The translations under genes were made by a program, and so were the position numbers. Below the pieces are notes generated by a model. That model had not been told where the DNA came from and searched no databases. It saw only the letters and a program-made list of their open reading frames with translations. Positions 1-64,000 of a DNA stretch of 64,000 bases are shown in pieces. Within the stretch, counting starts at the first letter, position 1; each line of letters starts with the position of its first letter. This DNA is from an uncultured Cohaesibacter sp. (lineage in GTDB: Bacteria > Pseudomonadota > Alphaproteobacteria > Rhizobiales > Cohaesibacteraceae), in NCBI RefSeq assembly GCF_963664735.1, contig NZ_OY761553.1, forward strand, positions 2,371,303 to 2,435,302. Reading direction: 5' to 3'.

Positions 1-83
1 CCGATGGCAACCACAATCAGGATGCCAACGAGCAGAAGCATGGAGTGGCGTTCGAGAATGCCGTGTTTATTCATCAAAGACAT
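1..83 (-). CDS. ccoO: cbb3-type cytochrome c oxidase subunit II (CcoO), 5' end only
   Basis: Only the first 27 codons and two bases of the next are inside the window; the gene continues beyond base 1. The reading MSLMNKHGILERHS followed by a hydrophobic run matches the N-terminal anchor helix of CcoO, the membrane-bound mono-heme c subunit that passes electrons from CcoP to CcoN. A ribosome site AAGGAG (92-97) overlaps the ccoN stop codon and sits 8 bases before this ATG, so the two genes are in one operon and may be translationally coupled. The heme motif lies outside the window, so the call rests on the N-terminus and on the position directly after ccoN. Confidence 0.85.
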   Translation of the reverse strand, partial: MSLMNKHGILERHSMLLLVGILIVVAI

Positions 84-95
84 GCGAACCACTCC

Positions 96-1727
96 TTATT
101 CTGCCGGTACCAGCGCAGGATCAGCGGCGTCTTGTTCCGCCTTTTCACCAACGCGAATGGTCATCCAGATATTGTAGGCCATAATCAGGGCACCTGCGAC
201 GAACAGAAGGCCGCCGATTGCACGGATCATGTAGAATGGATGCATGGCTTCTACGGTTTCGATGAAGGAATATTCAAGGAAGCCGAGCTTGTCATAGGCG
301 CGCCACATCAGACCCTGCATGATACCGGATACCCACATCGAGGTGATGTAGAGCACGATACCGAGCGTGGAAATCCAGAAGTGCCATTCAACCAGCTTGG
401 TTGAATAAAGGCTCTTGCGGTTCCAAAGCCAAGGAATGAGGCAGTAGATGGCGCCAAAGGAGATATAGCCAACCCAGCCAAGCGCCCCTGAATGCACGTG
501 ACCGATGGTCCAATCGGTATAGTGCGAGAGGGAGTTGACGGCCTTGACCGACATCAGCGGGCCTTCGAAGGTCGACATGCCATAGAAGGCGACCGAGACA
601 ACCATCATGCGCAGAACAGGGTCCGTACGCAGCTTGTCCCAAGCACCGGACAGGGTCATCAACCCGTTGATCATGCCACCCCAGGACGGCATCCAGAGGA
701 TGACAGAGAAGGTCATGCCCAAGGTCTGCGCCCAATCAGGCAGAGCGGTATAATGCAGGTGGTGCGGTCCGGCCCAAATGTAGATGAAGATCAGAGCCCA
801 GAAATGCACGATCGACAGCCGGTAGGAATAAACCGGACGCTCGGCACGCTTGGGGATGAAATAATACATGATGGCCAAAAAGCCTGCGGTCAGGAAGAAG
901 CCCACCGCGTTATGACCATACCACCACTGCACCATGGCGTCCTGCACACCAGAGAAGACCTGATAGGACTTGATGCCGAAAACAGACACCGGAACAGACA
1001 GGTTGTTGCCGATATGCAGCATGGCGATCGTTACGATGAAGGCGAGATAGAACCAGTTTGCCACATAGATGTGCGGTTCTTTACGCTTCCAGAGAGTTGC
1101 CAGATAGACGAGGAGATAAGCAACCCAGACAATGGTAAGCCAAAGGTCGGCATACCATTCCGGTTCGGCATATTCCTTGGACTGGGTCGCGCCAAACAGA
1201 TAGCCGGTCCCTGCTATCACGATGAAGGCGTTATATCCAAGAATGACGAACCATGGCGCAACACGGCCCGGCAGGCGCGCGTGGCTGGTGCGCTGAACGA
1301 CATAGAATGACGTTGCGAGCAGCACGTTGCCGCCAAAGGCGAAAATCACGGCAGATGTATGCAGCGGACGAAGACGTCCGAAGCTGATCCATTCCAGATC
1401 GAAGTTAAGGATCGGGAATGTCAGCTGCCAAGCGATGATATCGCCGACAAGAAACCCTGCAACACCCCAGAAAACGGCAGCAATGGCACCAAACTTGATT
1501 GGCCCCAGATTATATCCGCTTTCCACAGCATCAGCAGGACGCTTGAAATATGAATTGAAAATCAGGAAAACCCCGATTGCTGAAAAGAGCAATCCGATCC
1601 CTGCGTGAAATGCCATGACACCATCAACCGCTTTGCCGGCGATGATCAGGCATGCGAAAGCCAATGCAGTCAGGAATCCTGCAAACAGGCCTTCTTCCAA
1701 AGAAAGTCGTTTCGCTGTGTGAGCCAT
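96..1727 (-). CDS. ccoN: cbb3-type cytochrome c oxidase subunit I (CcoN)
   Basis: Catalytic subunit of the high-affinity terminal oxidase that reduces O2 to water at low oxygen and pumps protons across the inner membrane. The 543-residue length is normal for CcoN with its 12 or so membrane helices. Visible metal ligands are H123 (low-spin heme), H272 in WWYGHN (CuB), the H322-H323 pair in GPHHLHY (CuB), and H410 and H412 in [11 protein letters not shown] (the two heme axial ligands). It is the first gene of the cco operon, with ccoO 12 bp downstream. An FNR/FixK box about 165 bp upstream of the ATG (1891-1904) suggests anaerobic or microaerobic induction, fitting the fixK and fixLJ genes a few kb away. 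Confidence 0.97.
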
Positions 1728-2262
1728 CTTTCAGTCCCATCTGTGCCCCGTACCTCCCCATGAAGTCGGACCACAGCACCATTGCAAATCCACCTGAATG
1801 ACACCCGGATGTCGGCAATTTCAGGTTGATTTTGTGCACACTTCCCCCAAACGGGTTGGAAAACCCTAGGGATCACCCATTTTTTACGCTTTGACTCATA
1901 TCAACGAAAAGGGGGGCACGGAACTACCGTGTGCGGCAGGTTGTCACAGCTAAAAGACGTATAATTTCCATTCTCTGTCATTTGTGCCAATTATTACAAA
2001 TACTTAATATTCACCACGTAGGCAGCCTCATTTGGTCGCATAATGCTTAAGTGGCAGAATAATATTCATTCGGAATGCACTTTATACACGGATATCCCAA
2101 AGGTAAAAAAGCAAAACAAGAAGGCTATCGAGAAAATAGAGCCGCGATCATCATCAAAAGACTTATGTAGAATCACGATTTTCCTTTAGTCACAAAGAGA
2201 TAAACCGCATTTAAAATACCTCTTTACTTGAGCCAAGCCAGCTTCACCGGAAAGAGTTATGG
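1728..2262. other. Intergenic region between ccoN and the AbrB-type gene
   Basis: 535 bases without a convincing gene. It holds the ccoN promoter region with the FNR/FixK box at 1891-1904. The stretch 1980-2260 is AT-rich and contains only a weak six-base inverted repeat (ATTTGT at 1980-1985 and ACAAAT at 1996-2001). No intrinsic terminator for the AbrB-type gene, which ends at 2263, is obvious. Confidence 0.6.
1891..1904. promoter_or_regulatory. FNR/FixK box upstream of ccoN
   Basis: The sequence TTGACTCATATCAA matches the anaerobox consensus TTGAT-N4-ATCAA at nine of ten defined positions. It lies between ccoN (transcribed leftwards) and the AbrB-type gene, about 165 bp from the ccoN ATG. 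If the site is centred at -41.5 as is usual for class II activation, the transcript would have a leader of about 120 bases. The FixK-type protein encoded at 6670-7401 is the likely ligand. Confidence 0.8.
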
Positions 2263-3366
2263 TTAGTCTTTGGCCTCGTCCTTGGTCAGACGGGCGATGA
2301 TCCATGGAGCCAAAATTACAAGCCCCAGATAGCGCACCAAATGATGGCCTGTCACATAAGCCGGATTCAGATTGATCAGGAAGGAGAGCAGCACCATTGT
2401 GTCGAACCCTCCCGGCGCAAAGGCCAGAATGACCTGTCCGATCGGGAAGTCTAAAAGCTCTGCGCAGAGAATGGCTGCAACCGCCGAGACGATGGCCGAC
2501 GTTGCCAACGACAACAGGGAAATTCCCGACAGCCGCAACAGGTCTTTGGGCGAGATGGCAGCAAACCGTCCCCCGATGTTGATTCCAACTGTCAGATAGC
2601 CCGGGATTGTGAACCAGACCGGAAACGGTTCATAATAAACGCCGGTAAGGTAGAGCGTTCCTGAAACGGCTACACCTGAAAGCATGAGACCGGAGGGAAT
2701 TTTAAGGCGCAGAGCAATCGGCACCAGAAGCGCCACACCAACGATCATGAGAGCCAGATGAAGCAGATCAAGCGTGACAGCGCCGGGCAGCACCCGGCTG
2801 GTGGCGCCATCTGTGTAGGGAGAGAGGATGATGGGCAATATCGAAACAAGCACGAACACCCGCAAGCTTTGAGCCACAGCAACACGCGTCATGTCGGCTC
2901 GCGACCCCTCGGCAATCACCATGATGTAGCTGAGCGCTCCCGGAATGGAGGAGAAAAGAGCCGTTGCGTGATCCCAGCCACCGACCTTGCGCAAAACCCA
3001 ATAGGCCGCCCAAGCAATGACAAAGACTGTCACCGCCAGCATGGCGATACTAAGGGGCCAAGCCGCGATGGCATGCAACATGTCAGGAGAAAAGCCGGAC
3101 CCGAGAATAAGGCCGACCTGGGCAAAGCCCAGATCGCGCAGCACGTTCGGCAGTTTCAGTCGCAAACCCGCCAAAGAGGTTATGGCAACGGCAAGAAGGG
3201 AGCCGGTGAGCCAAGCGGCCGGAAACTCGATCCATTGAGCGACAAGACCTCCGGCCAGGGCGATCGCATAGAGCGCAAGCACATGAGCGATGCGAAGAGC
3301 CAGTTTCTCTTTTACAGGCTTCGCCTTTGAACCATGCTGGACATTTTTGTCACTATCAGGAGGCAT
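2263..3366 (-). CDS. AbrB-family membrane protein (putative transporter or regulator)
   Basis: A 367-residue polytopic membrane protein with about ten hydrophobic segments and an internal two-fold repeat, the layout of the AbrB family first named from its link to ammonia monooxygenase regulation. The two halves show the family's GLILGSGFSPD and PGGFDTMVLLSF type segments, the latter with the conserved AFAPGG signature near residue 320. The frame is open further upstream, but that extension is polar and unlike the family; I chose the ATG at 3366, which gives a short cytoplasmic N-terminus before the first helix. Transported substrate is unknown. It is a single gene, divergent from the lipoprotein gene at 3705. 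Confidence 0.8.
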   Translation of the reverse strand: MPPDSDKNVQHGSKAKPVKEKLALRIAHVLALYAIALAGGLVAQWIEFPAAWLTGSLLAVAITSLAGLRLKLPNVLRDLGFAQVGLILGSGFSPDMLHAIAAWPLSIAMLAVTVFVIAWAAYWVLRKVGGWDHATALFSSIPGALSYIMVIAEGSRADMTRVAVAQSLRVFVLVSILPIILSPYTDGATSRVLPGAVTLDLLHLALMIVGVALLVPIALRLKIPSGLMLSGVAVSGTLYLTGVYYEPFPVWFTIPGYLTVGINIGGRFAAISPKDLLRLSGISLLSLATSAIVSAVAAILCAELLDFPIGQVILAFAPGGFDTMVLLSFLINLNPAYVTGHHLVRYLGLVILAPWIIARLTKDEAKD

Positions 3367-3704
3367 TGGATTATCACCATAAAAAGTAGCGGGTTGGCGA
3401 AACCGGGAGAAACTTGCGGAAGAGAATTCTAACAACAGGCTTTGACAGAGTAGCCCGTTGAAAGATCGTTGAAAAGCAGTGACCCAAAGCGGTCGGAGAG
3501 ACGCAGATTTGTCTGGATCATCCAAAACAAATCTTTCGTCACCAGTTATCATTCATGCGACATATTGGCAAGCTTCCCTAAATATCAATTTGGGACCGAC
3601 AGTTTGCTTTGCTATTCTTCGAAAAGCTGATAAGTAAAAGCCCTGCATCCCAACTCAGGATGGTGTTAATAGCAATCTGGCTCAGATCTGGCTCAGAGGT
3701 CTTG
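3367..3704. other. Divergent promoter region with a tandem 11-bp duplication
   Basis: 338 bases between the leftward AbrB-type gene and the rightward lipoprotein hydrolase. Its only clear structure is a perfect tandem duplication of ATCTGGCTCAG at 3675-3685 and 3686-3696, which ends inside the ribosome site of the hydrolase gene. The duplication length is not a multiple of three, which argues that this stretch is not translated and supports the start at 3705. Confidence 0.6.
3675..3696. repeat. Tandem 11-bp direct repeat before the hydrolase start
   Basis: Two perfect adjacent copies of ATCTGGCTCAG. The second copy runs into the AGAGGT ribosome site (3695-3700) of the downstream gene, so copy number could change the leader length. 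Confidence 0.85.
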
Positions 3705-4883
3705 ATGGTTTTCCTTTTTAAAACCCTTTCTGGAAGCTTGCCCATTTCATGGCTTGGGAGACGAAGCGTCGCGATGGGCGTCTTGTGCTTGTTGCTGGCG
3801 GCATGCTCCACCCCAACCGGGATCAAGTTTGCTCCGCTAAATCCAGCTGCATCGCTCGATGTTGAGCCGATATTGGTTGCCACAAGCAGGACCCCGACAG
3901 GGCAGGCCGACTTCAGCGGAGATCGGGATGGAACGCTGCATTTGGCCTCTTATGGAGTTTCCATTCCTCCATCACACAAGGTTGGACAGATTGAGTGGCC
4001 TCACGGAACTCCAGACCTAAAACGCCATTTTGCGGTGACTTCGGTTGAGGCTTTCAAGGATACCAAGGCTTTCCAAACCCATCTGGCAAGCGAAGCAGTG
4101 AAAGCCAAATCGGCCAAGGCCAGCAACTCCCGCACAGCGGCTCTCTTTGTTCACGGCTATAACACCGATTTCTCCGAGAGCCTTTATCGCGCAGCCCAGT
4201 TGCGTCATGATTTTGCACTTGATATTCCGCTGGCACTCTATAGCTGGCCATCCGCTGGTGAGCCGGGGCTGTACATGTATGATCGGGATAGCGTCAAAAC
4301 ATCCCGCGATCAGCTTGCCTCCATCATCGAGCTGATGGTGCATTCCCAAGTGGACGATGTGGTACTCATCGCTCATTCGCTCGGCTCGGAGTTGCTGATG
4401 GAAGCCCTGCGGCAGATTGCGCTGGAAAACCATGGCGCATTGCCGAGCAAGATTCACACCGTGATCCTGATTTCGCCTGACCTTGATATCGACGTGTTCA
4501 ATGCACAGCTCCATGCCATCAAGACCCTGCCCAAAGAGTTCGCCATCTTTGCCTCTCAAAAAGACAAGGCTCTGCTGCTCTCAAGTTTCCTTGCCGGTGA
4601 CAAGAACCGGGTTGGCAACAATATCGATGAAACAAAGATCCAGAGGGCCGGCATAACTGTCATAGATGTTTCCCAGTTCACTGGTGGCGACGGCATGAAC
4701 CACATGACGGCGGTTACCTCGCCAAGCCTTGTTGCATTGCTAAAGGGTATGACCGCAAACAATCAGCAGGCCTTCTTGCAGGCTCCAGGCGAGAAAAACA
4801 GTTTGTCCGATATTGTTGTTGATACGGCAACCCTGCCTTTGACACTGGTGGTGAAAACAACAAGCGCCATCCTCAATCCCTAG
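3705..4883 (+). CDS. DUF900-type alpha/beta hydrolase, predicted lipoprotein
   Basis: A 392-residue alpha/beta hydrolase of the DUF900 type common in Rhizobiales. The N-terminus is a lipoprotein signal: arginines at 19-20, a hydrophobic core, and the lipobox LAAC with the lipidated cysteine at 34. The hydrolase core shows LFVHGYNTDF and the nucleophile motif AHSLGS with S225. The frame stays open upstream to 3609, but only the ATG at 3705 has a ribosome site (AGAGGT, 3695-3700) and yields a proper signal peptide. Substrate unknown; likely an envelope esterase or lipase. Single gene, 142 bp before hemN in the same direction, and separated from it by the hemN FNR box. Confidence 0.85.
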   Translation: MVFLFKTLSGSLPISWLGRRSVAMGVLCLLLAACSTPTGIKFAPLNPAASLDVEPILVATSRTPTGQADFSGDRDGTLHLASYGVSIPPSHKVGQIEWPHGTPDLKRHFAVTSVEAFKDTKAFQTHLASEAVKAKSAKASNSRTAALFVHGYNTDFSESLYRAAQLRHDFALDIPLALYSWPSAGEPGLYMYDRDSVKTSRDQLASIIELMVHSQVDDVVLIAHSLGSELLMEALRQIALENHGALPSKIHTVILISPDLDIDVFNAQLHAIKTLPKEFAIFASQKDKALLLSSFLAGDKNRVGNNIDETKIQRAGITVIDVSQFTGGDGMNHMTAVTSPSLVALLKGMTANNQQAFLQAPGEKNSLSDIVVDTATLPLTLVVKTTSAILNP

Positions 4884-4977
4884 GCACGCACGGATTATGC
4901 GCTGAATAAACGGACGAGAGATTGCCCTTGCCCCTTGGCTGCATAGACGAAAGCCTGTGATGACAATTTGGTAAGAA

Positions 4978-4991
4978 TTGACAAGGCTCAA
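4978..4991. promoter_or_regulatory. FNR/FixK box immediately upstream of hemN
   Basis: TTGACAAGGCTCAA matches TTGAT-N4-ATCAA at eight of ten positions with the TTGA and TCAA ends intact. Its centre (4984.5) is 41.5 bases before the A of the hemN ATG at 5026, so a class II activated promoter would start transcription at or within a base or two of the start codon. Confidence 0.75.
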
Positions 4992-5025
4992 AGTTGCTTT
5001 TGCATTGAAAGATCTAAATGCCACT

Positions 5026-6375
5026 ATGACCAACGTGACCTTAAAATATGCTACGCGCTCAGTGCCGCGCTACACCTCATATCCAACCGCTCCGCATTTC
5101 TCCGACAAGGTTGATACACAAACCTATGAGACATGGCTGGCGACGATCAACCATGAGGTGCCGATCTCTCTTTATCTGCATGTGCCATTTTGTGATTCCA
5201 TGTGCCACTATTGCGGCTGTTACACAAAGGTGACCAAAAAAGAAAAGCCTTTGCGGGACTATACCGCTCACCTGATCCGTGAAGTGGCGCTCGTTGCCAG
5301 CAAGCTGCCGAAGAATCAGCCTGTCAGCCACATTCACTGGGGTGGTGGCACACCATCCATTCTGCCGCATGATTGCTTTTTGCAGGTCGTCGATGCGTTG
5401 AGAGGGCATTTTCATTTTCTTGACGACATGGAACATGCCATTGAGCTCGACCCACGCACTGTGACGGCTGAGCTGGCCGAAACCCTGCGGCAAGCGGGCA
5501 TAACACGCGCCAGCCTCGGGGTTCAGGATTTTGACCTCAAGGTGCAAGAGATAGTTGGCAGGGTGCAGCCTTATGAGCAAGTCAAGGCGGCGGTTGATGC
5601 GCTGCGTGCCGTCGGCATTGAAAAGATCAATCTCGATTTGATGTATGGTCTGCCCTATCAGACGCTGGACACCATCCGCAAAGCGGTTGAATTGACGGTG
5701 AGCCTTGACCCATCCCGTCTGGCACTATTTGGTTATGCTCACGTGCCATGGATGAAGAAGCATCAACGTCTCATTCCGGAAGACAAGCTGCCCAATGCTG
5801 AACAGCGTATCGCGCTGTTTGACGAAGCCTCTCAGGCGTTGGCTGACCATGGATTTGAAAAAATCGGCCTAGACCACTTTGCCCGCGCAGACGATCCGCT
5901 GGCGGTGGCCGCAAGAGCTGGCACGATGCGACGCAATTTTCAGGGCTACACAAATGATGAAGCCGATATCCTGATCGGTATTGGCGCTTCCTCTATCGGC
6001 AAAATGCCGCAAGGTTACATCCAGAACAGCCCGGATTTTGCAGGCTGGGAACGCTCGGTGGACGCAGGCAAACTGCCCATTGCCCGAGGCATCGCTCTTG
6101 ATCAGGATGATCGCGCCCGCGCGGCCATCATCATGTCTATCATGACAGCTTACAAGGCTGATGTGGCAGAAATCGCCAAGAGCTTTGACGTTGCTCTGGA
6201 GCCGTTGCGCGCTTGCTACCCTCACCTTCAGGAACTGGAAGCTGACGGTGTCGCCGAACGTTCGGGAGATGTGGTCCGCGTCACAGAAGCAGGACGGCCT
6301 CTGGTGCGCCTCGTGGCCGCCGTATTTGATGCCTACCTGCAAACAGGCAAGGGGCGGCATTCTGTGGCCGTGTAA
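5026..6375 (+). CDS. hemN: Oxygen-independent coproporphyrinogen III oxidase (HemN)
   Basis: Radical-SAM enzyme that decarboxylates coproporphyrinogen III to protoporphyrinogen IX without oxygen. The 449-residue protein has the HemN iron-sulfur motif CX3CX2CXC at C56, C60, C63 and C65, where the fourth cysteine separates true HemN from HemW-like paralogues, and the GGGTPS SAM-binding element near residue 105. An in-frame TTG at 4978 would add 16 residues, but it lies inside the FNR/FixK box, so I place the start at ATG 5026, which gives the typical MTNVTLKYATRSVPRYTSYP N-terminus. No strong ribosome site precedes it. Its place beside fixK and fixLJ fits microaerobic control. Confidence 0.95.
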   Translation: MTNVTLKYATRSVPRYTSYPTAPHFSDKVDTQTYETWLATINHEVPISLYLHVPFCDSMCHYCGCYTKVTKKEKPLRDYTAHLIREVALVASKLPKNQPVSHIHWGGGTPSILPHDCFLQVVDALRGHFHFLDDMEHAIELDPRTVTAELAETLRQAGITRASLGVQDFDLKVQEIVGRVQPYEQVKAAVDALRAVGIEKINLDLMYGLPYQTLDTIRKAVELTVSLDPSRLALFGYAHVPWMKKHQRLIPEDKLPNAEQRIALFDEASQALADHGFEKIGLDHFARADDPLAVAARAGTMRRNFQGYTNDEADILIGIGASSIGKMPQGYIQNSPDFAGWERSVDAGKLPIARGIALDQDDRARAAIIMSIMTAYKADVAEIAKSFDVALEPLRACYPHLQELEADGVAERSGDVVRVTEAGRPLVRLVAAVFDAYLQTGKGRHSVAV

Positions 6376-6383
6376 AGATCAAG

Positions 6384-6420
6384 ACCCTCTGATGCTTCAG
6401 CCAAAAAGTCAGAGGGTTTT
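6384..6420 (+). terminator. Intrinsic terminator of hemN
   Basis: Stem ACCCTCTGA (6384-6392) pairs with TCAGAGGGT (6409-6417) and is followed by a short T run; it starts 8 bases after the hemN stop. Confidence 0.7.
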
Positions 6421-6669
6421 GCATCAGGTTTCTAAGGCTTTTAGCTTAAGAATTTTCCCTTTGCGGATTTTCCCGATCATCAAGGCAGGGAAATTGCCAC
6501 TCAGCACTGTTCATTGCGATAGCGCAAAGATTGCACCCTACATTGGTCTGATATTGCCAGTAAATTAGGCGTATAGGCGGCAAAACCTAACCAAACGAAT
6601 AGGTGCTAACACGCATTCAAACCGACGCTGCTTGTGGATATCTTCTGAGATGTAGTTAGTTTCACCTAA

Positions 6670-7401
6670 CTAGAATTTTCCAGTCAAATGGCATAACCCG
6701 CAGACATTCATGACGCGAATGCGGTCCTGTTTTTCCATTGTGATGACTTTTCTGCGTTTCATATCGGATAAAACGCGACTTACAGTCTCAATGGTCAGGC
6801 CAAGATAATCTGCGATTTCCTGTCGCGTCATGTGCAATGTTACGACAGATTCGTCTTCACTTTCCTTCTGCGGACCGGTGCAGGCGAAGCCACCACGGTT
6901 TGGTACAAAGCGCATCAAGAAGGACGCCACCCGCTCATGAGCAGACTTGCGACCGAGCAAAACAGCGTGATCATGCAAATTCTGAACCTGTGAAATCAGG
7001 CACTTTTTCATGTGTTGCTGAATTTGGTCCGAGCTTTCCGCATCCTTGCGGGAAATCATGTGCACCAGCGTTTCCGTCAAAGTTTCTGCTGAAGTATCAT
7101 AAACTTCGGCTGCGGGTACACCAAAGAGATCGCCCGGCCCGAGGATTTCCACCACCTGCCTGCGACCGTCGGGAAGCAGCTTGTAAAGCATCACTGAGCC
7201 ATCTGCGACTTCGTAGATGTTATTGGCCGGATCACCTTCGAAAAAGACAACGCCGTGTGCGGGGAATGTTTTGTGTCGACTTTGATCGCTTGACATAATG
7301 CCTGTAAATTCGGTTTCGGAGGAAAAGGAAGATCGACAAGTCGCCCCACCGCGATCAAAATCGGCTTTAGGCATTTTGGCAATTCGTTCTTCCGGCATCA
7401 C
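6670..7401 (-). CDS. fixK: FixK-type Crp/Fnr family transcription regulator
   Basis: A 243-residue Crp/Fnr protein: cyclic-nucleotide-like beta-roll (about 45-125), long dimer helix (125-165), and a winged helix-turn-helix around 188-220. The recognition helix carries ETVSR (205-209), the ExxSR set that reads TTGAT half-sites. The N-terminal cysteine cluster that binds 4Fe-4S in FNR and FnrN is absent, with only C22 there, so it is FixK-like rather than a direct oxygen sensor. It does have a C-terminal CxxC (C234, C237), whose role is unclear. Start: GTG 7401 or ATG 7398, both behind GGGAG. It probably binds the boxes at 1891 and 4978. It lies downstream of fixJ in the same direction but after a terminator, so it is its own unit. 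Confidence 0.88.
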   Translation of the reverse strand: MMPEERIAKMPKADFDRGGATCRSSFSSETEFTGIMSSDQSRHKTFPAHGVVFFEGDPANNIYEVADGSVMLYKLLPDGRRQVVEILGPGDLFGVPAAEVYDTSAETLTETLVHMISRKDAESSDQIQQHMKKCLISQVQNLHDHAVLLGRKSAHERVASFLMRFVPNRGGFACTGPQKESEDESVVTLHMTRQEIADYLGLTIETVSRVLSDMKRRKVITMEKQDRIRVMNVCGLCHLTGKF

Positions 7402-7870
7402 TCGTTTTCTCCCGATTCAGGCCGCAGCGGCCATAGAACCAATTTAATTATTTTCAGAAGACTGTCAGCAGCTATACGACATGTTGACCTTCGTAGCAAT
7501 CAGTCCAATTAAAAATACTTATTGCACGTATTTTTACTTATATAAACCCAAATAACAGTCAAAACCAGTTGATGGCAGAAACTTGCACGCGCCAGAACCC
7601 CAGCAAGGGCGGCAATAACCGCCGGGTTTTGGCGCGAAATCCATCGCTAGAAAGCAGTGTCTCGGCACTGTTCAAATTTAAAAAGGCTTGATTGGAAGCT
7701 GTTGTAAACAGGGGATAAATAAAAGGACCGGGATCGCTCCCGGTCCTATTGGCCATTGCCCCTCATCAAACATCACGCATCGCGTGCCTGTAAGAGAGAG
7801 TGTCCTCCTGTGTGGCCCCTGTCCGCTCGTCCGGCTCTCTATAGATGCTCGACAGCGTCAGGTTGGCCGG
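7402..7870. other. fixK promoter region and fixJ 3' region
   Basis: 469 bases with no convincing gene. The part nearest fixK (7402-7560, AT-rich) must hold its promoter and any FixJ site; I could not assign a clear FixJ box and saw no FNR/FixK box, so autoregulation by FixK is not supported here. The part near fixJ carries the terminator at 7721-7746. Confidence 0.55.
7721..7746 (-). terminator. Intrinsic terminator of the fixLJ operon
   Basis: On the minus strand GGACCGGGA (7746-7738) pairs with its complement (7733-7725) across a four-base loop and is followed by TTTTATTTAT. It lies 125 bp beyond the fixJ stop. Confidence 0.8.
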
Positions 7871-8488
7871 TCAATGGCCGGTCAATACAATACGAACCAG
7901 ATCGGCTGTATTGCGTGCTTTCAATTTTTCCATAATGCGCGCCCGATGCACTTCGATTGTGCGCGGCGAAATAGCCAGATGCTGGCCCGCTTCTTTGTTG
8001 GATGCCCCTTGGGTTATCTGTAACAATACATCACGCTCTCTCGGGGTCAAGGTTTCAGCGTGAGGAAAGCTCCAATTGGTTAGTGTTGACTGCCCCGGAT
8101 CCGGAGCCTTGTTCGCTGTTTCGAGAATTTTCTCTATGCGTTCAACAACCTGGGTGCCATCGAATGGTTTTTCGATGAAGTCGTAGGCACCCTGCTTGAT
8201 GGCTGCAACGGCCATCTGAATATCGCCCTGCCCGGAGATTATCATCACGGGCGCCGCAATGTGACGCAATGCCAGCTCTTCGAGCACTTCCATACCGGAT
8301 CGTCCCGGCATATGCACGTCCAGCAGAATGATGGAAGGAAGCGAATCCTTCAAATTGGCAAGAAAATCCTCACCATTCGAGAAAGCTTCGACTTGATATC
8401 CCTCCAGTTCAAACAGAACCGACAAAGCGTCCCTTACTGCGGGATCATCATCAACGATATGGATACAAGGGTGTAAGTCAGTTGTCAT
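7871..8488 (-). CDS. fixJ: Response regulator FixJ
   Basis: A 205-residue two-domain regulator. The receiver domain (about 8-122) has the acidic pocket D13-D14-D15, the phosphoacceptor D57 in ILLDVHMPG and the conserved K107 in DFIEKPFD, a FixJ-type signature. The C-terminal LuxR/NarL helix-turn-helix (about 140-200) contains LTPRERDVLLQITQG and the recognition helix region SPRTIEVHRARIMEK. It follows fixL by 19 bp, so the pair is cotranscribed. Phosphorylated by FixL at low oxygen, it should activate fixK, the next gene on the strand. Confidence 0.95.
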   Translation of the reverse strand: MTTDLHPCIHIVDDDPAVRDALSVLFELEGYQVEAFSNGEDFLANLKDSLPSIILLDVHMPGRSGMEVLEELALRHIAAPVMIISGQGDIQMAVAAIKQGAYDFIEKPFDGTQVVERIEKILETANKAPDPGQSTLTNWSFPHAETLTPRERDVLLQITQGASNKEAGQHLAISPRTIEVHRARIMEKLKARNTADLVRIVLTGH

Positions 8489-8507
8489 TTTGTCTTTGCC
8501 TCTTGGC

Positions 8508-9821
8508 TTACTTCAGGCTCTTGGGGGCCGGTGATCTTTGTTGGTGTCCGCCTAAACTCTCTTCTGTTTCTTGTTGCTGGCAAGATTTTTCAGAAGAATG
8601 GGAAGCGATAGGCAGTGTCAAAACAAAGCAGGCTCCCGGCTGCTCGTCATCGAAAGGTGCCAGATCAAGGCTGCCGCCATGGCTCTGAGCAATGGAGCGC
8701 GCAATGGCCAGGCCGAGACCCATGCCGTTGCGACGATCCGCATTGAAAGCTTTGAATAGATTTTTACGACTCGTGTCCGGTATTCCGGGGCCGCTATCCT
8801 TGAAGCGCACGATCATGCGGTCCCGATTGTCACCATCGCAGGAAGGGGCGACCTCAAGGGTTATCGTGATGGATTTTTCTTCCACCATCCGCAGGGCCTG
8901 AAAGGCATTGCGCAAGAGATTGAGGAAAATCTGTTCGATTTGAACCGGATCGACCCAAACCGGAGGAACCACATCGGGTGCGTCCAGATCTACCTGCACA
9001 TCAGTGGCTGAAAAGCCCACCAGAGCCAGTTCATGGGATTTGCGGATAATCTCCACAATATCGCAGGCGATGCGTTCTGGCGCCTTTTTCTCGATAATCG
9101 CACGAATGCGCTGAAGCAGTGAGGAGGATCTTTGCGCTTCCCTCACCGCACGACCGCACAGCTCAACCAGTTTATCGATTTCACTGCGGCTGCAAGGCTT
9201 GTTTTCATCGTAGCTTTGCAGCTTGCGCTCAATGGATTGCAGATAAAGGATGATCGCGGTAAGCGGCTGATTGAGCTCATGGGCGACGGTTGCGCCCATT
9301 TCGTCCATCGCATTAATGCGCGTCATCTGATTCAGTTCGGTTTGCAGATTGCGCAAATGCTCTTCGGCCTGCTTGCGCCCACGCAGGTCGCGCATAACAC
9401 CGATGAACTGCTTGCCATCTTCGGTGTCGGCCACACCGACTGACAAATCAAACGGGAAGGTCGAGCCGTTCTTGTGGCGCCCCACAACTTCGCGCCCGAT
9501 GCCGATGATGGAATGTTCTCCGGTGCGCAGATACCGATCAACCCAGCCATCGTGATGTTTGGCATATTGTGCCGGCATCAGGAGATCAACGGATTTTCCG
9601 ATCACCTCATCTGCGCTATATCCAAACATGAATTCTGAAGCCTTGTTAAAAAGAAGAATGCGAGACTGATCATCGATCAGGCAAACAGAATCGGCCGCAA
9701 CATCCAGAAGGGATGTCAGGCGCGAATCAAGTTCGCCAATAGGGCGAAATGGGCGCTCCTGCCTCTCATAGGCCTGAGTCTGCGCCCGTTTAGGTCCGTT
9801 GATGGTCACAGATCCATTCAT
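8508..9821 (-). CDS. fixL: Oxygen-sensing histidine kinase FixL (soluble, heme PAS)
   Basis: A 437-residue kinase with one PAS domain (about 32-150) and a HisKA/HATPase core. The PAS domain carries H90, R96 and R110 at the spacing of the heme ligand H200 and the distal-side R206 and R220 of Bradyrhizobium FixL, within the conserved IIGIGREVVGR segment, so heme-based O2 sensing is well supported. The phosphorylated histidine is H181 in AHELNQPLTA, and the G boxes include DSGPGIPD and GMGLGLAI. There are no membrane helices, unlike Sinorhizobium FixL, and only one PAS domain, fewer than Bradyrhizobium FixL. Deoxy heme should switch on autophosphorylation and transfer to FixJ, encoded 19 bp downstream. 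Confidence 0.95.
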   Translation of the reverse strand: MNGSVTINGPKRAQTQAYERQERPFRPIGELDSRLTSLLDVAADSVCLIDDQSRILLFNKASEFMFGYSADEVIGKSVDLLMPAQYAKHHDGWVDRYLRTGEHSIIGIGREVVGRHKNGSTFPFDLSVGVADTEDGKQFIGVMRDLRGRKQAEEHLRNLQTELNQMTRINAMDEMGATVAHELNQPLTAIILYLQSIERKLQSYDENKPCSRSEIDKLVELCGRAVREAQRSSSLLQRIRAIIEKKAPERIACDIVEIIRKSHELALVGFSATDVQVDLDAPDVVPPVWVDPVQIEQIFLNLLRNAFQALRMVEEKSITITLEVAPSCDGDNRDRMIVRFKDSGPGIPDTSRKNLFKAFNADRRNGMGLGLAIARSIAQSHGGSLDLAPFDDEQPGACFVLTLPIASHSSEKSCQQQETEESLGGHQQRSPAPKSLK

Positions 9822-9897
9822 TCTCTTGGCTTTGTTGACTGGTATCAGACTTGAAAGCGTGTGGAATTTATATTCTACCGGCTGAAACTAGTTATTT

Positions 9898-11112
9898 TTA
9901 CCGAGCTAACCAGCGGGTCATTCGGGAAATTGCCAGATCCAGTCTGTCCGGATTTGTTGCGAAACATAGTCGCATAAATGCGGACCCGCTTTGACCAAAC
10001 GCAAACCCAGGCGCCAATCCAACATTTGCTTCATCAACAAGGCGTTTGACGGTTAAAGTTGTATCACCCTCGCCTTCAAGGCCGAAAAAGAAGTAGAAAC
10101 TGCCCATTGGAGGGGCAAAACGAACAGCATTCTGACCATTAAATGCTGTGAGCAACTTTTCCCGACCAACGCGCGCACGCTCAATTTGCTCTGCAATAAA
10201 CAATTCACCTTCATTCAATGCAACGGTGGCTGCCTTTTGCATGAAAGGTGCAACACCGGATGTGGAACACTGAATGAGATTGCCGATCAGCGGCTCAAGG
10301 GAAACCGGAGCACCGATCCAGCCAACACGCCAGCCCGTCATAGCCCAGTTCTTCGACATGCTGTTGACGAACAGGATTTTGTCATCATCCTCTGCGATTT
10401 CGTAGAAGGACGGAGCAACGTCACGATCTTCGCCATAGTAGAAACGGGTGTAAATCTCGTCGGCGATGATCCAGATATTTTTCTTGCGGGCAAAATCGAG
10501 AATCGCTTTCAAATCATCAAGGGTCGCAACCCAGCCGGTGGGGTTGTTCGGCGTATTGATGAACAGAGCTCTTGTCTTTTCCGTACAGGCATCAAACAAC
10601 TCATCAATGTCCAGCTTCCAGCCCTCAGGGTGGAAATGCAATGCCAGATCAACAGGTTTGCCTCCAGCAACAACCACAGCGGAGCGAATATTGGTCCAGG
10701 CCGGTGACGGCACGATCACCTCTTCACCAGAGCTGATCACCATGCGCACCGCCATCTGGATGGCCTGCATTCCCGACCCCGTGACAGAAAAGCGATAGGG
10801 ATCGAACGGGCGGCCATAGAGCCGCTCATGGTAGGCCGCAATCGCCTCGCGCAGAGCCGGAACCCCGTTCTGGTATGTGTAGAAGGTATCACCAGTTTCC
10901 AGTGCCTCTTCAGCCACCTTGCAAATGAAATCTGGCGTAGGCAGTGCGCCTTCACCGATCCAAAGCGGAATAACGTCCCCTTTTCCCTGGGCATAGTTTT
11001 TGATGCCAATAATGCCACTGCCGGGTGCATTTTGCGCTTCTGTGCTGAGAGAATTAAATAGGTCCGAATTTTCGAATGGAGTTGTAGAAACAGGATTTGG
11101 TTTGTTCATCAT
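9898..11112 (-). CDS. Class I/II PLP-dependent aminotransferase
   Basis: A 404-residue fold-type I aminotransferase. The PLP lysine is K254 in SMSKNWAMTGWRVGW, with the family landmarks NTPNNPTG (186-193), IIADEIY near 218 and the C-terminal arginine in FMRLCFA that binds the substrate carboxylate. It resembles the aspartate aminotransferase subgroup with broad amino acid specificity; the exact donor cannot be read from sequence. The gene ends 76 bp before fixL in the same direction and may share readthrough, but its product has no evident link to oxygen sensing. Start ATG 11112 or the adjacent ATG 11109. Confidence 0.9.
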   Translation of the reverse strand: MMNKPNPVSTTPFENSDLFNSLSTEAQNAPGSGIIGIKNYAQGKGDVIPLWIGEGALPTPDFICKVAEEALETGDTFYTYQNGVPALREAIAAYHERLYGRPFDPYRFSVTGSGMQAIQMAVRMVISSGEEVIVPSPAWTNIRSAVVVAGGKPVDLALHFHPEGWKLDIDELFDACTEKTRALFINTPNNPTGWVATLDDLKAILDFARKKNIWIIADEIYTRFYYGEDRDVAPSFYEIAEDDDKILFVNSMSKNWAMTGWRVGWIGAPVSLEPLIGNLIQCSTSGVAPFMQKAATVALNEGELFIAEQIERARVGREKLLTAFNGQNAVRFAPPMGSFYFFFGLEGEGDTTLTVKRLVDEANVGLAPGFAFGQSGSAFMRLCFATNPDRLDLAISRMTRWLAR

Positions 11113-11501
11113 CGGCTCTGGAATGGATTGGTGCTTCCTCTGAAATTATTTTTATTCAGTAAAAAGACTATGGGAAGGAGACGCCTGCCTGAGAGCAGGA
11201 CCGCCTATCATTGCTGCTTTTGTCTAAATAGTGCAACAACAGGATCAGGACTTTGTGTTGCGCGCTGACCGTCATCGCAATGGTTTTCCACCAAAATGAC
11301 ATTCCACAGGACAAACCGCGACGAAAACTCTGCAGCTATCGATAAAACGAGCAATTATCTCCGGTAGCCAAGCTCTTACCCCCAATTGTTTGCAGTTGTC
11401 CTTAAAAATTGGTCTAAATGCGCCGTCATCTCCAGCTCTTTATGGTGCCATTGATTTTTCTTGTGCTATATCTTTGAAGACTCGAACAAGGATCAGGCTT
11501 C
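11113..11501. other. Divergent promoter region, aminotransferase / hybrid kinase
   Basis: 389 bases holding two divergent promoters. The only local structure is a small hairpin CCTGC-N6-GCAGG at 11184-11199. I see no recognised operator and no gene. Confidence 0.5.
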
Positions 11502-14500
11502 ATGCTTCAGGGCTGGATGGTTGTTCTGACAACCCTTCTTTATATCGGGCTGCTGTTTGCGATTGCGTCTTACGGCGACCATAGGGCGCGGAACAAAACC
11601 GCCGAGCAGCGACATCCAAGCCTGTATGCGCTTTCGCTTGCGGTCTATTGTACCAGCTGGACCTTTTTTGGTTCGGTCGGCATGGCAAAAGCCAGTGGTC
11701 TGGATTTTCTGACAATCTATATCGGCCCTGTCATCGTTTTCACGCTGGGCTATCCGCTTGTCTGGCGCATCATTCGATTGTCAAAGACCGAACGCATTAC
11801 CTCGATTGCGGACTTTCTGGGTGCGCGATACGGCAAAAACCAGCAGGTCGCAGCGGTTGCAACCATTATCGCGGTTGTCGGCACAATGCCTTATATCGCA
11901 CTACAGCTAAAAGCGGTTGCCACGTCCGTCTCGACCTTGATCCAGCACATGAATATCGTCTTTCCAAACGGCTCGGTGCCGGTGCTGGCCGATATTGCCT
12001 TTTTCGTTGCTCTGGCCATGGCTGTGTTTGCCATATTGTTCGGCACGCGCCATGCCGACGCGACAGAGCATCAGGGCGGGTTGATCCTTGCCGTAGCGGC
12101 AGAGAGCGTCGTCAAGCTCATTGCATTTCTAGCGGTTGGTCTGTTCGTGACCTTTTCGATCTTTGACGGCCCGTTCGATCTGTTCGCACAAGCCGCCGCC
12201 GAGGGCATCTCTATCCATGGGTTGGAAGAGGGGCCAGACGCAATCCACTGGATCGTGCTGTCAATATTGTCCGCCAGCGCAGCTTTGCTCTTGCCGCGGC
12301 AGTTCCATGTTGCCGTGGTTGAAAACACATCGAAGAAATCCCTCATCCGTGCCACCTGGCTGTTTCCGCTTTATCTGGTTGGGATCAATCTTTTCGTCAT
12401 TCCGATCACGCTTGCCGGTCAGCTCATTCTTGGTCCCGGAGTGGATGCGGACAGCTACGTGCTCAGCCTGCCCATGGCCGTTAACGCAGATGCAATAACG
12501 CTGATTGCCTTTCTGGGGGGACTGTCCGCAGCAACCGCGATGGTCATCGTTTCCTCGGTTGCCCTCGCAATCATGATTTCCAACGATCTGGTGATCCCGC
12601 TCATTCTGCGCCGCCATGCCGACGAAGCGATCAACGCGCCAGGCATGGGGCGGCTTCTGCTCAATGTTAGACGGGTGGCGATCCTTGCCCTGTTCACGCT
12701 GGCCTATGCCTTCTACCGTCTGGCGGTGAACAACAGCTCATTGGCACAGATCGGTTTGATCGCTTTTGCAGCCATGGCGCAGTTTCTGCCAGCCCTTATC
12801 GGCGGACTTATCTGGAAACGCGCCAACGCACGGGGCGCTATCGCAGGCCTCGTTGTTGGTTTCATCATCTGGGCCTATACGCTGCTGCTGCCGATGTTCG
12901 CACAGTCCGGCCTGTTCCCGACAGGTTTCTTGACCCATGGACCACTCGGCATCGAGTTTCTCAAGCCCCAAGCCCTGCTTGGCACAGACCTCCCGCCGCT
13001 GTTGCATGGTGTTTTCTGGAGCCTTTTGTTCAACATCATTGCCTACTCGGCGGGCTCGGTTTCCAGACAGCCAGAGCTGATCGAACGTTTGCAGGCCAAT
13101 CTGTTCGTGCCCGATGAATTGCGCCCGTCACCAAACCTGCGTTTGTGGCGTTCCATGCTGTCTGTTGGCGATCTTGAAGACATGGTCGCCCGTTATCTGG
13201 GCGCTGAACGCACGCTTCGAAGCTTTCGCTCGCACGCTCAGGAACGGGACATCATCTATGACCGCAACATGGAGGTTGATCCCCAATTCATGCGGTTTGC
13301 AGAGCAACTGCTCGCAAGCGCCATTGGCGCGGCATCCTCGCGCCTGCTCATGAGCTTGCTGCTCAAGCGCCGGGAAAGCTCGCCCAAGGGCACGATGAAG
13401 CTGCTTGATGATGCATCCGAAGCGCTTCACTACAACCGTGACATCCTGCAGACGGCGCTCAATCATGTACGGCAGGGCATCGCGGTGTTTGACGAAGATC
13501 TGCGCCTTACCTTGTGGAACCGCCCGTTTAGGGATCTCCTGGGCATTCCGGCGGAGTTCGGACAGGTCGGCACACACCTTTCCTCGATTTTGAGTCATAT
13601 TGCAGCGCGTGGAGATCTGGGGGAAGGTCCGGTAGAAGAGCTTGTCAGCCATCGGATCGATCTCATTGTGGTGCAGCAAGCGCCCTATCAGGAGAGCATG
13701 TCGGGCTCCAACATCACCCTTGATATTCGCGCCAACTCCATGCCCGATGGTGGCATAGTGATAACCTTCACCGATGTGTCGGAACGGGTGCGGGCAGAAC
13801 GGGCGCTGGAAGCGGCCAATGAGTCTCTGGAGCGCCGGGTGAAAGATCGTACCCGCGAGCTGATGCATCTCAACGACGCCCTGCGCAGCGCCAAGCAGGA
13901 AGCGGAAGAAGCCAGTGTCTCCAAAACACGCTTTCTGGCAGCTGCCGGGCATGACATCATGCAACCGATGAACGCTGCTCGTCTTTACACGACAGCACTC
14001 GTCAATCGTCTGGAGGCCCTCGCCAAGGCAGACGAAGATAATCAGGGGCTTGCGGAAAGTGCAGTGATGTCAACCAATATCGACAGCTCGCTGGAAGCGG
14101 TTGAAGATATTCTGGCCGCCTTGCTTGACATTGCACGCCTTGACTCCGGTGCCATGAAGCCGCAGCTATCGGCCTTCCCGATTGATGAAATGCTCGACCG
14201 GATGCGGATCGACTTTGAACCGCAAGCCAAGGAAAAAGGCCTCAAGCTGAAAATCGTCTCGTGCGGATTGCATGTTCGTTCTGACAAGCATCTGTTGCGC
14301 CGACTGTTGCAAAACCTGATCTCCAACGCCATCAAATACACGCCGGAAGGTGTGGTTCTGGTCGGCTGTCGCCGCTTTGAGGGCGCGATCGAGGTTCAGG
14401 TGCATGATACCGGTGTGGGCATTCCTCCCGAGCGGCAGGAAGAGATATTCCTCGAATTCCAACGTCTTGACGAGGGCGCCCGCATTGCCAGCGGTCTGGG

Positions 14501-15059
14501 GCTTGGCCTCTCTATCGTTGATCGCATTTCCAAGGTGCTTGATCATCCGATCCGCCTGATGTCGACGCCGGGTAAGGGCTCTGCCTTTGCCATCAAGCTA
14601 CCGGCATTCCGGTTGCTACACAGTGCCAGCCGTGCCGAAGCTCCTCGGTCCATGGTCAATCAGCCCCTTAGCGAGCTTCGCATCCTCTGCGTTGACAATG
14701 AACCCGTTATTCAGGACGGCATGAAGGTCATGCTTGAAGGCTGGGGCTGTGATGTCCTGACTGCAGCCTCTCTGGAAGAAGCCGAGAAGGTTCTGGAAGA
14801 AAGCGGCAAGGCGCCAGACGGTATTTTGATCGATTACCATCTTGATGAAATGCTCGGTACTGAGGCTTGCGAACAACTGCGTGCAAAATTCGGACAAGAC
14901 ATCATGGCTAGCCTGATCACGGCAGATCGCACGACAGAGGTGCGTGACGAAGCAAAGTCGAAGGACATGGCCCTGCTTAACAAACCGGTCAAGCCCGCCC
15001 AGCTGCGTGCTCTTCTCAACACATGGAACATGACAGTGATCCGCAAGCGTGGGCAATAA
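11502..15059 (+). CDS. Hybrid histidine kinase with SLC5 (Na+/solute symporter) sensor domain
   Basis: A 1185-residue CbrA-like protein. Residues 1 to about 540 form a sodium/solute symporter (SLC5) module with about 13 helices; a PAS domain (about 645-765) and coiled coil follow; HisKA has H817 in AAGHDIMQPMNAA; the HATPase has NLISNAIKYTP, DTGVGIP and GLGLGLSI; a C-terminal receiver domain has phosphoacceptor D1111 in ILIDYHLDE and a KP pair near 1163. The transporter part may sense a substrate by binding or carrying it. ATG 11502 follows AAGGA by 9 bases. The LuxR-type regulator on the opposite strand at 15180 is the obvious candidate partner, as such kinases are often next to such regulators. 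Confidence 0.93.
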   Translation: MLQGWMVVLTTLLYIGLLFAIASYGDHRARNKTAEQRHPSLYALSLAVYCTSWTFFGSVGMAKASGLDFLTIYIGPVIVFTLGYPLVWRIIRLSKTERITSIADFLGARYGKNQQVAAVATIIAVVGTMPYIALQLKAVATSVSTLIQHMNIVFPNGSVPVLADIAFFVALAMAVFAILFGTRHADATEHQGGLILAVAAESVVKLIAFLAVGLFVTFSIFDGPFDLFAQAAAEGISIHGLEEGPDAIHWIVLSILSASAALLLPRQFHVAVVENTSKKSLIRATWLFPLYLVGINLFVIPITLAGQLILGPGVDADSYVLSLPMAVNADAITLIAFLGGLSAATAMVIVSSVALAIMISNDLVIPLILRRHADEAINAPGMGRLLLNVRRVAILALFTLAYAFYRLAVNNSSLAQIGLIAFAAMAQFLPALIGGLIWKRANARGAIAGLVVGFIIWAYTLLLPMFAQSGLFPTGFLTHGPLGIEFLKPQALLGTDLPPLLHGVFWSLLFNIIAYSAGSVSRQPELIERLQANLFVPDELRPSPNLRLWRSMLSVGDLEDMVARYLGAERTLRSFRSHAQERDIIYDRNMEVDPQFMRFAEQLLASAIGAASSRLLMSLLLKRRESSPKGTMKLLDDASEALHYNRDILQTALNHVRQGIAVFDEDLRLTLWNRPFRDLLGIPAEFGQVGTHLSSILSHIAARGDLGEGPVEELVSHRIDLIVVQQAPYQESMSGSNITLDIRANSMPDGGIVITFTDVSERVRAERALEAANESLERRVKDRTRELMHLNDALRSAKQEAEEASVSKTRFLAAAGHDIMQPMNAARLYTTALVNRLEALAKADEDNQGLAESAVMSTNIDSSLEAVEDILAALLDIARLDSGAMKPQLSAFPIDEMLDRMRIDFEPQAKEKGLKLKIVSCGLHVRSDKHLLRRLLQNLISNAIKYTPEGVVLVGCRRFEGAIEVQVHDTGVGIPPERQEEIFLEFQRLDEGARIASGLGLGLSIVDRISKVLDHPIRLMSTPGKGSAFAIKLPAFRLLHSASRAEAPRSMVNQPLSELRILCVDNEPVIQDGMKVMLEGWGCDVLTAASLEEAEKVLEESGKAPDGILIDYHLDEMLGTEACEQLRAKFGQDIMASLITADRTTEVRDEAKSKDMALLNKPVKPAQLRALLNTWNMTVIRKRGQ

Positions 15060-15112
15060 ACGTTGGGCCAAGGGCTAATTGCCTTGCGGCTTCATTGCTC
15101 GTTTCTTGGGAT

Positions 15113-15150
15113 AAAAAAGCCCACGCTGCGTAACAGCGTGGGCTTTTTTT
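15113..15150. terminator. Bidirectional intrinsic terminator
   Basis: Stem GCCCACGCTG (15119-15128) with CAGCGTGGGC (15134-15143), loop CGTAA, flanked by six A on the left and seven T on the right, so it can end both the hybrid kinase (+) and the LuxR-type regulator (-). Confidence 0.95.
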
Positions 15151-15179
15151 ATCATAAACCAGGGTAGAGGTTTTATGAA

Positions 15180-15851
15180 TTAACTCTTTGCACCGATTGC
15201 CTGCCACTGACCCGCTTCGATCTTGGCGGCAGCAATAACGGCTTGTGTGCGGCTGTCCACGTTGAGCTTCTGCAGGATCGCAGATACGTGAGCCTTGACG
15301 GTGGCTTCGGAAACGCTGAGCTCATAGGCGATCTGCTTGTTGAGCAGGCCCTCGGAGAGCATCATGAGAACGCGCACCTGCTGTGGTGTCAGCGTGTTGA
15401 GGCGCTCAACCAGATCCGTGATTTCATCGCTATAAGGAGCGCTGAGATCAATGCTTTCCGGCACCCAGGTTTCACCATTAAGCACGGCGCGGATGCCCTG
15501 CGCGATGTCATCAATCGGCAAAGACTTCGGAATGAAGCCGGACGCACCGAATTCCATGCAACGACGAATTGTTGGCACATCTTCGCTTGCAGATACGATG
15601 ACCACCGGAACTGATGGATATTGAGCGCGCAAATAAAGCAGCCCTGAAAAGCCACGAACCCCAGGCATGGAAAGGTCTAGTAAAACGAGATCCATATCTT
15701 CTGATTGTTCTAGCTTTTCGCCGACCTCTTCAAGGGTTCCGGCTTCATGGATCGCAATCTGATCGAAGATCGTCTCCAGTGTCTGTCGTAACGCCCCTCG
15801 GAACAAAGGATGATCGTCCGCGATGATAATATTAAGCGACGCCTGTTGCAC
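15180..15851 (-). CDS. NarL/LuxR-family response regulator
   Basis: A 223-residue two-domain regulator: receiver (about 6-125) with DD at 11-12, phosphoacceptor aspartate in LVLLDLSMPG near 58 and the lysine in GFIPKSLP; then a LuxR helix-turn-helix (about 150-210) with LTPQQVRVLMMLSEG and SVSEATVKAHVSAI. It starts at GTG 15851, 7 bases after GGAGGA. Convergent with the SLC5 hybrid kinase and sharing its terminator, it is likely the output regulator of that kinase. Target genes are not evident in the window. The family includes AgmR/ErbR-like regulators of alcohol and carbon use; which of these it matches cannot be told here. Confidence 0.9.
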   Translation of the reverse strand: MQQASLNIIIADDHPLFRGALRQTLETIFDQIAIHEAGTLEEVGEKLEQSEDMDLVLLDLSMPGVRGFSGLLYLRAQYPSVPVVIVSASEDVPTIRRCMEFGASGFIPKSLPIDDIAQGIRAVLNGETWVPESIDLSAPYSDEITDLVERLNTLTPQQVRVLMMLSEGLLNKQIAYELSVSEATVKAHVSAILQKLNVDSRTQAVIAAAKIEAGQWQAIGAKS

Positions 15852-16617
15852 TTTCGGTCCTCCCCAGCGACTGAATAGAATGATCGCCCCCTGCTATGAG
15901 AGAAACGATGTCATTCTCTTAAGCGTACTATCAAACCGTGAAACCATATGGCTTCCGTTGGATGAATACGCGCAACCAACTATACTCAAAGCCTCACCCG
16001 CAAGCAGATGAGGTGCCCCGACAAAGGGGCAATCAGGACAAGCAGCAAGAGCAAACAACCAGCTCATCAAATTCATTGAGCAAGCCGCACAAAGCTGCTG
16101 CTTGGGCCCAAGCACCGAATTTTGTCAGCTTGTTGCAAAACCATTTACCCGAATAGGTTGCTTTTCAAAAGTTCGGCTACTTTAGTACAAACTATGAGCG
16201 GTTGCATTGCAGTTGGCAAGTCATAGCTGCGATATATTGGTAATTTCATCCATTTAATCAGATATTTCTCCCTAAATGCTCGAGATTTGTACAACTCCTT
16301 GGGGAAATTACTTTGCGCGCTCACAATTTGCGCAATTGCAGAATGCGCTTGCTGTTTTCCGCATCAGGAATCAGTGTTTACACCAGTGTGGCCCCTCATT
16401 TCTCCACAGCTTGGCACGACAGCCAGATCACGTCTTAGTGCAATCACTTTTGCCCAACAGAGGAGACATCTGTTCGTAACATTCCCCCCATACATTGCGA
16501 CCGAAATTCGGTTTTGAAGCGGGGCAGCGTCACGCTTTGGTTATTTTCGCCGACGAGTAGCTGACGGTCGAGAAAGCCTTGGGCCCTCGTCCATGGAAAG
16601 ACAGTGAGACCCTGACC
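15852..16617. other. Long intergenic region without a recognisable gene
   Basis: 766 bases, the longest gap in the window. Several short open frames exist on both strands, but none has a credible ribosome site together with a recognisable or compositionally convincing protein. Minor structures: GCCCC-N6-GGGGC at 16013-16028 and ACCGAAATTCGGT near 16500. It may hold the promoters of the two divergent genes or an undetected RNA. Confidence 0.5.
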
Positions 16618-17643
16618 ATGAAATTGTTGGAAACGGCAACTTGCTCTCAATTACCTCAGGTTGACCCTTCTCTTGCCGACGCTATCATCCACGCAGACAA
16701 GACTGCGCACAAACATAGGGAATTTTTCGAGGCGATTGAGGCGCTCCACCTGATCGAGATCGGAGGTGAAATGCAGTCTCCTCAAATTCCGAAAGATCAC
16801 CTCACCGTAGCCGCATGGAACATGCAGCGCTGCCTTTTTCCCGAACAGAGTGCTGATCTGCTCAGGCCTCTAGACCCAGATATCATCCTTGTATCAGAGA
16901 TGGATTGTGGCATGGCCAGAACCCACCAGCGCCATACCACAAAAGCGTTGGCCGATAGCCTGAACATGCGTTACGCCTTCGGGGTCGAGTTTTTTGAGCT
17001 CGGGCTCGGCAATGATCTTGAACGACGGCTGGCAGCAGATGATCACAATGAGCTTGGCTGGCATGGCAATGCGCTCCTTACCAAAGAAGAGCCCTCCCAG
17101 TTGGCCCTTATTCGCCTTGATGATTCCGGTCTGTGGTTCTGCCCGGATGATGAGCTCACAAATGCCAGCGTTCTAAAACAACCACGCATTGGGGGGCGTT
17201 GTGCCATCGCGGCCATTCTGCCCACAATAAACGGGGATATTTGCGCGGTGTCCGTCCATTTGGAGAGTCTGGATGATCCATCCATTCGGCTTGCGCAATT
17301 TGAACGGTTAATTGCAGCGCTGGATATCTTTGCCCCAGATATGCCCACCCTCATCGGCGGCGACCTCAATACCTCCTCCTGTCCTGGAGGCAATGGTGGC
17401 GCTCAGCCAGAGCCACTTTTCAGAGCCGCAGAGCGCCACAGGTTCGACTGGAGCAACAATGCCAAAGGCGATACCACAAGGCACAGCCTGCTAACCTACA
17501 AACCGCGCCCATCCAAAAAACTCGACTGGTTTTGCGCACGTGGATTTCGCCCAAAAGGCGCGGACATATTGGCGGCAACCAATGAGGCGGGAAAAGCGCT
17601 GTCAGACCATGAGGTCATTTTGGGGCACTTTGAGAGAATTTAG
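16618..17643 (+). CDS. Endonuclease/exonuclease/phosphatase (EEP) family hydrolase
   Basis: A 341-residue protein of the EEP fold, metal-dependent phosphodiesterases acting on nucleic acids or phospho-esters. Visible landmarks in order: VAAWNMQRC (the first metal Asn), SEMDCG (metal Glu), VSVHLES, GGDLNTSS (catalytic Asp and Asn), and the terminal SDHEVILGHF (Asp-His pair). The frame is open back to a TTG at 16579 inside a GC-rich stretch, but the ATG at 16618 is the better start. No signal peptide is seen, so a cytoplasmic enzyme is likely. The substrate cannot be read from the sequence. It is convergent with the coiled-coil gene at 17671. Confidence 0.85.
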   Translation: MKLLETATCSQLPQVDPSLADAIIHADKTAHKHREFFEAIEALHLIEIGGEMQSPQIPKDHLTVAAWNMQRCLFPEQSADLLRPLDPDIILVSEMDCGMARTHQRHTTKALADSLNMRYAFGVEFFELGLGNDLERRLAADDHNELGWHGNALLTKEEPSQLALIRLDDSGLWFCPDDELTNASVLKQPRIGGRCAIAAILPTINGDICAVSVHLESLDDPSIRLAQFERLIAALDIFAPDMPTLIGGDLNTSSCPGGNGGAQPEPLFRAAERHRFDWSNNAKGDTTRHSLLTYKPRPSKKLDWFCARGFRPKGADILAATNEAGKALSDHEVILGHFERI

Positions 17644-17670
17644 GCCATAAACAGACAAGGGGTCCGGCGC

Positions 17671-18348
17671 TCAAACCCTATTGTCATCAAACTCTTTGCG
17701 AAACTCTTTCACGACCCCGAAAAAGCGGCGCATCATTGCCTCTCCCATGTCGAGGAAGCGTTCGAACTCGTTAAGCTCTTGCTGTTGTCGTTCGGCCTTT
17801 TGGCTTTCCTTTTCAATAGCTTTGGAAGCGCTATCCGTGTCCGGCTTGGGATTTGCGTCATTTTCAGCCTGTTTTTCTGGCTCATCGGCAGGAATGATCT
17901 GGATATTCATTTTCTTGCCGCTGCTTTGCTTTTCGGTCTTGGTGGATTGGGATGGAGCTTTGTCATCCGGTTTCTTGAGCGCTTCAATCGTGGCGGCTTG
18001 CTCGATGGTGCGCTGTTCCAGCCGGTCAATACGCCTTGTCAGATAGTCGACCTTGTCCTCAAGAAGCATGTTGAGGCGGCGCTGCAAATCGAGATCAGTC
18101 GCAAGCCGTTCCATTTCGCTCAAAAGCGGGGCTCTTAAATCCTCAATGTCACGCTCTGTCAGTTTGCGCGCAGCTTCATCAGACGAAGCAGCGTTCAAAC
18201 CGGAGGAACTGGTCGCCGGAGCAATATCCCGAGCATGAGAGAGGGTCGGCGTCAGGAATGCGAAAGTCAGCAGGATGAAAAGGGCAAGCGCAGGAAAGAC
18301 GCTGCGGGCGCAGATTTTGTTCGTCGTCAAAAAAAGGGCGTCAAACAT
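17671..18348 (-). CDS. Secreted or membrane-anchored coiled-coil protein
   Basis: A 225-residue protein of unknown function. ATG 18348 follows AGGA at good spacing; a longer in-frame start exists but would bury the signal sequence. Residues 1-38 are an N-terminal membrane segment ending TPTLSHA, a plausible signal peptidase site. Then come a coiled coil rich in L, E and R (about 55-125, with a heptad pattern around LLEDKVDYLTRRIDRLEQR), a lysine/glutamate/proline-rich linker, and a second charged helix up to the C-terminus. It probably acts in the periplasm. It lies 103 bp downstream of the DUF2336 gene on the same strand. Confidence 0.7.
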   Translation of the reverse strand: MFDALFLTTNKICARSVFPALALFILLTFAFLTPTLSHARDIAPATSSSGLNAASSDEAARKLTERDIEDLRAPLLSEMERLATDLDLQRRLNMLLEDKVDYLTRRIDRLEQRTIEQAATIEALKKPDDKAPSQSTKTEKQSSGKKMNIQIIPADEPEKQAENDANPKPDTDSASKAIEKESQKAERQQQELNEFERFLDMGEAMMRRFFGVVKEFRKEFDDNRV

Positions 18349-18451
18349 GGAAAATCCTGTGTACTGGGCTGTCGCGCGGGATCGCATTTCATTCGGAAAT
18401 TGCAAGCCTCACGGGATTCTATCAGATCAAGGACCAAATTTGTATTGGAAA

Positions 18452-19516
18452 TCAGACTGCGCTGGAAATCCTGTCGTCGAGGCGGCGCTTCTGGCTGAAA
18501 GCGGTTCTGTAATTTTCCACCTCGCGATGGAAGTGACGGGCAGGTAGCCCCAGATTATCGACACGCCATTGGGTCAATATGGAATAGGTTTTGACAGATA
18601 CGTCCTGGTCGAGCAGAAGCCGGGTCAGCATACGGTTGTTTTCGCTCGCCAGCAGATGCTTCATGGCATTGACCGAAAGCCCCGGTGCGTCTTTCAGCAA
18701 CCAGATGACATCTTCCTTGCGCGGTTTTGCAATCAGGTTTTCGAGCAGATTATCAAATGTCAGTTCCCCCAGATTGATCTTCACAAGAAGCTCATCACGG
18801 GTCGGAGAATCGTCGAGTTCATCGGCTTCAAAAAGCCGAGCCTCCATATCAGCAACCAGCGTGTCGAGCGTTCCATCAAGGGCCGCTCGCGAAAGCTGGG
18901 CGGGAAGGAAGGGCGAGCCCTGCTCTGCATGATGGCGCATGCGTTGATGAAACATGTGATCGGCGATGCAACGGGCCGCCATGAGAGACTGAATTTCAAG
19001 TGAGCTTTGACAAATAATCGTGCAGAGCAGCAGCGCATTTCCGGAAAAATCACTTCCCAGATTGCGCAACAGATCACCGACTACGCTTTTGAGGGCGCGC
19101 GCCATGAGCGCGTCGACCACAGGCTCTTCCACTCGATGACGGCGCGCTATTGCACGAAGCACCGTTTCACTGCGCTCTCTGGCTGCCCGCAGCAAGACCT
19201 CCTGGCTCAACATCGGAGAAAACTCATAAAGCGTGGAGACAAACTCGTCGCTTTCCCCTGCAAGACGTTCTGCCAATGGGGTGGAGATATGACGGGTGCG
19301 TGCCAGAAGCGTAATGATGTCCCGGCGAACGGATTGATCAATTTGCTTATAAAGATCAAGAACAAGAGCCGAAAATAGCTCACGTTCGTTCTCCGTGGGC
19401 TCCAGCCCGGTGCGACGGACATATTCCGCTGTCACCTTTCGAATCAGCGTCGAACGGGCCAGGGGATCCTTTTCCCTCGCCAGTAACTGAAACTGCTGGA
19501 CAATATTCTGTGACAT
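18452..19516 (-). CDS. DUF2336 domain protein
   Basis: A 354-residue, almost all-helical cytoplasmic protein matching DUF2336, an alphaproteobacterial family of HEAT-like helical repeats of unknown role. Characteristic features are the N-terminal region with EKDPLARSTLIRKVTAEY, the repeated pattern of short helices each with a hydrophobic face, and the REVENYRTAF near the C-terminus. The tail is rich in basic residues. No signal peptide or catalytic motif is seen. It may be cotranscribed with the coiled-coil gene downstream. The role is unknown; the repeats suggest protein binding. Confidence 0.8.
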   Translation of the reverse strand: MSQNIVQQFQLLAREKDPLARSTLIRKVTAEYVRRTGLEPTENERELFSALVLDLYKQIDQSVRRDIITLLARTRHISTPLAERLAGESDEFVSTLYEFSPMLSQEVLLRAARERSETVLRAIARRHRVEEPVVDALMARALKSVVGDLLRNLGSDFSGNALLLCTIICQSSLEIQSLMAARCIADHMFHQRMRHHAEQGSPFLPAQLSRAALDGTLDTLVADMEARLFEADELDDSPTRDELLVKINLGELTFDNLLENLIAKPRKEDVIWLLKDAPGLSVNAMKHLLASENNRMLTRLLLDQDVSVKTYSILTQWRVDNLGLPARHFHREVENYRTAFSQKRRLDDRISSAV

Positions 19517-19884
19517 TATTGCTCCGCATGCACCTGAAACATTACTGAGGCCATTTCAGGTCAATATTATTGGTTGATTTTATTTTCAGAAACAACTGGT
19601 TGTAAAATCTCTTGTTATTGTTCCAGAGCATAATTTCAATTTATTAAGGATATATCCATAGACGGTGATTTGACTTAAATAACATGGCCTTTGTGACCCG
19701 ATTATTCCGGCTTTTTTTGCACCGGCTGCCTTCAATGAAACGACTTTTGTTGCTATTTGTTCAATTGATTTCAATTTGCCACGTTTCACACGCAGGCTAC
19801 CCCAGATAGACAGCAAACGGAGCCAAGCACATATTGGATCTCTCCCAATTCTCAAAATTTCTCGTTCAAGCAATTTGGTAAAAC
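19517..19884. other. Divergent promoter region, DUF2336 / Nudix
   Basis: 368 AT-richer bases between two divergent genes. I find no gene, terminator or recognisable operator in it. Confidence 0.5.
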
Positions 19885-20454
19885 ATGACCCTCAATCAGG
19901 ACAAAAAGATCATCCAGCTTTCAAGGCGTGTGGTTTATGAGAACCACTGGATGCAGGTGAATGAAGACAAGGTCCTTTTTCCCGCCGGCTTTGAAGGCAT
20001 CTATGGCGTTATTGAGAAAACGGATTTTGCAATCATTTTGCCTATTCATGCGGATGGGCGCATCCAAATGGTCCAGCAATATCGATACCCTATCAGCCGC
20101 CGTTGCTGGGAATTGCCACAAGGCTCGTGGGAAGAAAGCTCCGATAGCAATCCAGAGGAACTGGCCCGCGGGGAATTGGCCGAGGAAACCGGCTATCGCG
20201 CAGGGAAAATGGAGAAGATTGGGCAAATGTTTCCCGCAGGTGGTTTGCTGAATCAACTTTGCCACATGTTTGTAGCTACCGAGTTGAGCGAAGGGCAAGC
20301 CAATCGCGAAGCAACCGAATCCGACATGATCACGGAAGCGTTCAGCCTTGAGGAAATCATGCAACTGTTTGCCACAGGTGAGATGGTGGATGCCAACACT
20401 CTGGCAACAATCGGCTATTGGAAAATGATGAAGACGTCGAAAGCTGATCAGTAG
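19885..20454 (+). CDS. Nudix hydrolase (ADP-ribose pyrophosphatase-like)
   Basis: A 189-residue Nudix enzyme of the NDP-sugar/ADP-ribose pyrophosphatase type, judging from the two-domain layout with an N-terminal beta strand region and the RYPISRRCWELPQG lead-in to the Nudix box. The box itself (80-104) departs from GX5EX7REUXEEXGU: it is two residues longer between the first Gly and the helix, and the usual Arg before the first Glu of REUXEE is Gly (GELAEE, 96-101). The metal-binding glutamates E97, E100 and E101 are kept, so activity is likely. Convergent with the MerR gene; single-gene unit. Confidence 0.88.
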   Translation: MTLNQDKKIIQLSRRVVYENHWMQVNEDKVLFPAGFEGIYGVIEKTDFAIILPIHADGRIQMVQQYRYPISRRCWELPQGSWEESSDSNPEELARGELAEETGYRAGKMEKIGQMFPAGGLLNQLCHMFVATELSEGQANREATESDMITEAFSLEEIMQLFATGEMVDANTLATIGYWKMMKTSKADQ

Positions 20455-20527
20455 CGTCTAGTCGCAAGGCGCGTGGCAAATGCTTTTGGCATGAAATAGA
20501 AAGGCAAAATGCGCAAGAAGCGCTACC

Positions 20528-21022
20528 CTAGCCTTCCTCATTCTTCTCTTTTTCCTTGAGCATGCCGGAGACGACTTCAACTGTGCGTTCCAGATCGGCG
20601 ATGGCCTGATCAACATTTGCCCGTTGCTCGCGCAATATATCAATATGAATGTTGAAGCGATCCAGCGCCGAACGCAGTTGGGGCACCTGCCCGTCTCTCA
20701 AATCATAAAGATCAAGCATCTCCTTGATTTCCGACAGAGAGAAACCGACCTTCTTTCCCATAAGAACGAGCTTGAGGCGTGCGCGATCACGACGGCTGTA
20801 AATCCGGTTCATGCCGTCCCGGCGCGGGCTCAAAAGGTTTTTGTCTTCATAAAACCTGAGCGTGCGCAAGGTGACGCCAAATTCCTTTGAAAGATCCCCT
20901 ATGGAATAAAAGAGCGGGCCAGATTGGCTGGTGGCTGCGCTCAACACATCCTTGCCCTCGACAGGCGATGGCACTTGTGTCTTTTCGTCTTTCACAACCG
21001 TTCCCCCCAAACCGTTGTTCAC
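20528..21022 (-). CDS. MerR-family transcription regulator
   Basis: A 164-residue MerR protein. A 35-residue polar extension precedes the winged helix-turn-helix (about 38-108) with YSIGDLSKEFGVTLRTLRFY and the wing region; a coiled-coil dimer helix follows (about 110-160), ending in a charged tail. It lacks the cysteines of metal-sensing members, so the signal is unknown. It diverges from podJ; the 312-base spacer holds both promoters, so MerR could act on podJ or only on itself. Confidence 0.85.
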   Translation of the reverse strand: MNNGLGGTVVKDEKTQVPSPVEGKDVLSAATSQSGPLFYSIGDLSKEFGVTLRTLRFYEDKNLLSPRRDGMNRIYSRRDRARLKLVLMGKKVGFSLSEIKEMLDLYDLRDGQVPQLRSALDRFNIHIDILREQRANVDQAIADLERTVEVVSGMLKEKEKNEEG

Positions 21023-21213
21023 CAGTTTGTCTTTTCGGATTTTCCTTCTCAGAGCCTGAGAGTGGGTAAACCACCCTAGGTCCTGTCTGTCAATGTCCGG
21101 TGTGAATAGGCGCTACCATCGCACATCTCAGCCCAGAGCAGATCATTTCAATCGAAGAAACATGGTGAGTAAATCATTAAAGCATTCAGTATTTTTCGCA
21201 ATGTGCATCAGGA

Positions 21214-21230
21214 TTAACGCGTTATTTACC
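21214..21230 (+). promoter_or_regulatory. CtrA-like site upstream of podJ
   Basis: TTAACGCGTTATTTACC fits TTAA-N7-TTAAC with one mismatch, about 105 bp before the podJ start. CtrA is the cell-cycle regulator of alphaproteobacteria; control of podJ by CtrA and GcrA is known in Caulobacter, so the match is plausible but is a short AT-rich motif. Confidence 0.4.
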
Positions 21231-21308
21231 CTAACTTTGCAAAGTACTACTGCAAAATACCGTTTTCGCGGGGGGTTCGGGTGCCCGCATTTACGCAGCG
21301 GGTGATCA

Positions 21309-21313
21309 GAATC
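21309..21313. promoter_or_regulatory. GANTC (CcrM) methylation site near the podJ start
   Basis: GAATC 22 bp before the podJ ATG. CcrM methylates GANTC in this class and GcrA acts at methylated promoter sites. One GANTC in 300 bases is expected by chance, so weight is low. Confidence 0.35.
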
Positions 21314-21334
21314 GCAAAGAGTTGAGCCAGTAGC

Positions 21335-24300
21335 ATGATTGATGAAACATATCACACTGATCGCGATGTAGGCGAATATATCGAGGGTTTTCGGGGATCT
21401 ATTCGTGACGACAAACAGCGCAGAAATGCTCGCGGGTCTCGCAGATCTGGAGGGGGCATGTCTCAAAATCAATCAAGCCGCAATGCTGATTTGCTTCAAG
21501 CCATTGAAGATATTGAAGCGCAACTGCACTCTCTTGCCGATCAATCAAAGCGTGCATCAATCCGTGAGCCAGAGGATGGTTCGCCCGCTCCCATTTTCGA
21601 AAACCGTCAAAAGCGGAAGGTGGCGCAACCCAGACGCGAGAACAAGGTTTCCGTGAGGGGGGCTATGGGCAGCGGCTCGAACTATAACAGTGCGCTGGAG
21701 CGCATCGAAGCTCAGCTCAAACGTGTTGATAAAGCTTTGGAGCGGCAGGGGAGCCAGCCCAGAGCCTACGACTTGCATGAAGAAGAGCGCTACGCATCAG
21801 CCAACAGCTCCCAAACGGCGCCTTCAATGGAACGAGAAACCCATCGCTCCTCTTTGCACCGCCCGTCTGGTCGCCGGATGTCACATACGGATGTGATTGC
21901 AAGCAGCTCGTTTGACGGCAGCAGAGGCGGTGTTGAACCTGCTCTGCGCCAAATCCTCGACAGAACGCAGTCTCTCAATGAAGAGATGGCGCGGTCGGCC
22001 ATGGCCTCTGTAACGGATGTGAAGCGCTCCGCACAGGATGCCATTCAGGCAGCAAACCGTTCACAAGGCACCTATCAGGAAGCTTTGGAAAAGCTGAAGA
22101 AAATCCAGACCCAAGATGACAGCCTTAACATGTTGCGTGAGGATGTGACCTCTCTTCGCAAACTGATCGAAGAAGCCAATTTAAGTGGTGCATCAGATAG
22201 GGTCTTGCGTGAAATCGCCAGTCTTTCCGGTCGCATAGAGCAATTGTCTGATGCAATTTCTGAAACGCGTGAAGATCCTGAGCTACTGGAAACGATGCAT
22301 GAAATCCGCGCATTGCTGGATCGCCCGGCGCAGGACCCCTCCATTGATGCGCGCTTTGACCGCATTCTTGCGCGGCTTGATGACATTCATTCTGGCGGAC
22401 ACGAGGAAGACTTCGCCAGGCTCTCCGATCAGATGGATCATCTGCGCGATATTCTGTCAGCTCAGCCAGACATCAAGCATCTGACCAGCATCTCCGGCCA
22501 GATGAACGAGTTGATCGGGCGCCTTTCGAAGCTGGAAGATGATGTCCGCCACAGCGCAAGCAGGGCTTCCTCTGATGATCAGTATAAGGGTATCGAGCAG
22601 CGTCTGTCACAAATGCAGGCGATGATTGAGCGCCTTGATCCGAGCGATCACTTGATGAAACTCGAAGACCAGTTGGCCAACCTTGCTGACAGCCTTGAGA
22701 ACAACGCCGATCAAACCGGCATTCACAAGCCTCTCGAAGCGCTCGCAAGGCAGGTTGAAAGCTTGGTCGAGTTGACCGATCAGCGTAATCAAAGCGAACG
22801 ACAGGACCTGCTTGAAACGCTTTCTGATCGCGTTGCCAATCTTGATGAGTTTATCCGTCAGGAACAGGCACCGGCTAAAACCGAACGGCGCTTTGATCAA
22901 GTCGAGCAGACTCTTGCCCGTATTGATGACATGCTGGCCAACAAAATGGAAAGCGCCAACATGACGACACTGGAGCGCGATATCTCGCGCCTGGCTGATC
23001 GCATGGAAGCACAGGAAGGTCTGCTGCGCGCAGCACCGCAGACAGCAGTCGGCAACACAATGGCTGGCGCATCTGACCAAGCCATCTCCCAGCTCGAGGC
23101 TCAGATTGTCGATCTTGCCCAGCGTCTGGACACCGCCAGCAATGTCTCGGACGATCGACAGTTTTTCGATATGCTGACGGATCGCCTCGACAAGTTGGCA
23201 GAAGAATTTGCCCGGACGCAAAACCGCTTTGAAGCTGTGGACCGGATGGGTGAAGACATTCGCCAGTTGGCATCCAAAGGTGCCCCAAGTGGCGTCAACA
23301 GCGCCAAACTGGCAGAACAAGCAGCCATTAAAGCGCTACAGCAGGTTGGACCTCTGGCGGGGGGGGCAAATGACCCTGCCCTGGAAGCCATCATTGATGG
23401 CCTGAAAGACGATCTGCACGGTTTGCGCCGGTTTGCCGAAACCAGTGAAAACGCAACGCAGCAGAGCCTTAGTGGTGTTAGCTCGATGTTGAACACCATC
23501 GTGGATCGCCTCGCCAAACTGGAAGAACAGGTGCGCACCGGAGAGAGCTCTGTGCAGCCTGCTGCCAATTTTGAGTCGACCGAAAGAGGCCGCAACACCG
23601 AGAAAGCTTCCGAGCCAGAAAGTCGCGGACTGGGCAAGCTCCTGCGCCGTCGCAAGGCACAGGAAGCATCGGGCTCTGAGGGCAATCCATCTCCAGCCCA
23701 AACGCTCAGCGCCACTGAACTTCTGAAAAACAGGGGCATGGCTCCTGCGCGTCAGCAAGCTAACGAGGCCATTTCCAGATCAAGACAGGCCCAAAGCGCG
23801 CAGAGCGCTCCTGCTGCCGGTAGAACAGCATCCCCGGTTGCTGCGTCTGCTACTGCCAACGCGCCTTCCGAGGGAAGAAAGCCCGGGATCTTCCTGTCGG
23901 GCAAAGCCGTTACGGCAAGTGGTAATGGGGAGGCGACAGCCCGTACCCCTGACAGAGCGGGGGCGCCGAAGGTGCAGCCACAGTTTGCTGGAAATGTTGC
24001 CCTGAAGCCTCAGGAGCAGGACGTTCCGATCGCAAAACCACGCACCGCCCGCATTGTCCCGGGCGATCAGGGGCCCGATGCCTCGCAAACCCCAGCGCCA
24101 AAACGCGATCAGGGGCAGTCGAAGGCCGACTTCATCGCCGCTGCAAGACGGGCTGCACAGGCTGCCGCTCAGGAAAGCGCGAAGGTTGAAAAGGAACAGG
24201 GCGAAGCCAGTGGTTTCCTTTCCCGCTTCAAAGGCAGCAAGAAAGCCTCTGCCAAGCAGGGACAGGAAGATGTAACGCCAGAAACAACTCCAGAAGCTGC

Positions 24301-25912
24301 AAAAACCGCGCCAACCAACATGAGCCGGAAAGAGCGTCGTGCTGCCATTGCTGAAGCGGCTCGCATGGCAAAACAGTTGCAAAAGGATCAGCAAAACGGT
24401 CTTGCAGATTCCGCTTCGTCACTCGAAGATAGCGCTATACAGCTTTTGGAAGATGAAGAAGCCAGCAACAGCCTGTTGGCCAAACTCGGTCATACATTCT
24501 CGCGCCATAGCCGTCCATTGTTGATGGCAGCGGCGGCAATCTTGCTGGCAATCACCACGATCCAGCTTGTTCAAAATCCGAATTCCAGCCTCTATTCGTT
24601 GTTCAATTCCGATGCGCAGCAACCACAGCAGAGCATTCAGGCTCCTGAAATGGACAAGGCGCCGGCAGATGATGCCGCCCCTGCTCCACAAGACACGCCG
24701 AGCGAACCGAACAACCAGTCGAGCATTACACCTTCCTCTGGCAGCCTTACACCACATATGAGCGATGAAGAGGCGACCCGAGCAATTGCCTTTGCCCAGC
24801 CGAACCTTGCCGATCAGGGACCTGCAGCCCTTGCAAACAATGATACAGCGGCGATTTCCAATGAAGAAGCCATGGCGAGGGCCAAAGCAGCCCTTAACCA
24901 GCAGAAAGATGTGGGCATTGACCTGACGCCGACAAGCGCCATCCCCAATCAGTCTGAAGCAAGCTATTTCGGAAACGCACAGACAGCATCGGCCCCACAA
25001 GCCGAGGCATCGGTGAACCCCGATCCCACTTCTGACACAACGGCCCCCTCTTCTGAGAACCAAACGCCGATCATGAAGGCTGCACTGAACAACAATGTTC
25101 AGGCCCTGTTTGAGCTCGGACGTCGCTATGCTGTCGGTGAAGGTGTTCCCACCGATCTTAAAACCGCGGCAACCTGGTTTGAAAAAGCCGCCAATCTCAA
25201 TATGCCTCAAGCGGAATACAGCTTGGCCAATCTTTATGAAAAGGGCCATGGCGTCAAAAAAGATCTGCAAGTGGCGCGGCTCTGGTATCAACGCGCTGCC
25301 GAGCAGGGCAACGTCAAGTCCATGCACAATCTGGCCGTTCTCTATGCCGAAGGAGGCTTGGGGAAACCGGACTTTACCGAAGCTGCACAATGGTTCCTCA
25401 AGGCAGCCGACCATGGCCTCAAGGACAGCCAGTATAATCTGGCAATCCTGTTCGCTCGCGGTATGGGTGTAAAACAGGATCTGTTACAAAGCTACAAGTG
25501 GTTCGCTATTGCAGCCCAACAGGGCGATAAAAGCGCAGCTGCCAAACGCGACGAGATAATGGGCGTTCTGAAGGGACCACAGCAGAAGGCTGCCAAAGCC
25601 CTTGTTGCTGCTTGGACGCAACAGATTGCCAAGCCTTCTGCCAATGAAATTTCGAGCATTCCAGACGAATGGGCAGCAACCACGCTTGACCAATTGAACG
25701 GGGCTCAATCTGGCAATGCCATTGCTCCGAACCTTGTGGCTCAAGCCCAGTCAATGCTGGGTGCTCTTGGCTATAATGCCGGGCCTGCCGATGGTCAGAT
25801 GGGCCCAAGAACGCGCATGGCCATCCGCAATTTCCAGGAAATTGCAGGTCTGGAAGTAACCGGAAAAATCGATGCGGCCCTTATCAAGGCTCTGAAGCAA
25901 CGCACTATTTAG
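21335..25912 (+). CDS. podJ: PodJ-type polar localization protein (coiled coil, Sel1 repeats, PG-binding)
   Basis: A 1525-residue polarity scaffold. Order of parts: charged N-terminus (1-45); long coiled-coil region with recurring QLxxL and RLDxL patterns (about 50-770); a Pro/Ala/Gln-rich disordered region (770-1050); one membrane helix near 1063-1083; a periplasmic low-complexity linker; three to four Sel1 repeats (about 1250-1410, e.g. AATWFEKAANLNMPQAEYSL); a C-terminal peptidoglycan-binding domain (about 1470-1522) with DGQMGPRTRMAIRNFQ. This is the PodJ layout of Caulobacter and Rhizobiales, which recruits factors to the new pole. ATG 21335 has a weak ribosome site; an internal ATG at 21458 (residue 42) sits just after GGAGG and could be the true or a second start. 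Confidence 0.88.
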   Translation: MIDETYHTDRDVGEYIEGFRGSIRDDKQRRNARGSRRSGGGMSQNQSSRNADLLQAIEDIEAQLHSLADQSKRASIREPEDGSPAPIFENRQKRKVAQPRRENKVSVRGAMGSGSNYNSALERIEAQLKRVDKALERQGSQPRAYDLHEEERYASANSSQTAPSMERETHRSSLHRPSGRRMSHTDVIASSSFDGSRGGVEPALRQILDRTQSLNEEMARSAMASVTDVKRSAQDAIQAANRSQGTYQEALEKLKKIQTQDDSLNMLREDVTSLRKLIEEANLSGASDRVLREIASLSGRIEQLSDAISETREDPELLETMHEIRALLDRPAQDPSIDARFDRILARLDDIHSGGHEEDFARLSDQMDHLRDILSAQPDIKHLTSISGQMNELIGRLSKLEDDVRHSASRASSDDQYKGIEQRLSQMQAMIERLDPSDHLMKLEDQLANLADSLENNADQTGIHKPLEALARQVESLVELTDQRNQSERQDLLETLSDRVANLDEFIRQEQAPAKTERRFDQVEQTLARIDDMLANKMESANMTTLERDISRLADRMEAQEGLLRAAPQTAVGNTMAGASDQAISQLEAQIVDLAQRLDTASNVSDDRQFFDMLTDRLDKLAEEFARTQNRFEAVDRMGEDIRQLASKGAPSGVNSAKLAEQAAIKALQQVGPLAGGANDPALEAIIDGLKDDLHGLRRFAETSENATQQSLSGVSSMLNTIVDRLAKLEEQVRTGESSVQPAANFESTERGRNTEKASEPESRGLGKLLRRRKAQEASGSEGNPSPAQTLSATELLKNRGMAPARQQANEAISRSRQAQSAQSAPAAGRTASPVAASATANAPSEGRKPGIFLSGKAVTASGNGEATARTPDRAGAPKVQPQFAGNVALKPQEQDVPIAKPRTARIVPGDQGPDASQTPAPKRDQGQSKADFIAAARRAAQAAAQESAKVEKEQGEASGFLSRFKGSKKASAKQGQEDVTPETTPEAAKTAPTNMSRKERRAAIAEAARMAKQLQKDQQNGLADSASSLEDSAIQLLEDEEASNSLLAKLGHTFSRHSRPLLMAAAAILLAITTIQLVQNPNSSLYSLFNSDAQQPQQSIQAPEMDKAPADDAAPAPQDTPSEPNNQSSITPSSGSLTPHMSDEEATRAIAFAQPNLADQGPAALANNDTAAISNEEAMARAKAALNQQKDVGIDLTPTSAIPNQSEASYFGNAQTASAPQAEASVNPDPTSDTTAPSSENQTPIMKAALNNNVQALFELGRRYAVGEGVPTDLKTAATWFEKAANLNMPQAEYSLANLYEKGHGVKKDLQVARLWYQRAAEQGNVKSMHNLAVLYAEGGLGKPDFTEAAQWFLKAADHGLKDSQYNLAILFARGMGVKQDLLQSYKWFAIAAQQGDKSAAAKRDEIMGVLKGPQQKAAKALVAAWTQQIAKPSANEISSIPDEWAATTLDQLNGAQSGNAIAPNLVAQAQSMLGALGYNAGPADGQMGPRTRMAIRNFQEIAGLEVTGKIDAALIKALKQRTI

Positions 25913-26328
25913 CAAATCACCGGCAACGCTTCAAAAGGTTGCCGGTATCACTGCAAACTTTTGAAGCGTTAAATGAGTCGCCGCTCCGTGCGAAGAGTGG
26001 GGATAAGACGGCGCAAGATTTATCCGGCTCTTATTATTTGCGCCATAGAATGCTGTTTCCAGTGATTTCCAAGATGTTGCGTTGACACCATGGCAATCAA
26101 TATGGGAAGGATGCATTAGCATCTTTCTTCTTGTTGGCAATCGGGCCATGTCACTGAAAAACAGGCCTTGTCTCCAACTATTGATAAAATAACATAACGC
26201 CTTATTAGGCCATTCCGTGTACGGTTAAAGCTCAGAGTTTCGAGTCAAACCAGTTTGCCGTACATGTCGGACAATGAACGTACCGAGATGGACGGCGCAA
26301 CTGGCGTAAGGAAATACAGGAGTGGCCC
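25913..26328. other. Intergenic region podJ / TSUP gene
   Basis: 416 bases. The first 60 hold the interlocking repeats; the rest (25971-26328) must contain the promoter of the TSUP operon. No gene or known operator is seen. Confidence 0.5.
25919..25970 (+). other. Interlocking inverted repeats after podJ (terminator or pseudoknot)
   Basis: Starting 7 bases after the podJ stop, ACCGGCAAC (25919-25927) pairs with GTTGCCGGT (25938-25946). The loop of that hairpin, together with flanking bases (AACGCTTCAAAAG, 25925-25937), is perfectly complementary to CTTTTGAAGCGTT (25958-25970). The RNA can form one hairpin or the other, or a pseudoknot. There is no T run after either stem, so it is not a textbook terminator. 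Confidence 0.7.
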
Positions 26329-27252
26329 GTGGAGCTATACCTGCCTATCGCTGAGATGCCTGTAAATATCTTTGTCATCCTTGGAATGGGAGGCACGGTA
26401 GGGTTCCTCTCGGGCATTTTTGGCGTTGGCGGCGGGTTCCTGCTTACCCCCTTGCTCATTTTCTACGGTATTTCCCCTGCGGTTGCCGTTGCGTCCGTGA
26501 CCGCACAGATTACAGCATCCTCCACGACCGGTGCACTGGCATATCTTAGAACCGGCAATCTGGACCTCAAGTTGGGAACGGTGCTCTTTTCCGCCGGCAT
26601 AACGGGGTCAACAATCGGGGTCTTCGTGTTCAAGCAGCTGCGTGCGCTTGGACAGTTGGATCTGATCATTTCTATATCCTATGTGACCTTCCTTGGCGCT
26701 GTCGGCACCCTTATGGTGATGGAAAGCGTTCGCGCCATCGTCAAGGCAAGAAAAGGCATAACCACCGCCCGCAAGCCCGGCCAGCATAACTGGATTCACG
26801 GCCTGCCTTTCAAGATGCGTTTCAAGAAATCAAAGATTTACGTCAGCATACTGCCCGTGATCGCAATCGGCGGCAGCATCGGATTTCTGGGCACAGTTCT
26901 TGGTATTGGCGGCGGATTCATGCTGGTGCCTGCTCTCATCTATCTGCTGCGCGTTCCCACCGCCGTCGTGATTGGCACCTCGCTTTATCAGATCCTCGTG
27001 ACCATGGCTGTCGCGACCATATTGCATGCGACGACGAACCATTCGGTGGACATCGTTCTGGCTCTCATCCTGATGATTGGCGGGACCATCGGGGCACAGT
27101 TTGGCGCGCAAATCGGACAGAAGATGAAGGGCGAACAGCTGCGTGCGCTTCTGGGCCTTCTCGTTCTCATGGTTGGATTGCGCTTTGCTGTGGATCTTAT
27201 TCTCGAGCCCGCAGACCATTACAGCACCGAGGTAATGGAGATGGCAAAATGA
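26329..27252 (+). CDS. TauE/SafE (TSUP) family anion exporter
   Basis: A 307-residue membrane protein of the TSUP family, which moves sulfite, sulfonates or other small anions. Eight or so helices are visible in two halves, each opening with the family's glycine-rich motif: FGVGGGFLLTPLL (about 25-38) and LGIGGGFMLVPALI (about 193-206). It starts at GTG 26329, 5 bases after AGGAG. Its stop overlaps the start of the TIGR02186 gene by ATGA, so the two are translationally coupled; this pair is common in Rhizobiales and suggests a joint function. The substrate is unknown. Confidence 0.9.
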   Translation: MELYLPIAEMPVNIFVILGMGGTVGFLSGIFGVGGGFLLTPLLIFYGISPAVAVASVTAQITASSTTGALAYLRTGNLDLKLGTVLFSAGITGSTIGVFVFKQLRALGQLDLIISISYVTFLGAVGTLMVMESVRAIVKARKGITTARKPGQHNWIHGLPFKMRFKKSKIYVSILPVIAIGGSIGFLGTVLGIGGGFMLVPALIYLLRVPTAVVIGTSLYQILVTMAVATILHATTNHSVDIVLALILMIGGTIGAQFGAQIGQKMKGEQLRALLGLLVLMVGLRFAVDLILEPADHYSTEVMEMAK

Positions 27253-28031
27253 TCCTGACGCGCCTGATCTCTGTGCTATCCAGCTTTTTCGTCTATTTGG
27301 GCCTGATGACCTGTGCCTTCAGCGAAACGATTGTGGCGGACCTTTCGGATCGGGTTATCAAGATCAACTCCAACTATACCGGTTCTGATATCGTCGTCTT
27401 CGGCACGATCGAGAGGGATCGCTCGACCGTGTCGCGCGGCGAGCCTTATGATCTGGTAGTCATCGTGAGAGGCTGGGACCAAACCCTTGTTTCCCGTCGC
27501 AAGGACAGGACATTCGGCATCTGGATCAACAATGCACGCAAGCTTTACAACAATGCGCCGAATTTTTACGCCATTTCCACTTCGCGGAAATTGAGCGATA
27601 TCGCACACCCCTCGCTGCTCGCCAAATTGCAAATAGGCACCGATTATCTGCTGTTGCCGCCCAATTTCAATCCGCAAGACCGATTTGCCACCTACGATCC
27701 GTTTCGTGTGGCAGCCTTGCGCAAGATGCGCGAAAAAGGCCTCTATTCCGACGACCAGTCTTCTGTGACATTTCTCAGCAAGACACTGTTTCGCAGTACC
27801 ATTCCTATTCCGGCCAATGTGGAAGTCGGCGAGTATCAAGTAACGGTGCACCTTCTGCGCGGAGGGGCACTGCTGCATTCGGAAACCGAAGTTCTTCATG
27901 TGACCAAGACCGGCTTTGAACAGCATGCTTTCACACTGGCCCGCGACCACGAGTTTTTCTACGGTCTGGCCTGTGTGCTCATTGCGCTTTTCACTGGCTG
28001 GCTAACCGGCGTCGTCTTCCGCAAAAACTGA
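27249..28031 (+). CDS. TIGR02186 family membrane-anchored protein
   Basis: A 260-residue protein with a signal peptide (about 1-26, cleavage after CAFS or nearby), a periplasmic beta-rich domain with the family segments VVFGTIERD and YDLVVIVRG, and one C-terminal membrane helix (about 236-256) ending in a short basic tail, FRKN. Matches TIGR02186, an alphaproteobacterial family always found beside TSUP transporters; it may be an accessory or sensor subunit. It overlaps the TSUP gene by 4 bp and is convergent with pdeM. Confidence 0.85.
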   Translation: MILTRLISVLSSFFVYLGLMTCAFSETIVADLSDRVIKINSNYTGSDIVVFGTIERDRSTVSRGEPYDLVVIVRGWDQTLVSRRKDRTFGIWINNARKLYNNAPNFYAISTSRKLSDIAHPSLLAKLQIGTDYLLLPPNFNPQDRFATYDPFRVAALRKMREKGLYSDDQSSVTFLSKTLFRSTIPIPANVEVGEYQVTVHLLRGGALLHSETEVLHVTKTGFEQHAFTLARDHEFFYGLACVLIALFTGWLTGVVFRKN

Positions 28032-28073
28032 CCTTTCCCCTCTCCCTGCCTTTGACCATTGGGGCTCCCAGTC

Positions 28074-28892
28074 CTATCGCTTGCGCCGGGGCACAGAAAC
28101 GGATGCGTCATGCATGGCAAGGGCCTGATTGCCAATTGCCAACAACTTTGCCCCCACGGCCAGATATGGCTTGAAGGCGTCATCATCAAGCTCAAGTCCA
28201 CCAGTGTAGGCTCCATAAGCGGGCATGATGATCCTGTCTTTGGAAAGCAGATAGCATTTTCTGCGCAGCACCCGCCCAAAACGGGGAATTCTCGCCACCG
28301 GATGCAAATGGCCGCAAATCTCCAGTCCGGCCGCAGTTGCTTGCCCAGCCTCTAGCGAGCCTTGAGGTTCGTGGCACAGAGTGATCACTTTACCAGGCGC
28401 ATCAAGGGTGACGATATCCCTGACCTCACCACCCATCGCGCCAGAGACAACAGGGTCGTGATTACCAGTTATCCAGATCCATTGCCTCTGCCCTGTCATT
28501 TGCAGCAAGGTCTTTGCCACATGAGCATTCATGCGTTGCGGCGCCTCGGTATCATGGAAGGAGTCACCAAGGCAAATCACTGTCTGAGGGGCGAAATGCT
28601 CGATATCGGCGGCAAGTTGGGTCAGGGTTCGCTGCGTATCATAGGGCGGGAGAAATTGCCCCAGCCGCGCAAATGCCGATCCCTTTTCCAAATGAAGATC
28701 CGCTACGAGCAGCGCCTTTTTTGCAGGCAGATAGAGGGCGCCAGACAGGCAGGCCACAAAGTTCTCTCCCGCATGCACAAACTCATATTCGATGTAGGTT
28801 TCATCTGCAGCATGTTCCTCAGCCGATTTGACGATCTCTTCGGCCAGTTTCGGGGAAAGAGAGCATGTCTGCATACGCTTTTGCCAGCCCAT
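28074..28892 (-). CDS. pdeM: Ligase-associated metallophosphoesterase PdeM
   Basis: A 272-residue calcineurin-like phosphoesterase. The metal motifs are in order: VADLHLEKG (DxH), GDSFHD (GDxxHD), TGNHDP (GNHD) and CGHLHP (GHxH). The length and the neighbour upstream on the same strand (the Lhr-like helicase, 43 bp away) identify it as PdeM, the nuclease or phosphatase of the ligase-associated DNA repair set. The ATP-dependent ligase and exonuclease often found with this set are not in the window. Start ATG 28892; an internal ATG at 28874 is an alternative. Confidence 0.92.
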   Translation of the reverse strand: MGWQKRMQTCSLSPKLAEEIVKSAEEHAADETYIEYEFVHAGENFVACLSGALYLPAKKALLVADLHLEKGSAFARLGQFLPPYDTQRTLTQLAADIEHFAPQTVICLGDSFHDTEAPQRMNAHVAKTLLQMTGQRQWIWITGNHDPVVSGAMGGEVRDIVTLDAPGKVITLCHEPQGSLEAGQATAAGLEICGHLHPVARIPRFGRVLRRKCYLLSKDRIIMPAYGAYTGGLELDDDAFKPYLAVGAKLLAIGNQALAMHDASVSVPRRKR

Positions 28893-28935
28893 GACACGAG
28901 CCTCCGGTGTCTGTTCAAGTCAATAAATCAGGAGG

Positions 28936-31563
28936 CTAAAGCCCCATTTCATCGGCTGCCTGCAGCAGCATCTCGTCTTCCGCCTCACCGTAAATCGGTT
29001 CCTTGCCAATTTCCAGCAGAACCGGAATGGCCAGAGGCGAAGGTTCTAATAGAGGGGCGTGGATGATTCGCCCCTTGATGCGCTGGAGCATAGCGCCAAG
29101 GCGGGCGATATCCAACAAACCGCTGGCGGCATCGTCCCACGTTGCCTTGAGCAACAGGTGATCCGGCTCATGATCCTTCAGAACGTTATAAATGAGATCT
29201 GACGACATAGTGATCTGTCGTCCTGATTTTTCCAGCCCCGGATGGCGACGCTCGATCATGCCGGAGATGATGGCACAATTGCGGAAGGTCCGTTTGAGCA
29301 TGGCGGATTCGGCCAGCCAGCTCTCCAGATCATCCCCCAGCATGTCTTCATCAAAGAGCTGCTCAAAGCTCCAGCCCAGTTCCTCCTTGAGTTTTGCCAA
29401 ATCTCTGAGGCCCCAGACCATCAAAGCGTAATCAGAGGCGACAAAGCCCATGGGTCTTGCCCCGGCCCGCTCAAGGCGACGGGTAAGCAACATACCGAGC
29501 GTCTGGAGCGCCAGCCGCCCTTCGAAAGCATAGAGCGTGAGATAGAATTTCCCGGCTCGTGGAAAGGTTTCGATCAACATCTCATCGGCAGCGGGAATGA
29601 TCGAGCGCTCTTTTTGCAGCATCAGCCAATGTTGCACCTGATCAGGCAGACGATGCCAACTGTCAGGATCGGCGAGCATGGCTCTTACGCGGGAGGCCAG
29701 ATATGTCGAAAGAGGGAACTTACCGCCGTTATAAGCTGGCACCTTTGGCTCCCGATGTTGGGTTCTGGTCACAAGGGCAGCATTTTCATCTAGCCTTTCG
29801 AACCGCAGCACCTGCCCGGCGAAAAGGAAACTGTCTCCGGGCGAAAGCCCCTCGATAAAGCCTTCCTCCACTTCCCCCAACACCCTGCCGGACCGCCCCA
29901 GACGCTTTTGTTCGCCCTCCCCTCCTTTCCATGAGGTGAGGCGAACCTTGACCATGGCGTCCTCAACGATTGTGCCGATGTTGAGGCGATATTGTTGAGC
30001 CCGTTTCGGGTGGGAAAGGCGCCAGAGTGTTTGTCCTGTTTCCTTGTCTTTCATGGGCTTAAGCTTGGCAAACTGCTCATAGGCTTTCATGGCATAGCCG
30101 CCGGTTGCAACAAAATCGATGGCCTGCTCGAACAACTCCCATGGCAGCTTTCTGTAGGGATAGGCTGCGGTCACTTCCCTGTAAAGATCAAGCGGATCGA
30201 AAGGGCCTGCGCAGGCGCGCCCCAGAATATGCTGGGCGAGGACATCGAGCCCCCCCTTGCGCACGGGAGGGGTGTCCTGATCTCCGATATAGTTGGCGTC
30301 GAGCGCGGCGCGGCATTCCAGAAGCTCGAAGCAATTGGACGGCACCAGAATGGCCTTGGACGGTTCATCCAGGCGGTGGTTCGCCCGCCCTATCCTTTGG
30401 GCCAGACGGCTTGCTCCCTTGGGCGCACCAACATTGATCACAAGGTCCACATCGCCCCAGTCTATGCCGAGATCAAGGGTAGAGGTGCAGACAACAGCCC
30501 TGAGGCTCCCTGCCGCCATGGCCGCCTCCACCTTGCGGCGCTGGCTCACATCCAGCGAACCATGATGCAGCGCGATGGGCAAGGTATCCTCATTGATCGT
30601 CCAGAGAGACTGGAACAGATATTCGGCCTGCGAGCGCGTGTTAACGAATAGCAAGGAGGTCTTGTGCGTCTTGATCAGCGCATAAAGATCGGGCAGAGAA
30701 TAGCGTGCGCTGTGCCCCGCCCACGGGATGGCCTCCTCGGATTCGAGGACCTCTATGTCCGGGCTCACTCCGCCCTTAAGTTCGATGATCTGCGGCTCGC
30801 ACTGTGGTTCACCATCCCTGTGGGGCACAAGCCAGTGGGCCAGTTCCAGCGGATTTGCCACTGTGGCAGAAAGCCCAACGGGTCGGGCGTGTGGGGCGAG
30901 GCTCCTAAGGCGCGACAGCCCAAGGCTCAGCAGCTCTCCCCGTTTGGAAGCGACCAGCGCATGCAGCTCGTCCAGCACAATGGTTCTGAGCGAAGCAAAA
31001 AGCACCTCCGCCTCGCGGGAGGCCAGCAGCAAGGCCAATTGCTCGGGCGTTGTCAGCAGAAAGTTGGGTGGCCGCTGCTTTTGCCTTTGGCGTTTGTGCG
31101 CTGGCGTATCGCCCGTACGGGTCTCCACCGAAATATCGAGCCCCATTTCCGCAATTGGTGCTTCGAGATTGCGTGCAATGTCAACGGCCAGTGCCTTGAG
31201 TGGAGAAATATAGAGCGTGTGCAATTGCTCATGCCAAACCTGCCGCCCTTCCCGTTCGAGCTCAATGAGGGAAGGCAGAAAGCCAGACAGGGTCTTGCCT
31301 GCTCCGGTGGGAGCAATCAACAGGGTCGGTTGCGCGTCGGCATGGGCGGCCAGCATCGCGCGTTGATGCGGACGCAATTGCCAGCCCTTGCCCTGCAACC
31401 AGTTGGCAAAAACAGCCGGGATCTCCCGAGATTTCGACACAGAATTGGTCAAGTCAAAGCGCGTCACCAAATGGGCAGCATTGGTGGTTTCCGCCTCTGA
31501 CGCTCTCGTTGGAGAGAGCATTGTACTGATATCTGTTTTGTCTGCTGACCCAGCTTGCTTCAT
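28936..31563 (-). CDS. Ligase-associated DEXH-box DNA helicase (Lhr-like)
   Basis: An 875-residue superfamily 2 helicase. Motifs: Q-motif region LRPHQRAML, Walker A PTGAGKT (about 81-87), motif Ia YISPLKALAVDI, DEXH box DELHAL, SATV (motif III), and in the second RecA domain FVNTRSQAE and motif VI QRIGRANH; then the Lhr-specific winged helix and DUF4062-like C-terminal region. It unwinds DNA in a repair pathway together with PdeM, whose gene follows by 43 bp. Such Lhr-like proteins (Lhr-Core) act on forked or RNA-DNA duplexes. A diguanylate cyclase gene ends 85 bp upstream on the same strand and may be cotranscribed. Confidence 0.95.
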   Translation of the reverse strand: MKQAGSADKTDISTMLSPTRASEAETTNAAHLVTRFDLTNSVSKSREIPAVFANWLQGKGWQLRPHQRAMLAAHADAQPTLLIAPTGAGKTLSGFLPSLIELEREGRQVWHEQLHTLYISPLKALAVDIARNLEAPIAEMGLDISVETRTGDTPAHKRQRQKQRPPNFLLTTPEQLALLLASREAEVLFASLRTIVLDELHALVASKRGELLSLGLSRLRSLAPHARPVGLSATVANPLELAHWLVPHRDGEPQCEPQIIELKGGVSPDIEVLESEEAIPWAGHSARYSLPDLYALIKTHKTSLLFVNTRSQAEYLFQSLWTINEDTLPIALHHGSLDVSQRRKVEAAMAAGSLRAVVCTSTLDLGIDWGDVDLVINVGAPKGASRLAQRIGRANHRLDEPSKAILVPSNCFELLECRAALDANYIGDQDTPPVRKGGLDVLAQHILGRACAGPFDPLDLYREVTAAYPYRKLPWELFEQAIDFVATGGYAMKAYEQFAKLKPMKDKETGQTLWRLSHPKRAQQYRLNIGTIVEDAMVKVRLTSWKGGEGEQKRLGRSGRVLGEVEEGFIEGLSPGDSFLFAGQVLRFERLDENAALVTRTQHREPKVPAYNGGKFPLSTYLASRVRAMLADPDSWHRLPDQVQHWLMLQKERSIIPAADEMLIETFPRAGKFYLTLYAFEGRLALQTLGMLLTRRLERAGARPMGFVASDYALMVWGLRDLAKLKEELGWSFEQLFDEDMLGDDLESWLAESAMLKRTFRNCAIISGMIERRHPGLEKSGRQITMSSDLIYNVLKDHEPDHLLLKATWDDAASGLLDIARLGAMLQRIKGRIIHAPLLEPSPLAIPVLLEIGKEPIYGEAEDEMLLQAADEMGL

Positions 31564-31648
31564 GGAAGAGACTATGGGTCAGACTGAGCCCGATGTCACC
31601 TCTGAGATTGGTTTGCGCAAGTAATTTTGATCAAAGAGGGAGAGACTT

Positions 31649-32512
31649 TCAGGCGGCGGCGCCTTTTTGATTGCCATTGTCGGCAAAAGTCAGATCTTGA
31701 TCGGTGCATTCTACGGCCTTAACAATGGTGCGCAGCAATTGCACTCTGTTGCGCCCTGCCGCTTTGGCTTGGTAGAGGGCAGTATCGGCTCGCTGGACCA
31801 TATCATCAAGGCAATCACCTTCATGAAGCCATTCTGTGACCCCGGCACTGATGGTCAGGTGAAATTCTTTTTTCTCCCAGTAAAAGGGAGACTTGGCAAT
31901 TCGTTCTCGCAATCTCTCCGCGAGTATCGCGGCACCCTGAGCATTGGCAAAGGGCAGAATGATTGCGAATTCCTCGCCCCCCCAACGCGCGACAACATCA
32001 AATTCACGACAAGTCTGGTGCAGAATCCCGGAAAGATGCTTTAGCGCCATGTCTCCAGCGAGGTGCCCCTGGGTGTCATTGATCAGTTTGAAATGATCAA
32101 CATCGAACATGATCATCGATAGAGAAGAGACATTTTCATCCGCACGATGTGCAAGTGCGCGACCTTGACGCAAAAAGCCTGCACGATTGACCAATTTGGT
32201 CAAATCATCCTGCTCGGCAATTTCCCACAATTGCACATTTCGTATATGCAAAACCGTGAAACTTCGAATGAGAATGAAGCTGGAGCAGAACACGAGCAGA
32301 AAAGGCAATCCATAAGAGAGCATTTTGATAAACGGGAGAATTGGTGCGTCCACATAGGTAAACACCAAATGTGTTCCGATAAGCGACAAAAGGCTGCAAA
32401 AAGCGGCAAAAAGGGCGGCAACCACAACCGTATGGCTTATCGTCTTGATCTTCGCCAGATAGCGGCAAAAACCTTCCAGAAATTCATCACTCATGCTTGA
32501 ACCCATAGCCAT
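31649..32512 (-). CDS. Membrane diguanylate cyclase (GGDEF)
   Basis: A GGDEF protein of 287 residues with two N-terminal membrane helices (about 25-48 and 58-82) followed by a GGDEF domain to the C-terminus. The active site is GGEEF (WGGEEF), and the inhibitory I-site RxxD is present as REFD exactly five residues before it, so the enzyme should make cyclic di-GMP and be product-inhibited. The start is uncertain: an upstream TTG (32548) lacks a ribosome site; ATG 32512 and ATG 32494 are the candidates. It has no sensory domain beyond the helices. Confidence 0.88.
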   Translation of the reverse strand: MAMGSSMSDEFLEGFCRYLAKIKTISHTVVVAALFAAFCSLLSLIGTHLVFTYVDAPILPFIKMLSYGLPFLLVFCSSFILIRSFTVLHIRNVQLWEIAEQDDLTKLVNRAGFLRQGRALAHRADENVSSLSMIMFDVDHFKLINDTQGHLAGDMALKHLSGILHQTCREFDVVARWGGEEFAIILPFANAQGAAILAERLRERIAKSPFYWEKKEFHLTISAGVTEWLHEGDCLDDMVQRADTALYQAKAAGRNRVQLLRTIVKAVECTDQDLTFADNGNQKGAAA

Positions 32513-32795
32513 TTTAAAATTCAGCCGCCTTGCATCCCGGTGGAGCAAAACGAATCCATGCTGACTTTGCTTGGGTGCGTTATGCCCCCTGCGAGTAGAA
32601 AATTCATCCGTAGAGACCCTTGCCTTAAGTATAATTACCAGGATTTATCGCCTGAATTCAGGCATTATGTTTAATCAATGGTTGAAGCGCACCGTCAAGT
32701 TAACTACATGCTGATTAAATAAGCTCGTTCAGTAAGACGACACGACCGGCGATATCGCCCGGCCTCGCAGGTGAGGTGAAAAAGGAGACAACACG

Positions 32796-33074
32796 GTGGC
32801 AGATTCAAAACTTTCGCGCTTTTTTGGCGGATCCCCTGGCCCTGTTATTTTGCGGCTGATTGGCCTGTCCGTGGTGGTCGGTATTGTTCTTAGCTCCCTC
32901 AATCTTCGGCCTCAGCAGGTGTTTTATTACATCACCAGCTTTATCCAGCATATCTACTATATGGGCTTTGATGCGATACATTGGGCGATCCAGTATTTTT
33001 TGATGGGAGCACTGATCGTGATCCCGATCTGGATCATTCTGCGCCTTTTGAAAATCGGCAGAAACGAACCCTGA
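32796..33074 (+). CDS. Small membrane protein of the DUF6460 type
   Basis: A 92-residue protein with two membrane helices (about 17-37 and 66-86) and a short polar segment between. It starts at GTG 32796, 8 bases after AGGAG, a strong site that fixes the start. It resembles the small alphaproteobacterial DUF6460 family of unknown role; my recognition is from general likeness only. A strong terminator 235 bp downstream may end this unit or a separate small RNA. Confidence 0.7.
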   Translation: MADSKLSRFFGGSPGPVILRLIGLSVVVGIVLSSLNLRPQQVFYYITSFIQHIYYMGFDAIHWAIQYFLMGALIVIPIWIILRLLKIGRNEP

Positions 33075-33199
33075 GTCGAACCTTTCCGAGACATTACATA
33101 GTTTTAAGATGACTTTCGTCATCGACTGCGCAATAGTTAATTCAACAGCAAGGACGTTGAAACACAGGAAGCCATCTGTTCTCAGGCGGCGTTTCGGGG

Positions 33200-33351
33200 T
33201 CCAATGAGGAGATATTACTCCGGTCTAATATCTTCTCTTGCGAGCGTGCCTGTCCCGGGCCCATTGCCAGTGCCTCCTATTGGCGGGGCGGGATCTGACA
33301 CTCAAAACAACCGTCGTACGATTGGTCCCCGTACGACGGTTGATTGTTTTT
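33200..33351 (+). ncRNA. Candidate small RNA with pyrimidine-rich anti-SD loops
   Basis: Three stems lie in a row. Stem 1: GAGGAGATATTA (33206-33217) with TAATATCTTCTC (33226-33237), loop CTCCGGTC. Stem 2: GTCCCG (33253-33258) with CGGGAT (33290-33295), then CCC/GGG and GCCA/TGGC inside it, loop GTGCCTCCTAT. Stem 3: the intrinsic terminator at 33309-33351. Both upper loops contain CTCC, complementary to Shine-Dalgarno sequences, as in several alphaproteobacterial regulatory RNAs. The 5' end is not fixed; TTGAAA at 33157 could be a -35 element. Alternatively it is only the 3' region of the gene upstream. Confidence 0.5.
33309..33351 (+). terminator. Intrinsic terminator of the candidate RNA
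   Basis: Perfect 12-bp stem AACCGTCGTACG (33309-33320) with CGTACGACGGTT (33330-33341), nine-base loop, then GATTGTTTTT. The other strand also has a T-rich flank, so it may work in both directions. Confidence 0.9.
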
Positions 33352-33424
33352 AAGGCTCTGGCTTGCTAACCTGAGCCAAGCCTGCTAGGTCCAACCCATT
33401 CTGGTCGTTTTTGGACTCTCCCCG

Positions 33425-34771
33425 ATGAATACTGCTCTCAATGGCGTGGAAGCTAACAAGCGCGCTTTCGTAGTCACCCACAAAATGGTTCTCGGCATAG
33501 CCGTTCCCATGACGCTCGGCCTCATCACGGTGCCATTGGTTGGCATTGTCGACATGGCCGTTATCGGTCAGTTGGGAAGTGCAGCCTTGATGGGCGGTAT
33601 CGCTATAGGTTCGTCGCTGTTCGACATTGTCGCAAGCTCATTCAATTTTCTGCGTATGGGAACGACCGGATTGACGGCGCAGGCCCTTGGGGCTGGCGAC
33701 AGCGTAAGTGAACGTGCGGTAGCATACAGGGCTCTCATGATCGCCCTGCTCTTGGGATTGCTGACCATTGTGATCGGCCCACTCGTTACCCCCTGGGCGC
33801 TTGAGTTGATGGGCGGTTCCTCCGAGGTGAGAGAGGCTGCAAAAACCTATTTGCTCATCCGGCTATATGCAATGCCGTTCAGCCTTGGCAATTTCGCCAT
33901 TTTCGGCTGGCTTTTTGGCTTGGGAAAATCCAAGCAGGGCATGGTGCTGCTCATATTGCAAAACAGCGTCAATATTGTTCTGACAGTCTGGTTTGTGCTC
34001 GGTTTGCACTGGGGCGTTGCGGGTGCGGCCCTCGGATCGATCACCGCAGAGGCTACCTCCACACTCGCAGGGCTTGGCATGATGGTCCTGCATTTGCGCA
34101 AAGACTGGCGCGTACCGTTGCCACGTCTTTTTCATCGCGAGGCTTTTGGGCGCTTTCTTGCGGTAAACAGCGATATTTTCATCCGCTCCATGGTCTTGAT
34201 CTTGACCTTCACTATTTTCACCGCACTCAGTGCTCGTCAGACCGATGAAATCCTCGCCACCAACGAGTTACTGCTGAAGTTCTTTATGTTTGGCGGATTT
34301 TTTCTGGATGGCATAGCAACCGCCGCCGAGCAGCTCGGAGGACGCGCCATTGGTGCCCGTCATGCGCCAGCCTTCAAGAGCACCGTGCTTTTGACTATGG
34401 TTTGGGGAGCGGGTCTTGGTCTTTGCCTCAGCATCATCATGATGATATTCGGGCCAGCCATTATCGATGCATTGACGACCGCTCCCAATGTTCGGGAGTT
34501 GTCACGCACCTATCTCTACTGGGCGGCACTTACGCCATTTGTCGCCACGTTTGCGTTCCAGCTTGACGGGATTTACATTGGAGCAACCTGGTCTGCTGCC
34601 ATGCGCAATGTTTCCATACTCGCGACCAGTGTCTTCGTGCTCTTGCAATATCTGGCCATGCCAGCCCTCGGCAATCATGGCCTGTGGCTGGCACTCATTT
34701 GTTTTCTGCTCGCCCGGGGCGTCAGCCTTGGTTTGATGTTACCAAGGCATATTGCCAAAACCTTCGACTAA
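33425..34771 (+). CDS. MATE family multidrug/metabolite exporter
   Basis: A 448-residue protein with about 12 membrane helices arranged as two similar halves, the MATE fold of cation-coupled exporters. The first half carries the PMTLGLITVPLVGIVDMAVIG segment with the family's conserved Asp in helix 1 and the GS..FD; the second half repeats it around NSDIFIRSMVLILTF. It resembles the DinF branch. Substrate not predictable. It starts 74 bp after the strong terminator, so it has its own promoter, and is convergent with the arsC-like gene. Confidence 0.9.
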   Translation: MNTALNGVEANKRAFVVTHKMVLGIAVPMTLGLITVPLVGIVDMAVIGQLGSAALMGGIAIGSSLFDIVASSFNFLRMGTTGLTAQALGAGDSVSERAVAYRALMIALLLGLLTIVIGPLVTPWALELMGGSSEVREAAKTYLLIRLYAMPFSLGNFAIFGWLFGLGKSKQGMVLLILQNSVNIVLTVWFVLGLHWGVAGAALGSITAEATSTLAGLGMMVLHLRKDWRVPLPRLFHREAFGRFLAVNSDIFIRSMVLILTFTIFTALSARQTDEILATNELLLKFFMFGGFFLDGIATAAEQLGGRAIGARHAPAFKSTVLLTMVWGAGLGLCLSIIMMIFGPAIIDALTTAPNVRELSRTYLYWAALTPFVATFAFQLDGIYIGATWSAAMRNVSILATSVFVLLQYLAMPALGNHGLWLALICFLLARGVSLGLMLPRHIAKTFD

Positions 34772-34804
34772 CGCCTCTTCGTGCGGCCCGGTGACTTCTG
34801 GTGG

Positions 34805-35149
34805 CTAGAGAATTTCCAGCACGCTTTGAGGTGGGCGGCCCAAGCGAGCTTTGCCATTCTTTATCACGACCGGACGTTCGATGAGCTTGGGATTTTCTGC
34901 CATGGCTTTGATGAGCGCATCATTATCGCTCAAGTCTGCCAAACCAAGCTCTTTGTAAAGTGCTTCCTTGGTCCGCATCAGGGCGCGAGGCTCAATCGCC
35001 AGCAAATCAAGAATTTCCCGGATTTCATCGGCGCTCGGTGCATCTTCAAGATATTTGCGAATCTCGGGCTGTTCGCCCTTCTCTTCGATAAGTGCCAATG
35101 TTTCACGCGATTTCGAACAGCGCGGATTGTGCCAGATAGTCGTCGTCAT
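34805..35149 (-). CDS. arsC: ArsC-type arsenate reductase (glutaredoxin-dependent)
   Basis: A 114-residue thioredoxin-fold protein. The catalytic cysteine is C11 in NPRCSKSRETL, and the family's arginines appear in ALMRTKEALYKEL and NPKLIERPVVI, the latter marking the arsenate-binding loop. It reduces arsenate to arsenite with glutathione and glutaredoxin. No ars efflux or arsR gene is next to it; instead it is the last gene of a DUF952-pyrD-arsC operon, 10 bp after pyrD, a housekeeping context. A more general thiol role cannot be excluded. Confidence 0.9.
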   Translation of the reverse strand: MTTTIWHNPRCSKSRETLALIEEKGEQPEIRKYLEDAPSADEIREILDLLAIEPRALMRTKEALYKELGLADLSDNDALIKAMAENPKLIERPVVIKNGKARLGRPPQSVLEIL

Positions 35150-35159
35150 ATTCTATCCT

Positions 35160-36266
35160 CTATTCGGATTCCAATGGGCGCTTGGCCCAGTCGTCGCAGC
35201 TTTGGCCGCGAATTTCATCCAGATTGCCAACGCCGCGTTTCTCAAGAATTGCCGCGATCTCTTGGACCATGCGGCCAACCATGGAAACACCGCCATAGAC
35301 CATGCTGGAGTAGAACTGCACAAGATTGGCGCCCGCCCTGATCTTCTCGATTGCCGTTGCAGCATCGGTTACGCCACCAACGCCAACCAATGGCATATTG
35401 GGGCCGACACGCTTGCGCGTTTTTGCAAGAGCGATGGTCGATTTCTGAAACAGGGGCTTGCCGGACAGGCCACCAGCTTCGGCAAGTTGCTTCTGGCATT
35501 TAAGGCGCTGCGGACGATCCAACGTCGTGTTGGAAACGACCATACCATCGATGCCACGGGCCACGGCAACTGCGCAGATGTCATCAAGGCCAAACTCGTC
35601 AACATCCGGAGCAATTTTCAGAAGAACCGGAACCTTGCGGCCGATCCATTTGGTCTGGGTGTCGCGCTCTTCAAGAACACGGGCCAAAAGCGCATCAAGG
35701 GCATCACGGGCCTGTAAATCTCGCAAGCCGGGCGTGTTTGGCGAAGAAATGTTGATGGTGAAGAAGGACGCCAGATCGGCAAAGGCAGCGATGCCTTTGA
35801 CGTAATCCTGAACGCGATCAGGGCTCTCCTTGTTGGCCCCCACATTCACCCCGATGATGCCGGTCTTTGATTTTCTTGCGGCCAAGCGAGCGTGCGCGGC
35901 GGCATGTCCCTCATTGTTGAACCCCATACGGTTAATGACAGCATCATCATCTATCAGGCGGAACAAACGAGGCTTGGGGTTGCCCGGTTGAGGCAATGGC
36001 GTAACGGTGCCAATCTCAGTGGCGCCAAACCCGATCGCCAATGTTGCATCGGGCACTTCGGCATTTTTATCGAACCCGGCCGCCATGCCGAGAGGATTGG
36101 GAAATTCCAGATCCCAAAGTTTGACTTTAAGAGCAGGATAATCGGGCAGCTTCGGCCCGGGAACCAGACCCGTTTTCAGCGCCATGATGGCCATTTTATG
36201 CGCGAATTCGGGGTTGAAGGAAAACAGAACCTTGCGCGTTAGGCTATCTAGAAGCGGGTTGGACAT
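35160..36266 (-). CDS. pyrD: Class 2 (quinone) dihydroorotate dehydrogenase
   Basis: A 368-residue FMN enzyme that oxidises dihydroorotate to orotate in pyrimidine synthesis, passing electrons to quinone at the inner membrane. The N-terminal helical membrane-association region (1-50) marks class 2. Landmarks: GMAAGFDKNAE, FFTINISSPNTPGLRDLQ with the catalytic Ser, VLLKIAPD, and the FMN phosphate loop GVGGV near 315. It is the middle gene of a three-gene operon, 15 bp after DUF952 and 10 bp before arsC. Confidence 0.97.
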   Translation of the reverse strand: MSNPLLDSLTRKVLFSFNPEFAHKMAIMALKTGLVPGPKLPDYPALKVKLWDLEFPNPLGMAAGFDKNAEVPDATLAIGFGATEIGTVTPLPQPGNPKPRLFRLIDDDAVINRMGFNNEGHAAAHARLAARKSKTGIIGVNVGANKESPDRVQDYVKGIAAFADLASFFTINISSPNTPGLRDLQARDALDALLARVLEERDTQTKWIGRKVPVLLKIAPDVDEFGLDDICAVAVARGIDGMVVSNTTLDRPQRLKCQKQLAEAGGLSGKPLFQKSTIALAKTRKRVGPNMPLVGVGGVTDAATAIEKIRAGANLVQFYSSMVYGGVSMVGRMVQEIAAILEKRGVGNLDEIRGQSCDDWAKRPLESE

Positions 36267-36281
36267 TTTGTTTGCTCTTTT

Positions 36282-36644
36282 CTATTTTTCTTGTTGCAAC
36301 TTGGGGAATTCGTGGAAGCCTTCATCATCCATCGGCAATGCTATCTCTTCAGAAATCGCATCGACCGGCAAACTGGCATAAAGATGAGGAAACAGCGCGC
36401 CACCGCGTGATGGCTCCCATTTCAATCGCTCACCCAACTCATTTAAATTATCCAGCGGAACACAGAGCAAGAGCAGATCATCAACACCCCGAAAGTGCTT
36501 GCGCGCGGTTTCCTCGACTTGCCCCGCCGTAGAGAAATGGATAAAGCCATCAGCTTTATCAACTGGAGCGCCTTCGAACAGCCCCTTGGCCTGCGCCTCT
36601 TGCCACTGTTCCGTGGTTGCCAGTTTGTAAATCAGTTTCGCCAT
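36282..36644 (-). CDS. DUF952 family protein
   Basis: A 120-residue small protein matching DUF952, whose signature is IYKLATTEQWQEA at the start, GFIHFSTAGQVEETA in the middle and FPHLYASLPVDAI near the end. The fold is an ADP-ribosyltransferase-like barrel in related structures; the role is unknown. I use ATG 36644, the start that gives the family's usual N-terminus MAKLIYKL. First gene of the operon with pyrD, a pairing seen in other alphaproteobacteria. Confidence 0.9.
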   Translation of the reverse strand: MAKLIYKLATTEQWQEAQAKGLFEGAPVDKADGFIHFSTAGQVEETARKHFRGVDDLLLLCVPLDNLNELGERLKWEPSRGGALFPHLYASLPVDAISEEIALPMDDEGFHEFPKLQQEK

Positions 36645-36852
36645 AATGGTCCCATACTTCCAACAAACCCCAAAAAGACTCAGTATTTCCCCCAAAATTC
36701 ATGAGCCATTGATTTCTAATAGCAGTCAGCAAGCACCCGGGAAAGCGTCAAATGCGGTAACAATCGACGTGTGAATAAATGGCTTTTTAGAATTCTGATT
36801 GTTGTGCCAGTTGTCAACACCATCAGTTTCTGCCCATTGCAATAATCAACTT

Positions 36853-36872
36853 TAAATTGTATCAACAATTTA
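36853..36872. promoter_or_regulatory. 20-bp palindrome upstream of the S24-like regulator (candidate operator)
   Basis: TAAATTGT (36853-36860) and ACAATTTA (36865-36872) are perfect inverted repeats around ATCA, 45 bp before the ATG at 36918. Size and place suit a dimer-binding autoregulatory operator. Confidence 0.5.
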
Positions 36873-36917
36873 TACTCCCATTTGTTTGATTGTCCTCATT
36901 TTGGTTTGTGGCGACGA

Positions 36918-37625
36918 ATGCTTACTCACGAACGCATATGGCTGGCTATTGATATGCTGGCGCAAAGAGAAAACCTCTCTCCGTCCTCTCTTGCACGTCT
37001 TGCCGGGCTGGATGCGAGCATATTCAATCCCTCCAAGCGATTTCTTGGAAACGGGCGCCCGCGCTGGCCATCAACCGAATCCATCGCCAGGATTCTAAGC
37101 GCTACAGGCCTTTCGACCGAGGCCTTTTTTGTTGAACTTTTGGGAGAGCGGCGATGCGTCGTTTGGCCATATCAGGACATTCTCGCACAAATTCCGGCTT
37201 CTGACATACCGCACCTGTTTCTTGAGACAGAAACGCCAGAGCCTTCGATCAAAAGGGGCGAGACTGAAACGGCCACCACATCTTGCCCTTCAAGCCCTCC
37301 AGAAGCGCGGCAATTACAAAAGGTGAGCGATCCCGCAGAGCGGGTCTTTGTGCTGCAACTGGAAACCGACGACTTTGCTCCATATTTCAAGAAGAAGGCC
37401 ATATTGCTACTGGGGATCTTCTGTCCGGCGCAAATTGGTGATCGCGTGATATATTTTGGCCACGCAAAACAGGCAAAAAGCAAGGAGCTCATGCTTCTTG
37501 GCGACATTGTCTCCGGATCTGATGACAGGCTCTATATCCGCCCCCTGACGCAGGCTGGGCTGGAAGAGCCAGTTTTGCGCAGCAATGAAAGGCAGATCGC
37601 AAAAATATTGTGGGCATCACAATAG
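36918..37625 (+). CDS. XRE/S24-type regulator lacking the peptidase serine
   Basis: A 235-residue protein of the chromosomal XRE-S24 group of Rhizobiales. The N-terminal helix-turn-helix (about 5-75) has LSPSSLARLAGLDASIFNPS and RPRWPSTESIARIL. The C-terminal half (about 135-235) has the S24/LexA-like beta fold: the start VFVLQLETDDFAPYFK, then GDRVIYF and the C-terminal AKILWASQ. In active members the first segment ends in SGDSM with the catalytic Ser; here the aligned residues are ETDDF, so the Ser is lost and self-cleavage is unlikely. Start ATG 36918; a 20-bp palindrome lies 45 bp upstream. It may act as a non-cleavable repressor. Confidence 0.82.
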   Translation: MLTHERIWLAIDMLAQRENLSPSSLARLAGLDASIFNPSKRFLGNGRPRWPSTESIARILSATGLSTEAFFVELLGERRCVVWPYQDILAQIPASDIPHLFLETETPEPSIKRGETETATTSCPSSPPEARQLQKVSDPAERVFVLQLETDDFAPYFKKKAILLLGIFCPAQIGDRVIYFGHAKQAKSKELMLLGDIVSGSDDRLYIRPLTQAGLEEPVLRSNERQIAKILWASQ

Positions 37626-37865
37626 CGACAGCATGCATGTCTTCCCCACACCCTGCAAAGGTTCGGCTGAAAGCTCCGCATGCTTCAAAGTGAGCACACA
37701 ATCACCTTGATAGTCCTCCCGGCTATCGCCTTTTCCCTGTTTTTCTGCCGTCCCTTGCTGAAGCGCTTTCAATTTCTGGAACTGAAGCTATATTCTCAAT
37801 GAATATCCAAAATTGGCTTTGGCCATAGAGCATTTCACAGCAATAGCGTAAATTTCGGGCGATGC

Positions 37866-39005
37866 ATGAGCAGAAAACGGCGGACAATTGGAAAACCGGT
37901 AGAAGAAGCCGACCATTATGCCAGTCGGCAGCCTGATCAGGAACGTTCATGGCTCGATAGGCTCTTGAGCAGCACGATGCTCGTGGCTTCGTCCTTTGCT
38001 CTGACGGCGCTTGTTTTCTATCTTTTCTGGTATTGGCAAGGCGGCACTTCATCACCTCAGGATCTTTATCAATCCACGATGGAGCGTCAAAAGCTGGAGG
38101 CCTCTGATACTGTGCGTCAGCGCAAACCATCGCCAGCACCGACAGAAGCACTTGCACCGGAAAGCCAGAAGCGAGATCCCGTTGCAGAGAATATGCAAGT
38201 TCTGTTGCAAGGCCCTGAGGCAGGAGACCTTGTGGCTCCCCCTGAGCGCAATGTGACCCCCGGCTATGCACTCTCGCCTTATTATCAGGCAACTCCGCTG
38301 GTTCGAGAAAATGGCAAGCCGCTTCCCCCTGCTCCGGAGCCAGACCCTTTGCCGGAGATTTTTCGGCGGGCTTCTGTACAATCTCCGACCCGCCTTTCAC
38401 TCACTGTAAGCAAATTCCGAGAAGTCGAGGTCAATCTGGCACATTTGAAAGCCGCAGACAGCAATGCAGAATGCTGGATGGCCGGACGGGCCGCCCAATG
38501 CAGCAAGCTCGGCGCAACAGCCTTGCAGCGATTTATACGGGCTCGCGCCGTACGCTGCGACTGGGTGGGAGAGAGCGGAGCCAGCAATGATGAAAAGGCC
38601 AAGGATGGCTCAGAACAGGCCACCTGTTATCTCGGGCCGGGCATCAACCAGTTCAAGGCAGACGAACAGCCGGTCAATGTCACGGACCTCGCCAGCTGGG
38701 TTGTCCGCTTCGGGTGGGCAGAACCTGAAGACGGCTACTATCAGGACGAGCTCTTCGAAGCCAAACAGGCACAGCGGGGGCTTTTTGCCACCAAGGCCAC
38801 GGCGAGCAGCGACGATGTATTGGCCCGCCAGCAGGAAACCAACGAGGTTTCATCGATGCTCAAGAACCAGACAGAGGCAATTGCACCGATTTCCGATCAC
38901 GATCTTCTGGCGGGAGCCAACGCGGGAACATTGTCGATCATGACCGCGCCCAAGCCGGTGGAGAAAAAGGAACTTCCTCTGCCACCCGGCTTCGAGATGG
39001 AATGA
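37866..39005 (+). CDS. Membrane-anchored protein with degenerate staphylococcal-nuclease-like domain
   Basis: A 379-residue protein: cytoplasmic basic N-terminus (1-30), one membrane helix (about 34-56), a proline-rich linker (60-165), a domain (about 175-315), then a low-complexity tail. The domain looks like the thermonuclease (SNase) fold: VEVNLAHLKAADSNAECW, then KLGATALQRFI, RARAVRCDW, and the C-terminal ASWVVRFGWAEPE and ELFEAKQAQRGLF. The SNase active-site Arg/Asp/Glu set is not evident, so it is probably a binding domain rather than a nuclease. Known relatives are annotated as thermonuclease-like or succinoglycan-related. Convergent with the secreted hydrolase gene. Confidence 0.7.
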   Translation: MSRKRRTIGKPVEEADHYASRQPDQERSWLDRLLSSTMLVASSFALTALVFYLFWYWQGGTSSPQDLYQSTMERQKLEASDTVRQRKPSPAPTEALAPESQKRDPVAENMQVLLQGPEAGDLVAPPERNVTPGYALSPYYQATPLVRENGKPLPPAPEPDPLPEIFRRASVQSPTRLSLTVSKFREVEVNLAHLKAADSNAECWMAGRAAQCSKLGATALQRFIRARAVRCDWVGESGASNDEKAKDGSEQATCYLGPGINQFKADEQPVNVTDLASWVVRFGWAEPEDGYYQDELFEAKQAQRGLFATKATASSDDVLARQQETNEVSSMLKNQTEAIAPISDHDLLAGANAGTLSIMTAPKPVEKKELPLPPGFEME

Positions 39006-39081
39006 TTTTCTTCTTGTCTGCGAGCTTTATTGTCCATGATTTACCGTCTGTGCTTGGCATTTTTGCAGGACGGAAATCCAA

Positions 39082-40548
39082 CTATTTCTTGGCAAACTGC
39101 GGCTTGAGCACAAAGGATGGTTCGCGCTTTTCAGCACAGGATGTGTCCAGCGCATCCGGTCTCCCGCCCGCAAGAAAAGCCTCGGCAATTTGCCTTACAC
39201 AAGGCTGATTGCTGAAGACATCGTGCCCCCCGAACGGTAGTTTGACCCAAGCGGCATTGCTAAAAAGCGAGAGAGAATCGGCCACTTTCTCAGGCATCAC
39301 AATCGGGTCCAACTCGCCATTGAGGATCAGCACCGGACGGCTCGATTTACTTCCCTTGTCCCACCCCTTTTCAAGCTTGATGACATTGGACGCTTTTTGG
39401 CCCAACGTTTCACAGGCCTGCCGGTAGAACTCCACCGTCAAGGGTTGCTTCAAATCCAGAGAAGACTGATCTGCCAGACGGTTTATGTCTTCGGCACAGG
39501 ACAAGGCAAAGTGCATCAGTAAGCTGATATTCTTCATCGACTGGGGCAATGGGTCTGGCGGCGTCCAGATTGTCTTATCGGCCAGAGCCTTATCAAGGCT
39601 CAATGTCGTCGCGGCAATGTCCGCAGGAACTGCTCCCGCCTTGTTCTGCGCCAAAAGTGAGGTTAGCCGCTTGCTATAGAAGAAAGCCTGCGCCGAGGCG
39701 GGAATGACCGCGCTTTCTTCCAGCTTTGCCCTGCTCATGGCAAAAGGCAGGCGCTGATAATCCCAATAGAGATCGGGGAAGGCTGTGCGGCAGGGATCGT
39801 CTTCATTGCAGCTCTCGATCACTTCATCAATTTTCTCTATCGGGCTCCAGTCAAACAGTTTGGTTGCCAAAAAGAGCGGACCGTTGAAGACAATACGGTC
39901 AATGCCCTTTTCATCACGGCGGATCAGGCCTTGCGCCACACGCGCTCCATAGGAGCTGGCAATGATCGCCCATTTGTCGATCCCGAGGGCATAGCGCAAA
40001 GCCCGATAATCCTCGACGGCAAAACCGGTGCTGTAATCCGATAAGCGCAAGCCGCTTGCTTCGGCTGATTTCACACAACTGGCCAGAGCTTCCGAATCGA
40101 CCATTTCATTTTCACCCAAGGCATCGGTGCAAAACAAGGCTTCGGACATAGGTCCTGTGCCCCGCTGATCCATGAGAATGATTTCACGATCCTGACGCAG
40201 AAACTTGAGATTCTTGACGATATTCTTTTGCAGAAGAATGACCGATTGGCCCGGCCCGCCCCCCAGTATCAGCAATGGGGGCTTGCTCGCTTCAGCCCCC
40301 AAAGGCGCAAAGCGCATCACCGGCAAGACCATGGGGCGATTGGAGATGTCGTTCCAGTCCGATGGGACATGGAATAGAAAACAAACCACATCCTCCCCTT
40401 GCACAGCTTCACTGGGGCAGGAAATGGGCTCCAGCGGCACATGGCTGTCTTCAGCTCTTGCGGAAAAGGATGCGACTACGGCTCCGAATAGCCATAGCAT
40501 AAATGCTGGCAGAAAAAAGCGCATCTGTCTTGGTCTGCCAGCACTCAT
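39082..40548 (-). CDS. Secreted alpha/beta hydrolase (proline iminopeptidase/TAP-like)
   Basis: A 488-residue exported hydrolase. Signal peptide 1-32 with cleavage after FSARA. The alpha/beta core has the oxyanion motif LILGGGPGQS, LMDQRGTG, the nucleophile Ser in ASSYGARVA (ASSYG in place of GxSxG), the acid in LNGELDPIV and the His in GGHDVF, a set typical of peptidase family S33 and TAP-like enzymes. It likely cleaves N-terminal amino acids from peptides or hydrolyses esters in the periplasm. It follows lysS by 34 bp on the same strand, so the two may be cotranscribed. Confidence 0.85.
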   Translation of the reverse strand: MSAGRPRQMRFFLPAFMLWLFGAVVASFSARAEDSHVPLEPISCPSEAVQGEDVVCFLFHVPSDWNDISNRPMVLPVMRFAPLGAEASKPPLLILGGGPGQSVILLQKNIVKNLKFLRQDREIILMDQRGTGPMSEALFCTDALGENEMVDSEALASCVKSAEASGLRLSDYSTGFAVEDYRALRYALGIDKWAIIASSYGARVAQGLIRRDEKGIDRIVFNGPLFLATKLFDWSPIEKIDEVIESCNEDDPCRTAFPDLYWDYQRLPFAMSRAKLEESAVIPASAQAFFYSKRLTSLLAQNKAGAVPADIAATTLSLDKALADKTIWTPPDPLPQSMKNISLLMHFALSCAEDINRLADQSSLDLKQPLTVEFYRQACETLGQKASNVIKLEKGWDKGSKSSRPVLILNGELDPIVMPEKVADSLSLFSNAAWVKLPFGGHDVFSNQPCVRQIAEAFLAGGRPDALDTSCAEKREPSFVLKPQFAKK

Positions 40549-40582
40549 TTAGGTAGCTCCCTTGGTGAAGGAAAAGCAGAAG

Positions 40583-42205
40583 TTACTTGGTGAGCAATTC
40601 ACCCTTCAGACCCTTTTCGATCAGCGCGATGGTGTTTTCAACGCCGTAAAGCGCAATGAACGACCCAAAGCGCGGTCCCTGATCCTGCCCCAGCAGCACC
40701 TGATAGAGAGCCTTGAACCAATCGCGCAGATTGCCAAACTCGTAGGCGTTGCCAACAGCGAAGACTTCGGTCTGCAATTCTTCGGCGTCGGTCACCTCGG
40801 TCATGCCAGCGAGGCGCTTTGCCAGATCCTGCATGGCGGTCGCTTCCATCTGAGTTGCTGCGCGGAAAACCTTCTTGGGTTTGACGAAATCCTCGAAATA
40901 GCGGATTGCGTAACCAACCAGTTCGTCGAGCTTGGGATGGGTCTTGGCACTCGCACCCGGCACGTAGCGGGAAATGAAGCCCCAGAGAACATCCTTGTCC
41001 TGCGCGTTGGCAGCGCTCACGAGATTGAGCAGCAGCGCAAAGCTGATCGGCATGTCAACCTTGGGCGGATTGCCCGAATGGATGTGCCAGGTCGGATTGT
41101 TGAGCTGCTTGGTTATGTCTTCCTTTTCGACGTTATCAAGGAAGGTGAAATACTCGTCCACCGCCTTCGGGATCACATCGAAATAGAGCTTCTTGGCGGT
41201 TTTCGGCTTCTGATACATGAAGAGTGACAGGCTTTCGGGCGACGCATAGGTCAACCACTCCTCGATGGTGAGGCCGTTGCCCTTGGATTTGGAAATCTTG
41301 GCGCCCTGATCATCAAGGAACAGCTCGTAGGACAGGCTTTCCGGCTGCGGCTTGCCCAGCGCACGGCAGATCTTGGTGGAGAGCTTGACGCTGTCGATCA
41401 GATCCTTGCCGCTCATTTCATAGGCGACATCAAGGGCTGCCCAGCGCATGGCCCAGTCGGCCTTCCACTGACATTTGACGGCACCACCGGTGACCGGCAC
41501 TTCCACCTTCTCATTGGTTTCCGGATCCAGATAGACCACCGTGCCCTTGGAAACATTACGCTCGATCATCGGCACCTGAAGCACCTTGCCGGTGCGCGGG
41601 CAGACCGGCAGGAACGGCGAGTAGGTTGCCTGCCGTTCCTTGCCCAGTGTTGGCAGAATGATGGCCATGACCTTGTCATAGACTTCCAGCATTCTCAGCA
41701 GGGTCTCGTCGAACTGGCCTGAGGTATAATAATGGGTCGAGGAGGCAAATTCATAATCGAAGCCAAACTGATCAAGAAAATTGCACAAGCGTGCGTTGTT
41801 ATGCTGGGCAAAGCCTTCATGGGTGCCGAACGGGTCTGGCACCTTTGTGAGAGGCAAGCCCAGATGCTGCGCCAGCATTTCCTGATTGGGCAGATTGGTC
41901 GGCACCTTGCGGAAACCATCCATATCATCGGAGAAGCAGAGCATGCGTGTCTTGACTTCATCTTTGGTGATGGCGCGAAAAGCCGTACGCACCATGGACG
42001 TACGAGCAACCTCACCAAAGGTGCCGATATGCGGCAGGCCTGACGGACCGTAGCCTGTTTCGAACAGAACCTCGTCGGGCATGCCCGATTTTTCATAGCG
42101 TTTGACCAGCTTTCGTGCCTCTTCAAACGGCCAGGCCTTGGACGTTGCTGCAGCTTCGACGAGTTCATCGGAGAGCGCGAGCGGAAGGGCGGTTTGCGAA
42201 GTCAT
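40583..42205 (-). CDS. lysS: Class I lysyl-tRNA synthetase
   Basis: A 540-residue class I LysRS (LysK type), the archaeal form also used by alphaproteobacteria and spirochaetes in place of the class II enzyme. Motifs: the HIGH-like HIGT in [11 protein letters not shown] (about 48), and KMSKS as KISKSKGN near 290. ATG 42205 begins MTSQTALPL; the frame stays open further upstream but without a family-like sequence. It charges tRNA-Lys. It is the first gene of a unit with the hydrolase. Confidence 0.97.
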
Positions 42206-42594
42206 AGTCAGATTCCTTGGGTGTCCTTGATGATCGAACAGCAGGCAATCCATAAGCCTCTGAAAGATCATTGAAAAGGCAGCATATCTCATGCATGCCA
42301 GATGAAGTTGTGACAATAAACAAGCTGACGGCCACCAGTTCGGCAAGCCGTCGACGCAGTTCTAGCCGATCAAGAAGCTCAAGAAAAGGGACTTTTTTGG
42401 CACAAACGCAAGCCAATTTTTACCGAGAGGCAAGGCAAGCGGCCTGAATGAGGCTCCGATGGGCGCTGCCCACAAGAAACACCTATCGTCATGCTTGATC
42501 CAGAGCTTGATGATGCCTAAGTTCTAATAAACTTGATGAATAGTCAGGCAACTGTGCTCTTTTGCGTGAAGAGTGCCAAAACAGGAAGTGAAGA
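42206..42594. other. Divergent promoter region, lysS / TerB gene
   Basis: 389 bases between divergent genes. I find no gene, T-box-like element or operator. AT content rises near 42500-42560, where the TerB promoter must lie. Confidence 0.5.
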
Positions 42595-43008
42595 ATGACC
42601 AAGATCGTCTCGCCGGAAGAAGCCCTTATCTATGTAATGGTTTCAACATCCGCCGCCGACAGGACCATGACCGACTCTGAGCTCTTGAAAATCGGGGAAG
42701 AGGTTCAGACCCTGCCCGTTTTTTCAGATTTCGACCATGAACGCCTGATTTCGGTTTCTCGCGATTGCTCTGACTTGCTAGCTGAAGGTGGGGTCGATCT
42801 TGTTCTCAAGGTTGTTCGCGCCAGCTTGCCCGAAAAGCTGCGCGAAACCGCTTATGCTTTGGCAATCGAGGTTGCTGCTGCTGATTTGCAGGTTGAGCAG
42901 GATGAATTGCAGTTTTTGCTGCTGCTTCGTGACGAACTGGAACTCGATAGGCTGCATGTCGGCGCCATCGAGCACAGCGCGCGCGTCCGTTATCGCCGGA
43001 TGTACTAA
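42595..43008 (+). CDS. TerB-like protein
   Basis: A 137-residue helical protein of the TerB/tellurite-resistance type found in alphaproteobacteria: EEALIYVMVSTSAADRTMT near the start and AYALAIEVAAADLQVEQDEL in the middle show the duplicated helical acidic motif. No other ter genes are near, so a tellurite role is not implied; members of this family bind divalent cations or act at the membrane. Cytoplasmic, no signal peptide. Function unknown. Confidence 0.85.
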   Translation: MTKIVSPEEALIYVMVSTSAADRTMTDSELLKIGEEVQTLPVFSDFDHERLISVSRDCSDLLAEGGVDLVLKVVRASLPEKLRETAYALAIEVAAADLQVEQDELQFLLLLRDELELDRLHVGAIEHSARVRYRRMY

Positions 43009-43568
43009 CAACACGCGCCAGCGAAAAGCACATAAACGAGCGTCAGGCATTGCCCTTCTTCGCCTTGTTGAAGATAGAAATTTTGCATTGCCTGGTGCTC
43101 ATGCCGGATGAGCTGTTCCCCGATCATCCTCACAGCTAACTCCGTTTTGCTTTTCGGAGGGCATCTTTACTCAACGCACAAAGGGCTGCGCGCCCGGTCA
43201 ACCCATTTTATGGGAACCAAAGCCAACGAACCGCGTTGGCCAGAAAAGGTTCTTCTGGTTGGATAACTTTGTCGTTGGCTAGATGGATATGAGGTGATCC
43301 ATTCGCAAAAAATGGGGATTTTAGATTTTTCTGAATAACCTTGCGATTTTGGCCATACCTTTGTTGAACTGGTGCCATTTTGTTCTGCGTGTCATCAATT
43401 TGTTGCAAGATTGATAAATTCAGTCAGTCCGGGAGTGATGCGCGCAGCTTCAAACACTGAGCCATAGCCCCACAGAACTGACAACAGAAAAACAGGCATT
43501 GATCGAACTGGCAACAGCGATTTGCTTTACTGTACTTTGAAATCGGTCTTGAGAGGGGAGAATGAGCG
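43009..43568. other. Intergenic region with a run of hairpins
   Basis: 560 bases without a convincing gene. The stretch 43202-43302 has four hairpins in 100 bases, described separately. The right end contains the acyltransferase promoter. Confidence 0.5.
43202..43302. other. Four clustered hairpins, candidate structured RNA
   Basis: In order: CCCA/TGGG (43202-43214), GCCAACG/CGTTGGC (43222-43228 with 43234-43240), CCAGAA/TTCTGG (43240-43245 with 43253-43258), and ATGGAT/ATCCAT (43283-43288 with 43297-43302). There is no T run nearby, so the strand and the function are unknown. Confidence 0.35.
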
Positions 43569-44531
43569 ATGGAAGAAACTCTGACACAGAAATCCATGCG
43601 CGTCATTTTTGATGGCGTGAACAAGGCCCAGTCTTCTCTCGTTGCCCGACAGTCCCGGCGTCATCTGGAGCGCACCGCTCATATCCCGGACGATGTACGC
43701 GAATTGGTGGATTGGTATATAGAAGTGCGTGCGCGCCATTTGGTGACTGGCCGTTTTGGCCCCGCTTATGCTCCTCTCATTCGCAAAGCCGTTCGCTACA
43801 AAAATCTCTGCCGCTTGATTTCCGGTTGGCGCTACAATGAGTCCGGCTACCAGATGGCCGAAGCGATGCTGGCGCTTATGGAGCCTCGAGTTTCGACAAC
43901 CGGCCTTCAGTATTTGCCTCAAAACGGAGGATGTCTGGTCGCGACCAACCACCCGACAGGGCTACCCGATGGCTTGGCGCTTTTTGATCAGGTGCGCAAG
44001 GTCCGGCAGGATCTGGCTCTGTTCGTATTTGCAGATCTTTTATCGATCAACCCGAACGCCACCGACCTGATGATCCCTGTCGAATGGCGGCCCAACCTTC
44101 GCGACAGATCGGCGATGAAGCGGACCATGTCCATCGCCGCCGAGGCTTTTCGAAATGACCGCTGCGTGGGGATCTTTCCATCCGGTCGCCTGTCTTACTG
44201 GAACGGTTTGCGGCTCAAGGAACGTCCATGGAACTCAAGCTTTCTGCGTATGGCGAAGAAACACAAGATCCCGATCGTTCCGGGCCATATCCGCGCCCGC
44301 AACTCGCTTACTTTCTACGCTCTTAGCCAGATTTCAACCGAGCTGCGCGATATCCAGTCGATTCGTGAGCTGCAAAACAAGCATGGCGCAAAGTTTCACA
44401 TAACCCTTGGCAAACCCATTGATCCGGACAGTCTGATCGGGGATCAGGAAGAGATCACAGCCAAGATGCAGCGCTATGTAGAGGATATTTTACCCAAGCA
44501 TCCCGACCGTGCCTTCGACCCAAAGGCATAG
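43569..44531 (+). CDS. 1-acylglycerol-phosphate-type acyltransferase
   Basis: A 320-residue acyltransferase of the PlsC/hemolysin-like branch. The catalytic motif reads NHPTGLPDG (about 118-126), a variant of HX4D with one extra residue between His and Asp; later come FPSGRLSYW (substrate-binding motif, E replaced by S) and PIVPGHIRARN. It should acylate a phospholipid or ornithine lipid precursor in the inner membrane. Start ATG 43569, 8 bases after AGGGGAG. Stand-alone gene; codirectional with tdk, 158 bp downstream. Confidence 0.8.
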   Translation: MEETLTQKSMRVIFDGVNKAQSSLVARQSRRHLERTAHIPDDVRELVDWYIEVRARHLVTGRFGPAYAPLIRKAVRYKNLCRLISGWRYNESGYQMAEAMLALMEPRVSTTGLQYLPQNGGCLVATNHPTGLPDGLALFDQVRKVRQDLALFVFADLLSINPNATDLMIPVEWRPNLRDRSAMKRTMSIAAEAFRNDRCVGIFPSGRLSYWNGLRLKERPWNSSFLRMAKKHKIPIVPGHIRARNSLTFYALSQISTELRDIQSIRELQNKHGAKFHITLGKPIDPDSLIGDQEEITAKMQRYVEDILPKHPDRAFDPKA

Positions 44532-44689
44532 AATTGTCCGGCCGTTGCAGGATCGCCGCTGGCCTCATTGCCAGAGGACCCACGCCTCATCCACATGCGG
44601 CAAGAGAGCATTGAGCAGCCCTCTTGCATATTGGCGCAAGCGGATTTAGCAACAGGGAACCCTTTCGATTGCCAAAGGACGATTCCCGC

Positions 44690-45325
44690 ATGTCTAAAGT
44701 CTATTTTACCTATTCGGCGATGAACGCAGGCAAGTCCACCTTGCTTTTGCAGGCTTCATATAACTATGTCGAACGAGGCATGCGGACGCTGCTCTATACA
44801 GCAGCACTGGATAACCGCACCAAGGTTGGCGAGATTTCATCCCGCATCGGACTGATGGCCGAGGCCTTCATTTTTACTGCCGATACGGATCTGTTCGAGC
44901 ATATATGCAAGCAGTTTGACGTTGAAACGGGCAACAAGAAACCCAATTGCATCTTTTTCGATGAAGCCCAGTTTCTTTCTGAAGAACAGGTCTGGCAGCT
45001 TTGCCGGGTGGCAGACGAGCTGAAAATTCCGGTTATGTGCTATGGTCTCAGAACCGATTTCCAGGGCCAACTTTTCCCGGGGTCAAAATGCCTTCTGGCA
45101 TGGGCCGATGAATTACGGGAAGCTCGCACCATTTGCTGGTGTGGTCGCAAGGCCTCCATGGTGGTGCGCATAGACCATGACGGCAAGATCATCGATGAAG
45201 GCGATCAGGTCGTGATCGGGGGCGAAGAAAGCTATGTCTCTCTTTGCCGCAAGCATTGGGCCGAAAAAGATCTGGGCGATGCCGACCGGTCAGACCCTCA
45301 AGGAGACCTGCCATTTGATGCATGA
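44690..45325 (+). CDS. tdk: Thymidine kinase
   Basis: A 211-residue type II thymidine kinase that phosphorylates thymidine with ATP in nucleoside salvage. P-loop as AMNAGKST (about 10-17), the DEAQF motif near 88 and the structural zinc ligands in ICWCGRKA (about 150-155) and SLCRKHW. I use ATG 44690 because the frame's earlier Met lies in unlike sequence; [17 protein letters not shown] is the family start. Single gene. Confidence 0.96.
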
Positions 45326-45448
45326 TAGCATGCCAGCCGCCACAGGCTGGCCATTATCCCATGCCAGACTGCCATACTCTGGTGCGCCAGTTCGTTGCGC
45401 CATATCTTGCCACTTCTTCTAGAATGGTCACCTTTCGCGAGCGGGATC

Positions 45449-46153
45449 ATGCGACCATGTGAGCCGAACCTGACAGACGCCGGTTATAATCGATGGAGCT
45501 TGCGCGGCTTCGGAACGATTGCGTCTTCACTTCTGATGCATGGGTTTTTACTGCTTATTCTGCTTTCCATCGCGCCAAAACTTTTGCCCCCGATAGAAAA
45601 AGAAGACCCGATTTCTGTAGAATTCGTCCCGCCGCCTGCCGCTCCTCCAGCCCCGCCAGAAAGAACGGCCGCACCAGCACCCGCACCGCAAGCATTGGCG
45701 GCCAAGCCTCAGGCGGATCCTGAGTTGGCGCCGGAAAATCCGTCTGCGCCGGTGAAACAACAGGACGGCATGATGCATTCTCGTCAGATATTCTCACAAG
45801 CCGTACTGACACAGAAAGGCAATGAGGAGGCCCTGGTCGACTATCGGAATCTGGCTCCGGATGAACAGCGCGAGCAGCTTTGTTCGCTGGAAACTCTTGA
45901 ACAAATCGCGATTTGGAGCAAGGTCTATAAACCCGAACGCATGGTCAGCTACACCTTCGGCGCAGTTCGATATGAAGGCGCACACGTCATCGCAAATGGC
46001 GCCGTTTTCTGGAGTCACGGCAACTGGCATCGGGTGAAGTTTGATTGCGAACTCTCCACCGACCAAAGCAAAGTGGTCAATCTAGCCTTTGCCGTGGGCA
46101 CCATTGTGCCCAAAAGCGATTGGGAAGACTATTATCTTACCGAATATAAGTGA
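45449..46153 (+). CDS. DUF930 membrane-anchored protein
   Basis: A 234-residue protein: basic N-terminus, one membrane helix (about 22-42, IASSLLMHGFLLLILLSIAP), a proline/alanine-rich stretch with TonB-like PPAAPPAPP, and a C-terminal DUF930 domain (about 115-234) with the family motifs ALVDYRNLAPDEQREQLC and LEQIAIW. DUF930 occurs in Rhizobiales envelope proteins of unknown function. Start ATG 45449. Convergent with the hydrolase at 46250 across a 12-bp tandem repeat. Confidence 0.8.
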   Translation: MRPCEPNLTDAGYNRWSLRGFGTIASSLLMHGFLLLILLSIAPKLLPPIEKEDPISVEFVPPPAAPPAPPERTAAPAPAPQALAAKPQADPELAPENPSAPVKQQDGMMHSRQIFSQAVLTQKGNEEALVDYRNLAPDEQREQLCSLETLEQIAIWSKVYKPERMVSYTFGAVRYEGAHVIANGAVFWSHGNWHRVKFDCELSTDQSKVVNLAFAVGTIVPKSDWEDYYLTEYK

Positions 46154-46168
46154 CGAGCAGAGCACCGG

Positions 46169-46214
46169 ATGCTGTCCCAAATGCTGCCCCAAATGCTGCC
46201 CCAAATGCTGCCAA
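46169..46214. repeat. 12-bp tandem repeat between convergent genes
   Basis: Four adjoining units: ATGCTGTCCCAA, two perfect ATGCTGCCCCAA and a shortened ATGCTGCCAA. It lies in the 96-base gap between DUF930 and the hydrolase, so it is untranslated on either strand as far as I can tell. Confidence 0.9.
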
Positions 46215-46249
46215 GTCGGGCTTGGCTCAGGCACCTTGAGGATTGGGCC

Positions 46250-47014
46250 TTAGTCTTCGTCATCCATATCGAAATCGTCAAGCTCTTGTTCGGGGCCGAA
46301 ATCCATTTCCAGAATGGGAGGATTGGCGGCGAAATCTGCGGCCAGTTTGGCGGCATGAAGCATATTGCTTTTCATGGTTGCTTCGGACTTGCCGGTAGGC
46401 CCCAAATCGTGGCTGCCATCGGTAATCCATTCCAGGGTCACCTGAGGTGGTAACTCGATCGCCTCCACTTCATCCCACCAGCCAAAATCATCGCGCTCAC
46501 CCTGACAGATCAGAACCGGCAGGAGGCTCTTTTCCAACGGCTCCATTCGCCAGTTTTCCGGCTCGGATTTACCAATCGGGTGGAACGGATAGCCCAACAC
46601 GACCACGCCCTTGACCGCCAGATCGAGATCTTCATCACAAGCCAGCATGGCGGCCACACGCCCGCCCATGCTCTTGCCACCGATCAACAAGGGCAAATCA
46701 TCCCAAGCGTTGTTCCAGCGCTCGCCTTGCAGAAGCTCTTCGACCGCCCGGAAGTAATGATGGGTCCAACGCTCCGCGCGCCCTGCCGGGCGGCGCTTTC
46801 CATCCACGCGACGACGAGCCATGTAGGAAAATTCAAAGCGAACGACGACGATGCCATTTTCCGTCAACATGGAAGCAATCCGCTCCATGAAAGACGCATC
46901 CATTGGCGCTCCTGCGCCATGGGCCAGCATCAGAACCGCGCGAGGCGTTCCCTCTGGCTCGTTGATGAGAAAATCAAATGGGCTGTCTGCTGTAAGTGGC
47001 GTCGGGTTGGTCAT
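46250..47014 (-). CDS. Alpha/beta hydrolase (KANL3/Tex30 type)
   Basis: A 254-residue hydrolase with MLAHGAGAPMDASFM (oxyanion), the nucleophile in GGKSMGGRVA, the acid in ICQGERDDFG and the His in DGSHDLGP, as in the KANL3/Tex30 family of dienelactone-hydrolase-like proteins. No signal peptide; a very acidic tail (EQELDDFDMDDED). Substrate unknown. Single gene on the minus strand, divergent from the hydroxylase gene. Confidence 0.88.
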   Translation of the reverse strand: MTNPTPLTADSPFDFLINEPEGTPRAVLMLAHGAGAPMDASFMERIASMLTENGIVVVRFEFSYMARRRVDGKRRPAGRAERWTHHYFRAVEELLQGERWNNAWDDLPLLIGGKSMGGRVAAMLACDEDLDLAVKGVVVLGYPFHPIGKSEPENWRMEPLEKSLLPVLICQGERDDFGWWDEVEAIELPPQVTLEWITDGSHDLGPTGKSEATMKSNMLHAAKLAADFAANPPILEMDFGPEQELDDFDMDDED

Positions 47015-47253
47015 GAAGCGGCAATCTTTGGTTTCGTGTGATTTGGTAGACGGCTTTCTAGCAGTTTCCCCCGAAAAGGCAAAGGGAAACTGCGATTAAT
47101 GAGCGATCTCTCCCCCCGCATGTTGTCACTCCTGCGTCACGAGAAATTGAGGCTTTTACACCAAGTTGCAATTTGCGCCGGCGGTTTCTTCTGGCTATAG
47201 ATGCAGGAAAGCGAAACTATCATGTGACAGATCACCAGATCATAAGGCTGACA

Positions 47254-48072
47254 ATGGACAATAGCGGTTTGTTTTCTCTATTCGGGCTCAGTGAAAACAG
47301 TTTGCGCCTCGGAATATTCCTGTCGGCCTTTGTCATCATGGCTCTGGCCGAATGGTTGCTGCCCAAAAGGGATCGTTCGGTGTCTCAAAGGCGGCGCTGG
47401 ATGACCAACTGGGGGATAGTCATTCTTGACAGCGTTGTTACGCGGCTGGTGATGCCCATCCTGCCGATTGGTATTGCGCTCTTTGCCACCGAGCATGGCT
47501 GGGGTCTTCTCAACTGGATTGCCCTGCCCGGCTGGCTTTCCATCCTCATTGCTTTTCTCATTCTGGATTTCGCCATCTGGCTTCAGCACCTTCTTTCGCA
47601 CCGCATTCCGCTGTTCTGGAAACTGCACAAGGTGCATCATGTAGATCGGGACATTGATGTATCGACTGCCTTGCGGTTCCACCCGTTCGAGATATTGCTA
47701 TCGTTACTCTACAAGATATGCTGGGTGCTGGTTTTTGGTGCGCCTGCCATTGCGGTGTTTCTGTTCGAGGTGGTGCTCAATGCGGCGGCTCTGTTTAACC
47801 ACGCAAACGTCCGGCTGCCGGAAAATGTTGATCGCATCTTGCGGCTACTGGTGGTGACCCCGGATATGCACCGCGTTCACCATTCAAACCGGCCACGGGA
47901 GACGCACTCCAATTTCGGCTTCAATCTATCGATCTGGGACAGGATGTTCCGCACCTATGTGGCGCAGCCTCAAGACGGGCACGAGGGCATGACCATCGGG
48001 CTTGACCCGTATCAGAATGAAAAACCCAGCCAGTTTTTCTGGTCGCTCCTGCTTCCCTTCCGCAAGCGCTAG
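47254..48072 (+). CDS. Sterol desaturase/fatty acid hydroxylase family protein
   Basis: A 272-residue membrane enzyme with four or five helices and the family's histidine clusters: HLLSH, HKVHH (di-iron site, about 130-138), NHANV and HRVHHS (about 205-212). This is a di-iron oxygenase that hydroxylates or desaturates lipids (fatty acid, sterol or carotenoid-like substrates). I use ATG 47254, 8 bases after AAGG; the frame upstream is unlike the family. Convergent with the solute-binding protein gene, 18 bp apart. Confidence 0.9.
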   Translation: MDNSGLFSLFGLSENSLRLGIFLSAFVIMALAEWLLPKRDRSVSQRRRWMTNWGIVILDSVVTRLVMPILPIGIALFATEHGWGLLNWIALPGWLSILIAFLILDFAIWLQHLLSHRIPLFWKLHKVHHVDRDIDVSTALRFHPFEILLSLLYKICWVLVFGAPAIAVFLFEVVLNAAALFNHANVRLPENVDRILRLLVVTPDMHRVHHSNRPRETHSNFGFNLSIWDRMFRTYVAQPQDGHEGMTIGLDPYQNEKPSQFFWSLLLPFRKR

Positions 48073-48090
48073 AGCCTCTTTTGCTTGCCG

Positions 48091-49170
48091 CTACTGGTAG
48101 TCGGCATAGACATCCAATGCGAAATGGCGCGCATAAAGCTCTGACATTCTCCCCGACTTTGCGAGCTTCTGCAAACCGACGTTAAGCAGATTGCCCACCC
48201 CTTCCTTGCCCGCAGTGAACGCAAATGACATGCCGTCACCAAAGAAATGGTCGTCATAATAGGGCTTGCCTGCAAAAGCAAAAACGCCGTTGCGCTCGGT
48301 AGCAAAGGGCAGAAGCTGGAAGGCATCCCCAAAAATGGCCACCACCTTTCCCTCTTGCAGCAAGTCGCGCGCGGCATGCAAATCATTGACCGGCACGCGA
48401 TTGAGATGGTCAAAATAGGCCCTGAGAAAAGCCTCGTGCGCAGTGCCTCCAATCACGGCAACAGGCTTGCCTTCCATGGACTTTTTATCCAGCTTCAGAG
48501 CCGCATCTTTCATCTTCAGGAAACGGCCCGGCCGTTTCAGGAATATGTTGGAGAAGGCAAGTTTGCCCCTGAAATCGGGATTGCGAACCAGCCCTGCCAA
48601 AGCCGCATCTGCCTCACCATTGGCGATAAGCTCGGGGATTTGGTCGAAGGGCACAATTTTCATCGAGCAGGCGATATTGAGCTGCTCACAAAATGCCCGG
48701 GCCAGTTCCACATGATAGCCAACAGGAGCCCCGTCATTGTCGCGATAGTTGAAGGGGGAAAAGCCATCGGCGGTCAGAAGACGCAGACCATCTTGCAACA
48801 GTTTTTCGTCCGGTTGGCGCAAGCGCTGATAGATATCGATAAATCCGGTGAAGTCTGCCTCGGCCCAGCCTTCGCTCGCAATCGGCTCTTCTGCCATGGT
48901 TGCGCGCTGCCTGCGGGTTGCCTCCAGCCCCGTTGTATCGCTGTTCACATCCCCCTCGACATTCGCGTCATCCGCAGCATTTTCCGGCTGGTTGTTCGCC
49001 TCCGGCTGCATAATCGTGTTTTCCGGCAACGGGTTGCTATTTGTCTGAGCGCTGGCCTGCATGGAGAGAAACAATAGGAGGGCAAACAGAATTATAGCCT
49101 TACCCCCCAAATTACATAATAAAAACCTATAAATATTGCAGAGGGACAGGGATTTTAAATAATTCCGCAT
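48091..49170 (-). CDS. Periplasmic solute-binding protein (SBP_bac_3)
   Basis: A 359-residue protein with a long signal sequence (cleavage after MQASA near 42), a low-complexity acidic spacer rich in N, E and D (about 45-105), and a SBP_bac_3 domain (about 115-350) with FSPFNYRDNDGAPVGYHVEL at its start, the usual opening of amino-acid-binding proteins, and VAVIGGTAHEAFLRAYF. No permease or ATPase gene is adjacent, so it may serve a distant ABC transporter or act as an orphan sensor. Start ATG 49170, GGAG 10 bases before. Divergent from the glycosyltransferase gene. Confidence 0.88.
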   Translation of the reverse strand: MRNYLKSLSLCNIYRFLLCNLGGKAIILFALLLFLSMQASAQTNSNPLPENTIMQPEANNQPENAADDANVEGDVNSDTTGLEATRRQRATMAEEPIASEGWAEADFTGFIDIYQRLRQPDEKLLQDGLRLLTADGFSPFNYRDNDGAPVGYHVELARAFCEQLNIACSMKIVPFDQIPELIANGEADAALAGLVRNPDFRGKLAFSNIFLKRPGRFLKMKDAALKLDKKSMEGKPVAVIGGTAHEAFLRAYFDHLNRVPVNDLHAARDLLQEGKVVAIFGDAFQLLPFATERNGVFAFAGKPYYDDHFFGDGMSFAFTAGKEGVGNLLNVGLQKLAKSGRMSELYARHFALDVYADYQ

Positions 49171-49319
49171 GCGGCAAATCTCCACACCCCTGACATTTTC
49201 CACCATTAAAAGTGGATTTTTTGAGATTGCACAATCCATGCTTCACTCTTTTTGATTTAGTCTAAGTAAAATTATAGATGCATCCATACCAGATATAAAA
49301 TTATTGATCACAGCTTGTC

Positions 49320-52300
49320 ATGAACTTTCTGAACAAAGCCAACTCTGACGCAGCTTACGCACGTCTTTTAAACGAAGACACGGCAATTTCAGAAATTCTG
49401 CCCCATTCCATAAATCCGAATGCGCTGGGGGAGAGAGGGGCTTTCAATGCGAAAGACTTGCCGTTTCACCTGTCGATCCTGACCCATTGCAAAGCTTTTC
49501 AGAAACCGGAAATTCTGAGTGCGCTTTTTCTCGCGGCTGATCGAGATGAAGACCTTGCCCGTCGCTGGACAAGAGAAGGCAAACTGGATGAAACGCTCTA
49601 TTTCAAGCTTGTTGCGCAAAATCTGGGCGTCCCTTTTGTCGAGCACGTGCCTAGCTCTTGTGTCTATCCGGCGCCAGCAAACTGGCCCTTGGAAAAGCTT
49701 GAAAGTCTTTCATGGATCACGATCCGCCCATTTTCGAGGCTGGACAATCTGCCTCCTGTTTCAGACGCTCTCTTTCTCAGTGCCCCCCATGGCAAAGCGC
49801 TTGATCAGCTGGCCGAAAAGCTCAAACGCGATCCGCAGTTCAGAAAAAATGTCCGCATCACAACGCCGCGCCAGCTTGGCAGCCTACAACGCTCATCAGC
49901 ACAAAACATCGCTATTCAGGACCATGTCTTTCATCTGGAAAAACGCCAGCCCCATCTCTCGGCGCATAAAAAATTCTCGACCCTCCAATTCTATCTCCTA
50001 GCGTTTGCTCTTGCGCTCATCATCGGGGGATGCATGTTCGTCTCCAAACTGGGAATCCTGTTCAATTTGCTCACGATTGCCATCTTTCTGACCATGAGCA
50101 CCTTGCGGTTCATTTCGCTTTGGCGTTTGCCGCACACGCGCAAGCAACAGGCGGACCGTCTTGAGCGCCTTCTTCAATCAGCCCAAATGAGAAAGGATGC
50201 TCGGGACTGGCCTAGCTACTCGGTGCTGGTTCCTCTTTTCCGGGAAGGGCGCGTTATCCCCGACCTGATCGATGCCCTTTGCAAACTCGATTATCCTCGC
50301 GAACGGCTCACCTGCTATTTGCTGCTGGAACATGAGGACCATGAAACCCGCGCAGCCCTTGCCAAGGTGGCTCTGCCTGCCTTCATTGAACTCGTAGACA
50401 TTCCCGAGGTCGGACCACAAACAAAACCCAAAGCGCTCAATTTTGCCTTGTCTTTCCTGCAATCGGACTTAACGGTTATCTATGACGCGGAAGACCGGCC
50501 AGACCCCTTGCAGCTCAAGATCGCAGCCATGCAAATGACGGAAGGCGGCACGTCCCTCGCTTGCCTGCAAGCCCGTCTTGCGATTGACAATGCGCGATCG
50601 AATTTCCTCACGCGCCAATTTGCCGTTGAATATGCCGCTCTGTTTGACGGCATTTTGCCATTTCTGGCTTTTGATCGATTGGTCGTCCCCCTTGGGGGAA
50701 CTTCCAACCATTTCAGGACCAGCGTCCTCAAGCAAATTGGCGGCTGGGATCCCTACAATGTAACCGAAGATGCCGACTTGGGGCTGCGCCTGTCGCGGTT
50801 TAACTATCGCATTGAAACCATTCCCAGTGACACCTGGGAAGAGGCACCGGAAAGCTATTCCATATGGCTTAAACAACGCACCCGTTGGTTCAAGGGCTGG
50901 ATGCAAACCTGGCTGGTCCATATGCGTCAGCCAAAACAGCTCTATCGCAAGCTCGGCAAGGATCGCTTTTTCTCCTTCCATATCATGATTGGCAGCATGC
51001 TTCTGTCGACCCTTGTGCACCCACTTTACTTTGTAACATTTGCCATGACGGCATGGAATCTTGCTGTATATGGAAGCGCAAACGGCTCACTCTTCTTCAT
51101 TCTTTTGGTTCTCAACGTAATCAATTTGTTGCTCGGTTACAGCGGCGTCATGGCTCTGGGCCGCAAGTGGGGCAAAAAACGCTACGGATTCAGCTGGCGT
51201 GCGGTGATCGAAATGCCTCTTTACTGGCTCATCATGACACCTGCGGCGTGGCGAGCACTTTATCAACTGATGCGCGATCCTCATCATTGGGAAAAAACCA
51301 GCCACGGATTGTCCGCAAAGCGCACTCGCCTTCCCCTGGCCAAGGTTACCTCTGGCATCAAGGCGCCGAGTGTGGCACTTTCGGGCAAATTCGGCAGCCA
51401 CTTCAGATGGAGATCTTTTTTCATGCGTCGCGATCCTTCCGCTCCCAAAGGGGCTTTGCAAACCATCACGATTTCTTCCAAGGCCATTGCGAACAACATG
51501 CTCGGGGATCAATGCGACCGCGAAGTCGTCATCTACACACCGCATGGGCACGATGGAGCGGGATTACCTTTGCTGGTGGATCTGGTCGGTTTCACGGCCG
51601 GTGGCCCGGCGCACGTGAGCTGGAAAAATTTCGGTGAGAATGTCCCGGAGCGTCTGGACCGCCTGATTGCCTCTGGCCAGATGCAACCGGCTGTCGTCGC
51701 CTTTCCCGACTGCTTCACACGCCTTGGCGGCAACCAGTATGTCAATTCCGCAGCACTCGGCAACTGGGAGGATTTTCTGATCGAGGAAATGACACCGGCA
51801 ATTGAAGCCCAGATCGGTTGTGGTGGCTCCGGTCGACGAGGCCTGTTTGGCAAATCCTCGGGCGGCTATGGCTCCATTCTACATGCTATGAAACATGCCG
51901 ATTTCTGGTCAGCAGCGGCATGCCTGTCGGGCGATATGGCATTTGAGCTATGCTACTTGCCAGACATGCCTAATCTGTTGCGCACGCTGGCCAGAAGAGA
52001 TGATTCCATTGAAGATTTTCTTTTGGCCTTTGAGGAAGGCCCGAAATATGACGGCAAGGATATTCATGCCTTGATGACGCTGGCCATGGCCGCCAGTTAT
52101 GATCCTGACCCAAGTGCATTTTGCGGTATCCGCTTGCCGGTTGCCATGCATGACTGCACGCTGATTGAAGAGCGCTGGGCCAATTGGCTGGAATGGGATC
52201 CGGTGGTGCTTGCTGACAGGGCTGAAGTCATTGACAATCTAAAATCCATGAAAGGGTTATGGATCGAATGTGGCTATGTGGATCAGTATAACCTGCTTTA

Positions 52301-52439
52301 CGGTGCGCGCCGGTTGCATGCCAAACTGGAGAGTGCCGGCGTCAAACATGTTTACGAAGAATTTCCCGACAACCATTCTTCCATTGACTATCGCATGGAC
52401 ACCTGTTTGCCATTTCTTGTGAACTCGCTCACAGCCTAG
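49320..52439 (+). CDS. Membrane glycosyltransferase 2 / esterase fusion
   Basis: A 1039-residue fusion. Part 1 (1 to about 675) is a processive GT2: an N-terminal T2SSE_N-like region, two helices (about 220-265), a GT-A domain with DAED (389-392), TEDAD (482-486) and QRTRW (519-523), then about three helices (552-645) and the family's end motif HHWEKTSHGL. Part 2 (about 702-1039) is a complete alpha/beta hydrolase of the esterase D/enterochelin type: oxyanion HG-like VGFTAGGP, nucleophile S846 in GKSSGGYG, acid D988 in CGYVDQYN, and H1019 in DNHSSIDYR. No frameshift is seen. An internal ATG (51423) begins the esterase and could be a second start. If three helices follow the GT domain, the esterase is periplasmic, able to cut or transfer acyl groups on the glycan being exported. 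Confidence 0.9.
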   Translation: MNFLNKANSDAAYARLLNEDTAISEILPHSINPNALGERGAFNAKDLPFHLSILTHCKAFQKPEILSALFLAADRDEDLARRWTREGKLDETLYFKLVAQNLGVPFVEHVPSSCVYPAPANWPLEKLESLSWITIRPFSRLDNLPPVSDALFLSAPHGKALDQLAEKLKRDPQFRKNVRITTPRQLGSLQRSSAQNIAIQDHVFHLEKRQPHLSAHKKFSTLQFYLLAFALALIIGGCMFVSKLGILFNLLTIAIFLTMSTLRFISLWRLPHTRKQQADRLERLLQSAQMRKDARDWPSYSVLVPLFREGRVIPDLIDALCKLDYPRERLTCYLLLEHEDHETRAALAKVALPAFIELVDIPEVGPQTKPKALNFALSFLQSDLTVIYDAEDRPDPLQLKIAAMQMTEGGTSLACLQARLAIDNARSNFLTRQFAVEYAALFDGILPFLAFDRLVVPLGGTSNHFRTSVLKQIGGWDPYNVTEDADLGLRLSRFNYRIETIPSDTWEEAPESYSIWLKQRTRWFKGWMQTWLVHMRQPKQLYRKLGKDRFFSFHIMIGSMLLSTLVHPLYFVTFAMTAWNLAVYGSANGSLFFILLVLNVINLLLGYSGVMALGRKWGKKRYGFSWRAVIEMPLYWLIMTPAAWRALYQLMRDPHHWEKTSHGLSAKRTRLPLAKVTSGIKAPSVALSGKFGSHFRWRSFFMRRDPSAPKGALQTITISSKAIANNMLGDQCDREVVIYTPHGHDGAGLPLLVDLVGFTAGGPAHVSWKNFGENVPERLDRLIASGQMQPAVVAFPDCFTRLGGNQYVNSAALGNWEDFLIEEMTPAIEAQIGCGGSGRRGLFGKSSGGYGSILHAMKHADFWSAAACLSGDMAFELCYLPDMPNLLRTLARRDDSIEDFLLAFEEGPKYDGKDIHALMTLAMAASYDPDPSAFCGIRLPVAMHDCTLIEERWANWLEWDPVVLADRAEVIDNLKSMKGLWIECGYVDQYNLLYGARRLHAKLESAGVKHVYEEFPDNHSSIDYRMDTCLPFLVNSLTA

Positions 52440-52483
52440 GACGTTCTCAAGAGCGCCCAGACTGCTGTTTTTCCAAAAAGATC

Positions 52484-52518
52484 AGGCGCCCTGAGGCATT
52501 CCTTCAGGGCGCCTCTTT
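52484..52518 (+). terminator. Intrinsic terminator of the fusion gene
   Basis: Stem AGGCGCCCTGA (52484-52494) with TCAGGGCGCCT (52504-52514), nine-base loop, followed by CTTTAAAA; 44 bp after the stop. Confidence 0.85.
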
Positions 52519-52617
52519 AAAACATCCAGACATGGCCAGAAATCGGTTTACCAGAGCGCGGCAAATCAGATACGGTCCTTTGCATAGTTCTTCATTAACT
52601 AAAAATTAAGCACCTTG

Positions 52618-54546
52618 ATGCCCCCACCAGCACAGCCTCTTCTTGCCAGTGATAGCGATGCGTTCGAGTCTGACCTGTTTGACGCCGCAGATGCTTTCGA
52701 GCTGGACGCGCAAGCCAGTCCGCAGGAGCGGGCATTGCGGATGCTCAAGACAGTCTATGGCTATGATCAGTTTCGTGGTCGGCAGGCGACAGTTATCGAA
52801 AGCCTGCTTGAAGGCAAGAGCACCCTTGCCGTCATGCCAACGGGCATGGGCAAGAGTGTTTGTTTCCAGATCCCGGCCCTGATTTTCGGGGGGCTCACGC
52901 TGGTTATTTCTCCACTCGTGGCCCTGATGGAAGATCAGGTGATGGCGCTCAAGCTTTTGGGCATTGCCGCAGACAGCATCAATAGTTCACGCTCGCGCGA
53001 AGAGAATGTTTCCGTTTGGCGCAAAGTGGCGGCAGGCGAGATTCGCCTCCTCTATATCGCGCCGGAAAGGCTCATGACAGAGCGGATGTTGTCTGCCCTT
53101 GCCAAGCTGCCCGTGCGCTTGATCGCGATTGACGAGGCGCACTGCATTTCTCGCTGGGGACCCAGTTTCCGACCTGACTATGAGGGATTGACGCGGCTTT
53201 CCGATTTCTTCCCCGGCACCCCCATTGCCGCGCTGACAGCGACAGCGGACGAGGCAACCCGTGAGGATATCGCCGAGAAGCTTTTCCCGCGCACAGCCAA
53301 CGGCGAGCGCGATGGCAAGGTGATTGTGTCAGGATTTGACCGACCCAACATTCGGCTGTCAGTGCAGCTACGCAAGGACTGGAAAAAGCAGTTGCTTGAT
53401 TTTGTGAAGGCACGCGCTGACCAATCTGGCATCGTCTATTGCCTCTCGCGCCGCAAGACAGAAGAAACGGCAGAATATCTGCAGGAAAATGGCATCAAGG
53501 CCTTTGCCTATCATGCGGGCATGGACAGCAACATCCGGGCAGCCCATCAGGCTCTTTTCATGCGGGAATCAGGCACCGTGATGGTGGCCACCATTGCTTT
53601 TGGAATGGGCATCGACAAACCAGATGTGCGCTATGTGTTCCACACCAACCTGCCTTCCAACATGGAAGCCTATTCGCAGGAAATCGGGCGTGCTGGCCGC
53701 GACGGAGAACCATCCGAAGCGATGATGCTATACGGTCTTGATGACATAAGAATGCGCCGCAGCTTTATCGACAATGAAGGCGGTGACGAGGATCATCTGG
53801 CGCGGGAACACAAGCGCCTTGATGCGCTCATTGCCTATTGCGAAGCGCCAACCTGCCGCCGTCAAGCATTGCTCACCTATTTTGGCGAGACCATCGAACC
53901 TTGCAACAATTGCGATGTCTGTCTTGATCCGCCAGAGCTGAAGGAGGGCACCACGGAGGCTCTGAGCCTGATCGATGTAGCCGAACAAACCGGCGAGATC
54001 TTCGGTGCCGTACAGCTCATCGATATTTTGCGTGGCCTTACCCACGAGAAGATCAAGAAATACAATCATCACAAGCTCTCTTGCCATGGAACGGGGAAAG
54101 CCACCTCCAAGGAAGACTGGCGTGCAATCCTGCGCCAGATGGTGGCTGCCAATCTGTTGCGCCTCGACATTCAGAACCACGGAGCCCTCAAACTTACGGG
54201 CAAGTCAGACGCGCTGAAAAAAGGTGAGATCCGTTTTTCCTATCGGACGGACGTGATGGCAACGGGCGAACTCATTCGCCCCAAACGCAGCAAAAGCAGT
54301 CTTCCCGAACTGGATGCTTCCGACAAAGACCTTTACGAAGCCCTGCGTTCTGCCCGATCTGAACTGGCTCGCGAGCACAAAGTTCCCGCCTATGTAATTT
54401 TCACAGATAAGACATTAGCAGAAATAGCAATCCATAAACCAACGACCCGCCCTGACTTCCTATTAATACATGGTGTCGGAAGTTCAAAGCAGAAGAAGTT
54501 TGCCGATCACTTTATTGATGTTGTAGAAAATTGGCTTTGTGTTTAG
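52618..54546 (+). CDS. recQ: ATP-dependent DNA helicase RecQ
   Basis: A 642-residue RecQ helicase with an unusual 40-residue acidic N-terminal extension before MLKTVYGYDQFRG. Motifs: Walker A PTGMGKS, DEAH box IDEAHCISRWG, SATADEATR, motif VI IGRAGRDGE, then the zinc-binding region with C.TC.R and CNNCDVC, winged helix, and HRDC domain (about 565-642). Unwinds DNA 3' to 5' in recombination and repair. I chose ATG 52618; the TTG before it would add one residue. Confidence 0.96.
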   Translation: MPPPAQPLLASDSDAFESDLFDAADAFELDAQASPQERALRMLKTVYGYDQFRGRQATVIESLLEGKSTLAVMPTGMGKSVCFQIPALIFGGLTLVISPLVALMEDQVMALKLLGIAADSINSSRSREENVSVWRKVAAGEIRLLYIAPERLMTERMLSALAKLPVRLIAIDEAHCISRWGPSFRPDYEGLTRLSDFFPGTPIAALTATADEATREDIAEKLFPRTANGERDGKVIVSGFDRPNIRLSVQLRKDWKKQLLDFVKARADQSGIVYCLSRRKTEETAEYLQENGIKAFAYHAGMDSNIRAAHQALFMRESGTVMVATIAFGMGIDKPDVRYVFHTNLPSNMEAYSQEIGRAGRDGEPSEAMMLYGLDDIRMRRSFIDNEGGDEDHLAREHKRLDALIAYCEAPTCRRQALLTYFGETIEPCNNCDVCLDPPELKEGTTEALSLIDVAEQTGEIFGAVQLIDILRGLTHEKIKKYNHHKLSCHGTGKATSKEDWRAILRQMVAANLLRLDIQNHGALKLTGKSDALKKGEIRFSYRTDVMATGELIRPKRSKSSLPELDASDKDLYEALRSARSELAREHKVPAYVIFTDKTLAEIAIHKPTTRPDFLLIHGVGSSKQKKFADHFIDVVENWLCV

Positions 54547-54647
54547 TTTTAAACACAATTTATGCGATTATAATTTTTCTTAACTGATTATATGCTAGCA
54601 TTCACCTCTGAAAGACTTGTGTATCCGCCACCAAGCCTGAGGTCTAT

Positions 54648-55796
54648 ATGGCGAGCGAACTGGATCTGGCGACTGTTTTGCTCTTGCAAAAAAGCGCCTA
54701 CATCGTTGGAATTATCGGGTTCGCCTATATGTGGCATACGGCGGGACGCCCCGCGGGCATCATATTTCTGGTTTCCGGATTTTTGTTGATGGCCCTGGGC
54801 TCTACCATTGCGGGTTTGGGCGAATTGCAACTGCTTCCAGCCCGCCTCTGGATGCTGGGCAGCCTGACAATGGGGCTGTTTGGTTATGCTCTTATTTGGG
54901 TGGGATTGAAGGCTGTTAGTTGCCAACGAGTTAGTCGGCTAGATTACCTTGCGCTCATTCCTGCTTTGCTGGTTGCTGTGGCCGCATTCATAACGCACTT
55001 CGAAGAGGTCAATGTCCATCGGGCAGCAACTTTCAACGGCGCTGCGGCCCTTACCTTTTTGGCGAGCGCAGGCCGTCTCTCCTATGATGGGCTTCGCGAG
55101 CCACTTAATGCCCGCGTTATATTGATTGTGATTACTTCCCTTGCTGCACTGCTATGTGGCAGCACGGCCGTAGGCTTCCTTAAACCTGAATGGATGCTTG
55201 TCAATCCGATCACCGTCTTTTTCTATTTCATCCTGCTCAACTTCATGCTTGTGCTTTTCATTGCAGCATTGTTGGGGGAGAGAGCCTATAAAAAGATAAA
55301 CCTGCAGGCCAACACAGATCCATTAACCGGAATTTCTAATCGCCGCTCTTTTTTTAAAAGCTTCACCACACAGCCCAGAAGGGGAGATGCGGTGATGCTG
55401 CTTGATCTTGACCATTTCAAGCTGATCAACGACAGGTTCGGACATTTGGCAGGAGACGCAGTTTTAATGGAACTCTCCAGACGTGTTGCTTGCTCCATAC
55501 GTCGCACGGATGCCCTCGCCCGCTATGGCGGCGAGGAATTCATTCTGTTCCTGCCAACCTCCGGTAACGAGCTGGCCTCGGAAATAGGAGAGCGTATTCG
55601 CCAGGTCATTTGCATTGATCCGGTGCATTTTGAAAATCAACTGATACAAGCGACAGTCAGCATTGGTATTGCCGTTGCCAAAACTGGCAACGAGAGCTTG
55701 CAAGACCTCATCAATCAGGCAGATACCCATCTTTACAAAGCAAAGCGCTATGGGCGGAACCGCGTCGAACATGAAGGCTCGCAAGAAGCGGCCTGA
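54648..55796 (+). CDS. Membrane diguanylate cyclase (GGDEF) with 7-helix sensor
   Basis: A 382-residue protein: about seven membrane helices (10-210) of an unclassified integral sensor, then a GGDEF domain (about 220-372). The active site is YGGEEF and the I-site RxxD is present as RRTD five residues before it, so it should make cyclic di-GMP under feedback control. Start ATG 54648. It is codirectional with recQ and msrA but 100 and 141 bp apart, so probably its own unit. The C-terminal half is like the cyclase at 31649. Confidence 0.88.
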   Translation: MASELDLATVLLLQKSAYIVGIIGFAYMWHTAGRPAGIIFLVSGFLLMALGSTIAGLGELQLLPARLWMLGSLTMGLFGYALIWVGLKAVSCQRVSRLDYLALIPALLVAVAAFITHFEEVNVHRAATFNGAAALTFLASAGRLSYDGLREPLNARVILIVITSLAALLCGSTAVGFLKPEWMLVNPITVFFYFILLNFMLVLFIAALLGERAYKKINLQANTDPLTGISNRRSFFKSFTTQPRRGDAVMLLDLDHFKLINDRFGHLAGDAVLMELSRRVACSIRRTDALARYGGEEFILFLPTSGNELASEIGERIRQVICIDPVHFENQLIQATVSIGIAVAKTGNESLQDLINQADTHLYKAKRYGRNRVEHEGSQEAA

Positions 55797-55937
55797 CCTT
55801 TTCGCTTCGGGTCATGAAAGGCGCAACCATCTGCCGCATTCACATTGTTTCAAAGTCCCGTGAGCTGAAGCCTTTCGCCGAGACATGGACACAAATTCCC
55901 GCCACACTCCCTCGAACCTTCATACAGGGAGATGGAT

Positions 55938-56570
55938 ATGTCACCTTTTCTTTCAACGACCATACTCGCAACAACCCTTGCGGTTGTGTCTTCAATTGGG
56001 ACTTGCGGCCCCGTTCTTGCCGACGATCACCTTAAGAACGCAATCTTTGCCGGAGGATGCTTCTGGTGTGTGGAGAGTGACTTCGATCATGTCGAGGGCG
56101 TGGTTGAAACCATCTCAGGCTACTCGGGCGGCACAACAACCGAGAATGTGACTTACAAGAACCATGTCAGTGCCAATCATCGCGAAGTGGTAAAAATCAC
56201 TTATGACAGTCGGAAAACCGATTATGCGACCCTGCTTGATGTGTTCTGGCGCTCTGTTGATCCGACGGATGCGGGAGGACAATTTTGCGACCGGGGGCAC
56301 AGCTATACCACAGCGATCTACACCCTTGATGAAGAGCAGGCCAGGATAGCGGAAGCGTCCAAAAAGGCTTTGAACGAGAGTAATAAGCTATCAGCTCCAA
56401 TCGCCACAGACATCAGCGATGCAGGCCCGTTCTTTGCAGCAGAAGACTATCACCAGAATTACTATCAAAAGAACCCGATCCGCTATCAATATTACCGCTT
56501 TGCCTGTGGCCGCGATGCCCGCGTGGAAAAAGTATGGGGCGAGGAAGCCCATGCGGGCATTGAAAAATAG
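55938..56570 (+). CDS. msrA: Peptide-methionine (S)-S-oxide reductase MsrA, exported
   Basis: A 210-residue MsrA that repairs oxidised methionine. N-terminal signal peptide (1-29) places it in the periplasm. The active site is GCFWC (about 41-45) with the catalytic first cysteine; the usual signature YHQNYYQKNP is present near 175, and a single further Cys lies in the tail. Start ATG 55938, 6 bases after AGGGAG; the ATG six bases earlier overlaps the ribosome site. Confidence 0.95.
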   Translation: MSPFLSTTILATTLAVVSSIGTCGPVLADDHLKNAIFAGGCFWCVESDFDHVEGVVETISGYSGGTTTENVTYKNHVSANHREVVKITYDSRKTDYATLLDVFWRSVDPTDAGGQFCDRGHSYTTAIYTLDEEQARIAEASKKALNESNKLSAPIATDISDAGPFFAAEDYHQNYYQKNPIRYQYYRFACGRDARVEKVWGEEAHAGIEK

Positions 56571-56636
56571 TCGTACTGCTTGCTTCATGGTGATACACAA
56601 AGCCTTTACGGCCCTCACCCTGATAGGATATCCGCC

Positions 56637-56978
56637 ATGAAGCTGTTTGGTATCAAAACATGCGACACCTGCCGCAAGGCTCTGAAAAGCTTGCAGGCAG
56701 CAAACAAATCCGTGACCTTCGTTGACCTCAGAGGCGAAGATTTTTCTCACGAAGATCTTGATCGCTGGCTTGCAGCCGTGGGCTGGGACGCCCTTCTCAA
56801 CAGGCGCTCCACCTCATGGCGGGCTCTGGCAGAGGAAGACAAGAGCGGCATTGACGAAGCCAGGGCGAGAGGGCTTTTGCTCGCCAATCCGACCCTCATC
56901 AAACGCCCCGTCATCGAAGAGGGAGACACTATTACCGTCGGCTTTGGCAAGGCGGAACAAGAAAAGCTTCTTGCTTGA
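56637..56978 (+). CDS. Spx/ArsC-family protein (YffB-like)
   Basis: A 113-residue thioredoxin-fold protein of the ArsC/Spx superfamily with the redox pair CxxC at KTCDTCRKA (C9 and C12 or nearby) and the family's RPVIEEGD loop. It resembles YffB and Spx-like proteins more than arsenate reductase; it may form or reduce disulfides. Start ATG 56637, 8 bases after AGGA. It follows msrA by 66 bp and may share an oxidative stress role with it. Confidence 0.85.
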   Translation: MKLFGIKTCDTCRKALKSLQAANKSVTFVDLRGEDFSHEDLDRWLAAVGWDALLNRRSTSWRALAEEDKSGIDEARARGLLLANPTLIKRPVIEEGDTITVGFGKAEQEKLLA

Positions 56979-57037
56979 AAGCAATATGATGGGCAGCTCT
57001 CCTTTCAGAGAGCGTTGGTATGCGCCGATGATCCCGA

Positions 57038-58579
57038 TCAGCTGGCGCGTGCCAAGATGCCCTTGAGTTTGTCCACGCTTTCGTCCAGTTGCTGCGTTTG
57101 AGCCGCAGAAGAAGCAAGATCAGTTGATCGCCGTGCTCTCGATTTGGCAAAAGACACTCTCCGGCGCCCATTGATCTTGGAGGCATACAGCGCTTCGTCA
57201 GCGCACCGTAGCACAGACTTAACCGTCAACGCATCATCTGGCCACTTGGCCACACCAATCGACGCACCAACTTCAGCAATGCCGTCCGGCATTGGAATTG
57301 GAACACAAACTTCCGCAATCAGGTCATCGCACAGGGACTGCAAGGCTTCATCGTCCAGTTTTCCAAACAACAAGATGTTGAATTCATCGCCCCCCACACG
57401 GGCAACCAGACCGGCTCTACCCAACCTTTTTGAAATCCGCTGAGAAACAATCGAAAGAACGGTATCCCCGGCGCTATGGCCGAAATTGTCGTTGACTGAT
57501 TTGAAGCGATCAAGATCGAGACAGATTATTGAACATTGCGCGTCTTTTTGCTGCGCAATAAGCTGTTCCAGCTTGAGATCAAAGTGGAGTCTGTTAGGCA
57601 GGCCCGTCAGCGCATCATGCATGGCAAGAAACCGGTTCTGCTGTTCGCTTATTTGCAATGCGTGAAGCATCTTGCTGAAACGCCAAGCAATCAGGGTTAG
57701 TGCAACAGCAACCAAGATGAATGGAATGGCCAAGACCGGCAAGGTCTGTCTCCAGATCGTCTGAGACGGCTGATCCGATGTCCAACGCGCATGCACAATA
57801 CGACCATCCGGCAAAGGCACTATCGGCATATAGCCATTTTCTTCGTGCACTTCATTCAGATAGTCGAAATGGAGGTCCTTGACCATCAGCTTCTGACTGG
57901 CTGCAACGAGATATTCCTTGTCAATCGGCCTGACCGTAAAAAGAATGTCCGGCCGGAAGTCTTTTAGCGCGACGCCGCGATCAGGAGCCACCACTTGAGC
58001 AATGATGCAAACCAGTTGACCATTGATGGTTCGAACAGACCAGGCAAAGCGTCCATCCCTTGGTTTGGCGAGAATATCCTTTATGAGCTTTGCAGCTGGG
58101 ATGGGCCTATCACTGGAGAATTCCATCAAGTATTTCGCTCTGGCCTGTTTGATCAAATCCAGATTGTCTTGAATGATATTCTCTCCCGAGCCGGGCGGTA
58201 GCAGCTTGTCCTTGTAGACCGCGATTTTCGTCTTATTCTCGATCGTGACGACATAGGTCATGAGAATACCGAAATCGACCCAGAGCCAGTTGGTGATATT
58301 ATCCGAAACAAACTGCTCGTCTATAACGCCCTTGAACGCATCGTAGGAGTCGTCCCAATCGGATATTTGAGACTGGGCATGAGCAAATTGCATGAGCTGA
58401 TTTTCTAGCTCGTGCTTCACCAACTTGCGCTCTTGTTGATAGCGGACGGTGTTGGCGATATGCCCTGAGCGCTGCAACAGAAAGTAATTGGAAAAAGCGA
58501 GCGCAAGGAACACACCGATACAGGCCATAATGACCATTGCTCCGAAGTTGAATCTGCTGCTCGTTGTTCTCAAAACCAT
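57038..58579 (-). CDS. CHASE4-GGDEF diguanylate cyclase
   Basis: A 513-residue membrane protein: helix (about 13-35), a periplasmic CHASE4 sensor domain (about 40-275) with the hallmark SDWDDSYDAF, a second helix (about 282-302), then GGDEF (about 320-480) with VGGDEF. The I-site position has GRAG, not RxxD, so product inhibition is not expected, unlike the other two cyclases. The C-terminal tail is a short helical region. Start ATG 58579. The gene is convergent with the Spx-like gene. Confidence 0.9.
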   Translation of the reverse strand: MVLRTTSSRFNFGAMVIMACIGVFLALAFSNYFLLQRSGHIANTVRYQQERKLVKHELENQLMQFAHAQSQISDWDDSYDAFKGVIDEQFVSDNITNWLWVDFGILMTYVVTIENKTKIAVYKDKLLPPGSGENIIQDNLDLIKQARAKYLMEFSSDRPIPAAKLIKDILAKPRDGRFAWSVRTINGQLVCIIAQVVAPDRGVALKDFRPDILFTVRPIDKEYLVAASQKLMVKDLHFDYLNEVHEENGYMPIVPLPDGRIVHARWTSDQPSQTIWRQTLPVLAIPFILVAVALTLIAWRFSKMLHALQISEQQNRFLAMHDALTGLPNRLHFDLKLEQLIAQQKDAQCSIICLDLDRFKSVNDNFGHSAGDTVLSIVSQRISKRLGRAGLVARVGGDEFNILLFGKLDDEALQSLCDDLIAEVCVPIPMPDGIAEVGASIGVAKWPDDALTVKSVLRCADEALYASKINGRRRVSFAKSRARRSTDLASSAAQTQQLDESVDKLKGILARAS

Positions 58580-58762
58580 GCTTTAGCCCTTGCGACGCGG
58601 TTGGATTACGAGACTATTTTCAAAGGCTAAAGTTCCCGTTATAATTCATGGTTAATATATATAAAAAATATAAATATCATAATGTTACTTACAATCTACC
58701 TATAGATCAAACAAAAGCACACCCTTTATAGTTAAACTCACCGTTGATTGAAATTTTTAGTT

Positions 58763-58788
58763 GCCCCCTCGAAATATTTCGAGAGGGC
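58763..58788 (-). terminator. Hairpin after the cytochrome c peroxidase gene
   Basis: A perfect 16-base palindrome CTCGAAATATTTCGAG (58768-58783) extended by GCCC/GGGC with one mismatch lies 30 bp after the ccp stop. There is no clear T run on either strand, so it may be a weak terminator or RNA end structure. Confidence 0.45.
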
Positions 58789-58817
58789 CAGACTAAAAGC
58801 CTCTTTGTCAGCCAAAG

Positions 58818-59873
58818 TTAGTTCGCAATCATTGCTTCCGGCTTTGGCGTGGTGGCCGTTTCAACAGGAAGTATCGGATAGTCCACTTTTGGCTGCTCGC
58901 CTGTCAGGGTTTTGAGGAATGCCGTGATCTTCTTGATTTCATCATCGGTCAATTCTTCACCCAACTGGCTCGTTCCCATGATGGCAACGGCTTGCTCCAG
59001 ATCCCAGACCTTGCCGGAGTGGAAATATGGAGCGGTCAGTTCGATGTTGCGCAGCGGTCCTGCACGGAAGACATATTCTTCATCCGCAGTTTGTGTGACA
59101 GCAAAACGCCCCTTGTCGCCAGCTGGCAGGACATCTGCCCCCGGCTTCTCAACAACGCCAAACGGGTAGTAGCCTTCGCCACCAATGTTGACCCCGGCGT
59201 GGCATGACGCACATCCCTTATCCATAAAGATCTGCAGACCGGCCTGCTCGTCTTCACTCATGACCTTGACATTGCCTTCAAGGAACTGGTCAAAGCGGGA
59301 ATATGGGGTGATAAGCGTTGCTTCAAAGGCTTCGATAGCCTTTGCCATATTGTCAAAGCTGATCGGGCTTTCTTCACCCGGGAAAGCTTTGGCAAATGCC
59401 ACTTCATAGGCAGGCATGCTCTTGAGTGTCGCTTCAACTCGGGCAGGAGTGGACGCCATTTCGACGCCAGCCTGAACCGGACCCTTGGCCTGAGCTTTCA
59501 GATCTTCGGCTCGCCCATCCCAGAACTGGGCAATGTTGAACACGGCATTTAATACGGTTGGAGCATTTCTTGGCCCTTTTTGCCAACCATGCCCAATCGA
59601 TGTCTCAAGGTTATCATCCCCACCCATGCCCAGATTATGACATGTATTGCATGAAATAAGAGCTGATGAGGAAAGGCGTGGATCGAAGAAAAGCATTTTG
59701 CCCAATTCGATCTTGTCGCTGGTCACTGCGTTATTCTTGACCGCAGGAACAACTGACGGTATCGGCTGGAAGTATTCCTTGGCTTCTTCCAACAGATCAT
59801 TGGCAAACGCGGACGCAGGTACTGCCAGGAAAACAGCACAGGCGAGCGTTGCCTTCATCATTTGCTTGGTCAT
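58818..59873 (-). CDS. ccp: Di-heme cytochrome c peroxidase
   Basis: A 351-residue periplasmic enzyme that reduces H2O2 with electrons from small c-type cytochromes. Signal peptide 1-25; two heme-binding motifs, CNTCH (75-79) and CASCH (221-225), in the spacing of the CcpA/MauG family. Conserved GGDDN and the NAPTVLNAVFN segment follow the first heme. Such genes are often FNR-controlled; I saw no FNR box within the upstream 200 bases. Single gene. Confidence 0.95.
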   Translation of the reverse strand: MTKQMMKATLACAVFLAVPASAFANDLLEEAKEYFQPIPSVVPAVKNNAVTSDKIELGKMLFFDPRLSSSALISCNTCHNLGMGGDDNLETSIGHGWQKGPRNAPTVLNAVFNIAQFWDGRAEDLKAQAKGPVQAGVEMASTPARVEATLKSMPAYEVAFAKAFPGEESPISFDNMAKAIEAFEATLITPYSRFDQFLEGNVKVMSEDEQAGLQIFMDKGCASCHAGVNIGGEGYYPFGVVEKPGADVLPAGDKGRFAVTQTADEEYVFRAGPLRNIELTAPYFHSGKVWDLEQAVAIMGTSQLGEELTDDEIKKITAFLKTLTGEQPKVDYPILPVETATTPKPEAMIAN

Positions 59874-60374
59874 AAGATCCTCCCAATAGACTATGACCGT
59901 CAGATTTTAGCTGAAGGGAAACTTTGTCGCATTGTGCCATATAATGGATTTGTGATATTAGAATACTTATAAAGAGAGAGGTCCCCCAAAGACATTTTCA
60001 GATCGCGTATTTGTGCGTGCATTTTTCAAGAAAATGCCTGCGCGATGGCTTCTCTTGCCTAAAATCTAAAAAATTTGTTTATTTTCAGCCGCTTATTCAT
60101 CTCCTTTGAAAAGAAGAATCCACAGCACCCAAAAATTCGGCCTTATTCTTTTGCCCTATATATGAAGGCGCACTGTGGCGATCTCTGGTCCCTACCAAGT
60201 CTCCGCTGCCAAGATTTGCCCCCCCTAATAGCAGGTTGCATTTAGACAAGAAAAAGCCTGCCAGATGGCGCAACCATCAAGCAGGCTCGAATTTTCAAGG
60301 CTTGAACAAAGGCCTAAACGCTTGCAGACTATCTTTGAGCGTCGGGCATGTTCAGGCAAATGCCAAAGGCTTAA
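59874..60374. other. Intergenic region kduD / ccp
   Basis: 501 bases holding the ccp promoter and the kdu terminator. A hairpin GCATTTT-TCAAG-AAAATGC lies at 60019-60037. No gene or FNR box is seen. Confidence 0.5.
60247..60287 (-). terminator. Intrinsic terminator of the kdu genes
   Basis: On the minus strand AGCCTGC (60287-60281) pairs with GCAGGCT (60261-60255), with an inner GATGG/CCATC stem, followed by TTTTTCTTGTCT. It follows kduD by about 90 bp. Confidence 0.88.
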
Positions 60375-61160
60375 TCAAGGCTGTTTGCCAATGTAAGCCA
60401 AGATACCGCCGTCAACATAAAGCACATGGCCGTTGACGAAGTCGGAAGCGCTGGACGCCAGGAAGACTGCCGGGCCCTGAAGGTCTCCGGTTGTACCCCA
60501 ACGGTTGGCTGGTGTTTTGGCAAGAATGAAGCTGTTGAACGGATGGCCCGGTTCACGCAGCGGTGCGGTCTGCGGGGTTTCGATATAGCCCGGCCCAATG
60601 CCATTGCACTGAATGTTGAACTGGCCATATTCGGATGCAATGTTGCGGGTCAGCATTTTCAGGCCGCCTTTGGCAGCTGCATATGCAGACACGGTTTCAC
60701 GACCCAGCTCACTCATCATCGAGCAGATGTTGATGATCTTGCCGCCGCCACGTTCAATCATGCCCGGAATAACGGCTTTGGAAACGATGAATGGTGCGTT
60801 GAGGTCAACGTCGATAACCTGACGGAACTCTTCTGCTTTCATCTCGATCATTGGAATGCGTTTGATGATACCGGCGTTATTGACCAGAATGTCGATCGGA
60901 GCCACTTCTTCGGCGATCTGGGCGACAAGCTTTTCGACAGCTTCTTCATCTGTTACATCGCAGATGTAGCCATGAGCGTCAATGCCGGCAGCCTTATAGG
61001 CTTCCAAACCCTTTGCCAGAAATTCTTCGTTGATATCATTGAAAACAATTTTCGCACCGGCTCCAGCCAATGCGCTGGCAATGGCAAAGCCGATACCATA
61101 GGAGGCACCCGTTACCAGAGCGGTTTTGCCTTCCAGGGAAAAGCTATTTTGGAAATTCAT
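60375..61160 (-). CDS. kduD: KduD-type short-chain dehydrogenase
   Basis: A 261-residue SDR that reduces 2,5-diketo-3-deoxygluconate to 2-keto-3-deoxygluconate in pectin/polyuronate catabolism (2-deoxy-D-gluconate 3-dehydrogenase or gluconate 5-dehydrogenase type). NAD(P) motif TGASYGIG (17-24), NNAG (94-97), catalytic S147, Y160 and K164 in SAYAAAKGG. It lies 71 bp downstream of kduI on the same strand, which fixes the pathway. Ends at a strong terminator. Confidence 0.9.
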   Translation of the reverse strand: MNFQNSFSLEGKTALVTGASYGIGFAIASALAGAGAKIVFNDINEEFLAKGLEAYKAAGIDAHGYICDVTDEEAVEKLVAQIAEEVAPIDILVNNAGIIKRIPMIEMKAEEFRQVIDVDLNAPFIVSKAVIPGMIERGGGKIINICSMMSELGRETVSAYAAAKGGLKMLTRNIASEYGQFNIQCNGIGPGYIETPQTAPLREPGHPFNSFILAKTPANRWGTTGDLQGPAVFLASSASDFVNGHVLYVDGGILAYIGKQP

Positions 61161-61231
61161 GTTACTACCCTTGTGAGAGCTTTTGTGATGGAGGCTGCCT
61201 TCACCTGAAGCCAGCCCCTGAAGAAAACCGG

Positions 61232-62074
61232 TTAACGCAGTTCGTTGATCGGAATGACGTCCATGTCATTGAAAGTCTGGTTCTCGCCACCCATGGCCCA
61301 GATGAAGGTGTAGGCACAGGTGCCTGCTCCTGCGTGAATGCTCCAGGATGGGCTAATAACAGCATCCAGATTGTGCATCATGATATGACGGGTCTGATCG
61401 CCTTCACCCATCATATGGAACACAGCCTGATCTTCTGGCAGGTTGAAGTAGGTGTAGATTTCCATGCGGCGTTCATGGGTATGCGCTGGCATGGTGTTCC
61501 AAACGTTGCCCGGCTCCAACTGTGTAAGGCCCATGCAGAGCTGGCAGGTTTCCAATACGTCCGGATGGATGAACTGGTTGATCACGCGCTTGTTGCAGTT
61601 TTCCTGATCACCCATAGGAACCTTCTTGGCATCAGCAATCTTGAGGAAGGTTGTTTTGGTGTCTTTGTGTGCAGGAGCACTGATCATGTAGAATTTGGCA
61701 GGCTTGGAGCCGTCTGCACTCTGGAAAGTTACTTCCTTGGTGCCACGGGAAATATAGAGGCAATCCTGGAAATCGAGCTCATAGTCAACGCCATCAGCGG
61801 TGATCTTGCCTTTGTTGCCCAGATTGAAAATGCCAATTTCACGGCGTTCCAGAATGTAGTCCGTACCGAACACCTTCATGCATTCGATGCCTTTATCCAG
61901 CGATACGGTTTCGCTGACAGGCATGCAGCCGAAGGTAACCATACGGTCGACATGGCTATAAACGGCCTGAATGGTGTCTGCCACATAGAGGTTTGTGATC
62001 TTGAATTCTTCGGCGACCTCTTCAGTAGTCATCCGTTTGAAATGCTTCTGGTTCACAGAATAGCGGATATCCAT
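61232..62074 (-). CDS. kduI: 5-dehydro-4-deoxy-D-glucuronate isomerase KduI
   Basis: A 280-residue cupin-fold isomerase that converts 5-keto-4-deoxyuronate to 2,5-diketo-3-deoxygluconate. The zinc ligands are H198, H200 and E205 in HTHERRME and H247 in SWSIHAGAG. It precedes kduD, with no other catabolic genes in the window; uptake and lyase genes may lie beyond it. A LacI-family gene on the same strand starts past the right edge and may control this unit. Confidence 0.96.
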   Translation of the reverse strand: MDIRYSVNQKHFKRMTTEEVAEEFKITNLYVADTIQAVYSHVDRMVTFGCMPVSETVSLDKGIECMKVFGTDYILERREIGIFNLGNKGKITADGVDYELDFQDCLYISRGTKEVTFQSADGSKPAKFYMISAPAHKDTKTTFLKIADAKKVPMGDQENCNKRVINQFIHPDVLETCQLCMGLTQLEPGNVWNTMPAHTHERRMEIYTYFNLPEDQAVFHMMGEGDQTRHIMMHNLDAVISPSWSIHAGAGTCAYTFIWAMGGENQTFNDMDVIPINELR

Positions 62075-62117
62075 TGGTATCTCCTTTGCGTGTGCTCACT
62101 CGTCGGTATGGCCTACC

Positions 62118-62129
62118 TACCAAATGGTA
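62118..62129. promoter_or_regulatory. Inverted repeat near the kduI start (candidate operator)
   Basis: TACCA-AA-TGGTA, 44 bp upstream of the kduI ATG. A further GGTA/TACC repeat lies at 62105-62117. LacI- or GntR-type operators have similar size, but the match to a known consensus is not strong. Confidence 0.35.
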
Positions 62130-62588
62130 ATCTTGATAGTAAATCCATACAGCATTCGTTCTCGATTTTCCAGCTTTCGAAAAAAAAAGTGGTATTTTAT
62201 CATCTTGTTTTTTGATTATTCTGCTATTCAGCAGCATTCTCGCTGCCGATTTGCAAAACTCGCCATGCTCTCTACGGCTCCACCCGGCACGACAAAATTG
62301 GTATTTCCTCTAGCTCGGCCTATCTTTTCTCACCCATGAAATGGTCGATATCATGGTACGTCGGTCTGCGCATGCATATCACATATATATCTTATATATT
62401 ACTTGTCAAAAAATATATAGAGCTCAATTCCAACAACCTTGGATTCCTGCGGCATTCACTTAACAATCCCAGCAAAAACCTGATTGAAAGATAAAATATT
62501 TCGTCGGATAGACGCCGACGTTGCTCCTCAATCATGAAAAGTCCCGCCTTGGCTCACAGGCCATCCTCCACGACACATTAGAGAGGGC

Positions 62589-62621
62589 AAAAAAAAAGCG
62601 GGCATGATGCCCGCTTGTTTT
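62589..62621. terminator. Bidirectional terminator after the 44-codon gene
   Basis: Stem AAGCGGGC (62596-62603) with GCCCGCTT (62609-62616), loop ATGAT, flanked by nine A on the left and GTTTTT on the right; it can end the leftward 44-codon gene and any rightward transcript. Confidence 0.85.
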
Positions 62622-62721
62622 TATGGAGTTTTGTTAATGACGGTTTGCTCCCACCGTCAAGAATTTCTCTTGCTCCCTTAAAGTAAATAAAGCTTTAAAG
62701 AGCAGATATTCCGCGTAGCTT

Positions 62722-62856
62722 TTAGCCACGCGGATCTACTGTCAGATCAAAGGCAACATCAAAACCACGATCAGTAGCAAACTCATCTACAAAACGCTGA
62801 GCCTGTTCTTCACGGGCAGCAACAACTCTGTCAAATGCACGGTTAAAAAAGTTCAT
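62722..62856 (-). CDS. 44-residue small protein of unknown function
   Basis: A short gene with a strong ribosome site, AAGGAAA 5 bases before ATG 62856, and its own terminator, so translation is likely. The protein starts MNFFNRAFDRVVAAREEQA, an amphipathic basic helix, and ends in a polar/acidic tail. Small proteins opening with such an F-RAFDR-VAAREEQA helix occur in Rhizobiales, but I cannot name a family. A longer in-frame ATG exists upstream (62961) but lies in the hairpin leader and has no ribosome site. Confidence 0.65.
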   Translation of the reverse strand: MNFFNRAFDRVVAAREEQAQRFVDEFATDRGFDVAFDLTVDPRG

Positions 62857-62908
62857 TTTCTTTTCCTTTCTTCTGTCTGTTGTATTTTTTCTTGTTCTTA
62901 CAGAAAGG

Positions 62909-62946
62909 AATATGATCTTTTTTGTAGGAGATAAAAAGATCATATT
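62909..62946. other. 14-bp inverted repeat in the small-gene leader
   Basis: AATATGATCTTTTT (62909-62922) and AAAAAGATCATATT (62933-62946) are perfect complements around a ten-base loop, which on the minus strand reads ATCTCCTACA, so the loop could pair with Shine-Dalgarno sequences. It is 53 bp upstream of the small-gene start. Confidence 0.75.
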
Positions 62947-62953
62947 GATCAAA

Positions 62954-62980
62954 GTTGTCATGCGTTATACGCATAACAAC
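62954..62980. promoter_or_regulatory. Second inverted repeat upstream of the small gene (candidate operator)
   Basis: Twelve-base arms with one mismatch: GTTGTCATGCGT (62954-62965) and ACGCATAACAAC (62969-62980), separated by TAT. Size and symmetry suit a LacI-family operator; as RNA it would fold as a second hairpin. Confidence 0.5.
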
Positions 62981-63219
62981 CTGCAAAGGCATTCCAAATT
63001 CGCGTAAATATGCTGAATTCCCGCAGAATTGCGCCAATTTTCTTGCCTCCATTTGCAGCTTGGCCGGTCAGTCGAGTGCGAGATCAAGAATGGAAAGACT
63101 GTCTGGAGCGGCGGCATTTTGTGAAATACCGCTAGTCTACAGGTTTGCTCGGTGAGCTTATACGACGCAAATTCCGGTCAGTAACGCGCCTTTATTAGCT
63201 GCGGGCCCGAATTGTTTGC

Positions 63220-64000
63220 CTAAGTGCGAGGTGTCTTGAGCGCAGCTGTCGAATTGCGAACGACCAGTTCTGTTGGCAGCGTGATCTGGTGGAAAGGCAC
63301 ATCAAGACCGGCAATCATGGCCATAAGCATATTCACTGCCGAGCGCCCCATCTGCTGGAGGGGCTGGTGCACTGTGGTCAATGCCGGATGCATCTGCTCG
63401 GACAGCGCAATATCGTCAAAGCCGACGAGAGAAATATCCTCCGGCACCGAAAGCCCTGCTTCGCGAATTGCCGACAAAGCACCGAAGGCACTGACATCGT
63501 TGGAGGCAAAAATCGCGCTTGGTTTATCATCCAGCGCCAACAACTGCTTGGCGGCATTGTAGCCACCAAGCTGCATATAGTCCCCTTCGCTAACCAGCGC
63601 AGGATCATCGTCAAGCCCAAACTGGGCTACCATATCCTTATAGGCCTGCAAACGACTGCGAGCCGAAAGCAGCTTCAGATTACCCGTAATGAAGCCGATC
63701 CGTGTATGGCCAAGCTCGATAAGATGAGTCATGGCCTGACGGCCGCCCTGATAGCCATCGGTAATCACGGCGGGAAAGGTCGGTTCGTCGAAAACGGTTT
63801 CCACAGTAACAACGGGCAAGGACGCTTCTCGCAATGTCTCCAGATAGGCCGACTCATAGGGAAGCAAAACAACAATGCCATCGGCGACTTGCTGAAGCAG
63901 GTTGACAACGCTTGATGGGGGCTGGGTATCATTATCAGGAAGGGAATAGACCAGCATTTCATAGCCTGCACCGCGAATGGTGGTGCCAATTCCCATAACC
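63220..64000 (-). CDS. LacI-family transcription regulator, 3' part only
   Basis: The 5' end, with the helix-turn-helix, lies beyond base 64000; the visible 260 codons are the effector-binding domain. They begin in VMGIGTTIRGAGYEML, the start of the first subdomain, continue through HLIELGHTRIGFITG, then SAIFASNDVSAFGALSAI and SLVGFDDIALSEQMHPALTT, the standard LacI/PurR landmarks, and end ELVVRNST. In this position, upstream of kduI on the same strand, a uronate or oligogalacturonide-responsive repressor is plausible, but the ligand cannot be read here. Confidence 0.9.
   Translation of the reverse strand, partial: VMGIGTTIRGAGYEMLVYSLPDNDTQPPSSVVNLLQQVADGIVVLLPYESAYLETLREASLPVVTVETVFDEPTFPAVITDGYQGGRQAMTHLIELGHTRIGFITGNLKLLSARSRLQAYKDMVAQFGLDDDPALVSEGDYMQLGGYNAAKQLLALDDKPSAIFASNDVSAFGALSAIREAGLSVPEDISLVGFDDIALSEQMHPALTTVHQPLQQMGRSAVNMLMAMIAGLDVPFHQITLPTELVVRNSTAALKTPRT

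Follow-up and report, generated by a model that had tools for sequence, protein, structure and literature searches.

The locus described here raises the question of why one open reading frame should encode both a processive membrane glycosyltransferase of family 2 (GT2) and a complete esterase, and whether one or two products are made from it. The frame lies in a stretch of 64,000 nucleotides from an uncultured Cohaesibacter sp. (hereafter, the window), whose genome is a single contig of 4.94 Mb, and runs from ATG to stop over 1039 codons (positions 49320-52439, forward strand). The GT motifs DAED, TEDAD and QRTRW are present in the encoded protein and are followed by WEKTSHG. Pfam GT2 domains are found above the gathering scores at residues 386-582 (PF13632, 2.2e-21) and 298-525 (PF13641, 5e-20). 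The combination of a GT2 fold with DxD-type, TED and QxxRW motifs, which are shared by 15/15 GTs of the genus and by 7/8 outgroup rows (one lacks TED), assigns the GT half to the processive membrane GT2 enzymes of the BcsA/hyaluronan synthase (HAS) type. Its nearest solved relative by sequence is BcsA. By analogy with BcsA and HAS, its most likely role is sugar polymerisation or transfer across the inner membrane. At the same time, it scores far below the cut-offs of the NCBIfam equivalogs for PgaC (63.9 against 422.3) and BcsA (40.3 and 45.4 against 699.1 and 992).

The esterase half matches PF00756 (7.9e-12) over residues 731-1021 and model positions 5-237 of 251. Its score of 45.9 against a gathering score of 22 bits, with most of the model covered, makes it a member of the PF00756, CE1-like esterases. 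Across 40 aligned esterases the triad candidates are intact, with S846 in 40/40 and both D988 and H1019 in 39/40, the missing cells being gaps in a truncated locus (L153). The nearest solved esterase by sequence is 8z91, a soil-metagenome esterase that aligns over the same stretch. In the printed alignment it has Ser at the nucleophile and differs from the esterase here in having E, not D, opposite the acid. The fold matches CE1, Fes and esterase-D structures, a comparison based on a low-confidence AF2 model, since both AF2 models obtained are of low confidence over the esterase. Judged from its sequence, the esterase half is a complete CE1/esterase-D-type hydrolase with a putative S846, D988 and H1019 triad. 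In comparison with the known CE1, esterase D and Fes-type hydrolases, it belongs to a subfamily of its own (GKSSGG in 39/40, about 337 aa), is fused to a GT, and shows no evident signal peptide at the starts of its stand-alone relatives.

Table 1. Features of the fused gene and its surroundings (window coordinates).
Feature	Position	Strand	Remarks
Family-3 solute-binding protein, divergent neighbour	48091..49239	-	PF00497
Fused gene: MshEN-like domain, processive GT2 and esterase, 1039 aa	49320..52439	+	Eight other genomes carry full-length orthologues
Weakly MshEN/T2SSE_N-like N-terminal domain (residues about 45-215), c-di-GMP-binding motif absent	49452..49964	+	
GT2 core, residues 216-665: two helices before, two membrane helices and interface helix 3 after	49965..51314	+	
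WEKTSHG, probable counterpart of the gating loop (cytosolic) in hyaluronan and cellulose synthases	51288..51308	+	
Linker, 36 codons; codon periodicity lost, bases conserved, without gap or stop in 9 fusions	51315..51422	+	
Shine-Dalgarno GGAG, 10 nt ahead of the internal ATG	51409..51412	+	GGAG[AG] in 9/9 fusions
Esterase, residues 702-1039, with the same ATG start as its stand-alone relatives	51423..52439	+	S846 51855-51857, D988 52281-52283, H1019 52374-52376
RecQ helicase, downstream landmark	52615..54546	+	15/15 genus loci

The reality of the frame is settled by its distribution. Full-length fusions are found in 9 of 18 Cohaesibacter genomes, five of the nine being single-contig assemblies, and the eight other fusions are 72-76% identical to that of the window. 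Because of this conservation, the frame is neither a chance frame nor a local sequence error, and a sequencing or assembly error in one genome has practically no chance of being the explanation. The preliminary description of the window had read the frame as a GT2 with a complete esterase as an added domain, which the frame, motifs, Pfam domains and conserved triad residues bear out; the GT ends as its stand-alone relatives do, with the esterase behind it. It had also named a combination that would undermine this reading, namely separate genes in close relatives and a local error. Separate genes do occur in two relatives; such an error is contradicted by the presence of the fusion in nine genomes. 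The locus therefore holds a lineage-specific gene fusion that is real and old.

Three states of the same locus are seen within the genus. Apart from the nine genomes with the fusion, two (G008 and G012) carry the GT and the esterase as separate adjacent genes, and four (G006, G015, G016 and G017) carry the GT alone, with no esterase found when these four genomes were searched for it. The remaining three gave no match (G005, 64% complete; G009, 90%; G011, 99%). In 15/15 genus loci, RecQ borders the locus on one side, with a FA-hydroxylase and the solute-binding protein on the opposite side. The fused GTs group in a single clade (support 100/100), and so do the fused esterases, which are sister to the two separate esterases at 98/91. 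These trees are most simply accounted for by a single fusion event from neighbouring genes. The separate genes are 758 nt apart in G008 and 411 nt apart in G012. These spacers (L117:9356-10113 and L119:9635-10045) each hold a frame on the minus strand (154 and 59 aa, respectively) with a signal-peptide-like start and a glycine-rich stretch, for which the fused loci have no room; a promoter-like site, CTGACA-17-CATAAT, is also seen in them between the GT and the esterase.

Both halves have been kept under purifying selection since dN is far below dS in each. Between the window and seven other fusions, dN is 0.083-0.093 for the esterase and 0.173-0.187 for the GT core. Within the fusion, conservation is highest in the esterase half (about 86-88% identity to the copy of the window) and lowest in the N-terminal domain (45-54%). 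Synonymous sites are near saturation at the divergence among the fusions, and the fused frame is still kept.

The linker between the two halves evolves differently from both. In between-clade pairs from eight of the nine fusions, the GT core has identities of 78/88/50% and the esterase of 88/94/54% at codon positions 1/2/3, compared with 67/66/65% in the linker and 69/70/78% in its last 16 codons, and the linker dN is about equal to dS. The lost periodicity is the unusual feature, although a poorly conserved stretch around residue 12 comes close to it; third-position identity by itself ranks only 36th of 1003 windows, and GT windows at 494-505 reach 69%. The linker thus has conserved bases without conserved codons, as expected of a ribosome-binding region. 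The absence of stops from it is weak evidence, because 0.57-0.68 of the linkers stay open in a simulation with 17% random changes.

A point missed in the preliminary description is the conserved internal start at the end of this linker. Residue 702 is encoded by ATG in 9/9 fusions and is preceded by GGAG[AG] in 9/9, a conservation that may partly reflect the encoded residues, although AGA/AGG make up 12% of nearby Arg codons. M702 coincides with the start of the stand-alone esterases, taken as the nearest ATG or GTG around the equivalent position: the start is at the same position in 25 of 29 stand-alone loci and one codon upstream in the other four. The duplex energies were calculated with an assumed anti-Shine-Dalgarno sequence. 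They range from -6.4 to -9.5 kcal/mol at M702 in the nine fusions (mean -7.9), as against a mean of -1.7 (sd 2.2) for the 227 other in-frame ATGs, only three of which reach the weakest M702, and M702 is the strongest among the ATGs conserved in all nine. The first ATG of the fusion gives +0.6 in 8/9 and -2.7 in one; a weak score is nothing unusual for a first ATG here, with 0.4 at the assumed recQ ATG. Upstream of this first ATG (49300-49320) the bases look conserved, though without a Shine-Dalgarno match in 8/9, and a leaderless mRNA for the fused gene is possible.

The retained ATG and GGAG[AG], together with the conserved linker bases lacking codon periodicity, suggest that a free esterase is probably also made, as a second product by internal initiation at M702. 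As a point against this, a consensus scan of the linker of the window gave no sigma-70-like promoter, while such a promoter lies upstream of the esterase in both separate-gene loci. A sigma-54-like site picked out by eye was dropped for its irregular spacing. RNA folding at the internal start, carried out for 4/9 fusions, gave no excess stability (z +0.2 to +1.6).

The side of the membrane on which the esterase lies depends on how the GT half ends. The AF2 model is good over the GT part (tens of residues mostly at 83-96) and poor over the esterase. It has helices at 221-240 and 242-290 ahead of the GT domain and at 547-588, 590-622 and 632-652 behind it, and 547-588 and 590-622 correspond to membrane helices. 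Three rows of the structural alignment with XlHAS1 end at model residues 650, 652 and 664, opposite XlHAS1 486, 488 and 497. In XlHAS1, residues 485-503 form a gating loop in the cytosol, which joins interface helix 3 to TMH5 and contains WGTSGRK/R at 491-497 (PMC11750622). From these end points and the published position of the loop, helix 632-652 would correspond to interface helix 3 and W657-x-K-T-x-H to the gating-loop motif, which makes WEKTSHG the probable equivalent of the cytosolic gating loop in the model. W657, K659, T660 and H662 are invariant across 40 aligned GTs. As the chain enters the linker without a further predicted membrane helix after this loop equivalent, the esterase most likely lies on the cytosolic side. 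The register comes from alignment end points, not from residue-by-residue alignment. The CvHAS and BcsA rows do not fix it, since they run on to model 670-679, where the opposing residues lie far beyond the loops of CvHAS and BcsA. A weak sequence-profile match to 8smm_A (XlHAS1) sets residue 484 opposite window residue 612, not 650; the structural register has been trusted over it because it covers over 350 residues.

The N-terminal domain could suggest a regulatory role for the second messenger c-di-GMP. In a comparison of a profile of 40 GTs with the PilF chain 6f8l_G, profile positions 36-96 (window residues 52-112) give a weak match, with a whole-sequence E of 5.4e-7, yet no individual stretch passes. 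The c-di-GMP-binding motif of MshEN has 24 residues and the form RLG...LxxQ (PMC5013675). This receptor motif, strict or relaxed, is found in 0/63 aligned rows, and a Pfam search of 40 GT members found no MshEN-type domain. Control by c-di-GMP through this domain is thus unsupported, and the domain is, on weak sequence likeness, a degenerate MshEN-like domain.

Outside the fusion, the two enzymes mostly live apart, which weakens the idea that they are coupled. In a search of 61 genomes, 52 matched the whole query, 48 of them with a GT match at E <= 4.2e-49, one (G019) through the esterase only and three (G054, G057 and G059) weakly. The esterase is matched in 26/385 genomes of the class and 3/398 of the phylum, with that of the window counted in both, and among these genomes the only fusion-size frame is that of the window. 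A GT match at E <= 1e-20 is lacking in 22 of the 27 genomes with a stand-alone esterase, and in 17 of 22 among the near-complete ones. No conserved operon was obvious by eye among the neighbours listed for 24 stand-alone esterase loci. A stand-alone esterase inside an 882-aa frame (L035) was set aside: the upstream part has no GT match, and the extension is taken as chance in G+C-rich DNA. The title of the same record, Mycobacterium sp. KBS0706, looks wrong, as the esterase shares 95% identity with the one from Inquilinus limosus MP06 (L037). Likewise, a record titled Bacillus subtilis strain SK6B4 (L087) looks mislabelled or contaminated, as its GT shares 96% identity with the GT of Pseudochrobactrum asaccharolyticum (L083). 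Outside the genus, 48/72 GT loci, in a set that includes some with short flanks, have a family-3 solute-binding protein nearby, which in 45 cases is encoded upstream on the opposite strand. Judged by this neighbourhood, the solute-binding protein is a stronger candidate than the esterase as a functional partner of the GT.

We consider it likely that the locus represents a fusion of GT2 and esterase in one clade, with the esterase cytosolic, the internal start kept and probably two products. A processive GT2 and a cytosolic CE1/esterase-D-type esterase would have become neighbours between the solute-binding-protein gene and recQ, and the ancestor of one Cohaesibacter clade would then have lost the stop codon and the spacer, so that the two genes were read as one. 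The esterase would be tethered on the cytosolic face, right behind the gating loop of the synthase, and the old esterase start and ribosome-binding site would have survived inside the fused gene. The products would be a membrane-bound synthase-esterase and a free cytosolic esterase made by internal initiation. The preliminary description had placed the esterase in the periplasm on account of the three hydrophobic segments behind the GT domain, where it would act on the emerging polymer. The other register given by the one weak sequence match, and the derivation of the preferred register from end points, leave some room for this, but the third segment is the helix aligned with XlHAS1 interface helix 3, ahead of the cytosolic gating loop. 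The invariant W, K, T and H after it suggest a place at a cytosolic active site, basic residues mark both the loop that precedes the helix (GRKWGKKRYGFSWR) and the linker, and the stand-alone esterases have no evident signal peptide. A periplasmic esterase is accordingly regarded as highly unlikely.

Two other proposals address the purpose of the fusion and are compatible with the two-product explanation. The fusion may be neutral, the deletion of the stop codon having been tolerated by both enzymes, with the free M702 esterase functional and the fused form incidental; we give this somewhat less than an even chance. It agrees with the start and Shine-Dalgarno sequence retained in 9/9, with the lack of a Shine-Dalgarno match at the GT start and with linker evolution free of codon periodicity, but neither a stop nor a frameshift has become fixed in any of the nine linkers; the absence of stops alone is compatible with chance. 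Alternatively, the esterase may act at the gating loop on a putative acylated sugar nucleotide, primer or nascent chain, the fusion serving to channel or edit the substrate. This would be in keeping with the position of the esterase behind the probable gating loop, with the fused frame being kept at near-saturated synonymous divergence, and with a linker without gaps while, in the same genomes, the spacer between esterase and recQ ranges from about 141 to 207 nt (from alignment ends). Against it, gaps are rare across the rest of the fusion too (residues 23-37 only), the linker shows no protein-level constraint, 4/15 genus loci have the GT without the esterase, and most genomes with a stand-alone esterase lack a GT match at E <= 1e-20; such coupling is rated as unlikely. 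A further reading, in which one gene gives a free cytosolic esterase and a form tethered at the gating loop that edits, on the cytosolic side, acylated precursors or the nascent chain, the linker doubling as ribosome-binding region, appears rather improbable.

Among described systems, BcsA and HAS resemble the GT half as processive membrane GT2 enzymes. The GT here ends after the probable gating loop, so that the final membrane helices of HAS would be missing from it; it has no PilZ match and carries an N-terminal MshEN-like domain. The nearest described idea is NfrB of E. coli, a processive GT2 regulated through an MshEN-type domain (PMC8669469). NfrB has this domain at the other end, whereas the domain here is N-terminal, weak and without the binding motif, and an esterase is present. 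Among the literature matches listed for GT2-esterase fusions, GT-deacetylase fusions and the locus, no description of this architecture was seen.

Cohaesibacter retains the GT alone, the adjacent genes and the fused gene as three states of a single locus, which makes the history of this fusion of a membrane synthase directly readable. The apparently working internal start makes it a clear case for the question of whether bacterial gene fusions give a single product or two. Should the tethered form be of importance, the clade would possess a processive synthase that carries an esterase on the cytosolic face.
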